Source of the DNA: Clostridia bacterium
GTDB lineage: Bacteria; Bacillota; Clostridia; UMGS1883; UMGS1540
Assembly: GCA_017450025.1 (NCBI GenBank)
Contig: JAFSYJ010000027.1
Coordinates: 1 to 64,000, forward strand
DNA: 64,000 bases
Direction of reading: 5' to 3'
In this document: positions 1 to 64,000 of the stretch, one piece after another
Numbering within the stretch: position 1 is the first letter of the stretch
Layout of the letters: each line of letters opens with the position of its first letter
Program-made: the position numbers and the translations under genes
The notes under the pieces: model-generated
Seen by the model: the letters and a program-made list of their open reading frames with translations, nothing else
Told to the model about the DNA's origin: nothing
Database searches by the model: none

Positions 1-585
1 AAATTTGATACAACCGGCGGCAGCGAAGTTAAAAATGTCAGCGTAAAGAGCGGTCAGACAATCGGTTCAATACAAGAGCCAAAAAAGAATGGTTTTGTAT
101 TTACAGGCTGGTATTCGGATGAGGAGCTTTCAGATCCATATTCGGCTGACGAAAAGATAACGAAATCTACAACTCTTTACGCAGGCTGGAAGGTTGACCC
201 TGTTCGTCAAATCACTCTCACAATAGGGAAAACAGAAGCAAAAGTATGGAATGAATCAAAATCAAATGATGTTGCTCCTATTATAAGAAATGACAGAACA
301 ATGCTTCCTGCAAGATTTGTAACCGAAAATCTCGGTGCAACAGTTGAGTGGATCGGTGAAGAACAAAAGGTTTTGATTACGAAAGATGATATGAAAATTG
401 AAATTTACATTGATTCTGACAAAGCGTATGTAAACGGCGAGGAAGTAATACTTGACAGTCCGGCATTTATCGAAAATGACAGAACATATACGCCTGTTCG
501 GTTTATTGCCGAAACACTTGGTGTGACTGTTGATTGGGACGAAGAAACCCAGCAGGTAATTATCACAAAGGCAATAGAAGAATAA
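1..585 (+). CDS. Surface protein, 3' part: InlB-type repeat plus stalk (copper-amine-oxidase-like) domain
   Basis: The gene enters from the left edge; frame 1 is open from base 1 to a TAA at 583-585, giving 194 visible residues. Visible residues 1-67 carry an InlB/Listeria-Bacteroides repeat (GFVFTGWYSDEEL, then TTLYAGWKV). Residues about 70-190 form a copper amine oxidase N-terminal-like stalk domain, with the paired signatures RTMLPARFVTENLGATVEW and RTYTPVRFIAETLGVTVDW. In Clostridia both domains occur on secreted cell-surface proteins, and the stalk domain is not expected to be an enzyme. The signal peptide and any functional N-terminal domain lie outside the window. A hairpin terminator follows about 50 bases after the stop. 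Domain naming is firm; the role of the whole protein is unknown. Confidence 0.85.
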   Translation, partial: KFDTTGGSEVKNVSVKSGQTIGSIQEPKKNGFVFTGWYSDEELSDPYSADEKITKSTTLYAGWKVDPVRQITLTIGKTEAKVWNESKSNDVAPIIRNDRTMLPARFVTENLGATVEWIGEEQKVLITKDDMKIEIYIDSDKAYVNGEEVILDSPAFIENDRTYTPVRFIAETLGVTVDWDEETQQVIITKAIEE

Positions 586-633
586 GGGAATTATCACTTA
601 ATTAAATAAATGATACTCCAAATAAAAGAAAAC

Positions 634-663
634 CGCTCTGATGTTAATGTCAGGGCGATTTTC
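634..663 (+). terminator. Rho-independent terminator of the surface-protein gene
   Basis: The arms CGCTCTGA (634-641) and TCAGGGCG (650-657) pair over 8 bp with one G-U, and ATTTTC follows. The position, 49 bases after the upstream stop, fits a terminator. Confidence 0.7.
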
Positions 664-838
664 TGTTTATGTAAAAGATAAAAAAATGTTGTTTTATTTA
701 AAATATAGGGAAAATGCAAAGGTTGTTTCAAAGTATGTTGACACAGAGATTTCCAAACTACAAGGACAGACAGAAAAAAGGAAGCACATAAGAACTATGA
801 TCAAAGTGATTGAAGATGAGTTAAAATATGATTGTTAA
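641..838 (+). pseudogene. Small ORF, possibly a decayed fragment (YREN-K-VSKYV type)
   Basis: The open frame gives 65 residues, but its first ATG lies inside the terminator hairpin and no ribosome site is visible before it or before the in-frame ATG at 686. The translated middle (YRENAKVVSKYVDTEISKLQ) resembles small clostridial proteins of unknown function that have a basic YREN-GK-xxKYV motif followed by a helical tail (DUF6788-like). The missing start signals and short length suggest a remnant. It could still be a short real gene whose start was misjudged. Confidence 0.35.
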
Positions 839-919
839 ATATTTAAGAAAATAATTAAAAATATTAACTGTATAATGTTGCGCTATTAAGATAGTAGTAT
901 ATTAGCAATCAAGAAAAAG

Positions 920-948
920 TTGATTTTACAAAGAATTTATGATATAAT
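920..948 (+). promoter_or_regulatory. Promoter of the Dabb gene
   Basis: TTGATT (920-925), 17 bp, TATAAT (943-948); it ends 46 bases before the start codon at 995. Confidence 0.7.
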
Positions 949-994
949 CGACTTGGATTAGTTTGAGATAGATTGTTATGGAAGGGAAATGAAA

Positions 995-1291
995 ATGGTC
1001 AAACATATTATTTTATGGAAGCTGAAAGATGAGTATAATAATGATATTACTAAAGACGGTATAAAAGTTGGTCTTGAAGGATTGATGGGAAAGATACCGG
1101 GGCTCTTGGAAATAAAGGTGCAAACGGAAAAACTTAAAACTTCAAATGCCGATGTTATGTTATATTCCGTTTTTGAAAATGAAGAAGCTCTTAAAGAATA
1201 TGCTATAAACCCGATTCATGTCAAAGTGGCAAATGAAAAGGTTAGGCCTTTTACTGAAACAAGACTATGTATGGATTTTAGTGAAATTTGA
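995..1291 (+). CDS. Dabb (stress-responsive alpha/beta-barrel) family protein
   Basis: The product is 98 residues, the usual length of a single Dabb ferredoxin-like domain. It starts MVKHIILWKLKDE, the typical opening of the family (VKHivlwklK), and contains an ADVMLYSVFENEEALKEY stretch and a conserved HVKVANEKVRPF end. These small cytosolic proteins form dimers; their substrates are mostly unknown. I chose the ATG at 995 because GGAAGGG at 980-986 sits 8 bases before it; the in-frame ATG at 989 is only 2 bases from that site. It has its own promoter and no co-directional partner close by, so it is probably a single-gene unit. Confidence 0.85.
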   Translation: MVKHIILWKLKDEYNNDITKDGIKVGLEGLMGKIPGLLEIKVQTEKLKTSNADVMLYSVFENEEALKEYAINPIHVKVANEKVRPFTETRLCMDFSEI

Positions 1292-1376
1292 AATGATTTG
1301 TGAAAAAAGAAATCTTATGATTGAAAGATCATTTAAAATATTTTAATTTTCCAATCAAGAAATTTATAAAAAGGTA

Positions 1377-1405
1377 TTGCCTTTTGAATAGAACTATGTT
1401 ACAAT
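1377..1405 (+). promoter_or_regulatory. Promoter of a very short transcription unit
   Basis: TTGCCT (1377-1382), 17 bp, TACAAT (1400-1405). The transcript would begin near 1412 and meet the terminator at 1494-1546. Confidence 0.55.
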
Positions 1406-1411
1406 GTTACT

Positions 1412-1546
1412 GTAATGGAAAAAAATGCACGTTGGATATTAAAAACTCCAAAAAATAGATGGGGCTCAGATATCTATACCGTTCAGTTGATCCAAAAGAG
1501 ACAAACGGTTTTTATAGCATTGTTATATTAATGTTTGTCTCTTTTT
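1412..1546 (+). ncRNA. Candidate small RNA or micro-ORF transcript of about 135 nt
   Basis: A promoter-like pair at 1377-1405 and a perfect terminator-type inverted repeat at 1494-1546 bound a unit of about 135 bases. It contains one frame from ATG 1415 to TAA 1531 (38 codons, starting MEKNARWILK), but that ATG has no ribosome site and would lie only about 3 bases from the transcript start. A regulatory RNA is therefore as likely as a leaderless peptide. I do not recognise the RNA as a known family. Confidence 0.4.
1494..1546 (+). terminator. Strong terminator-type inverted repeat
   Basis: AAAAGAGACAAAC (1494-1506) pairs perfectly with GTTTGTCTCTTTT (1533-1545), with a 26-base loop and a T run. 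Confidence 0.65.
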
Positions 1547-1688
1547 ATATGCAAATTTTACAACAAAACAACAGCAAAACTATTGAAAATGACAAAGAAG
1601 TTGCATTTTTAAAGAAAAGTAAGGTTTGAACGGCAAGAATAAAACATTAAAATATTAATGTTTAAAAAATAAATATATAAAATGAAAG

Positions 1689-1719
1689 CACATTTTGAGT
1701 AAAATCAGAATGTGTTTTT
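1689..1719 (+). terminator. Hairpin with T-run 24 bases before the recombinase-domain gene
   Basis: CACATTTTGA (1689-1698) pairs with TCAGAATGTG (1705-1714) with one G-U, and a run of five T follows. It could end upstream transcription or act as an attenuator of the gene at 1743. Confidence 0.55.
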
Positions 1720-1742
1720 CAATTTTGAAAGGAGAAATTTTA

Positions 1743-2135
1743 ATGAAAGAAAACAATAAAAATGAAAAAAGAGAAATGGAGGAAAATAAAATGATCAAAT
1801 TAGATTTAATTCAATCAAGGCGTTTCGGAAGAATATGTTATGGATTTGGCAGAGATGAAAATGGACTTGTTTATGTGAAAGAAGATGAAGCTCAAGTGGT
1901 AAAAACAACGTTTTCTATGGCTATAAATGGTCATAGTTTACAGGACATTCAAAGTGAATTATTTAGTAAAGGTATAAAATCTCCGTCGGGAAAAGATAAA
2001 TGGACAAGAGATGTTATTGATAAGATGATAAACAATAAAAAGTATGTGCCATTTATTATTTCATTTGAAGACTATTTTATGGCTCGAGGAGAAAAGGAAT
2101 TGCGTTGCCGATATGACAGAGATTTAGCATACTAA
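1743..2135 (+). CDS. Recombinase-domain-only protein (serine recombinase family, no catalytic domain)
   Basis: The product is 130 residues. From about residue 25 it matches the 'recombinase' DNA-binding domain of large serine recombinases: the YGFGRDENGLVYVKEDEAQVV stretch, then HSLQDIQSELFSKGIKSPSG, W-TRDVIDKMINNKKYV. The N-terminal resolvase domain with its catalytic serine is absent, as are the zinc ribbon and coiled coil, so it cannot recombine DNA alone. The start ATG at 1743 has AAAGGAG 8 bases upstream; the first 24 residues are mainly charged (Lys/Glu/Asn). It may be a DNA-binding regulator derived from a mobile element or simply a remnant. A degenerate small ORF follows at 2194. Confidence 0.7.
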   Translation: MKENNKNEKREMEENKMIKLDLIQSRRFGRICYGFGRDENGLVYVKEDEAQVVKTTFSMAINGHSLQDIQSELFSKGIKSPSGKDKWTRDVIDKMINNKKYVPFIISFEDYFMARGEKELRCRYDRDLAY

Positions 2136-2193
2136 AGTTGTTTTGCTGATTCATTATATAATTATTCTATCCGATTGAAAGGAGTAATTGAAA

Positions 2194-2338
2194 ATGAGCA
2201 AATCAGCAATTCAAAATCAGTTTTGGTATGTTGCTACAAATAATCGATACTTAAAACCGATGTGGGTAAGAGGGAATGCTTGAAGCAACTAAATTTGCAA
2301 TGGGTGATTATTTTGACAATTTAGTGAGAAATATATAA
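2194..2338 (+). pseudogene. Small frameshifted ORF after the recombinase-domain gene
   Basis: A good ribosome site (AAAGGAG at 2178-2184) precedes ATG 2194, which opens a 29-codon frame (MSKSAIQNQFWYVATNNRYL...) ending in TGA at 2283. A second frame running 2276-2338 continues with MLEATKFAMGDYFDNLVRNI. One base shift near 2276 would join them into a product of about 48 residues. I do not recognise the product. It is either a broken small gene or two overlapping micro-ORFs. Confidence 0.35.
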
Positions 2339-2448
2339 ATGAACTTGTCATAAATATCAATAGTTTATCAATTAAATATTATTAACTTTAATATAATTAT
2401 TTGTAAATGTAAATTTTTAAAGCAACATAAACATATAATGCAATTTAA

Positions 2449-2477
2449 TTGACTTTTATGTCGAAAAATGATATAAT
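2449..2477 (+). promoter_or_regulatory. Promoter of the TIR-domain gene
   Basis: TTGACT (2449-2454), 17 bp, TATAAT (2472-2477); it ends 14 bases before the start codon, so the 5' leader is only a few bases long. Confidence 0.8.
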
Positions 2478-2491
2478 AAAGGAGGAACAAA

Positions 2492-3532
2492 ATGGTAAGG
2501 AGAAAGCATATGAAAGTATTTATAAGCTGGTCAGGAACTAGAAGTAAACAAATTGCTTTAATATTACGGGATTGGTTACCTACAGTTATTCAAGCATTGG
2601 AACCCTTTGTTTCTTCTGAAGATATAGAAAAAGGTGCAAGATGGAATACCGAAATAGCCCAAGAATTAAACGAATCTACATTTGGTATAATATGTGTAAC
2701 AAAAGACAATCTTTCTGCTCCTTGGTTGAATTTTGAAGCAGGTGCATTATCAAAAACAATTGATAACAGTTACGTTGCACCATTATTATTTGATGTGAAA
2801 CCCTCAGAGTTGAAAGGATCACCGATATCTCAATTTCAATCAACATCTTTTACCATAGAAGACATGAAAAGATTAATTGAAACTTTAAACACTGCTGCTG
2901 GAAACTGTTTAAATACATCAAGGCTAAATAAGGCTTTTGAATTATGCTATCCAGATCTTGAAAAAACCATAAAAGAATTAAGAGAAAAGCCATGTGAGAA
3001 AGACGAAGAAACGGAACAAACACCTAACAGTCTTGATTCAAACATTCTTGAAGAACTATTAGAAACAGCTAGAAATACGCAACGCCTGTTAGGAAATACA
3101 GATTCAAAATTATATGGAAATCTTGATGATGTAAACAAGAAGGTCGATGAAATTATAGATAGGCTTGAAAGGCAAAGAGATATTGATATACGTCGTGCAA
3201 CTAGAAAAATAAGGCCTATGCTTATAGAGGAGTTATCATTTGATTCATATGATTCTGAAATTTTTCCATATAATGTTTTAATGGTTTTATCTATATTCAA
3301 GGATGATATTCCATGGTTATATGATGCAGGTGCTGAACTTGTAAGGACTCTTGAGTCGAACACTGCAAGAAAAACCAAATCTGAGGCAGTCAAAAAGTTT
3401 ATAAATGTTTTGGAATATACATGTGGTCATCCAATATTTAGAGAAATATTGGGTACACGAAAAGACTTGATGAGATTAAGGGAATTGCCGATGTTTTTGG
3501 AACGAACTTTAGAAAGATATATTGAGAATTAG
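2492..3532 (+). CDS. TIR-domain protein with C-terminal helical domain (candidate NAD-consuming defence effector)
   Basis: The product is 346 residues. Residues 7-150 form a bacterial TIR domain of the standalone type: MKVFISWSG at the N terminus, IEKGARWNTEIAQELNES, FGIICVTKDNL and PWLNFEAGALSK. Glu82 in FEAGAL is where the catalytic glutamate of NAD-hydrolysing TIR domains lies. Residues 180-232 are a predicted coiled coil (LEELLETARNTQRLL, then VDEIIDRLERQRDI); 240-346 is an unrecognised helical region. No membrane segment is seen. Start: AAAGGAGG lies 7 bases before ATG 2492; a second ATG at 2510 also has a ribosome-like site. It sits between mobile-element remnants and a YhcG nuclease gene. 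Such TIR proteins often act in antiphage systems, but no partner (cyclase, SIR2, Argonaute) is adjacent, so the defence role is inference. Confidence 0.85.
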   Translation: MVRRKHMKVFISWSGTRSKQIALILRDWLPTVIQALEPFVSSEDIEKGARWNTEIAQELNESTFGIICVTKDNLSAPWLNFEAGALSKTIDNSYVAPLLFDVKPSELKGSPISQFQSTSFTIEDMKRLIETLNTAAGNCLNTSRLNKAFELCYPDLEKTIKELREKPCEKDEETEQTPNSLDSNILEELLETARNTQRLLGNTDSKLYGNLDDVNKKVDEIIDRLERQRDIDIRRATRKIRPMLIEELSFDSYDSEIFPYNVLMVLSIFKDDIPWLYDAGAELVRTLESNTARKTKSEAVKKFINVLEYTCGHPIFREILGTRKDLMRLRELPMFLERTLERYIEN

Positions 3533-3628
3533 TAGAACAAGGTGTTCATTAGTAGGGTCGGGTTAATATGTTACGAAAATATAAAATATGCCTTTTAAAT
3601 CGAACAAAAACAGAAGAGGGTGAATTAC

Positions 3629-4645
3629 TTGAACGATATGTTGAATAGTGATTTCATTATAAGAGAAACATACGATGCGGTCAGAAATAGTATTATCAAT
3701 GCGCAGAATAAAGTATATAATGCCGTTAATGCTGCGATGGTACAAGCCTATTGGGAAATAGGAGAACAGATTTATAAAGCATGTGGAGAAAATGAACGAG
3801 CTGAATATGGCAAAGGATTGATAAAATATATAGCAGAAAATTTATCAAGAGAATTTGGTAAAGGCTTTGATGAAAGAAATCTCAGAAAAATGCGTCAGTT
3901 TTATATGGCGTATCCAATTCGGGACTCACTGAGTCCCGAATTGAGCTGGACACACTACAGAAGATTGATGCGCATAGAGGATGAAAAAACAAGAGCGTTT
4001 TATACGGAAGAATGTGTTAAATCGGGTTGGAGTGTAAGACAACTTGACAGGCAAATAAATTCTTTTTTCTATGAAAGATTGCTTTCGAGTCAAGATAAGA
4101 AATCGGTAAGTGATGAGATTCAAACTTTGGAACCTAAACCTGAATATGAAAAAATCATCCGTGATCCATATGTGCTTGAATTCCTGGACTTAGAACAAAA
4201 TCCGCACTTCTATGAAAAAGAACTTGAACAGGCTGTAATAGATCATCTTCAAAAATTCTTGTTAGAGCTTGGCAGAGGTTTTTCATTTGTAGCAAGGCAG
4301 AAACATATTACATTTGATGACAGGCATTTTTATATTGACCTCGTATTTTACAATTATATTTTAAAATGTTTTGTTTTAATAGATCTGAAAATAGGGGATT
4401 TGTCTCATCAGGATTTAGGGCAGATGCAAATGTATGTAAACTACTATACAAGGGAAATGATGAATGAAGGAGATAACCCTCCGATTGGCATTGTTCTCTG
4501 TGCGGATAAAAGTGATGCAGTAGTAAAATACACATTGCCGGAAGATAATAATCAAATATATGCTTCAAAGTATAAATTATATATGCCGACAGAGGAAGAA
4601 TTTAAGAAAGAATTGAAACTTGACGATTATAAGAAAATAGACTAA
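3629..4645 (+). CDS. YhcG/DUF1016-family PD-(D/E)xK nuclease-domain protein
   Basis: The product is about 338 residues. An N-terminal DUF1016 domain is seen (VNAAMVQAYWEIGEQIY, then YGKGLIKYIAENLSREFGKGF and LSWTHYRRLMRI), followed from about residue 165 by the C-terminal nuclease-like domain. Asp237 (FYIDLVFYN) and Asp252-x-Lys254 (LIDLKIG) fit the PD-(D/E)xK metal site. The family is common next to type I restriction loci and in defence or mobile regions; its substrate is not established. Start: the ribosome-like AGAGGGTG at 3615 suits TTG 3629; a GTG at 3620 is possible but lies too close to that site. It lies 97 bases after the TIR gene with no terminator seen between them, so the two may share a transcript. 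An unusual perfect DNA palindrome lies inside the gene at 3915-3943. Confidence 0.85.
   Translation: MNDMLNSDFIIRETYDAVRNSIINAQNKVYNAVNAAMVQAYWEIGEQIYKACGENERAEYGKGLIKYIAENLSREFGKGFDERNLRKMRQFYMAYPIRDSLSPELSWTHYRRLMRIEDEKTRAFYTEECVKSGWSVRQLDRQINSFFYERLLSSQDKKSVSDEIQTLEPKPEYEKIIRDPYVLEFLDLEQNPHFYEKELEQAVIDHLQKFLLELGRGFSFVARQKHITFDDRHFYIDLVFYNYILKCFVLIDLKIGDLSHQDLGQMQMYVNYYTREMMNEGDNPPIGIVLCADKSDAVVKYTLPEDNNQIYASKYKLYMPTEEEFKKELKLDDYKKID
3915..3943. repeat. Perfect 13-bp inverted repeat inside the YhcG gene
   Basis: CAATTCGGGACTC (3915-3927), a 3-base loop, then GAGTCCCGAATTG (3931-3943). It encodes the linker PIRDSLSPELS within the DUF1016 domain. A perfect arm this long is unusual in coding DNA. 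Confidence 0.9.
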
Positions 4646-4710
4646 TATTAAATGTATTGTGTCCGATTTCTTGGAAGTGCCGAAAATGGCTAAAATAGGG
4701 TGCATGGTTC

Positions 4711-4738
4711 GTGCATCTAAACCGTTCGGCTTTTCCAT
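4711..4738 (+). repeat. Isolated copy of the 26-bp dispersed box also found at 12.4-12.8 kb
   Basis: The box beginning TGCATCTAAACCGTTCGG and running on through CTTTTCCA is identical over 26 bases to the copy at 12619-12644. Here the structured remainder of the 190-bp unit is absent; a terminator hairpin follows directly. Confidence 0.85.
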
Positions 4739-4743
4739 AAAAG

Positions 4744-4782
4744 AGGGTAACTATAGATATTTCCTGTAGTTGCCCTGTTTTT
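4744..4782 (+). terminator. Terminator downstream of the YhcG gene
   Basis: AGGGTAACTA (4744-4753) pairs with TAGTTGCCCT (4767-4776) with one G-U, followed by GTTTTTA. It lies about 100 bases after the stop; the rest of 4783-4949 shows no recognisable feature. Confidence 0.65.
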
Positions 4783-4949
4783 ATGTGGGTTCTGAGCATT
4801 TTTCGATACCCCTGTTTTGACTCGGTAAGGGTAGATATTTACCTACTTTCTTATGGACTTGAACGGGGGACTCTATTAACTTTTTTATTAGGTTCAACTT
4901 ACAACAGGAGATAAAATGTACATTTTTTTCTACTTTTAACTTTTAGTGC

Positions 4950-4978
4950 TTGTTAATATTGAAATTATATGTTATAAT
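4950..4978 (+). promoter_or_regulatory. Promoter of the stalk-domain/DUF4352 gene
   Basis: TTGTTA (4950-4955), 17 bp, TATAAT (4973-4978). Confidence 0.65.
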
Positions 4979-5032
4979 GTGCACAAATAGGATATTTACT
5001 GAATGTCGAAATTTTGAGAGGTAGGGTTTTGT

Positions 5033-5689
5033 ATGAAAAAGTTTATTGCAGGATTGTTATCAGGAATTGTTTTATGTGGAGTAGTTGGTGCGGCTACATT
5101 ATATGAAGCACAACCCGCAACATTTAAAGTAATGGTAAATGGCAAGGAGTTTACCTCTGATCCGCCGGCTCTTGTTGTTGAGGGAAGAACATATTTGCCC
5201 TTAAGAGCAATGGGAGAAGCCCTTGGTGTTCCGATAAACTGGAATGAGGAGTTGAGACAAGCCGAAGTTGGTACAACAGCTAATCTTGTGAAGGTAAGCA
5301 ATTTGGTTCAAACAAACGACAAGTGGAAAATGACTTATCTGGATTGTAAAACATATAAGGAGATTAATGAATACACAAAAGCAGCGGAAGGAAAGGAATT
5401 TGTTATTGTAGCATTTGACGTTGAAAATATTTCCACAGAAGGGCAAAATTTTAGCTTCTTCTGGCTGGGCAGCTATTTTGATGATTACAAAACGCCAGTT
5501 TCTATATTAGGTGAACAAATTGATGGTGCTACAATGCTGGGTGCCAATACAATAGAAGCAGGTAAAAAAATAAAGGGCTATTTGGCCTATGAAGTAGAGC
5601 CCGAATGGAAGAAGATCGACATTATCTATAACGAGAGTTTACTGCCTGATGAGGAAGAAAACAAAATGAGCTTTACAATCAGCAGATGA
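5033..5689 (+). CDS. Secreted stalk-domain protein with DUF4352-like C-terminal domain
   Basis: The product is 218 residues. Residues 1-20 (MKKFIAGLLSGIVLCGVVGA) are a signal peptide. Residues 28-80 are a short copper-amine-oxidase-like stalk domain (RTYLPLRAMGEALGVPINWNE). Residues 90-218 have the immunoglobulin-like pattern of DUF4352 proteins (GKEFVIVAFDVENIS, IEAGKKIKGYLAYEV). It is probably exported and held at the cell surface; no lipobox or sortase motif is visible, and its job is unknown. GAGAGGTAGGG precedes ATG 5033. It has its own promoter and terminator, so it is monocistronic. The same stalk domain ends the partial gene at the window start, showing that the family is expanded in this genome. 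Confidence 0.85.
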   Translation: MKKFIAGLLSGIVLCGVVGAATLYEAQPATFKVMVNGKEFTSDPPALVVEGRTYLPLRAMGEALGVPINWNEELRQAEVGTTANLVKVSNLVQTNDKWKMTYLDCKTYKEINEYTKAAEGKEFVIVAFDVENISTEGQNFSFFWLGSYFDDYKTPVSILGEQIDGATMLGANTIEAGKKIKGYLAYEVEPEWKKIDIIYNESLLPDEEENKMSFTISR

Positions 5690-5788
5690 TGGAGAAATAA
5701 ATAACTTTACAACACAGTGCGACCGTTCTGTTGTGTAGTAAATATATGCTTGCGGTACAAATATCTATAGTGTACACGAAAGCCATAT

Positions 5789-5828
5789 AAGAACACTAAT
5801 TTTGATAAAAAGTTAGTGTTCTTTTTTT
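5789..5828 (+). terminator. Strong rho-independent terminator
   Basis: AAGAACACTAA (5789-5799) pairs perfectly with TTAGTGTTCTT (5813-5823), and a seven-T run follows. Confidence 0.85.
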
Positions 5829-5913
5829 GCACCCGAAAAAGCCTTGTTTTATGCGGGTTTTAGAGGTTTAAGTCCCAAAAACAAATCGCCCTGACCGAAA
5901 AATGCTGGATTTA

Positions 5914-5942
5914 TTGACTGGATTTGAGTTTTGTGATATAAT
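5914..5942 (+). promoter_or_regulatory. Promoter of the MATE/partner-switch operon
   Basis: TTGACT (5914-5919), 17 bp, TATAAT (5937-5942); it ends 48 bases before the first start codon. Confidence 0.8.
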
Positions 5943-5990
5943 ATTATTATATAATTAAAACTTTTACAGAAACAGATAAACGGAGGAGAA

Positions 5991-7724
5991 ATGAAAGGAT
6001 TTTGCGAACGTAAATTCAGTTCTATGTTTTTGTCAGGGACATTTACCAAAGCGGTTATGTATATTATGCTTCTTTGCGACAGTATCATAGCCGGATATTT
6101 CATAGGTGGATCGGGTGTTGCGGCGATAAACGCAATCACGCCTGTTACAGGTATTGTAACTTTCTTCGGTGATCTTGTATCGACCGGTGTGGGAATTGTT
6201 TTCACGAGAGAAATAGGGGCGATGAGAAAAAAACGCGCTGACGAGATATACGGTCAGGGGCTTATCATAAGTGTTTCCATAGGACTTATATCGGCTGTTG
6301 CAATATTTCTTATACAAAATGTATATTTCAGTATGGCGGGCGTTACGGGAGAAATTCTCGGTGAAGCGCTCAAATACTACCGCCTTGTTCCTATAAACGC
6401 TTTTCTTACGATTGTTATTTTCTACCTTGAACAGATGGTATACAGCGACGGAGACGAGCTGTGCAATAATATTTGCTACGTATTCCAGATAGGCGGAAAT
6501 ATTCTCTGCTCATTTATACTTGCAAAACACATGGGAATGAGCGGTATCGTACTTGGCTCAATAATCGGAAACGGACTCGGTATCATTGCCTGCTGCGTTC
6601 ATTACTTCCGCAAATGCAATACGCTTCATTTTGTATGGCACCTTTCGCTAAAGGACTTTTTGCTGACATCGCGTTACAGTATTGTTGATTCTTCGGTCTA
6701 TCTGTGCTGGGGACTTATGGATTATGTGATGATAGGATTTGTGTCTGCCAATTACGGCGGGCAGGGTCTTATTACGCTTGCGGTTGTAGTCAGCCTTATT
6801 GAATTCGGCGTTGTTATGGACGGTGTTGGTATGGCAATGCAGCCTCTTATAGGTACATACTTCGGTGAGAAAAATCATAAGCTTATCAAAAGGGTGATGA
6901 AATCCGCCATAAAAGCTGCGCTTTTGGAAGGCGTCGCGGCAACGGTGTTTATATGTATTTTTGCAAAGCAGTTCTGCGCCCTTTTCGGGATAACGGGCGG
7001 CGCGGCGCTTGCTCCTTCCGTGTTTGCCGTACGGATAGTGTCGCGTGGCTTTGCGTTTTGCAGCGCGGTTTCGCTGACAACGTCTTATTATATGCTTATC
7101 GACCGTATACGCATGTCGGTGTGTATAACCGTTTTGCAAAACGGCATACTTTATATCGCTCTTCCTGTGCTCGGTTCGCTGATTTTCGATATAAACGGAA
7201 TGTGGCTCGGATTTGTTTTGGCTCCTCTGATTACACTTTCGGCGGCGCTCGTGTTTGTATATATGCGGTTCGGAAAGGATAACTTTCCGTATTTGCTTAA
7301 AGGCATGGATACGGAAATTGTAGTGATGGACGATAAACTGACGCACGAGAGTGCAGGAAAGCTTGCGGAACAAGTCAAAAGAGAGATGCTTTCGCATGAA
7401 TATCCTCAAAAGGAATCAAACAGGGCGGCTCTTTTCGTTGAAGAGATAGGTCTCACCGTGCTTGATAAGAATAAAGGAATGAAAAAGCCCGTTTTAATAG
7501 AGCTTTCTCTTTTCGTTGAGGATAATTCTGCACTTATCATAGAACGTGATTCCGGCGTATTGTTTGATATCACATCTCCTGACTTATCTATTGAAGGTCT
7601 CAGCGGTGTAATACTCGCCGGTCTTATGGAGTCTCAAAGTGAAAAAGCGTACCTTGTGACAACCGGATATAACAGGAATATGATACGCTTTTCACGCTCA
7701 GAAGCTGCCCGAAAGGAGAACTGA
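5991..7724 (+). CDS. MATE-family transporter fused to an anti-sigma-like (HATPase) domain
   Basis: The product is 577 residues. Residues 1-430 are a MATE/MVF-type multidrug or lipid exporter with about 12 membrane segments (SGTFTKAVMYIMLLCDSIIAG near the start, PLIGTYFGEKNHKLIKR in the middle). Residues 455-570 form a soluble tail resembling the RsbW/SpoIIAB-type GHKL fold (KREMLSHEYPQKESNRAALF, then ALIIERDSGVLFDIT). In that tail the N-box is degenerate: the usual Glu-x-x-x-Asn reads EEIGLTVL, with no Asn, so kinase activity is doubtful. GGAGGAG stands just before ATG 5991. It is the first gene of a tight operon; the kinase gene starts 2 bases after its stop. Downstream PP2C and STAS genes suggest that the tail takes part in a partner switch, which is inference. 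Confidence 0.85.
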   Translation: MKGFCERKFSSMFLSGTFTKAVMYIMLLCDSIIAGYFIGGSGVAAINAITPVTGIVTFFGDLVSTGVGIVFTREIGAMRKKRADEIYGQGLIISVSIGLISAVAIFLIQNVYFSMAGVTGEILGEALKYYRLVPINAFLTIVIFYLEQMVYSDGDELCNNICYVFQIGGNILCSFILAKHMGMSGIVLGSIIGNGLGIIACCVHYFRKCNTLHFVWHLSLKDFLLTSRYSIVDSSVYLCWGLMDYVMIGFVSANYGGQGLITLAVVVSLIEFGVVMDGVGMAMQPLIGTYFGEKNHKLIKRVMKSAIKAALLEGVAATVFICIFAKQFCALFGITGGAALAPSVFAVRIVSRGFAFCSAVSLTTSYYMLIDRIRMSVCITVLQNGILYIALPVLGSLIFDINGMWLGFVLAPLITLSAALVFVYMRFGKDNFPYLLKGMDTEIVVMDDKLTHESAGKLAEQVKREMLSHEYPQKESNRAALFVEEIGLTVLDKNKGMKKPVLIELSLFVEDNSALIIERDSGVLFDITSPDLSIEGLSGVILAGLMESQSEKAYLVTTGYNRNMIRFSRSEAARKEN

Positions 7725-7725
7725 T

Positions 7726-9318
7726 ATGAATATCATTATTTATGACTTCGGGACAAGCAATGTAAAAACATGTCTTTTTGATATTGATTCGGATATCAAG
7801 CTTAAGGCAAGCTCATCTGCATCATATAGCCTTTATATTTCCGATGACGGAGGGGCGGAGCAGGATACGGAGGAGTGGTGGTCGGCGCTGTGTTCTACTA
7901 CGAAAGAACTGTTTAAAAAATCGGATATAAAGCCCGGTGAGATAGACGGCGTTGCATTTTGTTCGCAGATGCAGGGAACTGTTTTGGTTGATAAAAACGG
8001 CAACGCGCTAAGACGTCCCATGACCTATCTGGACCAGAAGGGATTTAAAGAGTATAAAGAATGTATGGGACGCGGAATAATTAAGATTTCCGGCTGCAGC
8101 CTTTATAAGCTTTTAAGAAATCTTTTGGTAAACTATGCGGCTTCCGTCAGCGCGAAGGATCCTGTCTGGAAATACAAATGGGTGGAAAAAAACGAGCCCG
8201 ATATCTTTGAAAAAACATATAAATGGCTTGATGTAGGCGAATATCTTGTCGCCCGCTGTACAGGCAGAATAATAAGAACTCCCGATTCCGCATTCGCGAC
8301 ATTTCTTTACGATACCCGCAAGGGAAAAGAAGGCTGGAATAAAGGACTTCTTAAAATGTATAAGGTAAAGAGAGAACATATGGCGGAAATTATTGACTGT
8401 GCAGATATTGCCGGCGGACTTACGGAAAAGGCGGCAAGCGATCTCGGACTCCAAGCGGGAACGCCGGTTTTCGGGGGCGGCGGCGATACTACATTTGTCA
8501 ATATCGGAGCCGGATGCACAAAGCCGGGAGACACACATATATACATGGGCACATCGGGCTGGGTATCGACATATCTTGATTATCAAACAGTCGACTTAAA
8601 CGCTATGATAACAGGCGTTTTGTCGGCAAAACACGGGTACTTCAATTTCTATGCGGAACTGGAAACGGCGGGGAAGTGCTATGAATGGGCTTTGAATAAT
8701 CTTGCGCTTGATGCGATAGATGTATATTCAAAAAAGACAGATGTGACTGATGATTCAGAAAGCGATTATGACAGTCTTTATGATTACCTTTCCGAAGCTG
8801 CAGGCAGAGTTCCTCCGGGAGCAAACGGTGTGATTTTCACCCCGTGGCTTCACGGCAACCGCTGCCCGTTTGAAGATTCAAATGCGGCGGGTATGTTTTT
8901 TAATATCAGAGTAGATAACGGAAAGGGCGATATGATCCGCGCCGTGCTTGAGGGTGTATGTTACCATCTGCGTTGGCTTTTGGAATGCCAGGCGTCAAAG
9001 GTGAAAACCTCGGATACGATCCGCTTTGTCGGCGGCGGCTCTTTGTCGCCCGTTATCTGCCAAATGCTCTCAGATATAACAGGCAGAACGGTAGAAACAG
9101 TCGATAATCCGCAGGAGGTCGGAGCGGCAGGGACGGCGCTTTCCGTAGCCGCGAAAATTAAAGGCGTTGATGTGCTGGAGCTTGCAAAAAGGCTTGTAAA
9201 AGCAAATCATACATATATTCCCGACCCCGCAAATAAAGAAGTATATGAACGGAATTACAGAGTGTTCAAAAAGCTCTATAAGTCAAATGCGGCGAATTTT
9301 AAAAGCCTTAATTCCTGA
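7726..9318 (+). CDS. FGGY-family carbohydrate kinase (xylulokinase-like)
   Basis: The product is 530 residues, the usual length of the FGGY family, which phosphorylates sugars or polyols with ATP. The N-terminal phosphate motif YDFGTSNVKTCLFD is present, as are GVAFCSQMQGTVLVD with the MTYLDQK substrate region, GGGGDT and the GTSGW nucleotide-binding turn (HIYMGTSGWVS). The FGGY-C signature is IRFVGGGSLSPVICQMLSDITG. The substrate cannot be read from sequence; xylulose-like sugars are a guess from overall resemblance. The ribosome site AAAGGAG lies within the end of the upstream gene, 2 bases from it, so translation is probably coupled. A sugar kinase between a transporter and signalling genes is unusual. 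Confidence 0.85.
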   Translation: MNIIIYDFGTSNVKTCLFDIDSDIKLKASSSASYSLYISDDGGAEQDTEEWWSALCSTTKELFKKSDIKPGEIDGVAFCSQMQGTVLVDKNGNALRRPMTYLDQKGFKEYKECMGRGIIKISGCSLYKLLRNLLVNYAASVSAKDPVWKYKWVEKNEPDIFEKTYKWLDVGEYLVARCTGRIIRTPDSAFATFLYDTRKGKEGWNKGLLKMYKVKREHMAEIIDCADIAGGLTEKAASDLGLQAGTPVFGGGGDTTFVNIGAGCTKPGDTHIYMGTSGWVSTYLDYQTVDLNAMITGVLSAKHGYFNFYAELETAGKCYEWALNNLALDAIDVYSKKTDVTDDSESDYDSLYDYLSEAAGRVPPGANGVIFTPWLHGNRCPFEDSNAAGMFFNIRVDNGKGDMIRAVLEGVCYHLRWLLECQASKVKTSDTIRFVGGGSLSPVICQMLSDITGRTVETVDNPQEVGAAGTALSVAAKIKGVDVLELAKRLVKANHTYIPDPANKEVYERNYRVFKKLYKSNAANFKSLNS

Positions 9319-9339
9319 TAACAGAAGGGGCGTTATATT

Positions 9340-9774
9340 TTGAACAATAGCAAAGAATATATAAGAGGCATAAAGTTTTTTCTTTTCTCGGTATCAGCCG
9401 GAGTTGTAGAATTTGTTTCGTTCGCGCTGCTGGATGCTGCGACCGGGTGGCAATATTGGCCGAAATATCTCATAGCCCTTTCGCTGTCGGTGCTTTGGAA
9501 TTTTACACTAAACAGGCGCTTTACATTCCGCTCTGCCGGAAATGTACCTGTGGCGATGCTGAAAGTTGCGTGCTTTTATGCGGTGTTTACACCGGTTTCA
9601 ACGTTACTCGGAAACTTTTTGGCGGAAACCTGCGGATGGAACGCTCTTTTAGTAACAGGTCTTAATATGGCACTAAATCTTATAACCGAGTATTTTTACG
9701 ACCGTTTTATTGTTTTCGGAAAGACAATTGATACAAACAGCAAGGCGAAGAGATTGGAACAGCAAGAGTTATAA
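9340..9774 (+). CDS. GtrA-family membrane protein
   Basis: The product is 144 residues with four membrane segments, typical of GtrA proteins, which are thought to help move polyprenyl-linked sugars across the membrane. Family marks include FFLFSVSAGVVEFVSFALL, the WNFTLNRRFTFRS loop and ITEYFYDRFIVF near the C terminus. The start is TTG 9340 with AGAAGGGG about 10 bases upstream. It lies 21 bases after the kinase gene and 25 before the phosphatase gene. A second, distinct GtrA gene is at 14706-15146. The pairing with an FGGY kinase and a HAD phosphatase may mean that sugar modification of a lipid or wall polymer is controlled here; that is inference. Confidence 0.85.
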   Translation: MNNSKEYIRGIKFFLFSVSAGVVEFVSFALLDAATGWQYWPKYLIALSLSVLWNFTLNRRFTFRSAGNVPVAMLKVACFYAVFTPVSTLLGNFLAETCGWNALLVTGLNMALNLITEYFYDRFIVFGKTIDTNSKAKRLEQQEL

Positions 9775-9799
9775 ATAAATAAAATGGGAGGGACAGCAG

Positions 9800-11224
9800 A
9801 TGGACACTGAAAGAGTAATAAATGGAAATGAAAGCATACTGAAAGAGAATGAAATAAAAGCAAATCGCATGATGGCGCTTATTCTCGATGTAACTGTAAT
9901 AATAGTTGCAATTACATGGTTTCTTTTTGAAAGCGGTTTTTTCTATATCCGCGTTCAATTCCGCGGCCTCATGATATTCAATATTGCGCTTATGGCTTTT
10001 GCCAGTATGATAAGCCGGTATTACAAATATGAAAAAGACTGGATAAAGTATATTCTTATGGGTTCGCTTACGGTTGTCTATGCCGTGACAACCTCGGCGC
10101 TTACTTATAATGTAACCTTACTGGTTACAATTCCCATACTTATGTCTATAAGATATTTTAATAAAAAATATACAACATTTATTGCGTTGTTATCAATTGT
10201 TGTATTTATGGTTGCATATATGTATGGCGCAAACCACGGAATGCTGGATATGAATTTTGTTCAATATCCTCCGGGTACAACGATTGTTACGAATGAAAAA
10301 ATGTGGCTTGACGATGCGGTACAAGGCATTTTGTATGACAAAAGGCTTATGATCAAGAATACCATGATATCAAACTATTTTGTCAAGATGATGCAATTGG
10401 TTATATTTTCCGTAGCCGCAGTAAAGCTTGTGGATTATTGCCAGAAGATTATGCGGAAACAGAAAGAGCTTTCGGAAAGAACGGCCAGAATCGGGGCGGA
10501 GCTTCAAATGGCTGAAAAAATCCAGGTGGATATGCTTCCGAAAATATTTCCCACTTTCTCGGAGAGAGAGGAATTTGACCTTTACGCGTCTATGGATACC
10601 GCAAGAGAGGTTGGCGGCGATTTCTATGATTTCTTTATGATTGACGAAAATCATCTCTGCCTTGTAATAGCTGATGTCTCCGGCAAAGGCATACCGGCGG
10701 CTATGTTTATGATGACCGCCAAAACTGTGATTAAGGATTATGCTCTGACACACGACAGCACTGCGGAGATATTCACAGCCGTAAATGATCGGTTGTGTGA
10801 AAATAATGAAGAAGGAATGTTTGCCACCGCATGGATCGGCATACTTGATACGCAAACGAAGGTCATGCAATATACAAACGCGGGTCATAACTTTCCCGTG
10901 CTCCGGCGCAGCGGCGGAAAATGTGAGACGATAGATGAAAGGCACGGGGTGTTCCTGGCGTGTATGGAAGGGGTATGCTATAAACAAAGCACGCTGCAGC
11001 TTTCCCCCGGAGACCGGCTGCTTCTCTATACGGACGGTGTTACTGAGGCACACAGTAATGTGAAAGAACTGTACGGCGAAAAACGCCTTATGGAGGTTTT
11101 TGATTCTAACGCAGGCGAAAGCGGAGATACAGTGCTTTCGCGCATTTTAGATGATGTCAGCCGTTTTTCGGAAGGCGCAGAGCAATTTGATGATATTACA
11201 ATGACGATACTGACTGTAAAATAA
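9800..11224 (+). CDS. Membrane-bound SpoIIE/RsbU-type PPM serine phosphatase
   Basis: The product is 474 residues. Residues 24-210 contain about six membrane segments with one extracytoplasmic stretch near 145-185 that could sense a signal. Residues 213-245 look like a coiled-coil linker, and 255-474 are a PPM phosphatase domain. The metal-binding aspartates are visible: Asp274 in EVGGDFYDFF, Asp292 in ADVSGKGIPAAMF, Asp412 in LYTDGVTEA and Asp465 in QFDDITMT. Such enzymes remove phosphate from STAS anti-anti-sigma proteins, and a STAS gene lies 12 bases downstream. The sensor fold is not one I recognise. GGGAGGG precedes ATG 9800. Confidence 0.92.
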   Translation: MDTERVINGNESILKENEIKANRMMALILDVTVIIVAITWFLFESGFFYIRVQFRGLMIFNIALMAFASMISRYYKYEKDWIKYILMGSLTVVYAVTTSALTYNVTLLVTIPILMSIRYFNKKYTTFIALLSIVVFMVAYMYGANHGMLDMNFVQYPPGTTIVTNEKMWLDDAVQGILYDKRLMIKNTMISNYFVKMMQLVIFSVAAVKLVDYCQKIMRKQKELSERTARIGAELQMAEKIQVDMLPKIFPTFSEREEFDLYASMDTAREVGGDFYDFFMIDENHLCLVIADVSGKGIPAAMFMMTAKTVIKDYALTHDSTAEIFTAVNDRLCENNEEGMFATAWIGILDTQTKVMQYTNAGHNFPVLRRSGGKCETIDERHGVFLACMEGVCYKQSTLQLSPGDRLLLYTDGVTEAHSNVKELYGEKRLMEVFDSNAGESGDTVLSRILDDVSRFSEGAEQFDDITMTILTVK

Positions 11225-11236
11225 GGAGGAAATAAA

Positions 11237-11542
11237 ATGGAACTTGAAATCAAAATGGAAAAAGAGGGAACGAAGCTAACTGTTTTTTTGAACGGAGAAT
11301 TGACCACGATGACAGCGCCGGAGCTTAAAAAAACTTTAGAAGCAGAGGTTCCTGAAACAGACACACTGCTTCTGGATTTTGCTGAATGCGATTTGGTGTC
11401 TTCTGCCGGCCTTCGCGTTTTGCTTGGCGCTTTTAAGAGCTTAAAGGCGAAAAAAGGTCAGATGAAGCTTTTAAATATTGGCGAGAACTTCAGTGAGGTT
11501 TTATACATCACGGGTCTTGACGCTGTATTTGACTGCGAGTGA
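11237..11542 (+). CDS. STAS-domain anti-anti-sigma factor
   Basis: The product is 101 residues, a single STAS domain of SpoIIAA/RsbV type. The phosphorylation loop DLVSSAGLRVLLGAFK is intact; Ser56 (or Ser55) matches the phosphorylated serine of SpoIIAA. The N-terminal strand-rich part (LTVFLNGELTTMTAPELKKTL) is standard. In the known scheme the unphosphorylated STAS protein binds an anti-sigma kinase and frees its target; the PPM phosphatase of the gene just upstream would restore it. No free-standing RsbW-like kinase gene and no sigma-factor gene is in the operon; the only HATPase-like domain is the MATE tail. AAGGAGG precedes ATG 11237. Confidence 0.92.
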   Translation: MELEIKMEKEGTKLTVFLNGELTTMTAPELKKTLEAEVPETDTLLLDFAECDLVSSAGLRVLLGAFKSLKAKKGQMKLLNIGENFSEVLYITGLDAVFDCE

Positions 11543-11557
11543 AAAAGGTGAAGATAT

Positions 11558-12184
11558 ATGAACGCATACGATTTTGACGGCACGATTTATTATCCGGACT
11601 GCTCTGTGAGTTTTGCGATTTGGTGCGCAAACCGTCACCCGTCCTTATGGTTTACTTTTGCTCCGAAGGCTGTAAAGTGCATGATAGAGCATAAACTCGG
11701 GAGGATCCCGCGATATGTAATGGAACGTACCTTTTTCAGTTTTCTCTGCAAGGTCGATGACTTTGACGTTCAGATAGAGCGTTTCTGGGACAAGCACGAA
11801 AAACGGATTTCCGCGTGGTATCTTGCGCAAAAAAGACCGGATGATCTTATAATCAGCGCTTCTCCTAAGTGTATCATTGAACCGATTGCAAGAAGACTTG
11901 GCGTAAATTGCATTGCAACGGAGTACGACAGAGAAGTGGGCGCGTTCGTTGATAACCTTATGTACGCAAGAGAGAAAGCCGCGTATATCTTTGATCAGGA
12001 TTTTCCGATGATAGAGAATTTTTATTCGGATTCTCTTGCCGACACTCCGCTTGCCCTGTGCGCTGAAAAGGCTCATCTTGTAACTGATAAGGCGCAAAAG
12101 GTTAACGACTGGCCAAAGCTTGATGTTGAAACGCTTAAAAGGGTACATGAAAAAATCGATACAGGCTGGTCGGTTCATTTGTAA
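11558..12184 (+). CDS. HAD-IB-type phosphatase
   Basis: The product is 208 residues of the HAD superfamily, subfamily IB (phosphoserine-phosphatase-like). Motif I is YDFDGTIYYPD at residues 4-14, motif II is IISASPK, and the acidic motif IV is FYSDSLADTPL. A helical cap lies between motifs I and II. The substrate is not clear; the cap is like those of phosphatases acting on small phosphoesters or lipid-linked phosphates. It is the last intact gene of the operon, 15 bases after the STAS stop, with AAAGGTGAAG upstream of ATG 11558. An orphan ribosome site and start codon follow at 12212-12226, just before an IS remnant. Confidence 0.85.
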   Translation: MNAYDFDGTIYYPDCSVSFAIWCANRHPSLWFTFAPKAVKCMIEHKLGRIPRYVMERTFFSFLCKVDDFDVQIERFWDKHEKRISAWYLAQKRPDDLIISASPKCIIEPIARRLGVNCIATEYDREVGAFVDNLMYAREKAAYIFDQDFPMIENFYSDSLADTPLALCAEKAHLVTDKAQKVNDWPKLDVETLKRVHEKIDTGWSVHL

Positions 12185-12211
12185 GCCGTTAATTATAAGA
12201 TAAGAAAACAA

Positions 12212-12235
12212 AAAGAGGTAGTATTGAAAACGAAC
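12212..12235 (+). other. Ribosome site and first codons of a further operon gene, cut off by an IS remnant
   Basis: AAAGAGG (12212-12218) sits 5 bases before TTG 12224, which opens the frame Leu/Met-Lys-Thr-Asn. The IS-type end begins at 12236, so only four codons of the putative next gene remain. The rest is not visible in the window. Confidence 0.4.
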
Positions 12236-12367
12236 TGGACTGACCCCCCCAAAAAAGTTAGACCAAAAAAATCTAACGATTTGGAGGTCGGTTTTTGCAT
12301 GGCAAAATATAGTTTTGAATTTAAAATGAAAGTTGTACAGGCATACCTAAATGGTGAAGGAAGTTAG
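12236..12367 (+). mobile_element. IS3-family (IS150-like) left-end remnant
   Basis: The terminal repeat TGGACTGACCCCCC at 12236, followed by an AAAAAAGTTAGACC stretch, matches the ends of IS150-group elements. A GTTAGA/TCTAAC hairpin and a ribosome site (GGAGG at 12283) lie before the ATG of a transposase OrfA at 12299. No right end is recognisable, so the element is a fragment. Confidence 0.7.
12299..12367 (+). pseudogene. Truncated IS3-family transposase OrfA (22 codons)
   Basis: The frame reads MAKYSFEFKMKVVQAYLNGE and then two more codons to a stop. This is the usual N terminus of IS3/IS150 OrfA helix-turn-helix proteins, broken off after 22 residues by TAG at 12365-12367. It cannot be functional. 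Confidence 0.75.
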
Positions 12368-12425
12368 GTTTACAATAACTTTTAATTCTGGCGATGAAGA
12401 AGTTGATATATAGAAAGGATATAGT

Positions 12426-12825
12426 TGCATCTAAACCGTTCGGTTTTTCCACGTCGCAGCGGACTACGCTGCAATTAAAAAGGTCGCAATTTTGCGACCT
12501 TTTTTCAACTGCTCCGTCGCTGCTCCTCTTTCGCAAAAAGGCACATTCGCGTCGGCTATTCGCTTGCAAGCGCGCTCATAACGCCTTTGGCTCATTACCA
12601 ACTTTTTGCGATTTTGAGTGCATCTAAACCGTTCGGCTTTTCCATGTCGGAACGGACTTTGCTTCGTTCCGATTTTTGTTTGCACAAAAATCAGTTACAC
12701 GCGCCGTCCTTCCTCCTTTTTCGCAAAAAGTCACGCTCGGTTTGCCTGTTCGTTTGTAAACGCACTCACAACGGCAAACTGTCACTACCAACTTTTTGCG
12801 ATTTTGAGTGCATCTAAACCGTTCG
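12426..12825. repeat. Array of two structured 190-193-bp repeats plus a partial third copy
   Basis: A box starting TGCATCTAAACCGTTCGG recurs at 12426, 12619 and, shortened, at 12809, so units A and B are 193 and 190 bp. Each unit carries, at matching places, hairpin 1 (A: GCAGCG/CGCTGC at 12456/12467; B: TCGGAACG/CGTTCCGA at 12647/12665), hairpin 2 (A: AAAAAGGTCGCAA with TTGCGACCTTTTT; B: ATTTTTGT with ACAAAAAT), an outer stem TCGCAAAAAG/CTTTTTGCGA and an inner palindrome (A: CGCTTGCAAGCG at 12561; B: CGTTTGTAAACG at 12751). Stems keep pairing while their sequence differs. No convincing protein is encoded. A lone box copy is at 4711-4738. The function is unknown. Confidence 0.85.
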
Positions 12826-12871
12826 TTTTTCTATTAAATACATTATAAATCTGCTGCAAAGTACTTTTTGC

Positions 12872-12900
12872 TTGCATAAAACCATAAAATAGTATATAAT
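12872..12900 (+). promoter_or_regulatory. Promoter of the MgtC-like gene
   Basis: TTGCAT (12872-12877), 17 bp, TATAAT (12895-12900). The transcript would start near 12907, leaving a leader of about 130 bases. Confidence 0.75.
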
Positions 12901-12906
12901 AAACAC

Positions 12907-13037
12907 AAGTAAAGAAGAAACTCTGCGAGTTTCGTATTATGTGTTTATTGAATCAGGTGTGTTGTAAACCCGACAAGCAGTTTTGCTTTTATGATTTAAT
13001 AATGTAATTAAATAAATGAAAGGAAGCGTGTGACAGT
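12907..13037 (+). promoter_or_regulatory. Long 5' leader of the MgtC-like gene with small hairpins
   Basis: The leader holds a perfect hairpin GAAACTC/GAGTTTC (12917-12933) and a weaker AAGCA/TGCTT hairpin followed by T residues (12975-12990). It does not match the M-box consensus that I know. It could hold an ion-responsive attenuator, but no alternative pairing was worked out. Confidence 0.35.
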
Positions 13038-13691
13038 ATGCAAACAGCAGAATGGATATATATAATGCGTATATTGATAGCGTGTATATGCGGAACGGTT
13101 ATAGGCTTTGAGCGCGAAAAGCGGTTAAAGGAAGCCGGCATAAGAACGCATTGCCTTGTTGCGTGCGGTGCGGCGCTTATGATGATTTTGTCAAAGTATG
13201 CCTTTTTTGATGCCGCATTTAACGGTATGAAGGCGGCCGACCCTGCGAGAATTGCCGCACAGGTTGTGAGCGGCATAGGCTTTTTGGGTGCCGGAATGAT
13301 TTTTGTGCATAAGGAGAATATAACAGGGCTCACGACTGCCGCAGGAATATGGACAACGGCAGGTATAGGTATGGCGATAGGTGCAGGAATGTACTTTACA
13401 GGTGTTGCGATCACGCTTGCCGTAATTTTGGTACAAAAATTCCTTCATATAAGCGAGCACTCGGAATCCTTCAAAAAAGGCGTGTTGATAATACACGGGG
13501 TAGAAGAAATAGGCTACCAAAACAGCATAAAGGAACACATGACCGCACTTGGCATAACTATTACTAAAACATCAATAGAAAAAAATAGCACGAATAACAC
13601 AATGAATTACACCTTCCATTTAGAAATCCCAATAGCAGTAAACGAAGAAGATGTCATATCTCAAATCAACTACAATGCCGAGCTAAAATAG
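13038..13691 (+). CDS. MgtC/SapB-family membrane protein
   Basis: The product is 217 residues. Residues 1-140 are the MgtC/SapB membrane domain with about five helices and the marks CGTVIGFEREKRLKEAGIRTH, VSGIGFLGAGMIF and NITGLTTAAGIWTTAGIG. The last 75 residues are a soluble tail ending in a predicted ACT-like fold. MgtC-type proteins in Gram-positive bacteria are linked to magnesium homeostasis and growth at low magnesium; the exact activity is debated. GGAAGCG stands about 8 bases before ATG 13038. It is a single-gene unit with its own promoter and a perfect terminator shared with the converging lipoate-ligase operon. Confidence 0.88.
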   Translation: MQTAEWIYIMRILIACICGTVIGFEREKRLKEAGIRTHCLVACGAALMMILSKYAFFDAAFNGMKAADPARIAAQVVSGIGFLGAGMIFVHKENITGLTTAAGIWTTAGIGMAIGAGMYFTGVAITLAVILVQKFLHISEHSESFKKGVLIIHGVEEIGYQNSIKEHMTALGITITKTSIEKNSTNNTMNYTFHLEIPIAVNEEDVISQINYNAELK

Positions 13692-13703
13692 TAAAAATAA
13701 AAT

Positions 13704-13732
13704 AACGGGCGATTCTTAAATCGCCCGTTTTG
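13704..13732. terminator. Bidirectional terminator between the MgtC-like gene and lipoate ligase
   Basis: AACGGGCGAT (13704-13713) pairs perfectly with ATCGCCCGTT (13720-13729), flanked by A- and T-rich runs, between converging genes. Confidence 0.85.
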
Positions 13733-13734
13733 TT

Positions 13735-14709
13735 TCAGATTACACAGCTCAAAAACTGTTCTTTTGTTATCTCACCCAGAATTTTGTTTTCAAACAGCGG
13801 TTTTAACGATTCCGAAAGCGTGTCAAAATCGTGTTTTTGCCCTTCAAGCGCAGCTATAATAGGCTCCGTTCCCTCAAGTGAAAAAAAGTCGCCGTAGATC
13901 TGCGCTTTTTTTATGATTCCGCCTGTGACATCAAGATAAACTTCTATCCCCCCGCCGCTAAAGCGCTTTTTGTCGTGATAAGTATATTTTGGAGAATACC
14001 CGAAGTTCCATTCAAAAGTGGAATACTTCTCGCGAAACAGCTTGTCTATTGCTGTCAAGTCCGTTTCTGTAAGCTCATAATTTATCACATCTGAGTCTTT
14101 TTTTATTTCCTGTTCAAATCCGCGCATAAAATCACTGCAGGTTATAGGTATAAGCTCACCGATGTTCACGACTCTGCTCCGTACCGACTGTATTCCCTTT
14201 GATTTTATTTTTTCCTCGTCGGGTTTTAATGCGCGCGCAAGCCGTGTCATATCGGCGTTTATCAAAATACAACCGTGGTGCATAAGCCTGTCGTGCCACT
14301 TGTACTGCGCCAGACCCGAAAATTTCCTGCCACCAATCAAAAGGTCGTTTCTGCCGGAAAGCTCGGTTTTAAGCCCCAAGCTCTCGATGTATCTGCGCAA
14401 AGTTGCAGAAAACGCGCCGTAATTACCGAACTCGCCGTTGTTTATGATGTATGTAAAATTCAGATTTTCCAAATCGTGAAATACCGCTCCCCCTCCGCTC
14501 ATTCTGCGGACAACGGGGATTTTTTCTTTGGTGACATAGTCGTAGTCGACCTCGGACATAGTATTTTGGTTGCGCCCCACAATAATTGCCGCGTCGTTGC
14601 GCCAGAGCATACAAATATTCTCGGTTTTGTTCTTAACAAGGTACTCCTCCGCCGCTAAATTGTAATATGGGTTAGTAGAATGTGTTTCGATATAAAGTAT
14701 TTTTATCAC
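13735..14709 (-). CDS. lplA: Lipoate-protein ligase A
   Basis: The product is 324 residues, the usual length for two-domain LplA, which activates lipoate with ATP and attaches it to lysines of E2 and GcvH proteins. The catalytic-domain marks are NPYYNLAAEEYLV, the RRMSGGGAVFHDLENLNFTYI loop, GRNDLLIGGRKFSGLAQY and HHGCILINADM. The C-terminal accessory domain begins near residue 250. The start is taken as GTG 14709, which overlaps the TGA of the upstream GtrA gene by 4 bases. A longer open frame exists, but it translates the gtrA region in another frame and has no ligase-like sequence. No ribosome site is clear, so translation is probably coupled. Confidence 0.92.
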   Translation of the reverse strand: MIKILYIETHSTNPYYNLAAEEYLVKNKTENICMLWRNDAAIIVGRNQNTMSEVDYDYVTKEKIPVVRRMSGGGAVFHDLENLNFTYIINNGEFGNYGAFSATLRRYIESLGLKTELSGRNDLLIGGRKFSGLAQYKWHDRLMHHGCILINADMTRLARALKPDEEKIKSKGIQSVRSRVVNIGELIPITCSDFMRGFEQEIKKDSDVINYELTETDLTAIDKLFREKYSTFEWNFGYSPKYTYHDKKRFSGGGIEVYLDVTGGIIKKAQIYGDFFSLEGTEPIIAALEGQKHDFDTLSESLKPLFENKILGEITKEQFLSCVI

Positions 14710-15146
14710 TCCAGACTGAATATAAACCTGTACGCAAAAAAGTTCCAGATAGATATTATCATAGCGACAAGAATTTTGCCGATTTGCGGAACAACGCCGA
14801 TGTGACCAAGCAAATGTATGAGCGCGTTTGATATTATGAGGTTTACTAAAAATAAAAGCGCATACGCTTTGAGCTGATGCCCTGCCCTGCCCGAAGAACG
14901 GAAGGTCCAGGTGCGGTTCATCCAAAAGCAGTACCAGAACGCTATAAAATATGATACCGAGTGTGCGACAAACAGCCCCGTTATGGTTAACCCGAGCAGA
15001 TTGTAATTTGCTTGCCCGACGGTCAGATTAAGAACCGTAAAAATTATGTATTCAAAGCAAAAGCTTGAACTCCCGACACAGCAAAATCTCAAAAATTGCC
15101 GCCTTTCTTCCTTTTGTGCAAAAAACGTTATTATCTTTTTCAGCAA
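14706..15146 (-). CDS. GtrA-family membrane protein
   Basis: The product is 146 residues with four membrane segments. The GtrA marks are FLRFCCVGSSSFCFEYIIF, FWMNRTWTFRSSG and IISIWNFFAYRFIFS. Family members are small membrane proteins linked to transfer of polyprenyl-phosphate sugars in wall or teichoic-acid glycosylation. The start is TTG 15146, because AGGAGG lies 6 to 7 bases before it on the minus strand; the longer frame to 15182 lacks a ribosome site. Its stop overlaps lplA by 4 bases, so the two form an operon, although a shared function is not evident. Confidence 0.85.
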   Translation of the reverse strand: MLKKIITFFAQKEERRQFLRFCCVGSSSFCFEYIIFTVLNLTVGQANYNLLGLTITGLFVAHSVSYFIAFWYCFWMNRTWTFRSSGRAGHQLKAYALLFLVNLIISNALIHLLGHIGVVPQIGKILVAMIISIWNFFAYRFIFSLE

Positions 15147-15255
15147 TTTATCGCCTCCTAAGATAAATGAACTTTGGTACATTTATTTTAACATAAATAA
15201 ACTGACTTTGCAAGGCTTATTGCTGAGCCTGCTTGAAGCCCTGCCAAAAAAAGTA

Positions 15256-15284
15256 TTGTAATCAGATAAAATATGTGGTATAGT
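15256..15284 (+). promoter_or_regulatory. Promoter of the structured leader before the CHAP protein
   Basis: TTGTAA (15256-15261), 17 bp, TATAGT (15279-15284). The expected transcript start, about 15291, is the first base of the long inverted repeat. Confidence 0.6.
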
Positions 15285-15290
15285 AAAAGT

Positions 15291-15489
15291 GCCAAACAAT
15301 TTTAATAAAGAAAATAGGTTGTCTTTTTTATGGGTATTTTATGCCCTTTTTTGGGTTAAATTACTGGTGAGATTTGAAAAAATTGCAAGCCTCATTAGGT
15401 AGTTTAACTCGATAACCTAATATTAAAATTGTTTGGCGACAATCGGGGTTTGCGTTTTTTATGCGCTGGCTGCGGTTGGCGCATTTTTT
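15291..15489 (+). promoter_or_regulatory. Riboswitch-like structured leader RNA with terminator
   Basis: GCCAAACAATTTTAATA (15291-15307) pairs perfectly over 17 bp with TATTAAAATTGTTTGGC (15421-15437), closing a domain of about 147 bases. Inside, AGGTTGTC pairs with GATAACCT, GGGTTAAATTA with TAGTTTAACTC (two G-U), and GGGTA with TGCCC. A terminator follows at 15461-15489, then GGGGGG and the start codon at 15508. This is the layout of an aptamer plus terminator switch. It does not match the riboswitch classes I know by sight. A small transposon with 17-bp ends is the main alternative, but no target duplication is seen. Confidence 0.55.
15461..15489 (+). terminator. Intrinsic terminator in the leader, upstream of the CHAP protein gene
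   Basis: ATGCGCTGGC (15461-15470), loop TGCG, GTTGGCGCAT (15475-15484): 10 bp including three G-U pairs, followed by six T. It lies before the ribosome site, so it could control read-through into the gene at 15508. Confidence 0.75.
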
Positions 15490-15507
15490 AATTTTTGGGG
15501 GGTTTTT

Positions 15508-18000
15508 ATGAAAAAAAAGATTTTGATCCTTTTTCTATTGCTTCCGGTTGTTTTTGCGCTTTTGTCAAATACAAGTTTTGTTCAAGCAACCTGTTCATCT
15601 GGCATAAAAAGTAATGGATTAGGAGGAATATCAATCAATATAAATGCCGCACCTTTCACCACATTTATATCCAAAACTAACGGACAATGGGCATATACTG
15701 AATATGGTTGTGCGTGGTTTGCATCAGCTCGTGTTTTTCAAATAACAGGAAAAGATTCAGCAATTTATAACGGTGAGGGTTGGTACTATTCAGGATATTC
15801 TGTTTGTGGATATAAAAGGGGAAGCAGTTGCAGAGCCAAGGCTCTTGCCTGTTATAGAAGTACAGATGGCGGATATTCAAGTCATGTAGCCGTCATTGAA
15901 CAAGTAAAAGGAAATGAAGTTTTACTAAGTGAAGGTGGAACGCTTATGTCAGACGCAGCACACGGATATTGTATTATGCGGTGGACCAAAATTAGTGATG
16001 TGCAAAACTCTGATTTTCTTGGGTATGTTTATATTGACGATTCTCCTGTTGATCTCGGAACAAATTTTTACGCATATATTATAAATACATCTCCATGGAA
16101 ACATTTAACATATGATGACAATTTAAATGTTACAATAAGAACCGAAACTGGGAAATCTAATCAGATTTGGTATTTTGTTAGATTAAATGACGGTTCGTAT
16201 AAAATTACATCTGTAAAAGATGGAAAATGTTTTGAAGTCCACAATTTTGAAACCGCCAATGGAACTAATGTACATATGAATGACTACAATGGAAATTCGG
16301 CTCAACAATGGTATATTTATGGGGAAAGTGCTAAATATATTTTAAAAGCTAAATGCTCTAATAACGTTTTAGATGTTACCGGTGGGGGAACTTCGGATGG
16401 AACAAATGTTGAAATGTGGGAATATAATGGTTCATCAGCACAATTATTTCAAATATGGAAATTAACACCTCCTACAATAGCAAAACCTGTATTAAAAGCA
16501 ACAGTTACAGAGACATCTAATCCTAATGTCAAATTCACATGGGGCAGTATTACAAATGCAGATACCTATGATATTAGAATTAGTCAAAACGGAAAGGAAA
16601 TAAAAGTTATTTGGTCTTTGACAGGTAATAGTTATTCTACAAAACTGGATTCCGGGTCATACACGGCTAACATAGCAGCAGTAAATAGCAGATTTGTTAA
16701 TTTTACTTTTAGCGACAATATATCATTTACTGTAAAAAAAACATATAGCATTTCATATAATGCTAATGGTGGTAGTAATGCTCCAACAACACAAACAAAG
16801 GTACATGACAATGCGATAACATTAAGTAGCGTAAAACCAACTCGCACAGGTTATTCTTTTAAAAATTGGAATACCAATTCAAGTGGTACGGGAACATCTT
16901 ATGCCTCTGGCGCTTCATATACAGCAAACTCTGCCGCAACATTATATGCCCAATGGACTCCAAAGACATATACAGTCACTTTTGATGCCAACGGCGGAAG
17001 TACACCAACGGCAAGAAAAAGCGTTACATACAATTCCACCTACGGCACATTACCCTCACCTACCCGTACAGGTTACACCTTTAAAGGTTGGTTTACTGCA
17101 AAAAGCGGCGGAACGCAAATAACAAGCAGTACAACAGTTACAATCACAGACGCTCAAACGCTCTACGCGCAATGGACTGTAAATACATATACGAATAGTG
17201 TAAATCATTGGACTCACGGGTATAAAAATGGCGAAGGAAACAATGGAAACAAAACAGCCTTTAAAATTGGATTAGATTCATGGACAGGGCAGTACGGAAC
17301 AAATCAGACATATTCTACAGATATGATAAAAACGGTACGCGGATTTTACGGAAGAACAACTATGGGTACATCGGCTTTCTCAACAGAATGGACTTATTAT
17401 GATTTGCCTTATACCTTTACGCAACCTGCAAAGAACACATCTGTTGAATATGATTATGACCCAATCAAATATACAATAACCTATCAATTAGACGGCGGAA
17501 CAAACAATCCAAATAACCCGTCGGAATATAATATACTGTACGGAGTAACATTTAGCGAGCCAGAGAAAGAAGGGTACACATTTAAGGGTTGGAAAGACGA
17601 AAGCGGAAATACCATCACAGGAATAAATGAGGGTTGCGACGCGTGGTTTGACAGCACGGATGATTTTTATAATAAAATCAATTCAAGAACTATAGGGGAC
17701 ATAACAATTACCGCAGTGTGGGAGCAAATTGAGTTTAATATTAAAACACAAGTCGTTAAAAGCGGAAGCTCATATACTGTTTCTGTTGACCACACTAATC
17801 TTGAAACTGCCACAATAATAGTTGTCGGGTATAAAAATAACAAGATTTCCGATATAAAAACAATTAAAGACAATGCTGTAAACGCATTAACCTTTACAGG
17901 CAACTTTGACACATTTAAAGTTATGGCATGGGAATCTGCAACCTTAAAGCCATTGTGCAAAGCAGAAATAATCCCTCAAAGCAAATGGACTATTGAATAA
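15508..18000 (+). CDS. Large secreted CHAP / ricin-lectin / Fn3 / InlB-repeat protein
   Basis: The product is 830 residues. Residues 1-28 are a signal peptide. Residues 55-175 look like a CHAP-type cysteine amidase or peptidase with Cys68 ([10 protein letters not shown]) and His126 (SSHVAVIEQ) as the likely catalytic pair, suggesting peptidoglycan cleavage. Residues 185-318 form a ricin-type beta-trefoil (two QxW-like motifs, SAQQWYIYG and SAQLFQIWK). Residues 325-408 are fibronectin-III-like. InlB-type repeats are at about 411-483, 487-556 and 653-737 ([16 protein letters not shown]). The residues at 740-830 are unassigned. Start: GGGGGG 5 bases before ATG 15508, followed by [12 protein letters not shown]; an in-frame upstream extension would cover the terminator and is rejected. 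The structured leader suggests regulation at the RNA level. Confidence 0.88.
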
Positions 18001-18013
18001 TTTATGATTTTTT

Positions 18014-18039
18014 AAAACCTGCCTCTCGGCAGGTTTTTT
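18014..18039 (+). terminator. Terminator of the CHAP protein gene
   Basis: AACCTGCC (18016-18023), loop TCTC, GGCAGGTT (18028-18035) and a T run. Confidence 0.85.
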
Positions 18040-18394
18040 AAACATTGTTTTTCTTGGCGGTATTTATTGACGATATAAGAAGTTTTTTTATTTCAAGGCA
18101 ATCTGTTGTTAAGGCTTCTCCATCTTTTTCAGCCAGCAATTCTGATTTAACAAGCAGTTTCAGCCAGTATTCAGTTTCAGCAGTTTCCTTTAAAGCAATA
18201 TGTAGTTTAGAAATGAAATCAGCTTTGCTCTGTCCATAGCTTGCCTCGTTAATATTTGCACCTATACTCGTTCCGCTTTTGACTATCTGCTTGGAAATAA
18301 CGGCTTCTCTTTTGTCTTTAACAAGATGCATTTGTAGCTTTATGATTTTTGCCGCAAATTCTATTGACTTATCAACTAAAATATTTTCCTTCAT
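18038..18394 (-). CDS. Four-helix bundle protein (23S rRNA intervening-sequence family)
   Basis: The product is 118 residues, the normal size of the family, which has the signatures FAAKIIKLQMHLVKDK, SGTSIGANINEAS-GQSKADFI and LKETAETEYWLKLL. These small proteins fold as four-helix bundles that assemble into pentamers. They are found in rRNA intervening sequences, with retroelements (Avd), and alone in genomes, where their role is unknown. I chose ATG 18394 because GGTG lies about 6 bases upstream; the longer frame lacks a site. An imperfect inverted repeat rich in ATTATTCATT lies just upstream at 18440-18535, as is often seen beside these genes. No reverse transcriptase gene is nearby. Confidence 0.88.
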   Translation of the reverse strand: MKENILVDKSIEFAAKIIKLQMHLVKDKREAVISKQIVKSGTSIGANINEASYGQSKADFISKLHIALKETAETEYWLKLLVKSELLAEKDGEALTTDCLEIKKLLISSINTAKKNNV

Positions 18395-18439
18395 TATCAT
18401 CACCGAGTGTATTATATCATTTTGTCGCGATATTTGCAA

Positions 18440-18535
18440 TTATTAATTATTCATTAGCGTAGCGGATTCATTATTCATTATTCTTTTAGAAAATCCTGTC
18501 TATTAAAATGAATAAAGAATAGTGAACAATGAAAA
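18440..18535. repeat. AT-rich imperfect inverted repeat (ATTATTCATT type)
   Basis: TTCATTATTCATTATTC on the left is roughly mirrored by GAATAGTGAACAATG and AAAAATGAAT on the right. This may be a small mobile or hairpin element upstream of the four-helix-bundle gene. The call is weak. Confidence 0.35.
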
Positions 18536-18552
18536 ATGAATATTACAAAACA

Positions 18553-18578
18553 AAAATCCTATCATACGACAGGATTTT
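18553..18578 (-). terminator. Terminator of tRNA-Pro
   Basis: AAAATCCT (18553-18560) and AGGATTTT (18571-18578); on the minus strand a T-rich run follows, directly after the tRNA 3' end. Confidence 0.7.
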
Positions 18579-18583
18579 CGCTT

Positions 18584-18660
18584 TGGTCTGAGTGGGGAGA
18601 CTCGAACTCCCGGCCTCTTGAACCCCATTCAAGCACGCTACCAAACTGCGCTACACCCAG
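18584..18660 (-). tRNA. tRNA-Pro (anticodon GGG)
   Basis: The minus strand folds as a 77-nt tRNA with encoded CCA. The acceptor CTGGGTG pairs with CACTCAG with one G-U. The anticodon stem CTTGA/TCAAG encloses the loop ATGGGGT, so the anticodon is GGG. The T-arm reads GGGAGTTCGAGTCTCCC. It is a single-gene unit with its own promoter and terminator. Confidence 0.95.
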
Positions 18661-18675
18661 ATATTTAACTTCTTT

Positions 18676-18704
18676 ATTATAAAGCAATTATATTAAAAAG
18701 TCAA
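18676..18704 (-). promoter_or_regulatory. Promoter of tRNA-Pro
   Basis: On the minus strand TTGACT (18704-18699), 17 bp, TATAAT (18681-18676). Confidence 0.8.
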
Positions 18705-18748
18705 TAACTTTTTTAAAAATAATTAAGCGTTTTTAGGTGCTCTCTCCC

Positions 18749-18777
18749 TTGACTTTTATGGTTTAAAGTAATATAAT
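18749..18777 (+). promoter_or_regulatory. Promoter of the SDR/PHP operon
   Basis: TTGACT (18749-18754), 17 bp, TATAAT (18772-18777). Confidence 0.8.
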
Positions 18778-18819
18778 AAATTAAGTAGATTTATAAGATA
18801 ATTCAGGAGGTATTGCAAA

Positions 18820-19698
18820 ATGAGTGTAAATATGGACAAATGGTGTGAAATTGCCAAAAAAAACATAGGCAAAAGACCTTCGGGCAACGGCAGGCTCGCA
18901 GGCAAAATAACAATAGTTACGGGTGCGGCTCAGGGCTTTGGCAAAGGGATTGCCGAGGAACTCTACAAAGAAGGCGCAACCGTAGTTATTGCCGATATGA
19001 ACGAACCGCTCGCAAAAGAAGTTGCAGATTCCCTCGGAGAACGCGCCGTTGCGGTTTCTGTAAATGTATCTGACGAAGAAAGCGTTGCAAATATGGTTGC
19101 CCGTACTGTTGAATTGTTCGGCGGACTTGACTTGATGCTTTCAAACGCAGGCGTTGTCCGTTCAGGTCCGATTGCCGAAATGGAAAAAAAGGATTTTGAA
19201 TTTGTAACAAATGTAAACTACACAGGATTTTTCCTTTGTGCAAAATATGCCGCTATCATTATGCAGGCACAGCACGAAGCCGACCCAAAAGCAATGTTTG
19301 ATATAGTAACGCTTAACTCCAAATCAGGGCTTGAAGGCTCTAACAAAAACTTTGCATATGCAGGCTCCAAGTTTGGCGGAATAGGACTTACACAGAGCTT
19401 TGCGCTTGAGCTTTGCGCTTACAATATTAAGGTCAACGCGGTTTGCCCCGGCAACTACCTTGACGGTCCGCTCTGGATGGACCCCGAAAGAGGTCTGTTT
19501 GTTCAGTATCTTAATGCGGGCAAAGTCCCCGGCGCTAAAACTGTTGACGATGTACGCCGCTTCTATGAGGCAAAAGTTCCGATGAACCGCGGCTGCCTTC
19601 CGCTTGATGTCGCACGCGCCGTTATGTACTGCGTAGAGCAAAAGTACGAAACAGGACAGGCGATACCTGTAACCGGCGGTCAGGTAATGCTCAAATAG
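18820..19698 (+). CDS. Short-chain dehydrogenase/reductase (sorbitol-6-phosphate dehydrogenase-like)
   Basis: The product is 292 residues of the classical SDR family. The nucleotide motif is VTGAAQGFGKGIA (residues 33-45), followed by LSNAGVV. The catalytic residues are Ser167 (TLNSKSG), Tyr180 and Lys184 (YAGSK). The C-terminal region with WMDPERGLFVQYLNAGKVPG and PMNRGCLPLDVARAV resembles sorbitol-6-phosphate 2-dehydrogenases. The likely reaction is NAD(P)-linked oxidation of a sugar or polyol; the substrate is inferred. TCAGGAGG stands about 8 bases before ATG 18820. A PHP-domain gene follows 12 bases later, and the two share a promoter and terminator. A stand-alone pair without a transporter or PTS is unusual for polyol use. 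Confidence 0.88.
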   Translation: MSVNMDKWCEIAKKNIGKRPSGNGRLAGKITIVTGAAQGFGKGIAEELYKEGATVVIADMNEPLAKEVADSLGERAVAVSVNVSDEESVANMVARTVELFGGLDLMLSNAGVVRSGPIAEMEKKDFEFVTNVNYTGFFLCAKYAAIIMQAQHEADPKAMFDIVTLNSKSGLEGSNKNFAYAGSKFGGIGLTQSFALELCAYNIKVNAVCPGNYLDGPLWMDPERGLFVQYLNAGKVPGAKTVDDVRRFYEAKVPMNRGCLPLDVARAVMYCVEQKYETGQAIPVTGGQVMLK

Positions 19699-19710
19699 AG
19701 GTGTTTTACG

Positions 19711-20880
19711 ATGATAGATATAAATATTTTAAACAAGTTAAATGTACCTGACGCGGAAAAGCGCCTTGCAAATCTCCGCGAGGAAGTAAAAACGGCGGTT
19801 TTCCCCGAAGCCGTTCCCGAGTACATAAATAATCATATCCATACAACATATTCGTTTTCGCCGTATTCACCTACCGCGGCGGTATATGCCGCCCGTATGG
19901 AAGGCTTGTGCACGGCAGGAATTATCGACCACGATTCTATTTCGGGCGCGAGGGAATTTTTGAAGGCTGCCGAAATAATCGATATGCCTGTCACTATCGG
20001 TATGGAATGCCGCGCGTCAATGGACGGCACAATTCTGGAAGGCAAGCGCACAAACAACCCCGATCAAGTCGGAATAAGCTATATGACAATTCAATCCGTG
20101 CCTCACGATAAAATTGACGAGGTTGACGCTTTCTTTAAGCCATACCGTAAAGCAAGAGACATTCGCAACCGCAAAATGATCGAAAAAATCAATTCTCTCC
20201 TTGACGGAATCAAGCTTGATTATGAAAAAGATGTTTTGCCGCTTTCCGAAAGTAAAAACGGCGGCGGAGTGACGGAGAGGCATCTTATGTATGCCCTGGC
20301 AAAAGCTATGGTAAAAAAGGCGGGAAAAGGACAGAAAATGATTGATTATCTCACAGAAATCGGACTAAATCTGTCAGAAAAGCAAACAAATCAGATGCTT
20401 GATACCGCATATCCGTTCTATGAATACGACCTTTTGGGCATTTTAAAGGGTGCTTTTGTGCCACAAATCTATGTTGACGCTACCGACGAATGTCCCAATG
20501 TGACCGAGGTTGCGGCACTTTGTGACCGCATCGACGCGCTTTTGTGCTACGCATATCTCGGCGATGTCACATCTTCTGTCACCGGAGACAAAAAAGCCCA
20601 AAAGTTCGAAGACGACTACCTTGACGATGTTATCAAATGCCTGAAGGATACAGGCATCAAGGCAGTTACATATATGCCCACACGCAATACTCCCGAGCAG
20701 CTTCAAAGACTGCGCTCGCTGTGCGACGAGAACGGTCTGTTTCAGGTATCGGGCGAGGATATAAATTCCCCCCGTCAGTCGTTTGTCATAAAGGCGATGG
20801 AAAACCCACTCTTCTCAAATCTTATCGACGCTACCTGGAAGCTTATAGAGCACGAAAAAACAGGCAAACCCATAATATAA
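19711..20880 (+). CDS. PHP-domain metallo-phosphoesterase-like protein
   Basis: The product is 389 residues. The PHP metal-site motifs are visible: NNHIHTTYSFSPYSP (His-x-His) near residue 42, GIIDHDSISGAREFL, GMECRAS, and VSGEDINSPRQSF near the C terminus. PHP proteins hydrolyse phosphoesters with two or three metal ions; in bacteria they include histidinol phosphatases and nucleases. The substrate of this branch is not known to me. The conserved pairing with the SDR gene 12 bases upstream suggests action on the same phosphorylated metabolite. AGAGGTG precedes ATG 19711. Confidence 0.82.
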   Translation: MIDINILNKLNVPDAEKRLANLREEVKTAVFPEAVPEYINNHIHTTYSFSPYSPTAAVYAARMEGLCTAGIIDHDSISGAREFLKAAEIIDMPVTIGMECRASMDGTILEGKRTNNPDQVGISYMTIQSVPHDKIDEVDAFFKPYRKARDIRNRKMIEKINSLLDGIKLDYEKDVLPLSESKNGGGVTERHLMYALAKAMVKKAGKGQKMIDYLTEIGLNLSEKQTNQMLDTAYPFYEYDLLGILKGAFVPQIYVDATDECPNVTEVAALCDRIDALLCYAYLGDVTSSVTGDKKAQKFEDDYLDDVIKCLKDTGIKAVTYMPTRNTPEQLQRLRSLCDENGLFQVSGEDINSPRQSFVIKAMENPLFSNLIDATWKLIEHEKTGKPII

Positions 20881-20887
20881 CAAATCA

Positions 20888-20923
20888 AAAAGTACCTGTC
20901 GATACCGGCAGGTACTTTTTTTA
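20888..20923. terminator. Strong terminator between the PHP gene and the converging transporter gene
   Basis: AAGTACCTG (20890-20898) pairs with CAGGTACTT (20909-20917) with A and T runs on both sides, so it can serve both strands. Confidence 0.85.
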
Positions 20924-20954
20924 ACTTTTAAATGTCTTTATGCCGTCAAATATT

Positions 20955-22190
20955 TTACATAAATATAATCAGGAACTGTGACGCCAAGACGATTGAAATC
21001 AGAGCTATCGGATATGTTGCGGCATAAGCCGACGCAACATCGTCTGTTCCTGCAACGCCTATGAGCGCGCCGAGTGCAGGCGTCGATGTCATACCGCCCG
21101 TTATAGAGCCGAGGTTGTTCAAAAGGCTCATCTTAAGAACATATTTTGCAATTATGTAGCCAACAATCATCGGGATTATTGTCATTACCACTCCGTATAT
21201 GAAATATATCGGTTGGAAATATTTTAAAAAGCTCATACCGCCTGCAATACCTGCGCCTATCAAAAAGAGCATCAGTCCGAGTTCGCGGAAGGTCTCAAGC
21301 ACCTTTTTATTCGGCGTGATATTTATTCTGCCCATTCTTGCGAAGTGCCCGAATATCAGAGATACCAAAAGCGTTCCGCCAGTTGTTGTAAGAGAGAAAA
21401 AGTTAAAGAACTTTACAGAGCCTACTAATATGCCAAGAGTTGCCGCCAATGCAAACGGCATAAAACCAAACGGGTCGATGTTTATAAGATTTTCTTTTTT
21501 TGCTTTTGCCGCGCCTGTATCGACTATCGTTATTTTGTTTCGTTCTTCTTCCATATTTGCGCCTGTGATTTTAGGAATTATCTGAACAAACAGCACAACG
21601 CCTATAACGCCGAAAAGATACGCTATACCGTGACCTACGGTTACCGCGTTTTCATACTGTTCCATAACGGTCGCCTTTGCCGCGGAAAATGCAGGTGTTG
21701 ATGTGAGCGAGCCCGAAAGAAGCCCTACGACCATTGCGGTAAGCTCTTTTGAATCAAAGCCCTCTTTGCCGCCTTCAATAACGCGACCAATCAAAATACA
21801 TCCTGCTGCGCTCAACGCTCCCATTATTATAATTACAAGACCTAAAAGCACATAGGATTTAAAGTTGTTTTTAAGATTTTTGAAAAAGTTCGGTCCTGCA
21901 ATAAAGCCGACGGAGGTTACAAAAAGAACAAGCCCTATATTTTCTATTATTTTGAGAGCTTCTGACGCATAGCCTACTGTTTCTTTTGCATTGTTTATCG
22001 TCTTGGAAGCAACAATAAGGCTGTTAATATCATTGCTGAAAATCGCACCGTACAAAAGAGCGATAATGAATACGCCTGCCGTTCCGAGCGACACGCCTTT
22101 TATATTTATTCGCCCCAAAAGATAGCCGAGCGCGGCAATAGCGAACACCGATACAGCTATAAACCCAACCGCATTAAGAGAAAACGCCAT
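20955..22190 (-). CDS. YidE/AspT-family (aspartate:alanine-exchanger type) membrane transporter
   Basis: The product is about 411 residues with some ten membrane segments. Two internally related halves carry the family pattern: GLVLFVTSVGFIAGPNFF with LSGSLTSTPAFSAA in the first, and LGLMLFLIGAGIAGGMSFL with SITGGMTSTPALGAL in the second. Members exchange small carboxylates (AspT swaps aspartate for alanine); the substrate here is unknown. The large hydrophilic RCK_C domain found in many YidE proteins is not visible. The ribosome-like AGAAAGG at 22207-22201 suits ATG 22190; ATG 22199 is 1 base from it and unlikely. It has its own promoter and no operon partner. Confidence 0.87.
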   Translation of the reverse strand: MAFSLNAVGFIAVSVFAIAALGYLLGRINIKGVSLGTAGVFIIALLYGAIFSNDINSLIVASKTINNAKETVGYASEALKIIENIGLVLFVTSVGFIAGPNFFKNLKNNFKSYVLLGLVIIIMGALSAAGCILIGRVIEGGKEGFDSKELTAMVVGLLSGSLTSTPAFSAAKATVMEQYENAVTVGHGIAYLFGVIGVVLFVQIIPKITGANMEEERNKITIVDTGAAKAKKENLINIDPFGFMPFALAATLGILVGSVKFFNFFSLTTTGGTLLVSLIFGHFARMGRINITPNKKVLETFRELGLMLFLIGAGIAGGMSFLKYFQPIYFIYGVVMTIIPMIVGYIIAKYVLKMSLLNNLGSITGGMTSTPALGALIGVAGTDDVASAYAATYPIALISIVLASQFLIIFM

Positions 22191-22241
22191 AAAAATCATA
22201 CCTTTCTAAATTTGATTTTGGTTATTATAACAACCGGATAT

Positions 22242-22270
22242 ATTTTACTCCTCATTACAATATTTGTCAA
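22242..22270 (-). promoter_or_regulatory. Promoter of the YidE-type transporter gene
   Basis: On the minus strand TTGACA (22270-22265), 17 bp, TAAAAT (22247-22242). Confidence 0.7.
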
Positions 22271-22319
22271 TGCGCTACAAAAAATAACACATAAAAATTT
22301 ATTTTTTTTTATTACATCA

Positions 22320-22348
22320 TTGACATATTCCGTATTAAATAATACAAT
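22320..22348 (+). promoter_or_regulatory. Promoter of the SLH-vWA gene
   Basis: TTGACA (22320-22325), 17 bp, TACAAT (22343-22348). Confidence 0.75.
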
Positions 22349-22370
22349 AAAGAAAAAAGGGGTGCAAGTT

Positions 22371-24479
22371 ATGATTAAAAAAATTATTTCAGCCATTATT
22401 TCGGTTATGCTGCTTTTGTCATTCAGCGCGGCAAATTGTTTTGCAGACACGGAATCACCGTATGTCAAGATAAACTCCGACCTTTCTCCCGCAGAGGCGC
22501 TTGTTGACGCAGGTGTGCTTGAGGGCTATCAAGACGGAGAACTACATCTTGAAAACTTTTTGACTCGAACAGAGTTTACAAAGCTTATCATTGCGGCATT
22601 TTTGCCAAACGAAAGCGAGACCGCTCCTGTGGAATTTTCGGACATAGCCGATGATTTCTGGGGCAAGCCCTATATAGCGCAGGCAGTTGCGGCAGGTGTT
22701 ATAAACGGGTTTGAAGATAACACATTCCGCCCCGACGACAAGGTTACATATGAACAGGCTATAAAAATCGTTATCAGAATGTTACAGGGCTATGATTATG
22801 CAAACTACCCCGTTGATTATATACAGGCTGCAATCGACAAGGGCATAGCAGACGGAATGACATCTGTTATAGGCGAAAGCATCACTCGCAATGAGGCTGT
22901 TTCGCTTATATACAATGCTCTTGTTTACAGCAAAGAATTTGACGCGTCTGAGGACTATGACTATTACGGTTACGGCTATATGACAAAAGGGGCAGGCGGC
23001 GTAGCTTTATACGCCAATGCCACAATAGACAGCGGAGCTGTTTATACAGAAGAAGATTTGCCGGAAGTATATAATGAACCTGATTGGGATTTTTATGACT
23101 TTAATACAGAAGAATATATCCAAAACGAAGAAAATGTATTTAAAAACGCGGTTACCTCACCGCTATCTACATTTTCTATTGACGCCGATACGGCTTCATA
23201 CAGCAATATGAGAAGATTTGCTCTGCAAAGCGGAATACTTCCTCCTGCAGGCTCTGTCCGTACGGAAGAACTGATAAATTACTTTAGCTTTGACAATCCT
23301 GCTCCGGAAGGCGACGAGCCGTTTTCTGTCACGGCTTCAATGCACAAATGCCCGTGGAACGAAAACAATCTGCTTGCCAAGATAGATATTCAGGGTACAG
23401 AGGCAGAACAATACGGACCGTCAAACCTTGTATTCCTTATTGATATATCAGGCTCGATGTTTGATTTTAACAAGCTTCCTCTTGTTAAAAAATCACTTAA
23501 AATTCTTTTGGAAAAACTAAGCGATACAGATACTGTCTCAATAGTTACTTATGCGTCGGGAACAAAGGTCGCTCTTGAAAGCACACCTGTTTCCGAAAAG
23601 GACAAAATTATTTCGGCACTTGATTCGCTACAGGCGGGCGGCGGAACATACGGCGAAGCCGGAATCAACCTTGCATACGAACAAGCCGAAAAAAATCTCA
23701 CAGACGGAAACAACAGAATAATATTGTGCACAGACGGCGATTTTAACATAGGCAACTCGTCTACGGGAGATCTTAAAACGCTTATAGAAGAAAAGCGCGA
23801 CAAAGGGATATATCTCACAGTTCTCGGCTTTGGAATGGGAAATTACAAGGACAGCAAAATGGAGACGCTTGCCGATTACGGAAACGGCAACTATGCGTAT
23901 ATTGACAGCGCGAGAGAGGCAAAAAAGGTATTTGTTGACGAAATGCCAAAGACAATATACACAATCGCAAAAGATGTTAAAATACAGGTTGAATTTAATC
24001 CTGCTAAGGTAAAGGAATACCGTCTTATAGGTTATGAAAACCGAGTTTTAAACAACGAGGATTTTGAAAACGACAAAAAAGACGCCGGCGAGCTTGGCGC
24101 AGGCGCAACTGTTACGGCACTTTATGAAATTATACCTGCAAACGGCGAGGTTGAGAACAATCTCAAATATCAGCAAGCTACATTGATGGATTCTGAAGAA
24201 TTTATGACAGTTAAATTAAGATACAAAGACCCTGACGGTTATGAAAGCAAGCTGATAGAATTGCCTGTATCGGAATATGACAACAATGCTGACGGCGAAT
24301 TTTACTTTGCGGCTGCTGTTGCCGAGCTCGGAATGATTTTAAACAATTCCGAATATATGGGTACAAGCACATTTGAGAGCGTTATCTCGCTTGCAAGAGA
24401 AGGCTTGGAAAACGACGAATTCGGATTCCGAACGGAGTTTATCCACCTTGTTGATTTGATGCAGTACCTTGATAAATAA
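22371..24479 (+). CDS. SLH-anchored von Willebrand factor A protein (YfbK-like)
   Basis: The product is 702 residues. Residues 1-25 are a signal peptide. Residues 35-185 hold SLH-type repeats that bind secondary wall polymers (FWGKPYIAQAVAAGVINGFEDNTFRPDDKVT is the clearest, 97-127). Residues 260-345 match the N-terminal YfbK domain (STFSIDADTASYSNMRRF). Residues 352-530 are a vWA domain with the metal-site motif Asp358-x-Ser360-x-Ser362 (FLIDISGSMFD). The rest matches the YfbK C-terminal (DUF3520-like) domain. YfbK proteins are otherwise usually membrane or lipoproteins; wall anchoring by SLH repeats is notable. Start: GGGGTG 8 bases before ATG 22371, right after the promoter; the longer frame to 22212 precedes the promoter. 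A terminator follows. Confidence 0.9.
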   Translation: MIKKIISAIISVMLLLSFSAANCFADTESPYVKINSDLSPAEALVDAGVLEGYQDGELHLENFLTRTEFTKLIIAAFLPNESETAPVEFSDIADDFWGKPYIAQAVAAGVINGFEDNTFRPDDKVTYEQAIKIVIRMLQGYDYANYPVDYIQAAIDKGIADGMTSVIGESITRNEAVSLIYNALVYSKEFDASEDYDYYGYGYMTKGAGGVALYANATIDSGAVYTEEDLPEVYNEPDWDFYDFNTEEYIQNEENVFKNAVTSPLSTFSIDADTASYSNMRRFALQSGILPPAGSVRTEELINYFSFDNPAPEGDEPFSVTASMHKCPWNENNLLAKIDIQGTEAEQYGPSNLVFLIDISGSMFDFNKLPLVKKSLKILLEKLSDTDTVSIVTYASGTKVALESTPVSEKDKIISALDSLQAGGGTYGEAGINLAYEQAEKNLTDGNNRIILCTDGDFNIGNSSTGDLKTLIEEKRDKGIYLTVLGFGMGNYKDSKMETLADYGNGNYAYIDSAREAKKVFVDEMPKTIYTIAKDVKIQVEFNPAKVKEYRLIGYENRVLNNEDFENDKKDAGELGAGATVTALYEIIPANGEVENNLKYQQATLMDSEEFMTVKLRYKDPDGYESKLIELPVSEYDNNADGEFYFAAAVAELGMILNNSEYMGTSTFESVISLAREGLENDEFGFRTEFIHLVDLMQYLDK

Positions 24480-24507
24480 GTCTTCAGGCTACATTATGTT
24501 TTATAAA

Positions 24508-24537
24508 AAACCTGTGCATTTTTGCATAGGTTTTTTT
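24508..24537 (+). terminator. Terminator of the SLH-vWA gene
   Basis: AAACCTGTGCA (24508-24518) pairs with TGCATAGGTTT (24523-24533) with one mismatch, then a T run. Confidence 0.8.
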
Positions 24538-24625
24538 AGTGTATGCTTTGTTTATATAAGTGGAAGTAAAATAAACGCAACTTTAGTTTTAGATGTTGAT
24601 GAAGTTCGAATAGGAAATAAGTAAA

Positions 24626-24657
24626 AAAAGACAAGCTTCAACAGAAACTTGTCTTTT
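24626..24657 (-). terminator. Terminator of the tRNA-Ser pair
   Basis: AAAAGACAAG (24626-24635) pairs with CTTGTCTTTT (24648-24657); on the minus strand a T run follows the hairpin. Confidence 0.8.
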
Positions 24658-24659
24658 GG

Positions 24660-24752
24660 TGGCGGAGAAGGAGAGATTCGAACTCTCGCGCCAGTTATCC
24701 CGACCTACTCCCTTAGCAGGGGAGCCCCTTCGGCCTACTTGGGTACTTCTCC
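24660..24752 (-). tRNA. tRNA-Ser (anticodon GCT)
   Basis: 93 nt with encoded CCA. The acceptor GGAGAAG pairs with CTTCTCC. The anticodon stem CTCCC/GGGAG encloses CTGCTAA. A long variable arm typical of tRNA-Ser is present. It follows tRNA-Ser(TGA) on the same transcript. Confidence 0.95.
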
Positions 24753-24852
24753 GAATATTGGTTTTTTAAGTTTTTGTCCTTTCAGACTTCGAATACCTTT
24801 TGCAGATTCAAGTAATATGCTGCAAGAGTTAAACGGCAGTTTTGTTAAGAAT

Positions 24853-24939
24853 TGGCGGAGAAGGTGGGATTCGAACCCACGGCTCTTACGAGTCACTGGT
24901 TTTCAAGACCAGCTCCTTAAACCGCTCGGACACCTCTCC
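24853..24939 (-). tRNA. tRNA-Ser (anticodon TGA)
   Basis: 87 nt with encoded CCA. The acceptor GGAGAGG pairs with CTTCTCC with one G-U. The anticodon stem CTGGT/ACCAG encloses CTTGAAA. The long variable arm is GTGACTCGTAAGAGC. The 100 bases to the next tRNA hold no gene. Confidence 0.95.
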
Positions 24940-24962
24940 GCATAACTATTACAGCAACACTT

Positions 24963-24991
24963 ATTATACTAAAACGCCTTTTATTTGTCAA
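24963..24991 (-). promoter_or_regulatory. Promoter of the tRNA-Ser pair
   Basis: On the minus strand TTGACA (24991-24986), 17 bp, TATAAT (24968-24963). Confidence 0.85.
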
Positions 24992-25039
24992 TAGATTTTT
25001 TAAAATTATTTATTATTTTTAAAAGATACTTTTAAATTC

Positions 25040-25068
25040 TTGACATACGAGATAAAATATGTTATAAT
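25040..25068 (+). promoter_or_regulatory. Promoter of tRNA-Leu
   Basis: TTGACA (25040-25045), 17 bp, TATAAT (25063-25068): a consensus promoter 15 bases before the tRNA. Confidence 0.9.
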
Positions 25069-25083
25069 CAATCTCGCGTTAAT

Positions 25084-25172
25084 GCTCAAGTGGCGGAACT
25101 GGCAGACGCCCGGGACTTAAAATCCCGTGAGGTTTACCCCTCGTACCGGTTCGACCCCGGTCTTGAGCACCA
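25084..25172 (+). tRNA. tRNA-Leu (anticodon TAA)
   Basis: 89 nt with encoded CCA. The acceptor GCTCAAG pairs with CTTGAGC. The anticodon stem CGGGA/TCCCG encloses CTTAAAA. It has the long variable arm of tRNA-Leu and a T-loop TTCGACC. Confidence 0.95.
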
Positions 25173-25181
25173 CAGCGGAAG

Positions 25182-25211
25182 CGGCTTGAAACTTATGTTT
25201 TGAGCCGTTTT
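25182..25211 (+). terminator. Probable terminator of tRNA-Leu
   Basis: CGGCTT (25182-25187) pairs with GAGCCG (25202-25207), followed by TTTT, 10 bases after the tRNA. Confidence 0.55.
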
Positions 25212-25226
25212 GATATATAAAGTGAC

Positions 25227-25267
25227 CGTAGGCTTGAAAAACGGGCGATTCGTGAATCGCCCCTACG
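25227..25267. repeat. Palindromic intergenic element (GGGCGATT/AATCGCCC)
   Basis: GGGCGATT (25243-25250) pairs with AATCGCCC (25255-25262), and the flanking CGTAGG and CTACG add a second stem. There is no T run, so it is more like a REP-type element than a terminator. A similar GGGCGAT core is used in the terminator at 13704-13732. Confidence 0.5.
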
Positions 25268-25284
25268 AAATAATGTTTGAATTT

Positions 25285-25310
25285 GCGGTCTGTGCTTTTT
25301 ATCAAAGCCC
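25285..25310 (-). repeat. 26-bp box just after the topoisomerase-like B gene (copy 1)
   Basis: The box matches 32980-33005 at 24 of 26 positions; its core on the minus strand is GGGCTTTGATAAAA followed by GCACAGA. It begins 4 bases after the stop of the minus-strand gene at 25315. Confidence 0.8.
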
Positions 25311-25314
25311 CACA

Positions 25315-27279
25315 TTAGCTTACATCAGTCATTTCAATATACTTTGCGCCGTTGGTGGAGATATAGTCCTTTCGTCCCTGCAAATTATCGCCAAGAAGCA
25401 GGTTGAACATCTCAGCTGTTCTTTCTTCATCATCAGGCATAACCTGTATCAGCCTTCTTGTGTCTGGATTCATTGTGGTTTGCCACATCATATCGGGGTC
25501 GTTTTCACCGAGACCCTTGGAGCGCTGAACTGTGTATTTTGCATCACCGAGATTTGAAATAATATCGGACTTTTCCTTTTCGTTATATGCAAAGTAGGTG
25601 TCTTTTTTTGTCGTGATTTCAAAAAGAGGGGATTCGGCGATATACACCTTGCCTTCTCTTATCAGCGTTGGCATAAGCTTGAAAATCATTGTCAGAATAA
25701 GCGTTCGTATCTGATAGCCGTCAACATCGGCATCTGTGCAGATAATAATTTTATTCCACCTTAAATTATCAAGCGAAAACGCGCTGAAGTCCTTGTTTTT
25801 AATTTCCATACCGCAGCCCAAAACCCTGACAAGATCCATGATAATATCGCTATTGAAAATCTTGTTGAGATCGGACTTGAGGCAATTTAAGATCTTGCCG
25901 CGCACGGGTATTATCGCCTGAAATTCCGCGTCTCTGCCAAGCTTGCACGAGCCGAGCGCGCTATCGCCCTCTACTATATAAACCTCGCGGCGCGAAATAT
26001 CACGCGTGCGGCAATCCACAAACTTTTGAACGCGGTTTGTTATATCTACATTTTTGGCGAGCTTCTTTTTGAGGTTGGCTCTTGTCTTTTCGGCAGTTTC
26101 GCGGCTTCTCTTATTCAGCAAAAGCTGATTTATGATTTTTTCGGCTTCTTCCTTTTTTTCGATAAAATAAACTTCAAGATTATGACGCAGGAATTCGGTC
26201 ATAGCGTCAGCAATAAATTTATTATTTATCGCTTTTTTTGTCTGGTTTTCATAATCCGTATGCGTTGAAAACGAGTTCGACACAAGCGCAAGGCTGTCCT
26301 GCACATCTGCAAATGTGATTTTTGATTCGTTTTTATTATACTTATTATTTTGGCGTGCGTAGTTATCTATTGCATATACAAACGCGTTTTTTACTGCCTT
26401 GTCGGGTGAGCCGCCGTGCTCCAAAAAGCTCGAATTATGATAGTATTCTATAAAGCTGTCATCATTTGTAAAGCAAAATGCAAAGTTCATCAGCACTTTA
26501 TAATCGGGCTTGTCCTCGCGGTCGCGGCCTGTCCGCTCGCCTGATATTGTCTGTATCGTTGTAAATGCGCTCTTTGAACAGCGTTCCGCGAGATAGTCAC
26601 TTATTCCGTTTTTGTAAAAGTACTCGTATTCTTCAAAGCCGTCGGGCGTTTCATCTTTAAGCTTAAAGGTTATTCCGGCATTTACAACGGCCTGCTTCTT
26701 CAAAACCTCCTGATAGTATTCAAGAGGAATGTCAATATCGGTAAAGACTTCTATGTCAGGGCGCCATTTTATCGTTGTCCCTGTCTTTTTAAAGCGTGTT
26801 TCGTACTTATACAGTCCGCCGATATTTTCGCCCTTTTCAAAAAACAGCTCGTGTCTGTATCCATCACGCAAAACGGTGACATTCATATATTCCGAGGCGT
26901 ACTGCGTGGCGCAGGCGCCAAGTCCGTTCAAGCCAAGGCTGTATTCGTAATTCTTGCTTGAATTGTTGTCGTACTTTCCGCCTGCGTAAAGCTCGCAGAA
27001 TACAAGCTCCCAATTATAGCGTTCTTCACTCGGATTATAGTCCACGGGGATACCGCGCCCCATATCCGAAACCTCAATCGACTTGTCCAAAAAGCGTGTG
27101 ACTTCGATTATGTTGCCGTAGCCTTCTTTTGCCTCGTCAATGGAATTGGACAAAATCTCAAAAAAGGCGTGTTCGCAGCCGTCAAGTCCGTTTGAGCCAA
27201 ATATAACGCCGGGGCGTTCTCTGACCCTTGCCGCGCCTTTCAGGGATTTTATGCTTTCATTATCATAGCTTTTTGACAT
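25315..27279 (-). CDS. Type IIA topoisomerase subunit B (topoisomerase IV ParE-like)
   Basis: The product is 654 residues with GHKL ATPase, transducer and Toprim parts. The N-box is FEILSNSIDEAKEG (residues 40-53), the ATP-lid region is VSDMGRGIPVD (70-80), and LGLNGLGACATQYAS follows. Toprim marks are VYIVEGDSALGS, PVRGKILNCLKSD and ICTDADVDGYQIRTL, and the C-terminal part has QRSKGLGENDP. It pairs with a ParC-like subunit to pass DNA duplexes through a double-strand break, powered by ATP. The partner is probably the gene at 38984, encoded on the other strand 11.7 kb away. The Gly-rich Toprim loop EGDSALGS differs by one residue from the usual EGDSAGGS. Start: GGAG lies 6 bases before ATG 27279; the frame to 27312 lacks a site. 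Confidence 0.9.
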   Translation of the reverse strand: MSKSYDNESIKSLKGAARVRERPGVIFGSNGLDGCEHAFFEILSNSIDEAKEGYGNIIEVTRFLDKSIEVSDMGRGIPVDYNPSEERYNWELVFCELYAGGKYDNNSSKNYEYSLGLNGLGACATQYASEYMNVTVLRDGYRHELFFEKGENIGGLYKYETRFKKTGTTIKWRPDIEVFTDIDIPLEYYQEVLKKQAVVNAGITFKLKDETPDGFEEYEYFYKNGISDYLAERCSKSAFTTIQTISGERTGRDREDKPDYKVLMNFAFCFTNDDSFIEYYHNSSFLEHGGSPDKAVKNAFVYAIDNYARQNNKYNKNESKITFADVQDSLALVSNSFSTHTDYENQTKKAINNKFIADAMTEFLRHNLEVYFIEKKEEAEKIINQLLLNKRSRETAEKTRANLKKKLAKNVDITNRVQKFVDCRTRDISRREVYIVEGDSALGSCKLGRDAEFQAIIPVRGKILNCLKSDLNKIFNSDIIMDLVRVLGCGMEIKNKDFSAFSLDNLRWNKIIICTDADVDGYQIRTLILTMIFKLMPTLIREGKVYIAESPLFEITTKKDTYFAYNEKEKSDIISNLGDAKYTVQRSKGLGENDPDMMWQTTMNPDTRRLIQVMPDDEERTAEMFNLLLGDNLQGRKDYISTNGAKYIEMTDVS

Positions 27280-27321
27280 TTTAATCTCCATTCCGCCGCT
27301 TTGCGTCGGCACAAAAAGTTA

Positions 27322-28473
27322 TTATTGATTAACTCCGTATTTTTGCTGCAAATTTTTGCGTCTTGCAAGGAGCGTATTACATATCCAAAGTACAGATATA
27401 ATTACGGTTATATCAAGGCTGAGCTGGTGCATAACGAGCCTGCGGCTTATTGAAGCAAGTCCGCCCGTCAGAACGGTGGAGGCAAAGAATACCGCCGACG
27501 ATACGGCAAGCAAAATTGCAACATCCGCTAAAGATGGTTCTCTTTTGAGGCTTTTTGCTGCTATTACCAAAACCGCAACGAAAAATGCTGCCATTACCAA
27601 AAGTGAAGATATGGGAATAAATCTTCTGAAATAGCTCCACAGCCCCGGTACTTGTTTAATACCATAGTCCGCGTCAGCCTTGTTTGGAATATAATCCTGT
27701 GAAAGGAACGGCGCGTTTTTAGCCGCCGCATCAAGAGTTTTTAAGGTGGTTTCTTCGGTAATAATTTCCGTTCCGTCATTTTTGTAATTCGGAGCCGTAC
27801 CGCAGAGCAATACACTTAATATCAATATTATTACAGCCGCTGCCGCAGGTATAGCTTTAAATTTTTCGGCAAAGCAGAAGCGAATGGCAATAGCCGCCGC
27901 AAGTACAGCCGCCACAATGCCTATACCGCTTAGTGACAGGAGAACGGCTGAGATCACGGTCAAAACGAGGCACGGTATGTTATATTTGCCGTTTGAAAGC
28001 ATAAACATCAGCGAGCCTGCCATAAGAGTGAAAGCACTTATATACAGCGCATCGGTATAAAACGAATTGAAATATCCTATATATCCGATGTCGCAAAGAA
28101 TTATTGCGGCTAAAACAGAAATTACAAGATGAATATATTTATTATCTGATTTTATTGAGGCTATTATGAGGCATAACCCTGTGATATACATAGGCGCATA
28201 CAAAAGCGCAAGCAGGCGAATGTCAAAAATTTCACCCGAAAAGAATTTTGCAATGCTTACAGGGAAAAAGTGTTCGCCCGAATCTTCACCGCCGACGCCG
28301 AACTGCGTATTAAACACGCCTTCTTTGGAGCCTTCAAGATTATAAATGCCGTTAGAAGTGAATAAATTGTAAAAGCTTCCGTCATCTGATTTGCCGAAGA
28401 ACGGCGGCACAAAAAGCGTAAAGATTATCAAAAGAGACGCGATTATCATTATGATCAGTTTTTGGTTTTTCAT
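27322..28473 (-). CDS. Polytopic membrane protein, WsfD-like (putative glycan-synthesis protein)
   Basis: The product is 383 residues with about nine or ten membrane segments. The segment near residues 20-45 (LFVPPFFGKSDDGSFYNLF) and the SNGIYNLE motif resemble WsfD-type proteins annotated as hexose transferases of surface-glycan synthesis; the acidic Asp-Asp-Gly in the first external loop is like GT-C glycosyltransferase loops. Activity is not established. It lies between the VanW gene (14 bases upstream on the minus strand) and the topoisomerase gene (42 bases downstream), so it is probably in an operon with at least VanW, which supports a cell-surface role. AGGAG precedes ATG 28473. Confidence 0.7.
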   Translation of the reverse strand: MKNQKLIIMIIASLLIIFTLFVPPFFGKSDDGSFYNLFTSNGIYNLEGSKEGVFNTQFGVGGEDSGEHFFPVSIAKFFSGEIFDIRLLALLYAPMYITGLCLIIASIKSDNKYIHLVISVLAAIILCDIGYIGYFNSFYTDALYISAFTLMAGSLMFMLSNGKYNIPCLVLTVISAVLLSLSGIGIVAAVLAAAIAIRFCFAEKFKAIPAAAAVIILILSVLLCGTAPNYKNDGTEIITEETTLKTLDAAAKNAPFLSQDYIPNKADADYGIKQVPGLWSYFRRFIPISSLLVMAAFFVAVLVIAAKSLKREPSLADVAILLAVSSAVFFASTVLTGGLASISRRLVMHQLSLDITVIISVLWICNTLLARRKNLQQKYGVNQ

Positions 28474-28487
28474 AAGAATATCTCCTG

Positions 28488-30140
28488 TTATTCAACTATA
28501 ATTTCGCCGCCCAAAACATCTTCTTCCGCAGCGGGCGGTATAATCTCCTGCTGATGGGTATCGGCAGGCTTTTCGGGTTCGGGCTTTTCAATCTCTTTTG
28601 CAGGTCCCGTACCGACGGACATTATCGTTTTGACTGCCGCGTATGTACTTTTTGAAACTAATGTTTTTTCACCGGTCTTTCCGTTTGAGGTGACTGCCTT
28701 GAATGTTTCAACAACGCTGCCGGGCGAACCGGCTTTTTTCTCCTTTTTCTCACCGAGTGGAAGCGTAGGGTCAGGCTCTTCTTCGATTTTAGGCTCGATT
28801 ATTCCTGTGCGAATCGGTATGATTTCCACCTTTTCATCTATATCTTTATAGCCCAAAAGCTCTATATAAACTGTTCCGCCGCCTGCGGATGCAACAATTT
28901 TGAGCGGATACGGTGTGTTGTTTTTAAACTTGAAATCTATATTTCCGTAATCTACGGTCGCGTCCTGTCCGAGAGGCACATACGATACGGGAAGCTGGTG
29001 ATTTACTCTTTCCACAACCTCAAGGTTGGCGTACAAAACAGAACAGTAAAGCGTTGATGATACCTGACAAATTCCTCCGCCGATTCCGTCAACGACCTCG
29101 TTATTCATATAGACATGGGCGATTTTAAAGCCTGCGTCCTCTGTGCGCTCTCCCAGAGTGCCGTTATATGAGAACACATCGCCGGGCATAAGCACGGTGT
29201 TATTAAGAAGCTGTGCCGCAAGTGCGATATTTTCGCTCCTCGATACATCGCCGCTGTTATAATTTGTGCGGTAGCTTGATAGCTTTTTGGCAAACAGTTT
29301 GGCTTGTGCATCTTCTGTTGTGACCTCCGGCGAAGTGATCGTCGCCGGTATGGTATATGTCTGGCCGTAATCTTTATTTTCTTTTATTATTTTTGCGGCT
29401 TCGGTTTTATCAAAATCCACGCCGTAAACCGCAGGGACAACATAAACCTCTTTGCCTTCAAGCTCATAATATGCGTCCTGCGGCTCGTTATGTACTTCGA
29501 TATAAAGCTCATTAACATCAATGTCCTTAGGCAGTCTCTCTTGCTTTTCAAAAACAAGCTTTTCGCTGAAATTATAGTTACCCAAAGTATTTAATATTTC
29601 ATCCGTAACGGCATCAATATCTGGAATATCACCGGGAGTACCGTTTGTCAGATAAAACTTTGAATCCTTGATTTCGTATGAATATTCCGTGACAGGTGTT
29701 CCTGTACCTTCCATAAGCTCGGAAAGCTTTGAGGCGAGCTTATGACCGTCATAGTTATATTCCATCGGTATATTATGACCTTTGAAAAGCGACGATAAAA
29801 CGCTTGACAGCCGTTTGAAAAAGCCTCCGCTTCTGCCGTATTCGAATGCTTTTTGTGCGGTTTCCGCATTTGAGAACGAAACATCAAAGTCCTTTGTATC
29901 TAACGAGCGCGGCTTTGATGCCAATACAAGGCTTAATTCACCGCCCTGCGGCCGTTTGCCGTATGCTTTGTCCAAAGCCTCCGTTGCTTCTGTAACCGAC
30001 ATACCTCCCAAGTTCACTCCTGCCGCTTTGACTCCGCTGTATATATTTTTGGGGGCATACACGCAAAGTACAAGAGCAATAACCAGAGCAAGTATTGCGG
30101 CGCCTGTTATGATCAATGTCAGTTTCTTTTTTGGAGACAC
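28488..30140 (-). CDS. VanW-family surface protein
   Basis: The product is 550 residues. A membrane anchor or signal segment lies at residues 7-32 (TLIITGAAILALVIALVLCVY). Residues 35-300 contain peptidoglycan-binding-like (PG_binding_4) repeats, and about 310-440 is the VanW domain (SRSENIALAAQLLNNTVLMPG, GGGICQVSSTLYCSVLYAN, RVNHQLPVSYVPLGQDATVDY). A Pro/Glu-rich tail with a G5-like stretch follows. VanW proteins are linked to wall-related functions, but the reaction is unknown. The GTG at 30140 is preferred because AGAGGTG is 7 bases upstream; the longer frame to 30170 lacks a site. Its promoter is at 30180-30208. Confidence 0.9.
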   Translation of the reverse strand: MSPKKKLTLIITGAAILALVIALVLCVYAPKNIYSGVKAAGVNLGGMSVTEATEALDKAYGKRPQGGELSLVLASKPRSLDTKDFDVSFSNAETAQKAFEYGRSGGFFKRLSSVLSSLFKGHNIPMEYNYDGHKLASKLSELMEGTGTPVTEYSYEIKDSKFYLTNGTPGDIPDIDAVTDEILNTLGNYNFSEKLVFEKQERLPKDIDVNELYIEVHNEPQDAYYELEGKEVYVVPAVYGVDFDKTEAAKIIKENKDYGQTYTIPATITSPEVTTEDAQAKLFAKKLSSYRTNYNSGDVSRSENIALAAQLLNNTVLMPGDVFSYNGTLGERTEDAGFKIAHVYMNNEVVDGIGGGICQVSSTLYCSVLYANLEVVERVNHQLPVSYVPLGQDATVDYGNIDFKFKNNTPYPLKIVASAGGGTVYIELLGYKDIDEKVEIIPIRTGIIEPKIEEEPDPTLPLGEKKEKKAGSPGSVVETFKAVTSNGKTGEKTLVSKSTYAAVKTIMSVGTGPAKEIEKPEPEKPADTHQQEIIPPAAEEDVLGGEIIVE

Positions 30141-30179
30141 AAAATACACCTCTTCGTAATGATAATACATACATATTCT

Positions 30180-30208
30180 ATTATATCAGTAAAAATCAGC
30201 ATAGTAAA
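30180..30208 (-). promoter_or_regulatory. Promoter of the VanW gene
   Basis: On the minus strand TTTACT (30208-30203), 17 bp, TATAAT (30185-30180). Confidence 0.55.
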
Positions 30209-30266
30209 GAAATTTTTCAAAAAAATACAAAAATTTTGATATAAAAATATTTTGATGCCAATATGC

Positions 30267-30295
30267 TTGCAAATTTGACGGAAATATGGTATAAA
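30267..30295 (+). promoter_or_regulatory. Promoter of the ECF/hflX/yigZ operon
   Basis: TTGCAA (30267-30272), 17 bp, TATAAA (30290-30295). The leader is under 35 bases, so there is no room for a folate riboswitch. Confidence 0.55.
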
Positions 30296-30331
30296 TATTT
30301 AGAAAATAGCGTTAAAAGGACAGGTTTGTGA

Positions 30332-30844
30332 ATGAAAATAAAAAAGTACATATACATAGGCATACTTATAGTCCTCGCAATAATCTTGACGCGGTTTGTT
30401 CAAATCCCGCTTGTCTTTATTCCCGGATTTAACGACAGAATAAGTCTCGGATTTTTGCCCGTTGCTTTGGGCGGCTCGCTTTTCGGTCCGCTCGGCGGCG
30501 CATTGGTCGGCGGACTGGAGGACTTAATTCGCGCGCTTATATTTCCGCAGGGCGATATAAATTTGCTTTTTACGCTTAACGCAGCTCTCAGAGGTGTTAT
30601 TTACGGACTGCTGCTCAAAAAAATGAATATAAAAAATATAGTGATTGCAAGTATTATAATATTTATTTTGAACAATACTTTAATTATGAGCGGAATAATA
30701 AGCATTTATTACGGTGTGCCGTTTTGGGCGTCGCTTATCAAAAAGGCAGGTGTAAGCGCCGTAAACTGTGTTATTCAGATAATTGTTTTATCTTCCGTCG
30801 GAATACCGATTGAAAGGAAGCTTGGTTATGTACGAGAACGGTGA
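30332..30844 (+). CDS. ECF transporter S component, folate-type (FolT-like)
   Basis: The product is 170 residues with about six membrane segments, the size of ECF substrate-binding (S) subunits. The motif RISLGFLPVALGGSLFGPLG followed by GALVGGLEDLI is typical of the folate-type branch. S subunits bind a vitamin and dock on a shared EcfA-A'-T module, which is not encoded here. The substrate is inferred from resemblance only. AAAGGACAGG lies about 8 bases before ATG 30332. Its end overlaps the start of hflX by 17 bases, so they are co-transcribed. Confidence 0.8.
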   Translation: MKIKKYIYIGILIVLAIILTRFVQIPLVFIPGFNDRISLGFLPVALGGSLFGPLGGALVGGLEDLIRALIFPQGDINLLFTLNAALRGVIYGLLLKKMNIKNIVIASIIIFILNNTLIMSGIISIYYGVPFWASLIKKAGVSAVNCVIQIIVLSSVGIPIERKLGYVRER

Positions 30845-32090
30845 AATACAAGAAAAAGCAATTCTTGCCGGAGTACATTGCGGACTTGCGGACAGCCTTA
30901 AAGATACCACAGAGGAATCTATGCGTGAGCTGGAGCTTCTTGCCGCTACGGCAGGAGCGGAGGTCGTTGGAACACTTATACAAAACCGCGAAGCTCCCGA
31001 CAAGGCGACTTATGTAGGAGAAGGCAAGCTCGCGGAAATTGCGGCGGCTTGCGAAACTCTTGGGGCAAACCTTGTAATCTTTGACGATGAGCTGACAGGC
31101 TCGCAGCTTAAAAATATCGAAAAGGCGCTTGACGGGATTCGAGTTATCGACCGCAGCGCACTTATATTGGACATATTTGCGCAGCGCGCGCTTTCGGGCG
31201 AAGGCAAGTTACAGGTAGAACTCGCGCAGTACAAATACAATCTGCCGCGTCTTGGCGGCGGCTATACATCGCTTTCAAGACTCGGCGGCGGAATAGGTAC
31301 ACGAGGGCCGGGTGAAACAAAGCTCGAAACGGACAGGCGTTATATAAGAGGCAGAATAAACGCGCTTGAAAGCGAGATACGCGCCATAGCAAGACACCGC
31401 GAGCTTATTCGTGAGCGCAGAAGAAAAAACGAAACCCCTGTTGCCGCGCTTGTGGGTTACACAAATGCGGGAAAATCCACAATACTGAATGCTTTGACAG
31501 AGGCAGGCGTTCTGGCTGAAGATATGCTTTTTGCAACGCTTGACCCGACAGCGCGCCGTATTACAATGCCCGACGGCAGAGAATCGGTGCTTATCGACAC
31601 AGTAGGATTCATAAGAAAACTGCCGCATCATTTAATTGAGGCCTTTAAATCCACTCTTGAGGAAGCCGTAACGGCAGATGTACTTTTGCATATAATAGAT
31701 TCGTCAAGCGAGGAGATGGAAAATCAGACGGCGGTTGTTGATGACTTGCTTCGTTCTCTCGGCTGCGAACAGAAGCCTGTTATAAGAGTGTACAATAAAA
31801 TAGATTTAAATAAAAATTTCCTTCCGAAGCCGCCATATACGCAGAAAAGCGTTTTTATTTCGGCAAAGAGCGGAGAGGGGATAGATACGCTTATAAAAGA
31901 GCTTGATTATTCCCTGCCCGGAAGAAGAACAAAAATGCGTGTTTTAGTTCCATATACAGACGGCGGAGCGACAAATGACATACGCCTGCTGGATTCGCTT
32001 ATTTCAGAGGAATATACTCCCGATGGCGTGATGCTTGAATTTATGGCAGACGAAAAAGCGCGGAGCGCATTTGAAAAATACGAGGTATAA
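30828..32090 (+). CDS. hflX: GTPase HflX
   Basis: The product is 420 residues. The N-terminal HflX domain includes TYVGEGKLAEI and FDDELTGSQLKNIEKAL, followed by the linker with SRLGGGIGTRGPGETKLE. The G domain has G1 GYTNAGKST, G3 DTVGFIRKLP and G4 NKID. HflX splits stalled or inactive 70S ribosomes, for example after heat or antibiotic stress. The ATG at 30828 has AAAGGAAG about 7 bases upstream. It overlaps the ECF gene by 17 bases and is 3 bases from yigZ. Confidence 0.95.
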   Translation: MYENGEIQEKAILAGVHCGLADSLKDTTEESMRELELLAATAGAEVVGTLIQNREAPDKATYVGEGKLAEIAAACETLGANLVIFDDELTGSQLKNIEKALDGIRVIDRSALILDIFAQRALSGEGKLQVELAQYKYNLPRLGGGYTSLSRLGGGIGTRGPGETKLETDRRYIRGRINALESEIRAIARHRELIRERRRKNETPVAALVGYTNAGKSTILNALTEAGVLAEDMLFATLDPTARRITMPDGRESVLIDTVGFIRKLPHHLIEAFKSTLEEAVTADVLLHIIDSSSEEMENQTAVVDDLLRSLGCEQKPVIRVYNKIDLNKNFLPKPPYTQKSVFISAKSGEGIDTLIKELDYSLPGRRTKMRVLVPYTDGGATNDIRLLDSLISEEYTPDGVMLEFMADEKARSAFEKYEV

Positions 32091-32093
32091 CCT

Positions 32094-32726
32094 ATGAAAG
32101 ACTACATTACGGTCGAAAATGAAGCGCAAATTGAAACAGAAGTAAAAAAATCGCGGTTTATTGCTTCTGTCAGACATATTGAAAACGAGGCTGAGGCTTT
32201 TGCGTTTATAAATGAAGTCAAATCACAATATAAAGAGGCGTCACACAATGTGTATGCCTTTGTGTGCCGCGATAATAATTCGGAGCGCTACACAGATGAC
32301 GGCGAACCTGCAAAAACCGCAGGTATGCCTGTTTTAGATGTACTTCTGAAGGGCAATATAACAGATGCGTGTATTGTTGTGACAAGGTATTTCGGCGGAA
32401 CGCTTCTCGGTACGGGCGGCCTTGTGCGCGCATACGGACAAGCGGCAAAGGACGCTGTCCAAAAAGCAGGCGTTGTAAAGATGGTTTACAGTAAAATTTA
32501 CTCGCTTGCAACAGATTATTCTTACATAGGAAAAATACAGTATGCCGCGGCGGAAAAGGGGTACGAAATAATCGAAACACAGTTCGGTCAGAATGTTTAC
32601 ATGACACTTGGCGTTGAAGACGCAGGTGCAAGCCGAATGGTAGACGACATAACGCAGATAACAAACGGACAGGCGAAGATTGAATTTGTTGGGGAACGGT
32701 TTGTAAAGACAAAACCGGGGCAGTAG
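32094..32726 (+). CDS. yigZ: YigZ/IMPACT-family protein
   Basis: The product is 210 residues with the UPF0029/IMPACT N-terminal domain (KKSRFIASVRHIENEAEA, ASHNVYAFVCR, DDGEPAKTAGMPVLDVLL, VVTRYFGGTLLGTGGLVRAYG) and a C-terminal domain of unknown-function type. In bacteria the role is not settled; the eukaryotic relative controls Gcn2 signalling through ribosome binding, so an operon with hflX is suggestive. It starts at ATG 32094, 3 bases after hflX. Its stop codon lies inside the left arm of the terminator. Confidence 0.92.
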   Translation: MKDYITVENEAQIETEVKKSRFIASVRHIENEAEAFAFINEVKSQYKEASHNVYAFVCRDNNSERYTDDGEPAKTAGMPVLDVLLKGNITDACIVVTRYFGGTLLGTGGLVRAYGQAAKDAVQKAGVVKMVYSKIYSLATDYSYIGKIQYAAAEKGYEIIETQFGQNVYMTLGVEDAGASRMVDDITQITNGQAKIEFVGERFVKTKPGQ

Positions 32727-32762
32727 TAAAACAGGTTAAAAAGTTTTGCTACTGCCTTTTTA
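32719..32762 (+). terminator. Terminator overlapping the yigZ stop codon
   Basis: GGCAGTAGTAAAAC (32719-32732) pairs with GTTTTGCTACTGCC (32743-32756) with one G-U, then five T. Confidence 0.85.
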
Positions 32763-32784
32763 GGGCGAAGAGAAAATAGTGCAG

Positions 32785-32862
32785 AACGGACAAACTGAGC
32801 CAAAGCAAAGCTTTGGGGTACCGAAGCTGTATATGTATACAGCGAGGCGAAGTTTGTTCGTA
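32785..32862. repeat. Three-stem (cloverleaf-like) intergenic element
   Basis: The closing stem is ACGGACAAACT (32786-32796) with AGTTTGTTCGT (32851-32861). It encloses two perfect hairpins, CCAAAGC/GCTTTGG (32800-32816) and GCTGTATA/TATACAGC (32826-32843). The element lies between two converging genes and has no T run. The function is unknown; it could be a mobile palindromic element or a structured RNA. Confidence 0.7.
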
Positions 32863-32880
32863 GCATAAAGCATAAAACAT

Positions 32881-32906
32881 AAAAATTCGCCGGAAAGCGA
32901 ATTTTT
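32881..32906. terminator. Hairpin with A and T runs between converging genes
   Basis: AAAAATTCGC (32881-32890) pairs perfectly with GCGAATTTTT (32897-32906). The symmetry would end transcription from either side, including that from the glycosylase gene at 33008. Confidence 0.75.
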
Positions 32907-32979
32907 ACATTGAGTTTAATATTATTCTATTTAAACTGCTTTTTTAAATGTCAGTTATAATATATTTTTCATGCTTTAT

Positions 32980-33005
32980 GCGATCTGTGCATTTTATCAA
33001 AGCCC
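32980..33005 (-). repeat. 26-bp box just after the glycosylase gene (copy 2)
   Basis: It matches 25285-25310 at 24 of 26 positions and begins 2 bases after the stop of the minus-strand gene at 33008. Confidence 0.8.
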
Positions 33006-33007
33006 TT

Positions 33008-33859
33008 TTATTGAGCGCGTCTCCAATAAAACAGATATTGCTGCGCTATGCCTGCATTATCACCGAAAATGCGGTAGCCTGTCTCGCGTGCGTCTTTTTC
33101 ATCGCATCCGTAAAGCTCTCCCATAACGCGCTTTACCCATACATCGGTGGGGAATACATCAAACTTTCCAAATGAAAACAGCAGTATGCAGTCGGCAACC
33201 TTCGGTCCGACGCCGCTTATTTTGCAAAGTGCCTTTTGTGCATCTGCGGCAGACATCTCTGATATTGCTTTTTGGTCTATTTCACCGCGCAGGTACGATT
33301 TAATAGCGCTGACTATGTATTTTGCTCTGTATCCGCTTTTGAGAGGCGCTAAATCAGACTCTTTGATGCCGTCAAGAGCTTCGGGCTTCGGGAAAGCATA
33401 AAAAACATCACCGTTATATTCAAGCTTTTCACCAAAAAGAGCGGAAAAGCGGTTAATAATTCCTTGTATTCGCGGGATATTATTATTCGCCGAGATAATA
33501 AATGAAATCAGAGCTTCAAAAAAATCCTGCCTCAAAATCCTGATGCCGCTTCCGTATAAAACTGCGTCTTTTATTATTGGGTCGGCAGAAAGGCCTTTTT
33601 TGATTTTTCCGTAATCGCGTTCCAGGTCAAAATAATTCTTCCAGATTTTTAAATAATCCTGCTCGTTACAGTTATTAAAAACAATATTTTTGCCCCGTTT
33701 TTCAACATTAAGGACTTTGCCGTGGGCAACGCCCGTAAAGCTGCCGTTTGGCTGTTCGTACCAGCGGAAGCACTGTCCGCAGGTAAAAATCTGTTCGGGG
33801 TCAAAATAGTCCGCAGATATTATTTCTACCGAATTTGATGAGGTTTTATATTCGCACAT
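33008..33859 (-). CDS. 8-oxoguanine DNA glycosylase (Ogg-type, HhH-GPD)
   Basis: The product is 283 residues. The N-terminal Ogg domain has FTCGQCFRWYEQPNG. The helix-hairpin-helix GPD region has ALISFIISANNNIPRI, then ISGVGPKVADCILLFSFGKFD and VFPTDVWVKR. Lys220 (GPKVADC) matches the Schiff-base lysine and Asp239 (PTDVWVKR) the catalytic aspartate of Ogg1. It removes oxidised guanine and can nick the abasic site. The start ATG 33859 has AAGGTG upstream and lies 9 bases after the cdaR stop, so it is the third gene of the cdaA-cdaR operon. The 26-bp box follows its stop. Confidence 0.92.
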   Translation of the reverse strand: MCEYKTSSNSVEIISADYFDPEQIFTCGQCFRWYEQPNGSFTGVAHGKVLNVEKRGKNIVFNNCNEQDYLKIWKNYFDLERDYGKIKKGLSADPIIKDAVLYGSGIRILRQDFFEALISFIISANNNIPRIQGIINRFSALFGEKLEYNGDVFYAFPKPEALDGIKESDLAPLKSGYRAKYIVSAIKSYLRGEIDQKAISEMSAADAQKALCKISGVGPKVADCILLFSFGKFDVFPTDVWVKRVMGELYGCDEKDARETGYRIFGDNAGIAQQYLFYWRRAQ

Positions 33860-33868
33860 TTTTTCACC

Positions 33869-34798
33869 TTACTGCAATATGACTTCTATTTCTGCTTTGG
33901 CTTCTGACTGTGTTGTAATATTTTTTGGAATAACAAGCTGTGCAGAATACTTGCTTTGGGAATTTATGATCTCAAACGGCTCTGTTGAAACTTCACTCAA
34001 ATCCTCCAGCGCGTCTTTTGTGCCGGTCACCTTAACTTTGTCGGGAGATACCTGTATCTCTTTAATGTTAAAATCTCCTAAATTTGTAATATTGGCTTTG
34101 ACGGGAACGGTCTTTGTGTTTAAAACGGTCAGGGTTACATCTGTATAAGTATCTGACAAGACAACATCATGGTTGTCGGTAACAGTACCGTCTGCAAGCT
34201 TTAACTGCAATTTGACAGGAATCTTGCGGTTTGCCGTGATTTTGCTTATATCAAGCCGTGCAACGCACGATGCGATATTTTTAACTATTGATTCAGGTCC
34301 GCTTACCGTAACTTTTGTGACAGAAAGAGAGCTGCTTTCTACGGAAACATTGTCTGCGGCAGAGCCTTCATATTCCAGCTCGACGGGTTTTTCCTCCGTT
34401 AGCAGTTTTTCGGTCTTGACTGATATGTTATACGGGTTTCTGTCAACGGCTTTGAGTCCCTGAGAAGGAAATTTTATACTGACTGCAAGAGAATGTGCAG
34501 AATCGTTTGTAATTCCGCTCAAATCGGCAACGGCTGTTATATCGTGCGACGAAAGTGCAAAAAGTGCGTTTCGTGAGCCTTTTACCTTGACGGAAATAGT
34601 TGATGCTTCGTCATCTGTGATACGGACAAGACCCTTTTCGGCAAGAGCGTCATCGCCCTCATAAACAACGGTTACGCCATTAAACCATACCTCGATATCC
34701 GGATTTTCAACATACGCCACATAAAACCAAACTCCTATGGCGATCGCGAGGGATAAAAGTTTAAACAAAAAATCGTTGTTTTTTAATTTTTGAACCAT
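33869..34798 (-). CDS. cdaR: CdaR (YbbR-domain regulator of diadenylate cyclase)
   Basis: The product is 309 residues. One N-terminal membrane segment (LLSLAIAIGVWFYVAYV, residues 14-30) is followed by about three to four extracellular YbbR repeats (for example DISVKVKG-like SVKVKGSRNALFAL and VKVTGTKDALEDLSEV). CdaR binds CdaA and modulates c-di-AMP synthesis. It overlaps the cdaA end by 16 bases. In many Firmicutes glmM follows; here a DNA glycosylase gene stands in that place. Confidence 0.92.
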   Translation of the reverse strand: MVQKLKNNDFLFKLLSLAIAIGVWFYVAYVENPDIEVWFNGVTVVYEGDDALAEKGLVRITDDEASTISVKVKGSRNALFALSSHDITAVADLSGITNDSAHSLAVSIKFPSQGLKAVDRNPYNISVKTEKLLTEEKPVELEYEGSAADNVSVESSSLSVTKVTVSGPESIVKNIASCVARLDISKITANRKIPVKLQLKLADGTVTDNHDVVLSDTYTDVTLTVLNTKTVPVKANITNLGDFNIKEIQVSPDKVKVTGTKDALEDLSEVSTEPFEIINSQSKYSAQLVIPKNITTQSEAKAEIEVILQ

Positions 34799-35634
34799 TT
34801 TATTTTATCCCTCCAATTCTTGAGACCTTCTTTGGAATTTATTGTATCGTTTGTAAGAAGCTTTGTCAAAAGCCGCTTAAGTGAATCCGGAGTAAGGTTG
34901 CGCGTCATTGCACCGTCACAGGCAATAGAGATCTTGCCTGTTTCTTCACTTACGATAATAACAGCACAGTCGGAATTTTCTGTAACCCCGAGAGCGGCTC
35001 TGTGGCGTGTGCCGAGTTCGCGGCTTAATGTGTCGTTTTGCGTCAGCGGAAGTATGCATGCCGCAGAAATGATTTTGCCGTTACGCACAACAACAGCTCC
35101 GTCATGAAGCGGAGTGTTCGGTATAAATATATTTACAAGCAGAGATGATGTAAGGTCAGCGTTAAGAGGCGTTCCCGTGTTTATAATATCGCCGAGCTTT
35201 GTGCCGCGCTCACATACGATAAGCGCACCGATTTTTTCACGGGACATATATGCCGCCGCGTCTGTAATTTCATAAATTTCACGCTCTACATCTTCAGAAT
35301 TATCTATAAAAAGAGTGCCGATACTGCTTCTGCCAACCTTTTCAAGCGCGCGGCGGAGTTCGGGCTGGAACACAACAAGAAGCGCAACAAGTCCTACCTG
35401 CATCGTGTTGCGCAGAATATAGCTCATCGTATTAAATTTTAGCCAATGGCAGATAATAGTTGTCAGAAGAAGAATAACTATACCCTTGACAAGCTGACCT
35501 GCGCGCGTTTCGCGCACAAGCTTGATGCCCTTATAAAATATAAATGCGACTAAAATGATGTCAAGAAAATCCGAGATTCTAAAAATGGAAAAAAACTTTT
35601 TGATACCCTCAAATATTTCGTTTAAATACGGCAA
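34783..35634 (-). CDS. cdaA: Diadenylate cyclase CdaA
   Basis: The product is 283 residues. Three N-terminal membrane segments (about residues 22-90) precede the DAC domain. The catalytic motifs are intact: LHDGAVVV with Asp178-Gly-Ala180 and GTRHRAALG with Arg-His-Arg at 210-212. It makes cyclic di-AMP from two ATP and so affects potassium, osmotic and wall homeostasis. The start is TTG 35634 with AAAGGA about 11 bases upstream; no better start is in frame. cdaA, cdaR and the glycosylase gene form one minus-strand operon. The 35635-35760 stretch holds only AT-rich DNA. Confidence 0.93.
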   Translation of the reverse strand: MPYLNEIFEGIKKFFSIFRISDFLDIILVAFIFYKGIKLVRETRAGQLVKGIVILLLTTIICHWLKFNTMSYILRNTMQVGLVALLVVFQPELRRALEKVGRSSIGTLFIDNSEDVEREIYEITDAAAYMSREKIGALIVCERGTKLGDIINTGTPLNADLTSSLLVNIFIPNTPLHDGAVVVRNGKIISAACILPLTQNDTLSRELGTRHRAALGVTENSDCAVIIVSEETGKISIACDGAMTRNLTPDSLKRLLTKLLTNDTINSKEGLKNWRDKIKWFKN

Positions 35635-35760
35635 TAAGTATCATTCCTTTATGTAAATTTAACTAAATTATACTACAATTCTATTATACAACAAAATGTA
35701 TATAAAAATAAAGGGCATTTTTGCAAAAAAATATTAAAAATTTGTTACAAACAAAGAGTA

Positions 35761-35789
35761 TTGACAAAAACACAAAAAAACTATAAAAT
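35761..35789 (+). promoter_or_regulatory. Promoter of the 35816-42501 gene row
   Basis: TTGACA (35761-35766), 17 bp, TAAAAT (35784-35789). Confidence 0.65.
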
Positions 35790-35815
35790 GTATTGTGCAG
35801 AAAGGAGTACATCTT

Positions 35816-36175
35816 ATGGACCGGGACAAATTGACAAAGCGTCAGGCAATTGAACAGGAAATAAGCGAAATCGTACTTTCCGACAGAAAAGCTATCTTAA
35901 AAGATAATTTGCTCCGTCGCCGCGCAAGGCTCGGTCATCTGCAAAAGGGAGACCGTATTTTGCTATATGAGTTTTTTAAAAACCGTAAAAAAGAGCATAA
36001 TGACGACGATGACTTTCTTTACCGCATAGTTGAAGGAAAAATAATTCAGGTCACGCGAAGCGGTTTTTTTATTGAAGGGCGTACAAGCAGAGGAAATTCC
36101 GTTTGTGAATATGTCAACAAAGCACACATCATAAACGGTACGGTACGCCTCGTAGCAAAAGAAAAGAAGGACTGA
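35816..36175 (+). CDS. Small conserved-looking protein of unknown function
   Basis: The product is 119 residues and I do not recognise the family. Residues 1-50 are basic and helical (KLTKRQAIEQEISEIVLSDR). Residues 52-115 look like a small beta-barrel: GDRILLYEFF, DFLYRIVEGKIIQV, GFFIEGRTSRGNSVCEYV, an acidic DDDD loop and a final basic tail. AAAGGAG stands 8 bases before ATG 35816. It is first in the row and only 5 bases from the cysteine desulfurase gene, which suggests a link to sulfur transfer or RNA work; that is inference from position. Confidence 0.8.
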   Translation: MDRDKLTKRQAIEQEISEIVLSDRKAILKDNLLRRRARLGHLQKGDRILLYEFFKNRKKEHNDDDDFLYRIVEGKIIQVTRSGFFIEGRTSRGNSVCEYVNKAHIINGTVRLVAKEKKD

Positions 36176-36180
36176 TTTTT

Positions 36181-37305
36181 TTGATATATTTTGACAATGC
36201 CGCTACAACCATGCCGTGCGATGCGGCGGTTTCGGCTGCGATGACGGGGCTTTGCACTTTTTTTGCCAATCCCGCGTCGCGCCACGCAGAAGGCGTAAGG
36301 GCATCTGCAGAGCTTAAAAAGGCACGAGAAGCAACGGCAAAAGCCTTGCATACAGAGCCTGAAAATATAATTTTTACAAACAGCGGAACGCAGGCGGACA
36401 ATATTGCCGTTCTGGGCGGTGCAAAAAAGGGCGTAGGTAAGCACGCTGTCACAACAGCCATCGAGCATCCCGCGGTATTGAACTGCTTTAAGGCGCTTGA
36501 AGAAAAAGGCTTTGATGTAACATATATAACACCCGAAAAAGACGGCAGAATAACAGAAGAATCCATACGCAGCGCGTTGAGAAGCGACACATCGTTTGTC
36601 AGCATTATGGCAATAAATAACGAAACGGGCGCTGTAATGCCGGTAGAACATATAAAAAGGCACATAAGCTCAATTTGTCCGCGCGCGCTTTTTCATACAG
36701 ACGCTGTTCAGGCATTCGGCAAAAAGGAACTTTTTCCCGAAGAATGGGGAGTTGATTTACTCAGCATAAGCGGTCATAAGATACACGCACCTAAAGGCGT
36801 GGGGGCTTTGTATATAAGAAAAGGAGTGTCGCTCGGGCAGGTGATGTACGGCGGCGGTCAGGAGCGAGGAATTTATTCAGGCACGCACGATTTGGCAGCT
36901 ATTATGGGACTTGCGGCAGCGTGCGGAGAAATCAAATACGACTGTGAAAATGTTTCCGAGATAAACCGTTATATCAGGCATGAAGCGGCTCAAATCGACG
37001 GAGCGGTTATAAACAGTCCAACTGACGCGTCGGATTATGTTTTAAACATCTCGTTTGGCAATATCCCGTCAGAGGTAATATTGAACGCTTTGTCCGACAG
37101 AGGGATCTGCGTTTCGTCAGGCTCTGCCTGCGCTTCCAATATGAGCGGCGAAAGTCATGTATTAAAAGCTGCGGGACAGAATTACAAAAGTGCGATACGC
37201 TTTAGCTTTTCAAGATACAATACTATTGAAGAAGCAAAATGTCTGATAGGCGTACTTAAAGAGGTTATACCTATCCTTAATTTTGCGGTCAGAGGTAAAA
37301 AATGA
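36181..37305 (+). CDS. Cysteine desulfurase (NifS/IscS-type)
   Basis: The product is 374 residues of the PLP-dependent class V aminotransferase fold. The PLP lysine is Lys200 (SISGHKIHAPKGVGAL), the catalytic cysteine Cys317 (SGSACAS), and TNSGTQADNIAV and FHTDAVQAFG are also family marks. It takes sulfur from cysteine as a persulfide. The next gene, thiI, overlaps by 4 bases, matching the known desulfurase-ThiI pairs that make 4-thiouridine in tRNA. The start is TTG 36181; GAAGGA lies about 11 bases before it and no ATG fits better. Confidence 0.93.
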   Translation: MIYFDNAATTMPCDAAVSAAMTGLCTFFANPASRHAEGVRASAELKKAREATAKALHTEPENIIFTNSGTQADNIAVLGGAKKGVGKHAVTTAIEHPAVLNCFKALEEKGFDVTYITPEKDGRITEESIRSALRSDTSFVSIMAINNETGAVMPVEHIKRHISSICPRALFHTDAVQAFGKKELFPEEWGVDLLSISGHKIHAPKGVGALYIRKGVSLGQVMYGGGQERGIYSGTHDLAAIMGLAAACGEIKYDCENVSEINRYIRHEAAQIDGAVINSPTDASDYVLNISFGNIPSEVILNALSDRGICVSSGSACASNMSGESHVLKAAGQNYKSAIRFSFSRYNTIEEAKCLIGVLKEVIPILNFAVRGKK

Positions 37306-38477
37306 ATGAAATTATACTTATAAAATACGGTGAAATTATTTTAAAAGGTCTGAACAGGCATATTTTTGAAGACAAGCTCGTAAACAATATCAAAAATGTT
37401 GCCGGAGACAGCGCAAAGGTTTACAAATCACGCGCAACGCTTTATGCCGAGCCCTTTGAGGGCAGCAATATTGAACTTATCGTAAGCAGGATACGGAAGG
37501 TCTTTGGCGTTGTCAGCGTTACAAGAGCGGCTGTCAGTGGCAGAGAGTTAGACGATATAGCTCAAAATGCGTGTGCATATCTTGAAAAGACTTTAACTGA
37601 CGCAAAAACATTTAAGGTTGAGACAAAAAGAGCCGACAAATCATATCCCATAAAGTCGCCCGAAATAAGCCGTGAAATAGGCGGCGCTATTTTGTCCGCT
37701 TATCCGCATCTTAAGGTAGATGTTATAAATCCGCAGGTGCAGGTCAATATAGAAGTCAGGGAAAACGGTGCGTATATTTATGCCGATTCTGAAAAATTGA
37801 GCGGTCCGGGCGGGTTGCCCACAGGAAGCAGTGCAAAGGCTTTGCTTTTACTGTCAGGCGGTATCGACAGCCCCGTCGCAGGCTATATGATAGGCAAAAG
37901 AGGCGCTGTTATTGAGGGTATTCACTTTTTCTCGCCTCCTTTTACAAGCGATGCGGCAAAGCAAAAGGTGCTTGATTTGGCGCAGATATTAACAGGATAT
38001 ACAGGCGCGATGAAGGTCCATATAGTGCCATTTACAAAGCCGCAGCTTAAAATGAGAGAAAATTGCCCCGAGGAGCATCTAACACTTATAATGCGCCGTA
38101 TGATGATGAAGATTTCGAGCATCATTGCAAAGCGTGAAAACGCGGCGTGCCTTGTGACGGGAGAATCACTTGGGCAGGTCGCAAGCCAAACGATAGAGGC
38201 ACTCGGCGTTACAGATGACGCGGCCGACAGGCTTTGTTTAAGGCCGCTTATCGGTATGGACAAAGAGGAAATAGTTGCCATTGCAAAAAACATCGGGACA
38301 TTCGATACTTCGATTTTGCCGTATGAGGACTGCTGTACGGTGTTTGTTCCGCGCCACCCTACTACAAGACCGAAGCTTGAATCAATAAAGCAGAGCGAAT
38401 CAAATCTGGATTTTGACGCACTTGTCAAAGAAGCAATAGATGGAACAGAAACAGTAATTATAGAGCCGAAAAGGTGA
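37302..38477 (+). CDS. thiI: tRNA 4-thiouridine synthase ThiI
   Basis: The product is 391 residues with an N-terminal ferredoxin-like and THUMP domain (residues 1-165) and a PP-loop ATPase with SGGIDSPVAGYM (185-196). It uses a persulfide from the adjacent desulfurase to thiolate U8 of tRNA. No C-terminal rhodanese domain is present, as is usual in Firmicutes, so sulfur handover should rely on the desulfurase and Cys343/Cys344 (PYEDCCTVF). The ATG at 37302 overlaps the upstream TGA. Confidence 0.94.
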   Translation: MNEIILIKYGEIILKGLNRHIFEDKLVNNIKNVAGDSAKVYKSRATLYAEPFEGSNIELIVSRIRKVFGVVSVTRAAVSGRELDDIAQNACAYLEKTLTDAKTFKVETKRADKSYPIKSPEISREIGGAILSAYPHLKVDVINPQVQVNIEVRENGAYIYADSEKLSGPGGLPTGSSAKALLLLSGGIDSPVAGYMIGKRGAVIEGIHFFSPPFTSDAAKQKVLDLAQILTGYTGAMKVHIVPFTKPQLKMRENCPEEHLTLIMRRMMMKISSIIAKRENAACLVTGESLGQVASQTIEALGVTDDAADRLCLRPLIGMDKEEIVAIAKNIGTFDTSILPYEDCCTVFVPRHPTTRPKLESIKQSESNLDFDALVKEAIDGTETVIIEPKR

Positions 38478-38481
38478 AAAT

Positions 38482-38943
38482 ATGAACATAGTTGAAAAAC
38501 TTTCCGAAAAAGGATTGACGCTTTCAGTTGTTGAGTCTTGTACGGGCGGCAAGGTTGCGGCGTATATTACGGACTTTGCAGGCTCGTCAGAGGTCTTTAC
38601 CGAAGGCGTTGTGACCTACGCCAATGAAGCAAAGGTGCGCCTGGGCGTGCCTGAAGATATTATAAATAAATACGGTGCGGTAAGCGCCGAATGTGCAAAA
38701 GAAATGGCAAGCGCCGTAAAGCGCAGAACAGGCAGCAATATTGCCGTATCGACAACGGGCATAGCAGGGCCCGGCGGCGGAACTGACGAAAAGCCCGTAG
38801 GACTTGTTTATTCGTGTATTCTGACTGACAAAAGCGAGAAAATTTATAAATTTAATTTTGACGGCAGCCGTTCTGATGTCAGAAACAAAACTGTAGAAGC
38901 AGTAGTCAATAATATTATGGATACCGTTGAAAGAGATTATTAA
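38482..38943 (+). CDS. pncC: CinA C-terminal family nicotinamide-nucleotide amidohydrolase (PncC-type)
   Basis: The product is 153 residues, a stand-alone CinA C-terminal domain. The marks are LSVVESCTGGKVAAYITD, VFTEGVVTYANEAK, VSTTGIAGPGGGTDEKPVG. Family members deamidate NMN to nicotinate mononucleotide in NAD recycling. AGGTGA lies 5 to 6 bases before ATG 38482, which is 4 bases after the thiI stop. Confidence 0.9.
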   Translation: MNIVEKLSEKGLTLSVVESCTGGKVAAYITDFAGSSEVFTEGVVTYANEAKVRLGVPEDIINKYGAVSAECAKEMASAVKRRTGSNIAVSTTGIAGPGGGTDEKPVGLVYSCILTDKSEKIYKFNFDGSRSDVRNKTVEAVVNNIMDTVERDY

Positions 38944-38983
38944 ATTTTAAAGACGATAAATTCCGTGTAAAGGAGCAGAAAAT

Positions 38984-41149
38984 ATGGACAATCCGCCAAT
39001 TAAACAAAATATAACGGCAACGCTTGAAGAAAACTATATGCCGTATGCTATGAGCGTCATAATTTCACGCGCAATTCCCGAAATTGACGGATTTAAGCCG
39101 TCGCACAGAAAGCTTCTTTATACAATGTATAAAATGGGGCTTTTAAACGGCGCAAAAACAAAGTCCGCAAATGTTGTCGGGCAGACAATGAAGTTAAACC
39201 CGCACGGAGATATGGCAATTTACGAAACTATGGTGAGAATGACGCGCGCAAACGGCGCACTTTTGTATCCGTATGTTGATTCAAAAGGTAACTTCGGTAA
39301 GCAGTATTCGCGCGATATGGCTTTTGCGGCAGCGAGATATACCGAGGTCAAGCTTGAGGATATTTGCCGCGTTGTGTTTACAGATATTGACAAGGACACC
39401 GTTGAATTCCAAGACAACTACGACGCCACAATGAAAGAGCCTGTTATGCTGCCTGTTGCGTTCCCTGCTATTTTGGCAAATCCAAATCAGGGTATTGCCG
39501 TAGGTATGGCAAGCAATATTTGCAGCTTTAATATGGGCGAGCTTTGCGAGACCGCGTCGCAGCTTATCAAAGACCCTAATACTGATATTATGGAAACCTT
39601 GAAGGCACCTGACTTCCCAACAGGCGGTTATATAATTTACAACCGTGATGAAATGAGACAGATTTACGAGACGGGGCGTGGAAGCTTTAAAATCAGGTCA
39701 AAATACAAATACGACAAAAAAAATAATTGTATTGAGGTCTATGAAATTCCATATACTACTACTTGTGAGGCGATTATCGACAAGCTTATTGAGCTTATAA
39801 AAGCAGGCAAGGTAAAAGAAATCGCAGATATACGCGACGAAACTGACTTGAACGGACTTAAGCTTACGCTTGACCTTAAAAAGGGCGTTGACCCCGAAAA
39901 GCTCATGACAAAGCTCTACAAAGTAACTCCGTTTGAGGATTCTTTCGGCTGTAATTTCAATATTTTGATAAACGGTGTTCCGAGAGTTATGGGCATTAAA
40001 GAAATTCTGAACGAATGGACATTGTTCAGAGCAGAATGTGTTAAGCGGGGGATAGCTTTTGATATAAAGAAAAAGAGTGAGAAGCTTCACCTTTTGCTCG
40101 GACTTAAAAAAATTCTGCTTGATATTGACAAAGCAATTCGAATTATAAGAAACACCGAAGATGACGATATGGTTGTACCAAATCTTATGTCGGGATTCGG
40201 TATAGACGAGTTGCAGGCAGAATTCGTGGCGGAAATAAAGCTCCGCAACTTAAATAAGCAGTATATAATTAAAAGGACAGATGAAGTAGATTCCCTGACC
40301 GAAGAAATTAAAAAGCTCGAGGATATTTATAAGAGCGACAGAAAGGTGCGCTCTCTTATAGTCAAGGAGCTTGGCGAAATATCAAAAAAATACGGCTCGG
40401 AAAGAAAATCCGAAATAATAAGCGGCGGAGAGCTTGAGGACTACAAAGAAGAACAGTTTATCGAAGACTACAACTTAAAGGTACTCCTGACAAAGGACAA
40501 TTATTTCAAAAAAATCTCACTTGTTTCATTAAGAAGCGCCTCGGAACAAAAAATTAAAGAAGGCGACAAGATAATTGCCGAATTTGACAGCGTGAACAGG
40601 GCAGATCTGATACTATTTACCGACAGGCAAAATGTATATAAGGCAAGATTATTTGAAATGAACGACTGCAAAGCAAGCTCATGGGGTGAATATCTGCCAA
40701 ATGTTTTATCAATGGAGCCTGACGAAAAGGTATTGTATATGGTGCCTACGGAAAACTACAAGGGCAATATGATTTTTGCATTTGAAAACGGCAAAATCGC
40801 AAAGGTTCCGCTTGAAGCATATATGACAAAGCAAAACCGCAAAAAGCTTATGAATGCGTTCAGCGACAAGTCGCCAATTGCAGGGATTTTATATACGGAG
40901 ACGGAAACCGATATTGTAACATACAGCAACGCGGGAAAGAGACTTGTGTTAAATACCGATAAAATACCGCTTAAAACAACGCGTAACACGCAGGGCGTAT
41001 TTATTATGAAGCTTAAAAAAGGCAGCGTAATGAACGGCGCGAAGCTGCTTTCCGAATCGGGACTTGAAAACCCCGAAAGCTACCGCGCGCGCAATTTGCC
41101 GTCGAGCGGTTACTATGACAAAGAGGAGTCACAAATTTCAATATTTTGA
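38984..41149 (+). CDS. Type IIA topoisomerase subunit A (topoisomerase IV ParC-like)
   Basis: The product is 721 residues. The breakage-reunion domain has SRAIPEIDGFKPSHRKLLYT, the HGDMAIYETMVRM helix and the catalytic Tyr119 in AAARYTEVKLED. A coiled arm and a beta-propeller-like C-terminal part follow (FTDRQNVYKARLFEM, YSNAGKRLVLNTDKIP). The GyrA-box of gyrases is not seen, so decatenation rather than supercoiling is likely. At the position of GyrA Ser83 there is Met77, and at Asp87 Glu81; these are quinolone-contact sites. Its likely B subunit is at 25315. AAAGGAG lies before ATG 38984, and the gene follows pncC after 40 bases. Confidence 0.9.
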   Translation: MDNPPIKQNITATLEENYMPYAMSVIISRAIPEIDGFKPSHRKLLYTMYKMGLLNGAKTKSANVVGQTMKLNPHGDMAIYETMVRMTRANGALLYPYVDSKGNFGKQYSRDMAFAAARYTEVKLEDICRVVFTDIDKDTVEFQDNYDATMKEPVMLPVAFPAILANPNQGIAVGMASNICSFNMGELCETASQLIKDPNTDIMETLKAPDFPTGGYIIYNRDEMRQIYETGRGSFKIRSKYKYDKKNNCIEVYEIPYTTTCEAIIDKLIELIKAGKVKEIADIRDETDLNGLKLTLDLKKGVDPEKLMTKLYKVTPFEDSFGCNFNILINGVPRVMGIKEILNEWTLFRAECVKRGIAFDIKKKSEKLHLLLGLKKILLDIDKAIRIIRNTEDDDMVVPNLMSGFGIDELQAEFVAEIKLRNLNKQYIIKRTDEVDSLTEEIKKLEDIYKSDRKVRSLIVKELGEISKKYGSERKSEIISGGELEDYKEEQFIEDYNLKVLLTKDNYFKKISLVSLRSASEQKIKEGDKIIAEFDSVNRADLILFTDRQNVYKARLFEMNDCKASSWGEYLPNVLSMEPDEKVLYMVPTENYKGNMIFAFENGKIAKVPLEAYMTKQNRKKLMNAFSDKSPIAGILYTETETDIVTYSNAGKRLVLNTDKIPLKTTRNTQGVFIMKLKKGSVMNGAKLLSESGLENPESYRARNLPSSGYYDKEESQISIF

Positions 41150-41167
41150 TTGAGGGAGTGAGTAAAT

Positions 41168-41605
41168 ATGAGTGAAATTATGATTTTCTGGCTGGCACTT
41201 GCAGTTGTGGCGCTTGTTATTGAAATGGCGACAGTTAATCTTGTTTCGATATGGTTTGTAGCCGGCGCTGTTGCGGCGTTTGTCGCGGCACTTTTCGGGG
41301 CTGCATTGAGCGTACAGATCGGAATTTTTGTGCTGGTGACGGCTATCCTGCTTATTTTTACTATGCCTGCCGCAAGAAGGCTGCTTCAAAATTCCAAACA
41401 GGCTACAAATTCCGACAGAATAATCGGACAGGAGGCTGTTGTGACAGAAGAAATCGACAATATAAAAGGTACAGGGCAGGTAAAGGTTTTGGGAAATATT
41501 TGGTCGGCAACATCTTTTGATAACACCGTGATCCCAAAAGGAAGCAAAGTAACGGTAGATTCAATAAGCGGCGTTAAGGCCGTTGTAAAAATTGATAAGG
41601 AGTGA
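41168..41605 (+). CDS. NfeD-family membrane protein
   Basis: The product is 145 residues. Residues 5-78 hold about three membrane helices (MIFWLALAVVALVIEMATV at the start), and 85-145 form the OB-fold NfeD C-terminal domain (GQEAVVTEEIDNIKGTGQVKV, SGVKAVVKI). NfeD proteins partner stomatin-like SPFH proteins, and one is encoded 5 bases downstream. The pair probably organises membrane microdomains. GAGGGAG lies about 9 bases before ATG 41168. Confidence 0.92.
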   Translation: MSEIMIFWLALAVVALVIEMATVNLVSIWFVAGAVAAFVAALFGAALSVQIGIFVLVTAILLIFTMPAARRLLQNSKQATNSDRIIGQEAVVTEEIDNIKGTGQVKVLGNIWSATSFDNTVIPKGSKVTVDSISGVKAVVKIDKE

Positions 41606-41610
41606 GTTTT

Positions 41611-42501
41611 ATGTTGGCATTGTATATTTTGATTATCTTGGCTATTCTTGTAATAGTTGCAAACATTAAGATCGTACCGCAGGCATATGCATTTATTATT
41701 GAACGCTTTGGTGCATATCATGTAACATGGAATGTGGGTCTGCATTTTAAAGTGCCGGTTTTGGAAAAGGTCGCAAAAAAGGTGAATCTTAAGGAACAGG
41801 TCGTTGACTTTGAACCGCAGGGCGTTATCACAAAGGATAATGTAACTATGCAGATCGATACAGTCGTATTCTTTCAGATAACAGACCCGAAGCTTTTTGC
41901 TTACGGTGTTGAACGCCCGATGATGGCAATTGAAAACCTGACGGCGACAACTCTGCGTAATATCATAGGCGATATGGAGCTTGATGAAACGCTTACATCA
42001 AGGGATATTGTAAATACGCGTATGCGTTCTATTCTTGACGAGGCGACTGACCCGTGGGGTATTAAGATAAACCGCGTCGAGCTGAAAAATATTATTCCTC
42101 CGCGTGAGATACAGGATTCGATGGAACGCCAGATGAAGGCGGAGCGTGAACGCCGCGAGGCTATTTTAAGAGCGGAGGGTGAGAAAAAGTCCGCTATCCT
42201 GGTAGCTGAGGGCGAAAAGGAATCGGCAATTTTAAGAGCAGAAGCCGCAAGAGAGTCTGCCATAAGACAGGCAGAGGGTGAAGCTGAAGCTATAATTAAG
42301 GTTCAGACGGCTATTGCAGAGGGAATAAAGCTTGTAAACGAAGCAAACCCGAGCAAGGGTACGCTTACACTGCGCAGCTTTGAAGCACTTGAAAAGGTTT
42401 CCGAGGGCAAGGCTACGAAGCTGATTATTCCTTCGGAAATACAGAGCCTTGCAGGGCTTGCAGGAGCGCTTAAAGAAACAGTAACAGAAGATAAAAAGTA
42501 A
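41611..42501 (+). CDS. SPFH/Band 7 (stomatin-like, QmcA-type) membrane protein
   Basis: The product is 296 residues. One N-terminal membrane anchor (residues 2-19) is followed by the SPFH domain (VPQAYAFIIERFGAYHVTW, QIDTVVFFQITDPKLFAYGV, LDETLTSRDIVNTRMRSILD) and a long Ala/Glu-rich coiled coil (about 180-240: RREAILRAEGEKKSAIL and repeats). Such proteins form ring-like scaffolds with NfeD partners. The ATG at 41611 is 7 bases after AAGGAG; an in-frame GTG at 41602 lies inside that site. A perfect terminator follows. Confidence 0.93.
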   Translation: MLALYILIILAILVIVANIKIVPQAYAFIIERFGAYHVTWNVGLHFKVPVLEKVAKKVNLKEQVVDFEPQGVITKDNVTMQIDTVVFFQITDPKLFAYGVERPMMAIENLTATTLRNIIGDMELDETLTSRDIVNTRMRSILDEATDPWGIKINRVELKNIIPPREIQDSMERQMKAERERREAILRAEGEKKSAILVAEGEKESAILRAEAARESAIRQAEGEAEAIIKVQTAIAEGIKLVNEANPSKGTLTLRSFEALEKVSEGKATKLIIPSEIQSLAGLAGALKETVTEDKK

Positions 42502-42510
42502 TTATACAGA

Positions 42511-42540
42511 TAACCCCCGATTTTAATAAATCGGGGGTTA
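42511..42540. terminator. Perfect 13-bp hairpin between converging genes
   Basis: TAACCCCCGATTT (42511-42523), loop TAAT, AAATCGGGGGTTA (42528-42540); an AT-rich run follows on both sides. Confidence 0.8.
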
Positions 42541-42554
42541 ATATTTTGTATAAA

Positions 42555-43373
42555 TTACAGCAATTTAATTCTATCAATTTCTTCAAGCATTTCCGGCAAA
42601 ATGCCTTGATTATTACTGCTTTTCAGTGTGATGTCCGCGGCCTTTTTAGCTGCATCTTCCGCATTTGACGGCGCAAAGCTCAAAGCAGGCGACAAAAGCA
42701 TTTCAATATCGTTGTCGTTATCTCCGGCTACAATAATGTTTTTGTAATCAAGCTTCAGCAATTCACAGAATTTTGCAAGTGCAACGCCTTTTGATGTTGT
42801 TTTGTTTACAGCCTCATAAAAAATATTGTATGAGCGTATAAGCTTGTATTCGTGATAAAAATCACTTTTTTCCATAAAAGTCTTGAATTCATCGATGTTT
42901 TCAGGATAATCGGCAAAAACGATTTTGAGCCACGGTGAGGTTATATTGCGGTAATCCTCCCTTTCAACAAACAAATCCTCGTTTTGCTGATGAAGATATG
43001 TACCATAGCTTTCACGATAATAATATATGTGATGCGGAGTTATTATTTCTATTCCCATTTCGGGGAATTTTTCTTCAACAAATGCAATAAGATTTTCAGC
43101 TTCTTTGGGAAGCGGATCTACCCATATGTATTTTCCGGTTGCCGTGTCGTAAATGGCACTGCCGTTTTGGCATATTATCGGAATATCCGCCTTTATGCGT
43201 TCGAGATAGAAATTTGCGCCCTGAAGCGTGCGGCCCGTACAAACGGAAAAAGTTCCGCCCTCTCTGCGGAAATATTCAAGCGCGTCAAGATTTGCGCGCG
43301 GTATCTTCATATCAGTATCTATAAATGTTCCGTCTATATCACATAATAAGACAATTCCGGAGTATTTACCCAT
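42555..43373 (-). CDS. Cof-type HAD hydrolase
   Basis: The product is 272 residues. HAD motif I is LLCDIDGTFIDTD near residue 11, motif II is SVCTGR, and the C-terminal motifs are SKGVALAKFCELL and VAGDNDNDIEMLLSPALSFAPSNA. The C2-type cap in the middle marks the Cof/YkrA subfamily, which dephosphorylates sugar phosphates or cofactors such as pyridoxal phosphate and FMN; the substrate is unknown. It lies 32 bases after the repressor gene on the same strand and may be read from the same promoter. Confidence 0.9.
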   Translation of the reverse strand: MGKYSGIVLLCDIDGTFIDTDMKIPRANLDALEYFRREGGTFSVCTGRTLQGANFYLERIKADIPIICQNGSAIYDTATGKYIWVDPLPKEAENLIAFVEEKFPEMGIEIITPHHIYYYRESYGTYLHQQNEDLFVEREDYRNITSPWLKIVFADYPENIDEFKTFMEKSDFYHEYKLIRSYNIFYEAVNKTTSKGVALAKFCELLKLDYKNIIVAGDNDNDIEMLLSPALSFAPSNAEDAAKKAADITLKSSNNQGILPEMLEEIDRIKLL

Positions 43374-43405
43374 TTTATGTTAAAGCAATCCTTTCGGTGT
43401 GTATT

Positions 43406-44107
43406 TTAATCAGCAATTTCCCGTATAAGCAGCTTGGGTATGCCGAGAATTTTAAAATTTTCTGCGTTGGCGTTTTCAATACGGCGGACAGGGTATGCAG
43501 GATTTACGGACACTATCCTTATCCATTCTTCGCCTTCTTTGAACTCAATTTTTTTAAGCGAGGCGTGATCATCGCTATCACACAGTACAACGCCTGTCTG
43601 ACCGCTGTAATCCACGGAGGACTTTCGCAGCACAAGCACCTTGTCGCCGTCTTTATAATCCGGATACATACTGTCACCCTTAACGCGCATAACAAAAAAA
43701 TCGTCGCGGCTGTGACCGCTCAAAGCAGAAAACGGAACATCGACCGTTTCGCCCGTTTGGGTGTGAACATTAAAATCAGACACATCATTCAAAACAGAAT
43801 ATGTTGCATAGCCGCCTTTTAAGCTTGTGTCATTATATGAGGAATTCAAATAACCGCTGTCATTGGAAGGCTCAGAAATAGGGAGGTTGTTCTGAAAAAG
43901 TCCGGAATCGTTCCACCCCATAAGATATGCCGGAGTAACATCAAGAGCGTTTGCAATTTTAGATATTTTATCGAGCGGAATATTAGTCACAATCCCGTTT
44001 TCATATTTAAAAACGGTTTGAATGGCACAGCCTACTCTTTTAGCGACATCTGACTGTGTCAGCCCTAATTTTTCGCGTTCTTGTTTTATTCTTTCTCCAA
44101 TCGTCAT
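43406..44107 (-). CDS. XRE-family repressor with S24 (LexA/CI-type) peptidase domain
   Basis: The product is 233 residues. Residues 4-62 are an XRE helix-turn-helix (LGLTQSDVAKRVGCAIQTVF). Residues 130-233 are an S24 domain with Ser146 (VKGDSMYPDYKDGD) and probably Lys185 (HASLKKIEF) as the catalytic dyad. The linker (about 65-125) shows no Ala-Gly or Cys-Gly cleavage pair, so LexA-like self-cleavage is not obvious. GGAGG lies 8 bases before ATG 44107. Five AACTTAnnAAGTT-like sites lie between this gene and the divergent zincin gene, one inside its own promoter, so it should repress both. No integrase or structural phage gene is nearby. Confidence 0.92.
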   Translation of the reverse strand: MTIGERIKQEREKLGLTQSDVAKRVGCAIQTVFKYENGIVTNIPLDKISKIANALDVTPAYLMGWNDSGLFQNNLPISEPSNDSGYLNSSYNDTSLKGGYATYSVLNDVSDFNVHTQTGETVDVPFSALSGHSRDDFFVMRVKGDSMYPDYKDGDKVLVLRKSSVDYSGQTGVVLCDSDDHASLKKIEFKEGEEWIRIVSVNPAYPVRRIENANAENFKILGIPKLLIREIAD

Positions 44108-44127
44108 CTGCTTTACCTCCAGAAAAT

Positions 44128-44156
44128 ATGTTAACATACTAAGTTAAAAAAGTCAA
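44128..44156 (-). promoter_or_regulatory. Promoter of the XRE-S24 repressor gene
   Basis: On the minus strand TTGACT (44156-44151), 17 bp, TAACAT (44133-44128). Operator-like site 1 fills the spacer. Confidence 0.7.
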
Positions 44157-44347
44157 GAAATTAAAAAAAATAAAAAAATAACTTGACAAGTCACCACAAA
44201 TGTTGTATTATTGACTTAAGGAGTTAATAATTTGTCGAAATTTGTAGAAAAAGCTCAAAAATGAACGCATAGAAAATCTAAATAATCATAAATCAAATTT
44301 TTTTGCAATGCGTTTAACTTAATAAGTTAATTTAAACTTAAAAAGTT
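44131..44347. promoter_or_regulatory. Five operator-like 13-bp palindromes (AACTTAnnAAGTT type)
   Basis: Sites: 44133-44145 AACATACTAAGTT; 44180-44192 AACTTGACAAGTC; 44213-44225 GACTTAAGGAGTT; 44316-44328 AACTTAATAAGTT; 44335-44347 AACTTAAAAAGTT. Site 1 covers the repressor promoter, site 2 the -35 box and site 3 the start point of the zincin promoter; sites 4 and 5 lie in its leader, 19 bp apart. Confidence 0.8.
44183..44211 (+). promoter_or_regulatory. Promoter of the zincin/polyvalent-protein gene
   Basis: TTGACA (44183-44188), 17 bp, TATTAT (44206-44211). The transcript has a leader of about 175 bases that contains operator-like sites 4 and 5. Confidence 0.75.
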
Positions 44348-44392
44348 ATTTCAGTTGCGTCGGTTTTATGATAAAAAAGGAGATATAATACT

Positions 44393-46651
44393 ATGATTAA
44401 TTTGGCAGAAGGCAATGTTATGACAGATATTTATACTGATACGAAAGATATAATTAAAAAAGCGGAGATTGTTCATAAAAATAGAGGCAGATATACATAC
44501 AGCGGCAAAGATTTAAGTTTACAAAGGATACTGACGGGCGATGGGGAGGTTATATTCCGTAAAATAAAAGCCAGAGCGTTCCGTCGCGACAAAAAGATGA
44601 GGGCAATTAAGGAGTACAACAGAAAACGCGGAATAAAAACTGTATTTATAAGCGGTTATGCGATAAACGGCGACAGCATTGTGAGAGGGTTTGCACATAA
44701 GGGGACAGCATATATAATGTATGACCACCCTTATTATACGCCCGAACAGATAAACCATCACGAAATGGTGCATCTTAAAGCCAATGACGCCGCTTATAAG
44801 AAGTTTTACAGCAGCGTGTTTTGCAAGCTGACCACAGATGAAAAATCCAAAATTCTTATGGCGTTAAATAAAAAATACGCTCCGCAATTTATAAAAAGCT
44901 TTTTGAGAGCAAATCCCGATGCAACAAGCAGGCAGACGATTCAGGCATTAATTTTATATTTGTCAGAGGAAGCTATGGCTGACCTGAACGGCGGAATGGA
45001 TGAAATGGCAGAGCATTCCGCAAGATTTGCCGACGAAATATTGACATTCAGAGCTGCGGCTGACAGTGCCGTCAGAGATACAAATTTTACGGAAGAAAAA
45101 TGTGTTATGAGCAGCGAATTAAGACTCAGCGTGGAATACAGCGGCTCACCAAATGAGCCGCAAAACAAAAAATGCGTAGCGATTCATAATGTGTCGGCGG
45201 AAAACTTTTTGCGAATGTATAACAAAGGGTACGGCGGTATGCCGGGAATATCTGCCGCAATATTATATTACACAAGCTGTTTTACAGATTACGGAGCATT
45301 GTCGTTTGTACTTAAGCCTGACTCAATAAATCCGCAAAATCAAAATAATTTGATATTCAGCTCTGACGCGTGGTCGTCAATGTTTCCGTCTGTTGTTATG
45401 AAGCCAAATAAAAAGGCGGTCGAAAAACTTGCCAAAAGGCTTGGGGCTTCTGCGTTACAGATTATGAATAATTATTTTGAAAACAAAAGCGAAGCGACAG
45501 CATTACAGTATTTGTCGGAAGAAAAGGCGATAAAGGAGCTTTTTATAAAAGAGAAGGGAGGACTCCGCAAAAGTGCGTTTGAAGAGCTTGACGAGTGGGA
45601 CTCGGAGTTTGCAGAAGAGCTTACGCCAATGATAAAAAGGGGAGTTACTGCAGACGACATAATATACAAAGATGAGCTTACAAGTGAGTTTTTTGACAAG
45701 CTCGGTTTTGTTATTGACAGAATGGGGGAGTACGATTTTGGCAGACCGAACAAAAGGCTTTTGGCGTTTGCGCGTGACGGCAACAAGGAAGCGCAAAATC
45801 TGTTCAGAAAGGACTGGCTTAAATATACAAAAGGTTCGGTTGAAGGGTATATCCTAAATCATCAAAGAGAGTTTAATAAATTTGTCAAAAATATTATTTC
45901 AGATGTCAGTCAGGGGGAAGTCCTTAAAGACAGGGAGGGCAATATTTATGACGACAATGTTGATAATATTCTGAAGATAATGTTTGAGATTGATAAATAC
46001 CAATTTGCAAATTATGAAAGCATAGATAACCTGACAGCAAAATTGGCAAAGAAATACACCTCGCTCAATGAGCTTCGCGCCGACACGGACAAGCTGCTGC
46101 CGTTATCAGATGACATCAGGCAGTCGGTTGCCGACAAGCTCAATAACAGGCTTTCAGGTATTATTGATAAAATAGCAACGCCTGATGAATTCGGTGACAG
46201 CATAAAGAATACAGGCAATATTTTGCTCAGGGCTATCAATGGCAACGGCGGGTATTCTGAGGAGTCCGTTATACAGAGCTTTAAGAAAGAAAACATTGAA
46301 GTAAATGAAAATACCGCAAATGAAATAATAACCCTTTTTGATAACATAAAAACCGCACCTGTGAAATTTTTTGAAGCAAAGCTTAACAGGCTTCTCAAAT
46401 GGAATGAAGTCGGAGCCGCGGTTATTCCCGACAATACAGATGCGGAAGTTGCCTATGCTTTATTTGATTTGGGAATAAAAGTCGTAAAATACGAATTTGA
46501 AAACAATGACAGCCGTTTAAAAGCTGTAGAGCAATTTCCCGAAATGAGATTCAGCAGGGAAGAATATCTTAAAAATCAAACAGGAGATGAAAGTCACGCA
46601 GTAATTGCTTGCATTATTTTTTTTGACTTTTTTTTGACGGAAAACGGCTAA
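44393..46651 (+). CDS. Zincin-like metalloprotease fused to a phage-type 'large polyvalent protein' domain
   Basis: The product is 752 residues with no signal peptide. Residues 85-215 look like a zincin: HHEMVH at 122-127 gives HExxH (His123, Glu124, His127), and EEAMAD at 192-197 supplies a third ligand. Residues 260-335 (VAIHNVSAENFLRMYNKGYG, GMPGISAAILYY, FGxxS-like GALSFVLKPDSINP, SSDAWSSMFP) match a domain I know from large polyvalent proteins of phages and conjugative elements. Residues 350-740 are helical and unassigned. The last residues (ACIIFFDFFLTENG) look unnatural, as if the frame was cut or shifted near 46590. AAAGGAG stands 10 bases before ATG 44393. The gene is divergent from the S24 repressor and under operator control. 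Its substrate is unknown; the repressor itself is one possible target, as in ImmA/ImmR. Confidence 0.75.
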   Translation: MINLAEGNVMTDIYTDTKDIIKKAEIVHKNRGRYTYSGKDLSLQRILTGDGEVIFRKIKARAFRRDKKMRAIKEYNRKRGIKTVFISGYAINGDSIVRGFAHKGTAYIMYDHPYYTPEQINHHEMVHLKANDAAYKKFYSSVFCKLTTDEKSKILMALNKKYAPQFIKSFLRANPDATSRQTIQALILYLSEEAMADLNGGMDEMAEHSARFADEILTFRAAADSAVRDTNFTEEKCVMSSELRLSVEYSGSPNEPQNKKCVAIHNVSAENFLRMYNKGYGGMPGISAAILYYTSCFTDYGALSFVLKPDSINPQNQNNLIFSSDAWSSMFPSVVMKPNKKAVEKLAKRLGASALQIMNNYFENKSEATALQYLSEEKAIKELFIKEKGGLRKSAFEELDEWDSEFAEELTPMIKRGVTADDIIYKDELTSEFFDKLGFVIDRMGEYDFGRPNKRLLAFARDGNKEAQNLFRKDWLKYTKGSVEGYILNHQREFNKFVKNIISDVSQGEVLKDREGNIYDDNVDNILKIMFEIDKYQFANYESIDNLTAKLAKKYTSLNELRADTDKLLPLSDDIRQSVADKLNNRLSGIIDKIATPDEFGDSIKNTGNILLRAINGNGGYSEESVIQSFKKENIEVNENTANEIITLFDNIKTAPVKFFEAKLNRLLKWNEVGAAVIPDNTDAEVAYALFDLGIKVVKYEFENNDSRLKAVEQFPEMRFSREEYLKNQTGDESHAVIACIIFFDFFLTENG

Positions 46652-46656
46652 AACAA

Positions 46657-46681
46657 GCCCCCTGAGAGTATCTCAGGGGGC
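46657..46681. terminator. Hairpin ending the zincin gene and the reductase gene
   Basis: GCCCCCTGAGA (46657-46667) pairs perfectly with TCTCAGGGGGC (46671-46681). On the minus strand a T-rich run follows, so it serves the gene at 46688 best. Confidence 0.75.
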
Positions 46682-46687
46682 ACCGGA

Positions 46688-47305
46688 TCATCTTATAAAG
46701 CTTGTGAACACACGCTTTTCGGTTTCGGGAAGCCCGAATTTTTCTTTTCCGAGAGCGATGGACTTGATTAAAAATGTCATATTTCTTGCAAGTACGCGCA
46801 TTATTTGCAAGCCTTCTTCATCTTGCGCAGCCTCGCCCTGCTCTCTGCCGTGTGCGCTGTTCCAATACTGGCTTGGCGCAATAGGCATATTTGAAATGGT
46901 AAAATACTTATTAAGCCTGTCAAATGTTGCCGTTGTACCGCCGCGGCGCGCAACGCATACTGCTGCACCGACCTTCATGGTTTTATCAAAATGCGTGCTG
47001 AAAAACAAGCGGTCTAAAAAAGCTGTAACGGTGGCGTTTGGACCTGCAAAATAAACAGGGGAGCCTATAACGATACCGTCGCAGGCTTCGAACTTCGGAG
47101 CGGCTTCATTTACGGCATCTTCAAATACACATTTGCCTTGTTCAGAGCATTTTCTGCAAGCGATACAGCCGCGAATTGCTTTGTTTCCTATATGTATTGT
47201 TTCTGTTTCAACGCCGTTTTCCGCAAAAATCTTTTCCATTTCCGCAAGCGCAATAGCTGTGTTGCCGTTAGCGTTGGGACTTCCGTTTACAAGTAAAACT
47301 TTCAT
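46688..47305 (-). CDS. Flavodoxin-fold NADPH-dependent FMN reductase
   Basis: The product is 205 residues. The FMN phosphate loop is NGSPNANGNTAIAL (residues 6-19). Next comes a Cys-rich stretch CIACRKCSEQGKC, common in iron-sulfur flavoprotein-like and multimeric reductases, and IVIGSPVYFAGPNATVTAFLDR. It probably reduces flavin, quinone or nitro compounds; the partner is unknown. The ATG at 47305 follows GGAG by 6 bases. It lies 50 bases after the clpX gene on the same strand and may be read through from it. Confidence 0.87.
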   Translation of the reverse strand: MKVLLVNGSPNANGNTAIALAEMEKIFAENGVETETIHIGNKAIRGCIACRKCSEQGKCVFEDAVNEAAPKFEACDGIVIGSPVYFAGPNATVTAFLDRLFFSTHFDKTMKVGAAVCVARRGGTTATFDRLNKYFTISNMPIAPSQYWNSAHGREQGEAAQDEEGLQIMRVLARNMTFLIKSIALGKEKFGLPETEKRVFTSFIR

Positions 47306-47355
47306 AATAAACTCCATTCTTAAAAGATGACCGCTACCAATGGCAGCGGTGTAAT

Positions 47356-48642
47356 TTATGACGCAGAACTGCGCTTTGTCCTTTTGGCTTGCGTTAATTT
47401 AACGGCACGCTCGGAATTGCGTGCAACTTCAGGCTTCTTTTTACCGTTAACGGCGTCTTTGGTGAGCGTAACGGCTTCAACGGTTTCGTCGGAGGGAACT
47501 TCAAACATTGTATCAATAAGCGCCTCTTCCATAATCGCGCGCAAGCCGCGTGCACCTGTCTTTCTGTCAAACGCCTTTTGTGCAATCGCTTCAAGAGCGT
47601 CGTCATTGATTTTGAACTCTACATTATCATAAGCAAAAAGCTCGTGATACTGCTTTGCAAGCGCGTTTTTCGGCTGAACTATGATACTTTTTAGTGCTTC
47701 TATATCAAGCAAATCAAGCGTTACAAGTACAGGCATTCTGCCTACAAATTCGGGTATAAGTCCAAACTTGAGAAGATCCTCGGGCTCAACCATTTTGAGA
47801 AGTTCGCTGTTTGACTTATCACGCGCGCCTGTAATATCCGCACCGAAACCGACCTGTTTTTTGCCAATGCGGTTTTTGATTATTTTATCAAGACCGTCGA
47901 ACGCTCCGCCTGCAATAAACAAAATATTAGAAGTGTCAATTTGAATAAACTCTTGATGTGGGTGCTTTCTGCCGCCCTGCGGGGGAACGGACGCAACCGT
48001 GCCTTCCAAAATCTTCAAAAGTGCCTGCTGAACGCCTTCGCCGCTGACATCGCGAGTTATAGAAGGGTTTTCACTTTTTCGCGCTATTTTATCGATTTCA
48101 TCAATATATATTATACCGCGCGATGCACGGTCAATATCGTAATCAGCCGCCTGAATAAGCCGGAGAAGGATATTTTCAACATCTTCACCTACATAGCCGG
48201 CTTCGGTAAGAGTTGTCGCATCAGCAATAGCAAACGGAACATCAAGGATTTTTGCAAGCGTTTGCGCCAAAAAGGTTTTGCCGCTTCCCGTAGGTCCCAT
48301 AATCAGGATGTTGCTTTTCTGAATTTCAACGCCATCGCTCTTATAGTTAGAGTCAAGGCGCTTATAATGGTTGTAAACCGCAACGGAAAGAGCCTTTTTT
48401 GCCTCGTCCTGCCCTATAACATAATCATCAAGAATCCGTTTGATCTCGACGGGCTTAAGCGTATTTTGTACAATTTGCGCGTGAGAAGGTTCTGCTTCTG
48501 TCTGTTCTTCTATAATTTCGGAGCATAGGCTTATGCACTCATCGCAGATATATACACCGGGACCTGCAACAAGCCTTTTTACCTGATCCTGATTTCTGCC
48601 GCAAAAAGAGCATATAAGCTTGTCGTCATCATGCTTTGCCAT
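47356..48642 (-). CDS. clpX: ATP-dependent Clp protease ATP-binding subunit ClpX
   Basis: The product is 428 residues. The N-terminal zinc finger uses Cys11, Cys14, Cys33 and Cys36. Walker A is GPTGSGKT (116-123) and Walker B IIYIDEID (177-184); the pore loop GYVG is at 149-152. The sensor and C-terminal domains are complete, with a basic tail of about 40 residues. ClpX unfolds tagged proteins and feeds them to ClpP, encoded 3 bases upstream. GAGGTAA lies before ATG 48642. Confidence 0.97.
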
Positions 48643-48645
48643 TAT

Positions 48646-49227
48646 TTACCTCGCTACAATAATTTTATCAATAAGACCGTAATCAAGAGCTTCCTGAGAG
48701 GACATAAAGTTATCTCTCTCGGTGTCGCGCTCAATTACTTCAAGCGGTTTGCCTGTGTTTTTGCTGAGAATTTCATTCAAAGTCTTGCGGATTCTGATAA
48801 TTCTGTCAGCGTGAATCTTAATATCTGTTGCCTGCCCCTGTGTGCCGCCGAGCGGTTGGTGTATCATAATTTCGCTGTTTGGAAGCGCAAAGCGCTTTCC
48901 TTTTGCGCCGCATGAAAGCAAAAACGCACCCATGCTTGCCGCCATACCTATACAAATAGTTGAGACATCGCACTTTATATAATTCATTGTGTCATAGATA
49001 GCCATACCTGCGGTTATTGAACCGCCGGGGCTGTTTATATAAAGGCTTATGTCTTTGTCAGGGTCTTCGCTTTCCAAAAATAAAAGCTGTGCAACAGTTA
49101 AACTTGCAGTAACATCGTTTACTTCATCGGATAAAAATATTATTCTGTCTTTAAGCAGTCTTGAATAGATGTCGTATGAACGCTCGCCTCTATTCGTCTG
49201 CTCCACTACTACCGGTACCAGACTCAT
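48646..49227 (-). CDS. clpP: ATP-dependent Clp protease proteolytic subunit ClpP
   Basis: The product is 193 residues. The catalytic triad is Ser98 (GMAASMGAF), His123 (MIHQPLGG) and Asp172 (ERDN). It forms the tetradecameric chamber that works with ClpX. The ATG at 49227 has GGAG 9 bases upstream and lies inside the end of tig, with a 38-base overlap in another frame. The tig-clpP-clpX order is the usual one. Confidence 0.97.
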
Positions 49228-50539
49228 TTTCTGTCACTCCTTTTTTCTTGGTAGTCTTTTTGGTTATTGATTTATCAACTAAAAACTCAAGGGTCTTGTT
49301 TATAACGATTTCTGACTTCATATTTTCAATAGAGCCTGCCATAATCTTCTTTATTTTATCAAGCTCCATTCCGTATGTATCTGCCATCTTTTGAAGTTCT
49401 TTTTCTATATCTTCATCAGAAGCTTCAATATTTTCTGCTTTAGCAATTTTTTCTAAAATAAGGCTTCCTTTAACACGCTTTTCTGCGCTGTCGTGGAACT
49501 GCTCGTGAAGAGAATCTGTTGTGATGCCTGTAAACTGTGCATACTGTTCAAGAGTAAGTCCCTGCTGCGAAAGATTGTAGGAAAATTCCTGAATCATTCT
49601 GTCGATTTGGTCGTGTATCATAACATCGGGTATGTCTATTTCAGTTTTGTCTGCGATAATTTCAAGGATCTTATCCTCTTTTTCGCGCTGTGTTTTGATC
49701 TTTGCGGCTTCTTCCAGCTTAGCTTTTACATCAGCCTCAAGCTCTGCTAGAGTATCAAATTCGCTGACATCTTTTGCAAATTCATCGTCCTTTGCAGGAA
49801 GCTCTTTTTTCTTGATCGAGTTGATTTTTACTTTAAATACGGCAGGCTTGCCCTTGAGATCTTCAGCGTGGTAATCCTCAGGGAAGGTTACATTTATCTC
49901 AAATTCTTCGCCGGCCTTTTTGCCTATAAGTTGATCCTCAAAGCCCGGAATGAACTGTCCGGAGCCGATTTCAAGGCTGTGGTTTTCGCCCTTGCCGCCC
50001 TCAAATGCTTCGCCATCGACAAAGCCTTCGTAATCAATATCCGTAATATCACCTTTTTTAACGGCTCTTTTTTCAACGGTGACTATTCTTGCGTTCTGAT
50101 TGCGCATTCTGTCAATCTCTGCTGTAACATCAGCCTTTAAAACTTTATTTTCAATTTTATCCAATTTTACACCCTTGTATTCAGGAAGTTCAAATTCAGG
50201 CTTGCAAACAACCTTTGCGCTGAATACAAAATCTTCGCCTTCCTTTATTGATACGATATCAATTTCGGGTCTGTCAACGGGATCAAGTGAGTGTTCCTCT
50301 ATCGCTTTATCATATGCGTCGGGGCAGGCAAAGTTTATTGCATCTTCATAAAAAATGCCTTCGCCGTAGTACTTTTCAATAAACTTGCGTGGTGCTTTGC
50401 CCTTGCGGAAGCCGGGGAGAGCAATTTTCTTTACATTTTTCTTGTAAGAACGCTCCATTGCCTCGGCAAAGGTTTTCTTATCAACCGTGATTTCAAGTGT
50501 TACGGTGTTTTTTTCCGTATTTGTTATTTTTGAGTTCAT
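49190..50539 (-). CDS. tig: Trigger factor
   Basis: The product is 449 residues: an N-terminal ribosome-binding domain with the signature [18 protein letters not shown], a central FKBP-type prolyl isomerase domain ([19 protein letters not shown]) and a helical C-terminal chaperone arm. It meets nascent chains at the ribosome exit. GGAGG lies 9 bases before ATG 50539. The Thr/Lys/Gly-rich C-terminal tail (about the last 20 residues) overlaps clpP, so the two genes are translated in different frames there. Confidence 0.96.
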
Positions 50540-50771
50540 TGGTTTTTCCTCCAAACTTTAATATTTCAGTACGAAAAGTGTTATATTGCAGAACACACAA
50601 TATGGCACTATAAGATAGTTTACCATAACAGCATCTTTTTTTCAAGTGTAAATTTAATAAAAAATACATTTATAATGAAATTTTGGAGTTTTGAACAAAT
50701 TTTTTTATTATTGAGAGTAATTTTATAAAAAAATCCCGAAAAAAAAACCAAATTTATTAACATTTTCGTTA

Positions 50772-50800
50772 TTGACTTTTTTTTACCCAAATAGTATAAT
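50772..50800 (+). promoter_or_regulatory. Promoter of the ABC exporter operon
   Basis: TTGACT (50772-50777), 17 bp, TATAAT (50795-50800). The leader is about 85 bases. Confidence 0.8.
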
Positions 50801-50892
50801 TGTAGAAAATTGTATTTTACATTGAAAAGGTTAACTTCGGTGTAATTTTTTTTGTTTTGACCGTTCACTTCACCGGAAGGGGTGTAATTTTT

Positions 50893-52635
50893 ATGATAAA
50901 ACGGCTTGCAGGGTCGGTAAGAGAATATAAAAAGCCAACGATACTCACGCTTATTTTTATTATTGCCGAAGCCATAATTGAAACTGCAATTCCTTTTATT
51001 ACAGCTAATTTTGTAAACAATATCAAAAGGGGCATAGAAATAAACGAAATTCTGCGAATGGGTCTTGTCCTTATCCTTTTGGCAGGCGCATCGCTTGCCT
51101 GCGGAGCTGCGGCAGGCTTTACATCTGCAAATGCTTCAACGGGATTTGCAAAAAATCTGCGCGGTGATATTTTCAGAAAAGTACAGCAGTACTCGTTTGA
51201 AAATATAGACAGGTTTTCGTCATCGTCGCTTGTGACGAGAATGACAACCGATATAACGAATGTTCAGATGTCATATATGATGCTCACGCGTATTGCTATA
51301 CGCGCGCCGCTTATGTTTACATTTTCGGTAATTATGGCCTATGTTATGGGCGGAGCTTTGGCGTCGGCTTTTGTTGTGGTGATACCGCTTTTGGCATTTG
51401 GGCTCACAATGGTTGCCAAAAAAGCAATGCCGGCATTCCGCAGTGTTTTCAAAAAATACGATAAGCTTAACGAATCCATTGAAGAAAATGTCCGCGCTAT
51501 GCGTGTTGTAAAAGGCTTCTCACGCGAGGATTACGAAAAAGAAAAATTCGGAGCGGCTGCCGAAAATATACGCCGCGACTTTACAAAGGCGGAGAGAATT
51601 GTAGCGCTTAATATGCCTCTTATGCAGCTCTGTATGAATATCAATATGGTGTTTGTACTGTTTATAGGCGCTAAAATGGTTATACAAAGCGGAGGCTTAA
51701 CGATTGATGTAGGGCAGATATCCGCAATGCTGACCTACGGTATGCAGATACTTATGTCGCTTATGATGCTTTCTATGATTTTTGTAATGCTCACAATATC
51801 GGCGGAATCGGCAAAGAGAATATGCGAGGTGCTTGACGAAACTCCTACGCTGTCCGAGCCTGAAAATCCTGTTTTTGATGTTCCCGACGGCTCTGTTGAT
51901 TTTGTAAATGTCAGCTTTAAGTATTCGGCAAACGCAAAACAGTATGCGCTTTCAAATGTTGATTTACATATAAAATCAGGTATGACGGTAGGCATAATTG
52001 GCGGCACAGGCTCAAGCAAATCGACGCTTGTTCAGCTTATTCCGCGGCTTTATGATGTGAATGACGGAAAGGTTATGGTAGGCGGTATAGATGTGCGTGA
52101 TTACCACATTGATACGCTCCGCTCGGCCGTGGCAATGGTTTTGCAGAAAAATGTGCTGTTTTCCGGCACAATAAAAGAAAATCTGCGCTGGGGTAATGAA
52201 AATGCAACAGACGATGAAATAAGAGAAGCTTGTTGTCTTGCTCAGGCGGAGGAGTTTATAAATTCATTCCCCAAAGGATATGAAACTGTAATAGAACAGG
52301 GCGGTACAAATGTATCGGGCGGTCAAAAGCAGCGTCTTTGTATAGCGCGCGCACTTCTTAAAAAGCCAAAAATACTGATACTTGACGACTCCACAAGTGC
52401 TGTTGATACTCGCACAGACGCACTTATACGCGAAGGATTCGGCAAGTATATACCCGAAACGACAAAAATCATTATTGCCCAGCGTATTTCGTCGGTTGAA
52501 AATGCCGATATGATCCTTGTTATGGACAACGGCAAAATATCCGATGTCGGCACGCACTCCGAGCTTATGCAGACGAGCAATATTTACCGCGAGGTATATA
52601 TGCAACAAACGGGAGGAGGTGCGGACAGTGAATAA
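50893..52635 (+). CDS. ABC exporter half-transporter with degenerate ATPase site (subunit 1)
   Basis: The product is 580 residues: six membrane helices (about 15-315), then an ATPase domain (340-575). Walker A reads GGTGSSKST, the signature is VSGGQKQR, and Walker B ends ILDDSTSAVD with Asp in place of the catalytic Glu. The H-loop reads IIIAQRIS with Gln in place of His. These changes mark the degenerate subunit of heterodimeric exporters such as BmrC/D or TM287/288. The partner follows with an 8-base overlap. The ATG at 50893 follows GGAAGGGG; the frame to 50857 lacks a site. Confidence 0.92.
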   Translation: MIKRLAGSVREYKKPTILTLIFIIAEAIIETAIPFITANFVNNIKRGIEINEILRMGLVLILLAGASLACGAAAGFTSANASTGFAKNLRGDIFRKVQQYSFENIDRFSSSSLVTRMTTDITNVQMSYMMLTRIAIRAPLMFTFSVIMAYVMGGALASAFVVVIPLLAFGLTMVAKKAMPAFRSVFKKYDKLNESIEENVRAMRVVKGFSREDYEKEKFGAAAENIRRDFTKAERIVALNMPLMQLCMNINMVFVLFIGAKMVIQSGGLTIDVGQISAMLTYGMQILMSLMMLSMIFVMLTISAESAKRICEVLDETPTLSEPENPVFDVPDGSVDFVNVSFKYSANAKQYALSNVDLHIKSGMTVGIIGGTGSSKSTLVQLIPRLYDVNDGKVMVGGIDVRDYHIDTLRSAVAMVLQKNVLFSGTIKENLRWGNENATDDEIREACCLAQAEEFINSFPKGYETVIEQGGTNVSGGQKQRLCIARALLKKPKILILDDSTSAVDTRTDALIREGFGKYIPETTKIIIAQRISSVENADMILVMDNGKISDVGTHSELMQTSNIYREVYMQQTGGGADSE

Positions 52636-54529
52636 GCCTAAAAAACCGCGTGCGCGGAAGGGTACATTTTCACGCATAGTCAAGATGCTTTTTAAATTCT
52701 TTCCCGTGCTTGTTCCCGTGACGATTTTTTGTATGCTGTTTTCATCTGTTACCGCCGCAGTACCCGATGTTATGATACAAAAGATTTTAGCGGTAATTGA
52801 AAAATGGTATGTGACACGCGACTGGATTTCCGCAAAAGCAGAGATCGTTCCGCTGATGATATTTCTTGTTGCGATGTATGCTGTCGCACTTGCTTCTACC
52901 ACGCTCTATACACAGCTTATGGCATATATTACACAGGGATTTCTCAGCAAAATGCGCTGTTATATGTTTGACGGTATGCAAAATCTCCCGATAAAATATT
53001 TTGATACCCACAAGCACGGCGACATTATGAGCCATTATACAAACGATATTGACACCCTGCGTCAGCTTGTATCACAGTCGATGCCTGCTCTGATACGCGC
53101 AGGAACGATTGTCGTGAGCGTGTTTTTCATTATGCTGTACTACAGTATTCCGATGACGGGCATTTTGCTTATCGGTGTTGCCGCAATGCTGTTTGTTTCC
53201 AAAAAAGCAGGTGGAGGGGCTGCAAAGTTCTTTATACGCCAGCAGCAGGCACTCGGAAAAACCGAAGGCTTTGTGCAGGAAATGATGAACGGGCAGAAGG
53301 TTATTAAGGTATTTTCCCACGAGAATGAATGTATTGAGGACTTTGACAAAATCAACGCGGAGCTTTGCGAAGATTCACGCCGCGCTCATTCATATGCAAA
53401 TATTTTAGGACCTATTATCCAAAATATCGGTAATGTGCTGTATGTTATAATGGCTGTTTCGGGCGGAGTTATGTTTTTGTCAGGTATGAAAAACATAAGC
53501 TTTTCGGGGCTTGCTTTCAGTATAAGTATTATTGTTCCGTTTTTGAATATGACAAAACAGTTTACAGGTAATGTAAATCAGCTTTCACAGCAGATAAATT
53601 CCATAGTTATGGGTCTTGCAGGTGCTGACAGAATTTTTACTCTTATTGACGAAAGACCGGAAGAAGACGACGGATATGTAAAGCTTGTAAATGCTAAAAT
53701 CGCGCCTGACGGCACGGTTACCGAGACAAAGGAGCGTACAGGTCAGTGGGCGTGGAAGCATCCGCATACTGACGGGACTCTTACCTATACGCCGCTGCGC
53801 GGAGATGTGCGGCTTAATGATGTCAACTTTGCGTATGAAGAAGGCAAAGAGGTGCTTCACGGAGTTTCGGTTTATGCAGAGCCGGGACAAAAGGTTGCAT
53901 TTGTAGGCGCAACGGGAGCAGGTAAAACGACGATTACTAACCTGATAAACCGTTATTATGATATTGCTGACGGAAAAATCCGATATGACGGTATCAATAT
54001 AAACAAAATCAGAAAAAGCGACTTGCGCCGTTCACTCGGTATCGTTCTTCAGGAAACGAATCTGTTTTCGGGGAGTGTTATAGATAATATAAGATACGGC
54101 AAGCTTGACGCAACTGACGAAGAGTGTATTGAGGCGGCAAAGTTAGTCGGAGCAGACGATTTTATTTCGCGCTTGCCTTCGGGGTATGAAACTGTTCTTT
54201 CAAATAACAGCGCAAATCTTTCGCAGGGACAGAGGCAGCTTATCGCGATAGCGCGTGCCGCGGTTGCCGACCCGCCGGTTATGATTCTTGACGAAGCAAC
54301 ATCATCAATAGATACGCATACGGAAGCGATAGTTCAGCGCGGTATGGATAAACTGATGGAAGGCAGAACAGTATTTGTTATAGCGCACCGTCTTTCGACC
54401 GTTATGAATTCAGATGTTATAATGGTGCTTGACCACGGCAGAATTATCGAACGCGGAACACACGATATGCTGATTGCGGAAAAGGGCACATACTACAAGC
54501 TTTATACAGGCGCGTTTGAGTTGGATTAA
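52628..54529 (+). CDS. ABC exporter half-transporter, catalytic subunit (subunit 2)
   Basis: The product is 633 residues: membrane domain about 20-330, ATPase about 395-630. Walker A is GATGAGKTT, the signature LSQGQRQ, Walker B ILDEATSSID with intact Glu, and the H-loop AHRLST. An insertion of about 40 residues before the ATPase (QWAWKHPHTDGTLTYTPLRG) is typical of this heterodimer branch. Substrates may be drugs, lipids or peptides; none is indicated here. The GTG at 52628 has GGAGGAGG 7 bases upstream and overlaps the first gene by 8 bases. Confidence 0.93.
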   Translation: MNKPKKPRARKGTFSRIVKMLFKFFPVLVPVTIFCMLFSSVTAAVPDVMIQKILAVIEKWYVTRDWISAKAEIVPLMIFLVAMYAVALASTTLYTQLMAYITQGFLSKMRCYMFDGMQNLPIKYFDTHKHGDIMSHYTNDIDTLRQLVSQSMPALIRAGTIVVSVFFIMLYYSIPMTGILLIGVAAMLFVSKKAGGGAAKFFIRQQQALGKTEGFVQEMMNGQKVIKVFSHENECIEDFDKINAELCEDSRRAHSYANILGPIIQNIGNVLYVIMAVSGGVMFLSGMKNISFSGLAFSISIIVPFLNMTKQFTGNVNQLSQQINSIVMGLAGADRIFTLIDERPEEDDGYVKLVNAKIAPDGTVTETKERTGQWAWKHPHTDGTLTYTPLRGDVRLNDVNFAYEEGKEVLHGVSVYAEPGQKVAFVGATGAGKTTITNLINRYYDIADGKIRYDGININKIRKSDLRRSLGIVLQETNLFSGSVIDNIRYGKLDATDEECIEAAKLVGADDFISRLPSGYETVLSNNSANLSQGQRQLIAIARAAVADPPVMILDEATSSIDTHTEAIVQRGMDKLMEGRTVFVIAHRLSTVMNSDVIMVLDHGRIIERGTHDMLIAEKGTYYKLYTGAFELD

Positions 54530-54560
54530 AAATTTGATTATATATTTAAAATAATAATTT

Positions 54561-54661
54561 AAACCTCTAAGATGATATTATCACAACAGTTTAAAAACGG
54601 TTTTAATTGTGAGAATATTAACTTGGAGGTTTTATATATGTCTTTACTTCATAAAAAATAA
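54561..54661 (+). other. Long hairpin hiding the ribosome site of a 7-codon ORF
   Basis: A 26-base arm (54561-54586, starting AAACCTCTAAG) pairs with 54607-54632 (ending TTGGAGGTTT) at 22 Watson-Crick and two G-U positions. The right arm contains GGAGG, 8 bases before ATG 54638, which opens MSLLHKK and stops at 54661. The converging XRE gene ends at 54686. It may be a regulatory RNA, the cut start of a lost gene, or a small palindromic element. Confidence 0.5.
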
Positions 54662-54685
54662 CGCGTTTTATAATATTAGTGCCTT

Positions 54686-54913
54686 TTAATCTCTGAAATC
54701 AAAAAGCTGCGAAGGCGGAATACTTAACGAATCGCATATATTAAAAACAACATCAAGGGAAACAGCACACTCGGCATTTTCAATACGGTTCATGTGCGTG
54801 CGGCTTATACCTATTATTTCTGCAAACTGAATTTGAGAAAACCCATTTTTTTTACGGTAATAGGCAATATTAAGACCGAGATTTTTATACATTTCAATAT
54901 AATTTTTTTTCAA
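54686..54913 (-). CDS. Small XRE-family DNA-binding regulator
   Basis: The product is about 75 residues, a single Cro/CI-type helix-turn-helix (LGLNIAYYRKKNGFSQIQFAEIIGIS, then RTHMNRIENAE and CDSLSIPPSQLFDF). It is of the length of ICE and phage Cro-like regulators. TTG 54913 has GGGGAG 8 bases upstream; a GTG at 54922 lies too close to that site. It is divergent from the esterase lipoprotein gene, and a perfect TTGTAAC/GTTACAA repeat spans that gene's -35 box, so it probably controls it; that is inference from position. Confidence 0.85.
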   Translation of the reverse strand: MKKNYIEMYKNLGLNIAYYRKKNGFSQIQFAEIIGISRTHMNRIENAECAVSLDVVFNICDSLSIPPSQLFDFRD

Positions 54914-54982
54914 TCTTATCACTCCCCTCCTTTTTAGTTTAAGTTATTATATGAATCATCACAACAACTTATAATAACAATT

Positions 54983-55018
54983 TTGTAACTTGACATGTTA
55001 CAATTATTATGATATAAT
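54983..55018 (+). promoter_or_regulatory. Promoter and operator of the esterase/LytTR operon
   Basis: TTGACA (54990-54995), 17 bp, TATAAT (55013-55018). A perfect inverted repeat TTGTAAC (54983-54989) / GTTACAA (54997-55003) is centred on the -35 box and is the likely site of a repressor. Confidence 0.75.
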
Positions 55019-55046
55019 TTAATAAAAAATTTCGGGAGAAATCAAA

Positions 55047-56525
55047 TTGGTTAAAATTTTTAAATGTATATTGTGCATATTTTTGCTGGGACTTATAAGC
55101 TTTATTTTTGGTTGTTCCGAGAGTAAGGCGGAGTCTCTTAAGGTGTCGCCATTGTTTTCAGATAATATGATTTTACAACAAAACGAACCGATAAGAATAT
55201 GGGGAACATCAGAAAGAGAAGGAGACACAGTAACGGCGGTGATGGGAAATTCTATTGGAAGTTGTACGGTGACGGATGGACAATGGGAAATAGAGCTTGC
55301 CGCCAGATGCTATTCGGATGAAGCTTTGACTTTGGAAGTTTATGACAATAAGGGCTCATATGAAAGTTTTGAAAATATTATGATTGGCGATGTCTGGTGG
55401 ATATTGGGACAGTCAAATGTTGAATTTACATCATCGGCGACAGATGAATTTGAAGAATTTACAAAAACAATTTCAGGAAATGAAAAAATAAGAACGGTTT
55501 TAATTAAAACAGATTCATTCAAAGAAAATAAAATTATATGGCGCAGTTTTTCGCGGTACAGTACATATGATTCCAGTGCCATAGGGACTTTTTTTATAAA
55601 AAATATTTCTGATGGGGTAAGCAATGAAATACCCCTTGCCATTATAAATATGGGTTTTGGCGGAAGAGAAATAGCTGACTTTTTGCCTCGTGGCGAAATT
55701 TATGAAAGCGTGCTTTCACACATGGAAAAAATGCCAATAGCCGGAATTATATGGTATCAGGGAGAATCAGATGCAGAAAAGCATATTTCTTATGCCAAAA
55801 AACTAAAAACCTTTTTGCAGCTTTTGCGTGAAAAAAAGAGCAGTATTTTTCCGGTATACAGTGTAGAACTGCCCCCTTGCTTTAATAATGCGGGCAATGA
55901 AAATTGGCAGTATGCCGATTTTGGACTTGTACGCGGAGAAAGCTGCGGACTGACTGCAGAAGTTTCTGAATTTTATGTTTGCCCGACGGGAGACCTGTGG
56001 AGAAACAAAGAATATGAAAACAATATTCATCCAAACAACAAGACGGTTATTGCACAGCGCCTTGCCGTTATGATACTTTCAAAAGAATACGGCTTTGGTA
56101 ACGAGGAGATGTATTTCGGACCGTTAGTAAAAAATATAAGCTATGACGGAGAAAACAGAAAAAAAGTAATAATTGAATTTTCATATACGGGGGAAGGTAT
56201 ATGCGGAGAGAAAGAGGGGTTAGAGCTTTTTAATGACAGTTTTATGAAAATTAGGGATTTTACATTTTATATATCTGGTAAAAACAAAATAATACTCAGC
56301 GCAGATGTCGATATAGCGGCCGTGCGGTACGGGACAGATACAGATGCAGTTTTTCCGAAAGACAGAAATCTTGCATCATCTTACAACATTCCGGCACCGG
56401 CATTTTCATATACGCTGAGCCGTAAAACTACATCAGAGTCATCACGACATATTATATTAACTCTTTGCTTTGCGGCAGTTTTAATTACTATTCTTGCAGC
56501 GGCAATAAAGAAAGGACTGAAGTAG
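55047..56525 (+). CDS. SGNH/SASA-type carbohydrate esterase, putative lipoprotein
   Basis: The product is 492 residues. A signal segment with a lipobox-like IFGC puts Cys23 at the lipid site. The sialate O-acetylesterase pattern is clear: PLFSDNMILQQNEPIRIWG (residues 35-53), nucleophile Ser123 in ILGQSNVEF, IIWYQGESDAEKH and NIHPNNKTVIAQRLA with the catalytic His. The C terminus has a second membrane helix (residues 467-487) and a basic end, so both ends may be anchored. It probably removes acetyl groups from glycans outside the cell. TTG 55047 has GGGAG about 8 bases upstream. The LytTR gene follows 1 base after its stop. Confidence 0.82.
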   Translation: MVKIFKCILCIFLLGLISFIFGCSESKAESLKVSPLFSDNMILQQNEPIRIWGTSEREGDTVTAVMGNSIGSCTVTDGQWEIELAARCYSDEALTLEVYDNKGSYESFENIMIGDVWWILGQSNVEFTSSATDEFEEFTKTISGNEKIRTVLIKTDSFKENKIIWRSFSRYSTYDSSAIGTFFIKNISDGVSNEIPLAIINMGFGGREIADFLPRGEIYESVLSHMEKMPIAGIIWYQGESDAEKHISYAKKLKTFLQLLREKKSSIFPVYSVELPPCFNNAGNENWQYADFGLVRGESCGLTAEVSEFYVCPTGDLWRNKEYENNIHPNNKTVIAQRLAVMILSKEYGFGNEEMYFGPLVKNISYDGENRKKVIIEFSYTGEGICGEKEGLELFNDSFMKIRDFTFYISGKNKIILSADVDIAAVRYGTDTDAVFPKDRNLASSYNIPAPAFSYTLSRKTTSESSRHIILTLCFAAVLITILAAAIKKGLK

Positions 56526-56526
56526 T

Positions 56527-57234
56527 ATGAATATTTATTTTTTTGATGAAGACAGTTTGAATTTAAAACATATATATTCTGTTGCTATGAAGCTTAAGCG
56601 AAGAGGATATGAAGTTTATATAAATATACCCTCCGGCAATATGCTTGGAATCTTAAAGGAAAACGGAGACAATGTTATATTTATCGACACGCGTCTTTCG
56701 GCAGAAGGCGGAAGTTTTGCCATTGCTCAAGCAATACGAGCCTGCAGCGACAGCACCCATATTATTTTTATGTCGTCACATATAGAAGATATGAGCTTTT
56801 GCTTTAAAAACCTTATGAGACCATCAGGGTTTTTACTAAAGCCCGTGGACGAAACAGAGGTCAGTGAAATTGTTGATAAAATTGTTAATAAAATAAAAAA
56901 GAAGAAACGGTTGGAAGACATGCTATATATATCAACCCATGAGTATAAGAGAACGGTAAATATAGACCAGATACTTTATTTTGCAACATTTGGAAAGAAA
57001 ATATTATGTAAAACATCAGGAGGAGAAAGCATAGAGTTTTATTCAACAATAAAATCGCTTGAAAAAAGATTTTCCAAGGACTTTATAAGATGTCACAACG
57101 GATTTTTGGCAAACAAAAAAATGATTACGGGACTTAATAAGGGAATGTTGAAAATAAAAAACTGTGAAGAAACAATTCCTGTATCAAAAACTTATAAGCA
57201 AGCCGTGGAGTTATTTTTAAAAAACGGTGCGTAA
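56527..57234 (+). CDS. LytTR-family DNA-binding response regulator
   Basis: The product is 235 residues. The receiver-like domain (1-120) keeps Asp7-Glu8-Asp9, the phosphoacceptor position Asp54 (FIDTRLSAEGG) and Lys105 (LLKPVDE), but is otherwise diverged. The LytTR domain (138-232) has KRTVNIDQILYFATFGKK, FYSTIKSLEKRFSKDFIRCHNGFLANKK. No histidine kinase gene is in the window, so it may act with an unlinked kinase. It overlaps no gene but lies 1 base after the esterase stop. Direct repeats of ATTATCAG stand just after its stop, ahead of the next gene's promoter. Confidence 0.88.
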   Translation: MNIYFFDEDSLNLKHIYSVAMKLKRRGYEVYINIPSGNMLGILKENGDNVIFIDTRLSAEGGSFAIAQAIRACSDSTHIIFMSSHIEDMSFCFKNLMRPSGFLLKPVDETEVSEIVDKIVNKIKKKKRLEDMLYISTHEYKRTVNIDQILYFATFGKKILCKTSGGESIEFYSTIKSLEKRFSKDFIRCHNGFLANKKMITGLNKGMLKIKNCEETIPVSKTYKQAVELFLKNGA

Positions 57235-57261
57235 TTATCAGAAAAAATGGCAGATTATCAG
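57234..57261. promoter_or_regulatory. Direct repeat ATTATCAG, 20-bp period (possible regulator site)
   Basis: ATTATCAG occurs at 57234-57241 and 57254-57261, about two helical turns apart and about 70 bp upstream of the -35 box at 57331. LytTR proteins bind paired direct repeats with similar spacing; the match to their consensus is not strong. Confidence 0.35.
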
Positions 57262-57330
57262 CATGAAATTTGATATTATATTCCAAAATGCGTGTATTTA
57301 ACTGAGAAAAACGCCGTTTGTCATAATCTA

Positions 57331-57359
57331 TTGAATCTCATTTTGCCAGAGACTATAAT
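57331..57359 (+). promoter_or_regulatory. Promoter of the secreted unknown protein
   Basis: TTGAAT (57331-57336), 17 bp, TATAAT (57354-57359). Confidence 0.75.
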
Positions 57360-57401
57360 AATATGTGTCGATTACAAAAAATGATAAAGGAGTTGGATTT
57401 A

Positions 57402-59054
57402 GTGTTAAAATTCAGAAATTATTTCAAACGCATCGCGGGGGCTGCCGTTTCCGCAGCGGTAGTTCTTTCGACAATGACAACATTTGCTGCTGGAAATATA
57501 ACATGGCAGGTAAAAGACTATGCTTATAACGGGACAGGATTTTCGATCATCTATGAGCAGTATCTCGACGGCGTAGCAACAGGATATGTTGTAAGCGGTA
57601 CTGAAGCAGGCAAATATGGGCTTAAGACCACTGCCGATAAAGTAACGAGACCTGTTACATGGTATGATGTAACTTACCCGAATTATCAGTACGAGGAAAT
57701 CTGGGCTGACGGACAGTACACAGGACTTGTTTCACCTACAGGCGCGCGTCTTCCTGAGACTGCTTACAAGAACTTCCGTTACATGTGGGAAGTCGGCGGC
57801 ACTCATAAGGAAATTGCTGAGACAAGAGCAAAATTTGGCATCAGCGGAGACGATGCTTTGGATTATGTAGGAGGACCCTCTTATCCGAAGGTGTACACGG
57901 GAACAAACGCAAATGTTAAAGAAGAAAATAAATATTACGGCTTTGATGTATTTGAGGTTTATGCAAGTGATAAAGCTCGCGACACAGAGGTAGTTCTCGA
58001 CAAAACAGGTAATGCGGTTAATACTACAAATACCATTAAGGAAAATTATATGACAAACGCTGCAAACAAAAACGAAGCAGCAGGCTCAATTACGGGTCTT
58101 GTAAATTCGGGAAGCGGCGTTAACAGCGTTCTTTATAAAATCCTTGAAAATGATTTTGCGAACACATATGCAGGACAGCGCGGTGCAACAGATGTTTTCG
58201 GCGTATATCACGAGGTTCCTGTTTTTGATTACACGGGATACGCTGCAAACTATTTCGACAACAAGTTACCGATACAGCATTACTTTAATCTTTCCGGTCC
58301 GCGCTACGATGCATATGGCAATGTAAAGGCAGGACAGGAATTCGGACTGTCAATTAATGTTTATAATGACTGTGTAACTACTGCTAAGAGCCAGAACTTT
58401 GCAGGACCTTGGAATTATACTGTTAATACACAGAGATATAGCTATTACACAAACAATATTATAACTACACATGCAACAGAAAAAGCTGTTACAAGATGGG
58501 AATATGCAGGCTGGGAGCTTTCTGAACCGTACCGTATGTTTGAATACCTCTCCATTGAGGGCATAACATTTGACGGTGACATAGACAATGACGGCGTTTA
58601 CGATACCCCCGTCATTTTCAGATACCTTACAGGCAATACGGGTGGATTCGCACTTGCAAACCCGAAGGTAGAGTGGAAATATGCTTGGGCTGAGGCAAGT
58701 TATCCGCATGAAATATATGCACAGAAGTTTGTTGAAGATATGAACGGCAGTATGGTTGCAACAAACGACTTCAGAGGCATGGGTAAGTATGCAAAAGAGA
58801 ACATGGGTACGGAAATCAATCCGTCTTCGACAGAACTCCGTGTACCGAGCGGAAGCAAAAACTATCAGATGAGACTTGAATGGAAAGATAACGGGATCCT
58901 CTATGTTACACCGTACTATGATGTCAACGAATATGCAGGGGAATATGTTGAGTTGTCTCAGTCTCCGGATCCCTCTTATATAGCAGCATATGATTATTCC
59001 GCAGGCGCACCGGTATTTTTAAACCCTGATACGGTGGCAAACAGAAATAAATAA
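57402..59054 (+). CDS. Secreted protein of unknown function with calcium-loop motif
   Basis: The product is 550 residues and I do not recognise the family. Residues 1-29 are a signal peptide (FKRIAGAAVSAAVVLSTMTTFA). The mature part is rich in Tyr, Asn, Gly and Trp with many short strand-like motifs (YQYEEIWADGQYTGLVSP, WEYAGWELSEPYRMFEYLS). The stretch DGDIDNDGVYD is a calcium-loop type DxDxDG motif. Cysteine is almost absent. No SLH, sortase or lipobox signal is seen. The GTG at 57402 follows AAGGAG by 9 bases; the ATG at 57363 lies at the expected transcript start and is rejected. It follows a LytTR regulator gene, and its own promoter and terminator make it a single unit, possibly a regulated surface product. 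Confidence 0.75.
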   Translation: MLKFRNYFKRIAGAAVSAAVVLSTMTTFAAGNITWQVKDYAYNGTGFSIIYEQYLDGVATGYVVSGTEAGKYGLKTTADKVTRPVTWYDVTYPNYQYEEIWADGQYTGLVSPTGARLPETAYKNFRYMWEVGGTHKEIAETRAKFGISGDDALDYVGGPSYPKVYTGTNANVKEENKYYGFDVFEVYASDKARDTEVVLDKTGNAVNTTNTIKENYMTNAANKNEAAGSITGLVNSGSGVNSVLYKILENDFANTYAGQRGATDVFGVYHEVPVFDYTGYAANYFDNKLPIQHYFNLSGPRYDAYGNVKAGQEFGLSINVYNDCVTTAKSQNFAGPWNYTVNTQRYSYYTNNIITTHATEKAVTRWEYAGWELSEPYRMFEYLSIEGITFDGDIDNDGVYDTPVIFRYLTGNTGGFALANPKVEWKYAWAEASYPHEIYAQKFVEDMNGSMVATNDFRGMGKYAKENMGTEINPSSTELRVPSGSKNYQMRLEWKDNGILYVTPYYDVNEYAGEYVELSQSPDPSYIAAYDYSAGAPVFLNPDTVANRNK

Positions 59055-59077
59055 TATTACGGACTATGCTTAAACTG

Positions 59078-59104
59078 AAAACCCGCCTCTTTGGCGGGTT
59101 TTCT
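59078..59104 (+). terminator. Terminator of the secreted unknown protein gene
   Basis: AAAACCCGCC (59078-59087), loop TCTTT, GGCGGGTTTT (59093-59102). Confidence 0.85.
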
Positions 59105-59177
59105 ATTGCTTAAAAGCTTCAATATAAAGGAAAAACAAAAATCATGTCGAATATATAACAAGAAAGGGGTGTTTACA

Positions 59178-59876
59178 TTGAAATATAAGAGAGTTATGAT
59201 AAAAGTGAGCGGTGAAGCCCTTGCAGGAAGTGCAGGCTTCGGGCTGGATTTTGATACAATTGCGGATATTGCAAAGGTTATAAAGAAATGTGCCGACAAG
59301 GGTGCGCAAATTGCAATGGTTGTAGGCGGCGGCAATTTTTGGCGCGGCAGAAGCGGCAAGGATATGGACCGCACGAGAGCAGACCATATGGGAATGCTGG
59401 CAACTACCATAAATGCTCTTGCGCTTGCAGACGCTATGGAAGCCGAAGGCGTACCGACCAGAGTACAGACGGGAATAGAGATGAGGCAGATTGCCGAGCC
59501 GTATATACGCGGCAAGGCAGACAGACATCTCGAAAAGGGCAGGGTAGTAATATTCGGATGCGGAACGGGTAACCCCTACTTTTCAACAGATACGGCGGCA
59601 GCTTTGAGAGCGGCGGAAATAGGCGCGGATATTATTCTTTTGGCAAAGAATGTTGACGGCGTTTACGATAAAGACCCCAACCTTTATTCTGACGCGGTCA
59701 AGTACGATAAGCTTTCGTATATAGATGTTCTTAATCAGGGACTCGGCGTTATGGACTCTACCGCAACATCGCTCTGTATGGATAATAAAATACCGATCCG
59801 CGTTTTCGGTATCGAAGATCCTGAAAATATATTAAAAGCCATTGAGGGCAAGAATATCGGCACAATAGTCGAATAA
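59178..59876 (+). CDS. pyrH: UMP kinase PyrH
   Basis: The product is 232 residues of the amino-acid-kinase fold: [17 protein letters not shown] at the start, [27 protein letters not shown] and DGVYDKDP. It makes UDP from UMP with ATP and is hexameric. The start is TTG 59178, with AAAGGGG about 8 bases upstream; the longer frame back to 59091 runs through the terminator. It opens the envelope/isoprenoid row to the right edge; rpsB and tsf, often upstream, are replaced here by the secreted protein gene. Confidence 0.95.
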
Positions 59877-59898
59877 AATGTTATAGGAGGATGTTTTT

Positions 59899-60453
59899 AT
59901 GAAAAATTCTTATCCCGAATATGAATCAAAAATGCAAAAGACAGTAAAATATATGCTTGACGAATTCAACACAATTCGCGCTGGACACGCAAGCGCGGCT
60001 GTTCTCGACAAAATTACAGTTGAGTATTATGGCACACAAACGCCCATAAATCAGGTCGGAACGATCTCAATACCTGAACCGCGTATGCTTGTGATACAGC
60101 CGTGGGACGCAAATCTTTTAAAGGAAATCGAAAAGGCAATTTTAAAGAGCGACCTCGGCATTACGCCGACAAATGACGGTAAAATTGTCCGTCTTGCTTT
60201 TCCGGCTCTGACAGAGGAACGCAGAAAGGAATTTGCCAAGCTTGCTAACAAAAAGGCAGAAGAAGCGCGCGTGGCGATCCGCGGAATCAGAAGAGATGCT
60301 ATGGACTTTATAAAAAAGCAGGAAAAGAACAGCGAGATTACAGAAGACGATTTAAAAATCGCTGAAAAAGACATTCAGGAGCTAACGGACAAATATATTA
60401 AAAATGTAGATGAAGAATTAAAGAAGAAAGAAAAAGAGATTTTGGAAATATGA
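59899..60453 (+). CDS. frr: Ribosome recycling factor
   Basis: The product is 184 residues, standard for RRF. The marks are [29 protein letters not shown] and [20 protein letters not shown], with the coiled-coil domain either side. It splits post-termination ribosomes with EF-G. GGAGGATG lies before ATG 59899. Its TGA overlaps the uppS start by 4 bases. Confidence 0.97.
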
Positions 60454-61181
60454 TATTTTCGAAGAAAAATAAAAAGCACGAAGGCGAAATGCCAAAGCAC
60501 ATAGGAATAATAATGGACGGCAACGGGCGATGGGCGCGCAGGCGCGGCTTGCCGCGCAGCGCAGGTCACGCAGCCGGAGCGGAAAATTTTAAGCGAATAG
60601 TTACCTTTTGCGGTGAAATTGGCATAGCATACCTTACGGTTTATGCCTTTTCAACTGAAAACTGGAACCGCCCGCAAGCCGAGGTCGACGAGATAATGCG
60701 CCTTATGGATATTTATCTTGACGATTCTTATAAGGAGCTTGAAGGCAAAAATGTTGTTGTTAAAATAATCGGAGAGAGAGGTATGCTGACCCAAAAACTT
60801 CAGGATAAAATCGCGGCGCTTGAAAAGCACACCTCAAAAAACACGGGACTCGTCTTGAATATCGCTCTCAGCTACGGCGGCCGACAGGAAATAGTTCACG
60901 CCGCAAAGGAGTGCGCGCGTCTTGCTGCGGAGGGTAAAATTTCGCCCGACGATATTGATGAAGAAATGGTTTCTTCTCATATTTATACCGCAGGACAGCC
61001 CGACCCCGACTTTATAATCCGCCCCAGCGGAGAAAAGCGGCTCAGCAATTTCCTGACATGGCAGTCGGCGTATTCAGAGTTTTGGTTTTCGGATATTATG
61101 TGGCCGGCATTTACCAAAAAACACCTTATGGAAGCAATAGAGGAATATCAAAAGAGAAACAGGCGCTTCGGGGCTCTTTAA
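60450..61181 (+). CDS. uppS: Isoprenyl transferase (undecaprenyl diphosphate synthase type)
   Basis: The product is 243 residues. The family motifs are [20 protein letters not shown] (residues 17-36, catalytic Asp23), [28 protein letters not shown] and [20 protein letters not shown]. It builds the C55 lipid carrier for peptidoglycan and other wall polymers. The ATG at 60450 overlaps the frr stop; AAAGAGA lies upstream. Confidence 0.96.
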
Positions 61182-61191
61182 AGAGGTACAT

Positions 61192-61992
61192 ATGTTTATT
61201 AAAAGACTTATAACAGCAATAATTTCAATACTGATTCTGGTGGTGATACTTTTTGCAAATATTGCCGTTATCGAAGTAGCGGTCGGCGCTGTGATAGTTT
61301 TGTGTCTGTATGAGATGTACAGGGCATTCGGCTATACAAAGCGCGGCGTTTTGCTTATTTTGGGTATTATACCGCCCGTATTTATGGCTTTGGCAAATAT
61401 TTTTAATTTGCCTGTGCTTTTGTATGTTTATATGTTCATACTTTTTGCGGCGCTTGTTGTGTTTCACGATGAGGTTGCCTTCCGTGATATAGCGTCGGTA
61501 TTTCTTGTAAGTATATTTGTCACCACTTTTCTTTGGCATATCGTATCTGTCAGAAAGCTTGAAAACGGAGAATACTTGATATGGGCTGTTTTCCTTGGAG
61601 CTTGTATGACGGATACTTTCGCTTATATTACGGGTTCGCTTATCGGAACGCATAAACTGATTCCGAAGGTCAGCCCCAAAAAAACCGTTGAAGGTGCAAT
61701 AGGCGGAATACTCGGTTGTGTTATAAGCTTTTTGATATACGGTCTTATTATGAACAAAGCCTTTGGATTTTATATAAATATCAACGCGCTTTGGATCTTA
61801 GGTGCTTTATGTGCTGTTGCGGCACAAATAGGCGATTTGACCGCGTCTGTTATAAAGAGAGAGTGCGGAATAAAGGACTATGGAACGCTGTTTCCCGGTC
61901 ACGGCGGTATGATGGACAGATTTGACAGCATTATGTTTGTTGCACCGCTCGTATATTATTTTGTAAAGATGCTGCCTATAATCTGGAGGTAA
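61192..61992 (+). CDS. cdsA: Phosphatidate cytidylyltransferase CdsA
   Basis: The product is 266 residues with about eight membrane helices. The C-terminal signature KRECGIKDYGTLFPGHGGMM, DRFDS is intact, as is SPKKTVEGAIGG. It makes CDP-diacylglycerol, the precursor of phosphatidylglycerol and cardiolipin. AAAGAGG lies before ATG 61192, 10 bases after uppS. Confidence 0.95.
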   Translation: MFIKRLITAIISILILVVILFANIAVIEVAVGAVIVLCLYEMYRAFGYTKRGVLLILGIIPPVFMALANIFNLPVLLYVYMFILFAALVVFHDEVAFRDIASVFLVSIFVTTFLWHIVSVRKLENGEYLIWAVFLGACMTDTFAYITGSLIGTHKLIPKVSPKKTVEGAIGGILGCVISFLIYGLIMNKAFGFYININALWILGALCAVAAQIGDLTASVIKRECGIKDYGTLFPGHGGMMDRFDSIMFVAPLVYYFVKMLPIIWR

Positions 61993-62004
61993 GAAGGGTT
62001 ACTG

Positions 62005-63144
62005 ATGAAAAATATTGCCGTTTTAGGCTCAACAGGCTCAATAGGGGTACAGACGCTTGATGTTATTGAGCATAGTAAAAATATGCGCGTGACGGCGTTG
62101 ACCGCAAATAAAAATACCGCCAAGCTGGAAGATCAGATAAGACGGTTTTCTCCTGATATTGCAGTTTTATATGACAGCGAAGCCGCACGGGATTTAAAAA
62201 CACGCGTTGCGGACACAAAAACCCGCGTATTGTCGGGTGAAGAAGGTCTTTGCGATGCGGCGGCTTATGAAAAAAACGATACGGTTGTTGAAGCCGTAAG
62301 CGGCAGCGTGGGTATTAAGCCCGCGATAGCCGCGATACGCAAAAATGTGAGACTTGCGCTCGCAAACAAAGAAGCTATGGTTTGTGCAGGCGATATAATA
62401 AATGAAAAGGTACAGAAGGAAGGGGCGGAAATCGTTCCGATAGACAGCGAACACAGCGCTGTTTTCCAATGCCTTCAGAACAACCGCGACAGGCTCAAAA
62501 AAATAATTTTAACAGCTTCGGGCGGACCTTTTTTCGGCAAAACAAAAGCGGAGCTCAGCGCCATAACCCCTGCGGAAGCTCTGCGCCACCCAAATTGGGA
62601 TATGGGGGCAAAAATTACAATAGATTGCGCTACGCTGGTCAACAAGGGCCTTGAGCTCATAGAGGCTATCCGCTTGTTCGGTGTTTCCGCAAATCAGATA
62701 GAGGTGCTTGTTCACCGCCAAAGCATCATACATTCAATGGTCGAGTTCGTGGATAACAGCGTAATTGCGCAAATCGGTATGCCTGATATGCGTATCCCTA
62801 TCTCATACGCTCTGACATATCCCGACAGAACGGAAAACCCGTCGAGCAGCATAGATTTTACAAAGCTTGCGCCGCTTACTTTTGAAAAACCCGATATGAA
62901 AACATTTTACGGGCTGCAGCTTGCTTTTGACGCGATAAACGCAGGCGGCACAATGCCGACTGCATACAACGGCGCAAATGAGGCGGCTGTCGACTTGTTT
63001 TTAAAAGAGAAAATAACTTTTCTCCAGATTCCGGAGCTTATTGAATACGCTATGCATAAGCATAAAGTTGTTTTAAATCCGGATCTTGAGAGTATAATAA
63101 ATACAGATACGGAAGCGCGGCAAAGCGTGTATGAAAGGATTTAG
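62005..63144 (+). CDS. dxr: 1-deoxy-D-xylulose-5-phosphate reductoisomerase Dxr
   Basis: The product is 379 residues. The NADPH loop is LGSTGSIGVQTLDV (residues 7-20), followed by ALANKEAMVCAG, VPIDSEHSAVFQCLQ, LTASGGPFFGK and the HRQSIIHSMVEFVD loop. It makes methylerythritol phosphate in isoprenoid synthesis, feeding UppS encoded upstream. AAGAAGGG lies about 7 bases before ATG 62005, 12 bases after cdsA. Confidence 0.96.
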   Translation: MKNIAVLGSTGSIGVQTLDVIEHSKNMRVTALTANKNTAKLEDQIRRFSPDIAVLYDSEAARDLKTRVADTKTRVLSGEEGLCDAAAYEKNDTVVEAVSGSVGIKPAIAAIRKNVRLALANKEAMVCAGDIINEKVQKEGAEIVPIDSEHSAVFQCLQNNRDRLKKIILTASGGPFFGKTKAELSAITPAEALRHPNWDMGAKITIDCATLVNKGLELIEAIRLFGVSANQIEVLVHRQSIIHSMVEFVDNSVIAQIGMPDMRIPISYALTYPDRTENPSSSIDFTKLAPLTFEKPDMKTFYGLQLAFDAINAGGTMPTAYNGANEAAVDLFLKEKITFLQIPELIEYAMHKHKVVLNPDLESIINTDTEARQSVYERI

Positions 63145-63150
63145 AAGACT

Positions 63151-64000
63151 TTGACGATTATTGCGGCAATTTTAATATTCGGCGTACTTATATTTGTGCA
63201 CGAGTTCGGACATTTTACGACGGCAAAATTATTCGGCGTAAAAGTACACGAGTTTGCGATAGGAATGGGACCTGCAATATTTAAGCGCAAAAAGGGCGAA
63301 ACCGATTATTCGCTGCGTATTTTACCCATCGGGGGTTATGTTAAGCTTGAGGGAGAGGACTTTGCGTCTGATGACGAGAGAGCGTTTAACAAGTGCCCTC
63401 CGCTGAAGCGCATCATAATTCTTGCATCGGGAGCGTTTATGAATGTCCTGACGGGATTTTTGCTTTTTGTGCTTATTTTCAGTTTTGCGGCGCAAATTCC
63501 GTCAACTGTAATAGAAAAGGTTTACGAAGGTACTCCCGCCGCAGAAGCAGGTATATTGGCGGGCGACCGTATAAGGTCGATAAACGGCAAAAGAGTCAAC
63601 ATATACAGTGATATTTCATTTACTCTTTTTGAAGACGACGGCAAAGACGCCCAAATAGAGATAGACCGCGGTACAGAGCGTATGACATTTAACCTGACGC
63701 CCGCAAAAGACGGCGAGCGGAGCATTATAGGGATTTATCCCGTTCTTGAAAGCCCCGGCGTAGGAACGGTTTTGCGTAACGCCTATTACAACACATTTTT
63801 TGTCGTAAGAGTCGTTATTGTGTCGCTTAAAATGCTCATAACAGGACAGGTCGGGGTTTCTGAAATGTCAGGTCCTGTCGGCATAGTCGGTGAAATTGGT
63901 CAGGCGGCGAAGTCGGGAATTTTAGATGTTTTGAATTTTGCGGCGCTGATAGCCGTAAATTTAGGGGTTATGAATATGCTCCCGCTGCCTGCACTTGACG
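63151..64000 (+). CDS. rseP: Site-2 protease RseP, 5' part (cut by window edge)
   Basis: The first 283 residues are visible. The zinc site VHEFGHF is at residues 17-23, followed by the conserved KVHEFAIGMGP and LPIGGYVKLEGED. A PDZ domain lies at about 115-190 (EGTPAAEAGILAGDRIRSIN), and the second metal motif NMLPLPALD stands at the right edge. The enzyme cuts substrates within the membrane. The start is TTG 63151, 6 bases after the dxr stop, with AAAGGA about 12 bases upstream. The gene continues beyond 64000. Confidence 0.94.
   Translation, partial: MTIIAAILIFGVLIFVHEFGHFTTAKLFGVKVHEFAIGMGPAIFKRKKGETDYSLRILPIGGYVKLEGEDFASDDERAFNKCPPLKRIIILASGAFMNVLTGFLLFVLIFSFAAQIPSTVIEKVYEGTPAAEAGILAGDRIRSINGKRVNIYSDISFTLFEDDGKDAQIEIDRGTERMTFNLTPAKDGERSIIGIYPVLESPGVGTVLRNAYYNTFFVVRVVIVSLKMLITGQVGVSEMSGPVGIVGEIGQAAKSGILDVLNFAALIAVNLGVMNMLPLPALD

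Follow-up and report, generated by a model that had tools for sequence, protein, structure and literature searches.

Within a 64,000-nucleotide stretch of Clostridia DNA, the window of this analysis, a divergent gene pair was found which we interpret as a captured phage effector kept silent by an immunity switch likewise captured from a phage. In our estimate the probability of this interpretation is about one half. The pair consists of two ORFs (43406–44137 on the minus strand and 44393–46651 on the plus strand) with a gap of about 255–285 bp between them (Table 1). An initial annotation of the window had described an isolated S24 repressor facing a zincin protein, and both ORFs are indeed present and isolated. 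The pair is bordered by genes for a HAD hydrolase (42555–43373) and an FMN reductase (46688–47317). SPFH/NfeD-like and parC-like genes lie upstream on the side of the HAD hydrolase; clpX, clpP and tig lie downstream beyond the FMN reductase. Neither an integrase nor a virion gene was found near the pair and core genes flank it on both sides, as had been stated before. The window corresponds to contig C9 in a genome of 1.32 Mb (42 contigs, 87.5% complete) from a gut-type bacterium of a Clostridia-type lineage, and the five family members represent other genera.

Table 1: Features of the divergent gene pair, with positions in the window.
Feature	Position	Strand	Basis or remark
S24 (CI-type) repressor, HTH_3 and Peptidase_S24	43406–44107 (ORF open from 44137)	−	Pfam, alignments
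Promoter-like site of the repressor gene, TTGACT-N17-TAACAT, 9/12	44128–44156	−	consensus match only
Operator O1 (predicted), TTAACATACTAAGTTAA	44131–44147	.	overlaps the repressor promoter-like site
Promoter-like site of the effector gene, TTGACA-N17-TATTAT, 11/12	44183–44211	+	consensus match only
Operator O2 (predicted), TTGACTTAAGGAGTTAA	44211–44227	.	at −10/+1 of the effector promoter-like site
Operator O3 (predicted), perfect palindrome TTAACTTAATAAGTTAA	44314–44330	.	identical sequence in a phage CI-Cro region
Operator O4 (predicted), TAAACTTAAAAAGTTAT	44333–44349	.	O3–O4 19 bp start to start
Effector, 752 aa, compact polyvalent protein	44393–46651	+	
Zincin metallopeptidase domain, about aa 30–239; HEMVH 122–126, EEAMAD 192–197	44480–45109	+	
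PBECR5 predicted RNase domain, aa 252–416; conserved H265, N266, S287, D325	45146–45640	+	
C-terminal cassette module, aa 515–723; FEAK block 660–663, R666, E672, R708	45935–46561	+	

The identity of the repressor was determined by profile searches. These revealed an HTH_3 domain (E = 6e-16) and a Peptidase_S24 domain (E = 2e-14), and the protein belongs to PHROG 4, phage repressor (E = 7e-37). The ATG at 44107 is the more likely start codon and would yield a protein of 233 aa. The Shine-Dalgarno sequence GGAGGT is located just upstream of it, and the protein then begins with MTIGERIK like its phage relatives. The Ser146/Lys185 dyad of the initial annotation, whose numbering fits this start, is present and invariant across the alignments. 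The claim that an Ala-Gly cleavage pair is missing also holds: neither Ala-Gly nor Cys-Gly occurs 20–75 residues before the catalytic Ser146. At the aligned scissile position the repressor carries T-Y, or S-D or D-F in the other alignment, which goes by residue spacing. Five of six aligned relatives exhibit ACG or SCG at this position and the sixth SAG. Thus, self-cleavage in the usual mode is unlikely. The protein shares the HTH domain, the S24 domain with its Ser/Lys dyad and clustered operator-like sites in a divergent control region with CI/S24 phage repressors, and it lacks the linker scissile pair of RecA-stimulated self-cleavage known from LexA and CI-type proteins. A search with TIGR00498 found no LexA in the assembly (87.5% of the genome), and SOS control of the pair via LexA is unlikely.

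The gap between the genes holds a 17-bp palindrome, TTAACTTANTAAGTTAA, in four copies, which had not been described in the initial annotation. When palindromes of any family were counted the gap scored 4, compared with a maximum of 2 across 2000 dinucleotide shuffles of the same AT-rich region. No window tile outside, and not overlapping, the control region of the pair exceeded a value of 2. The four operators in the gap indicate that the two genes are wired together here and are not merely adjacent. No second operator cluster was found in the genome; the remaining matches were single, weak and fewer than those of a reversed-pattern control. The sole site elsewhere in the genome with two mismatches (C25:8786) has no 90-aa ORF nearby and belongs to no cluster. 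A wider regulon of the repressor was also considered and rejected, since operator-like sites occur genome-wide at or below the control level.

In an independent scan, 2.9 million viral contigs were searched for the exact palindrome. Eight contigs matched. One of them (L180, IMGVR_UViG_3300039008_000323) is a temperate phage with an integrase and a related S24 repressor, and four palindrome matches lie around this repressor and a divergent HTH gene of Cro size, that is, in the CI-Cro region. The repressors of L180 and of the window have the segments MTIGERIK and KYENGIVTNIP in common. The related repressor and its operators thus support both the operators of the window and a phage origin of the switch. 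The pair resembles the S24/CI immunity region of L180 in its HTH-S24 repressor and in the same clustered 17-bp palindrome in a divergent control region. It differs in that the effector takes the place of Cro and the early genes, in that no integrase is near, and in that the scissile Cys-Gly is missing. Judged from its scissile-type pair, the L180 repressor is probably cleavable.

The effector was found to be related to phage polyvalent proteins. The homology proposed in the initial annotation was confirmed and made more specific: PBECR5 (PF18814), a domain not recognized before, was detected at aa 252–416 (E = 1.1e-20, 74.9 bits at a gathering cut-off of 25), and aa 515–723 correspond to phrog_22978 (E = 5e-26), a phage protein family of 3513 aa in PHROGs. 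Both modules constitute one cassette of about 300–570 aa which shows the same order in phage proteins and occurs in about 90 phage or prophage contigs. A profile scan of IMG/VR revealed 86 stretches with the cassette, most of them in ORFs of 2000–4000 aa and some in compact proteins of 540–980 aa. In GTDB the cassette is encoded by 11 contigs in long ORFs, among them prophage contigs of other genomes. No close relative of the 752-aa protein was found in IMG/VR or in GTDB contigs, and it matched no PADLOC defence-system model.

The effector retains 30 of the 47 strongly conserved columns of the cassette, including the polar residues H265, N266, S287, D325, E661, K663, R666, E672 and R708. H265, the candidate active-site histidine, is conserved in 98% of the phage rows, and the effector carries Ser, the candidate active-site alcohol residue, at the DAW(S/T) position. 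That PBECR5 acts as an RNase is predicted for the family. An AF2 model of the cassette reached a pLDDT of 82.8 and a pTM of 0.75. Its best matches in BFVD, with E-values as low as 1e-26, were without exception polyvalent or nuclease proteins of phages, and a comparison with the PDB yielded no significant match. The last ~28 aa of the effector, which follow the conserved RFS end, show no homology and form a random-looking tail.

The HEMVH and EEAMAD motifs of the zincin domain were located as announced in the initial annotation and align with those of homologues. The corresponding fold model is of low confidence (pLDDT 41). A phage protein of 3636 aa (L082) carries both a zincin of the window type and the cassette, and is the one such protein found. 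Consequently, the zincin probably left the phage pool along with the cassette. With PBECR5 and a zincin that has its homologue in this polyvalent protein, the effector contains at least two unrelated activity domains from the set typical of phage polyvalent proteins (MPTase, PBECR, LPD); its gene does not belong to a mobile element with virion or transfer genes close by.

The proposed role of metallopeptidases in polyvalent proteins is the processing of the protein itself (PMC5512222). In 80 phage polyvalent proteins the linker motif [RK][FY]S[LVIAM][KRS] was observed 42 times at domain borders, compared with 8.75 occurrences expected from shuffling. Looser versions, RLS and RFS, flank the cassette in the window protein (45122–45136 and 46547–46561). 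This RFSLK-like motif may be a candidate site for cleavage by polyvalent zincins.

Further relatives of the zincin lie in fragments within the chromosomes of other Clostridia (G042, G076 and G243). In two species of one genus (L023 of G042 and L024 of G076) zincin ORFs are located between thrS and hemW. In G243 a polyvalent-type gene interrupted by a stop codon adjoins a Y1 transposase (L025). A further genome, G113, encodes a 1043-aa PBECR3 protein next to a Y-family polymerase (L168, 8378–11509). All of these polyvalent-type genes or fragments stand isolated between core genes.

Codon use and GC content of the pair correspond to the values of core genes. Thus, the pair is not a fresh arrival or derives from a well-adapted phage. 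A TIR/YhcG islet in the same window deviates in composition. This islet (1695–4645) is a recent defence-like acquisition which consists of a truncated serine recombinase (PF07508), a TIR-TM protein (PADLOC PDLC03016, E = 5e-94) and a YhcG/DUF1016 nuclease (PDC-S02, E = 7e-146), with a GC content of 0.28–0.34 compared with about 0.42.

Several known systems resemble the pair in part. ImmR/ImmA, PprI/DdrO and CapH/CapP (PMC10233336) likewise combine an XRE-type repressor with a neighbouring HExxH protein, and CapH/CapP also restrains a cell-killing defence. In the window, however, an S24 domain forms part of the repressor. The zincin does not belong to M78 by profile, is fused to a nuclease and would itself be the product of the repressed gene. 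Phage polyvalent proteins (PMC5512222) share the zincin-like metallopeptidase, the PBECR5 RNase domain and the whole cassette, whereas the effector has 752 aa instead of 2000–4000, lies away from virion genes and possesses a dedicated repressor. MuF polymorphic toxins of temperate phages (PMC5576092) are also phage-encoded; their toxin domains, nucleases or peptidases, are part of proteins delivered by the virion. In contrast to these, the effector has no MuF domain by Pfam, no downstream immunity ORF and no location in a phage.

The initial annotation suggested a possible protease-regulated effector by analogy with ImmA/ImmR and PprI/DdrO. In such a model the zincin would cleave the repressor, which would produce a self-amplifying protease switch. 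Adjacency and shared control agree with this model, and a repressor without a self-cleavage pair needs another route of inactivation. The Peptidase_M78 profile, however, gave no match to the zincin at E ≤ 1, so that by profile it is not an ImmA/IrrE peptidase; an ImmA-like protein of the same genome served as positive control and scored 6e-22. Moreover, the zincin is of the polyvalent type, no S24 repressor was found near the L082 phage protein, and such a loop could start only if some effector were made by leaky expression; no sensor is seen. Protease regulation of this kind is unsupported and in our estimate very unlikely. The other half of the former proposal, a domesticated phage switch, is supported by the CI-type repressor, by operators as in a temperate phage, by an effector from phage polyvalent proteins and by the lack of mobile-element genes nearby. 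The M78 control protein (L170, C23, 543–1043) is encoded with XRE regulators near a prophage of the same genome which contains a terminase and a P22/SU10-type portal (L176, C23, 12443–16737). On the same contig a reverse transcriptase (PF00078, E = 7e-17; L175, 15527–16630, about 170.5–171.6 kb) lies among phage-like genes with a Fic protein in the same stretch; it is possibly part of a diversity-generating retroelement.

The pair could also be a silent prophage remnant in which a deletion left an immunity repressor, its operators and a trimmed polyvalent piece next to each other, with no selection acting now. We regard this as a serious though less probable alternative. No S24 repressor ORF was found in the retrieved flanks of ~97 cassette loci or of the zincin loci, so that the pairing is seen in one genome only; the initial annotation had named such a lack of conserved pairing as part of what would contradict its proposal. 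Isolated polyvalent fragments, some of them clearly broken, occur in other Clostridia chromosomes without surrounding phage genes, and the unrelated sequence past the RFS end would suit a trimmed gene. On the other hand, both ORFs are unbroken in AT-rich DNA and the predicted catalytic residues are retained. The effector has its own Shine-Dalgarno sequence and a near-consensus promoter-like site which is overlapped by an operator, and the composition of the pair equals that of the resident genes. Polyvalent genes of phages sit among late virion genes (PMC5512222) and not opposite CI, and a simple deletion therefore explains the arrangement poorly. Thus, a remnant fits the single occurrence and the unrelated tail, and it fits the operators, the promoter, the Shine-Dalgarno sequence and the kept residues less well. 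It is most unlikely that the pair is a minute mobile element or satellite which depends on the integrase and antirepressor of a helper phage for its mobilisation. Some satellites are built as a repressor facing an effector. Here, however, no integrase is present and the composition is like that of core genes. Att-like direct repeats flanking the pair are missing as well; one 22-nt pair matching at 82% is unevenly placed and was taken as chance. In the four comparable family genomes tig-clpP-clpX is kept and the gene order past clpX varies, so that no empty insertion site can be defined.

We therefore favour a captured effector, a trimmed piece of a giant phage protein, held by a captured switch. 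Its occurrence in one genome, the lack of conserved pairing and of close homologues, the random-looking tail and the low-confidence zincin model count against it, as do the family-predicted nature of the RNase activity, the lack of a PDB match and the fact that neither an immunity gene nor a known trigger was found for the effector. According to this captured-switch reading, the repressor would bind O1 within its own promoter and limit its own synthesis. Bound to O2–O4, at and behind the start of the near-consensus promoter, it would silence the 752-aa protein. Loss or inactivation of the repressor would release the effector, most likely by an antirepressor or another factor of an incoming or resident phage and not by RecA-driven self-cleavage. 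Since the repressor has no scissile pair, no LexA was found and no antirepressor gene is adjacent, a trans-acting phage factor would be the most natural trigger. A precedent is given by the Gifsy repressors GfoR and GtgR, non-cleavable phage repressors under antirepressor control (PMC3121763). Like them, the window repressor shows no self-cleavage signature, and induction probably needs another protein. The Gifsy proteins are small and have no S24 domain, whereas the window repressor has one and no antirepressor is known for it.

Once made, the zincin might process the effector itself or other targets, and the PBECR5 cassette would cut RNA and stop the cell or the phage. Since the effector has no immunity gene, its expression should cost the cell or target the phage. 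A captured phage nuclease locked by a repressor might serve the cell against phages or limit its own growth. In addition, the orphan repressor could confer immunity to phages with the same operators. A rather speculative extension is a two-gene anti-phage device in which the CI repressor, having lost its self-cleavage site, acts as sensor. A phage factor that disables it would free the RNase-protease, the induction machinery of the phage thereby setting off the trap, and phages that share the operators would at the same time be blocked by the repressor.

Both parts, a captured polyvalent protein and a phage CI switch, are already known; the wiring of the two is new and was seen once. Phages are thought to inject polyvalent proteins into cells. 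Such proteins have been noted in host genomes outside mobile elements, and it was suggested that hosts retain some for use against invaders, although no example of their control had been worked out (PMC5512222). The locus described here illustrates how such a protein could be kept without harm, namely by wiring the captured effector to a repressor of phage origin together with the operators of this repressor. The pair is small, with two genes and four defined, predicted binding sites, and lends itself to reconstruction in a laboratory host. Such a system could serve as a test bed for three questions: do PBECR5 cassettes cleave RNA, are they processed by their zincins, and can an S24 repressor that is non-cleavable sense phage factors?
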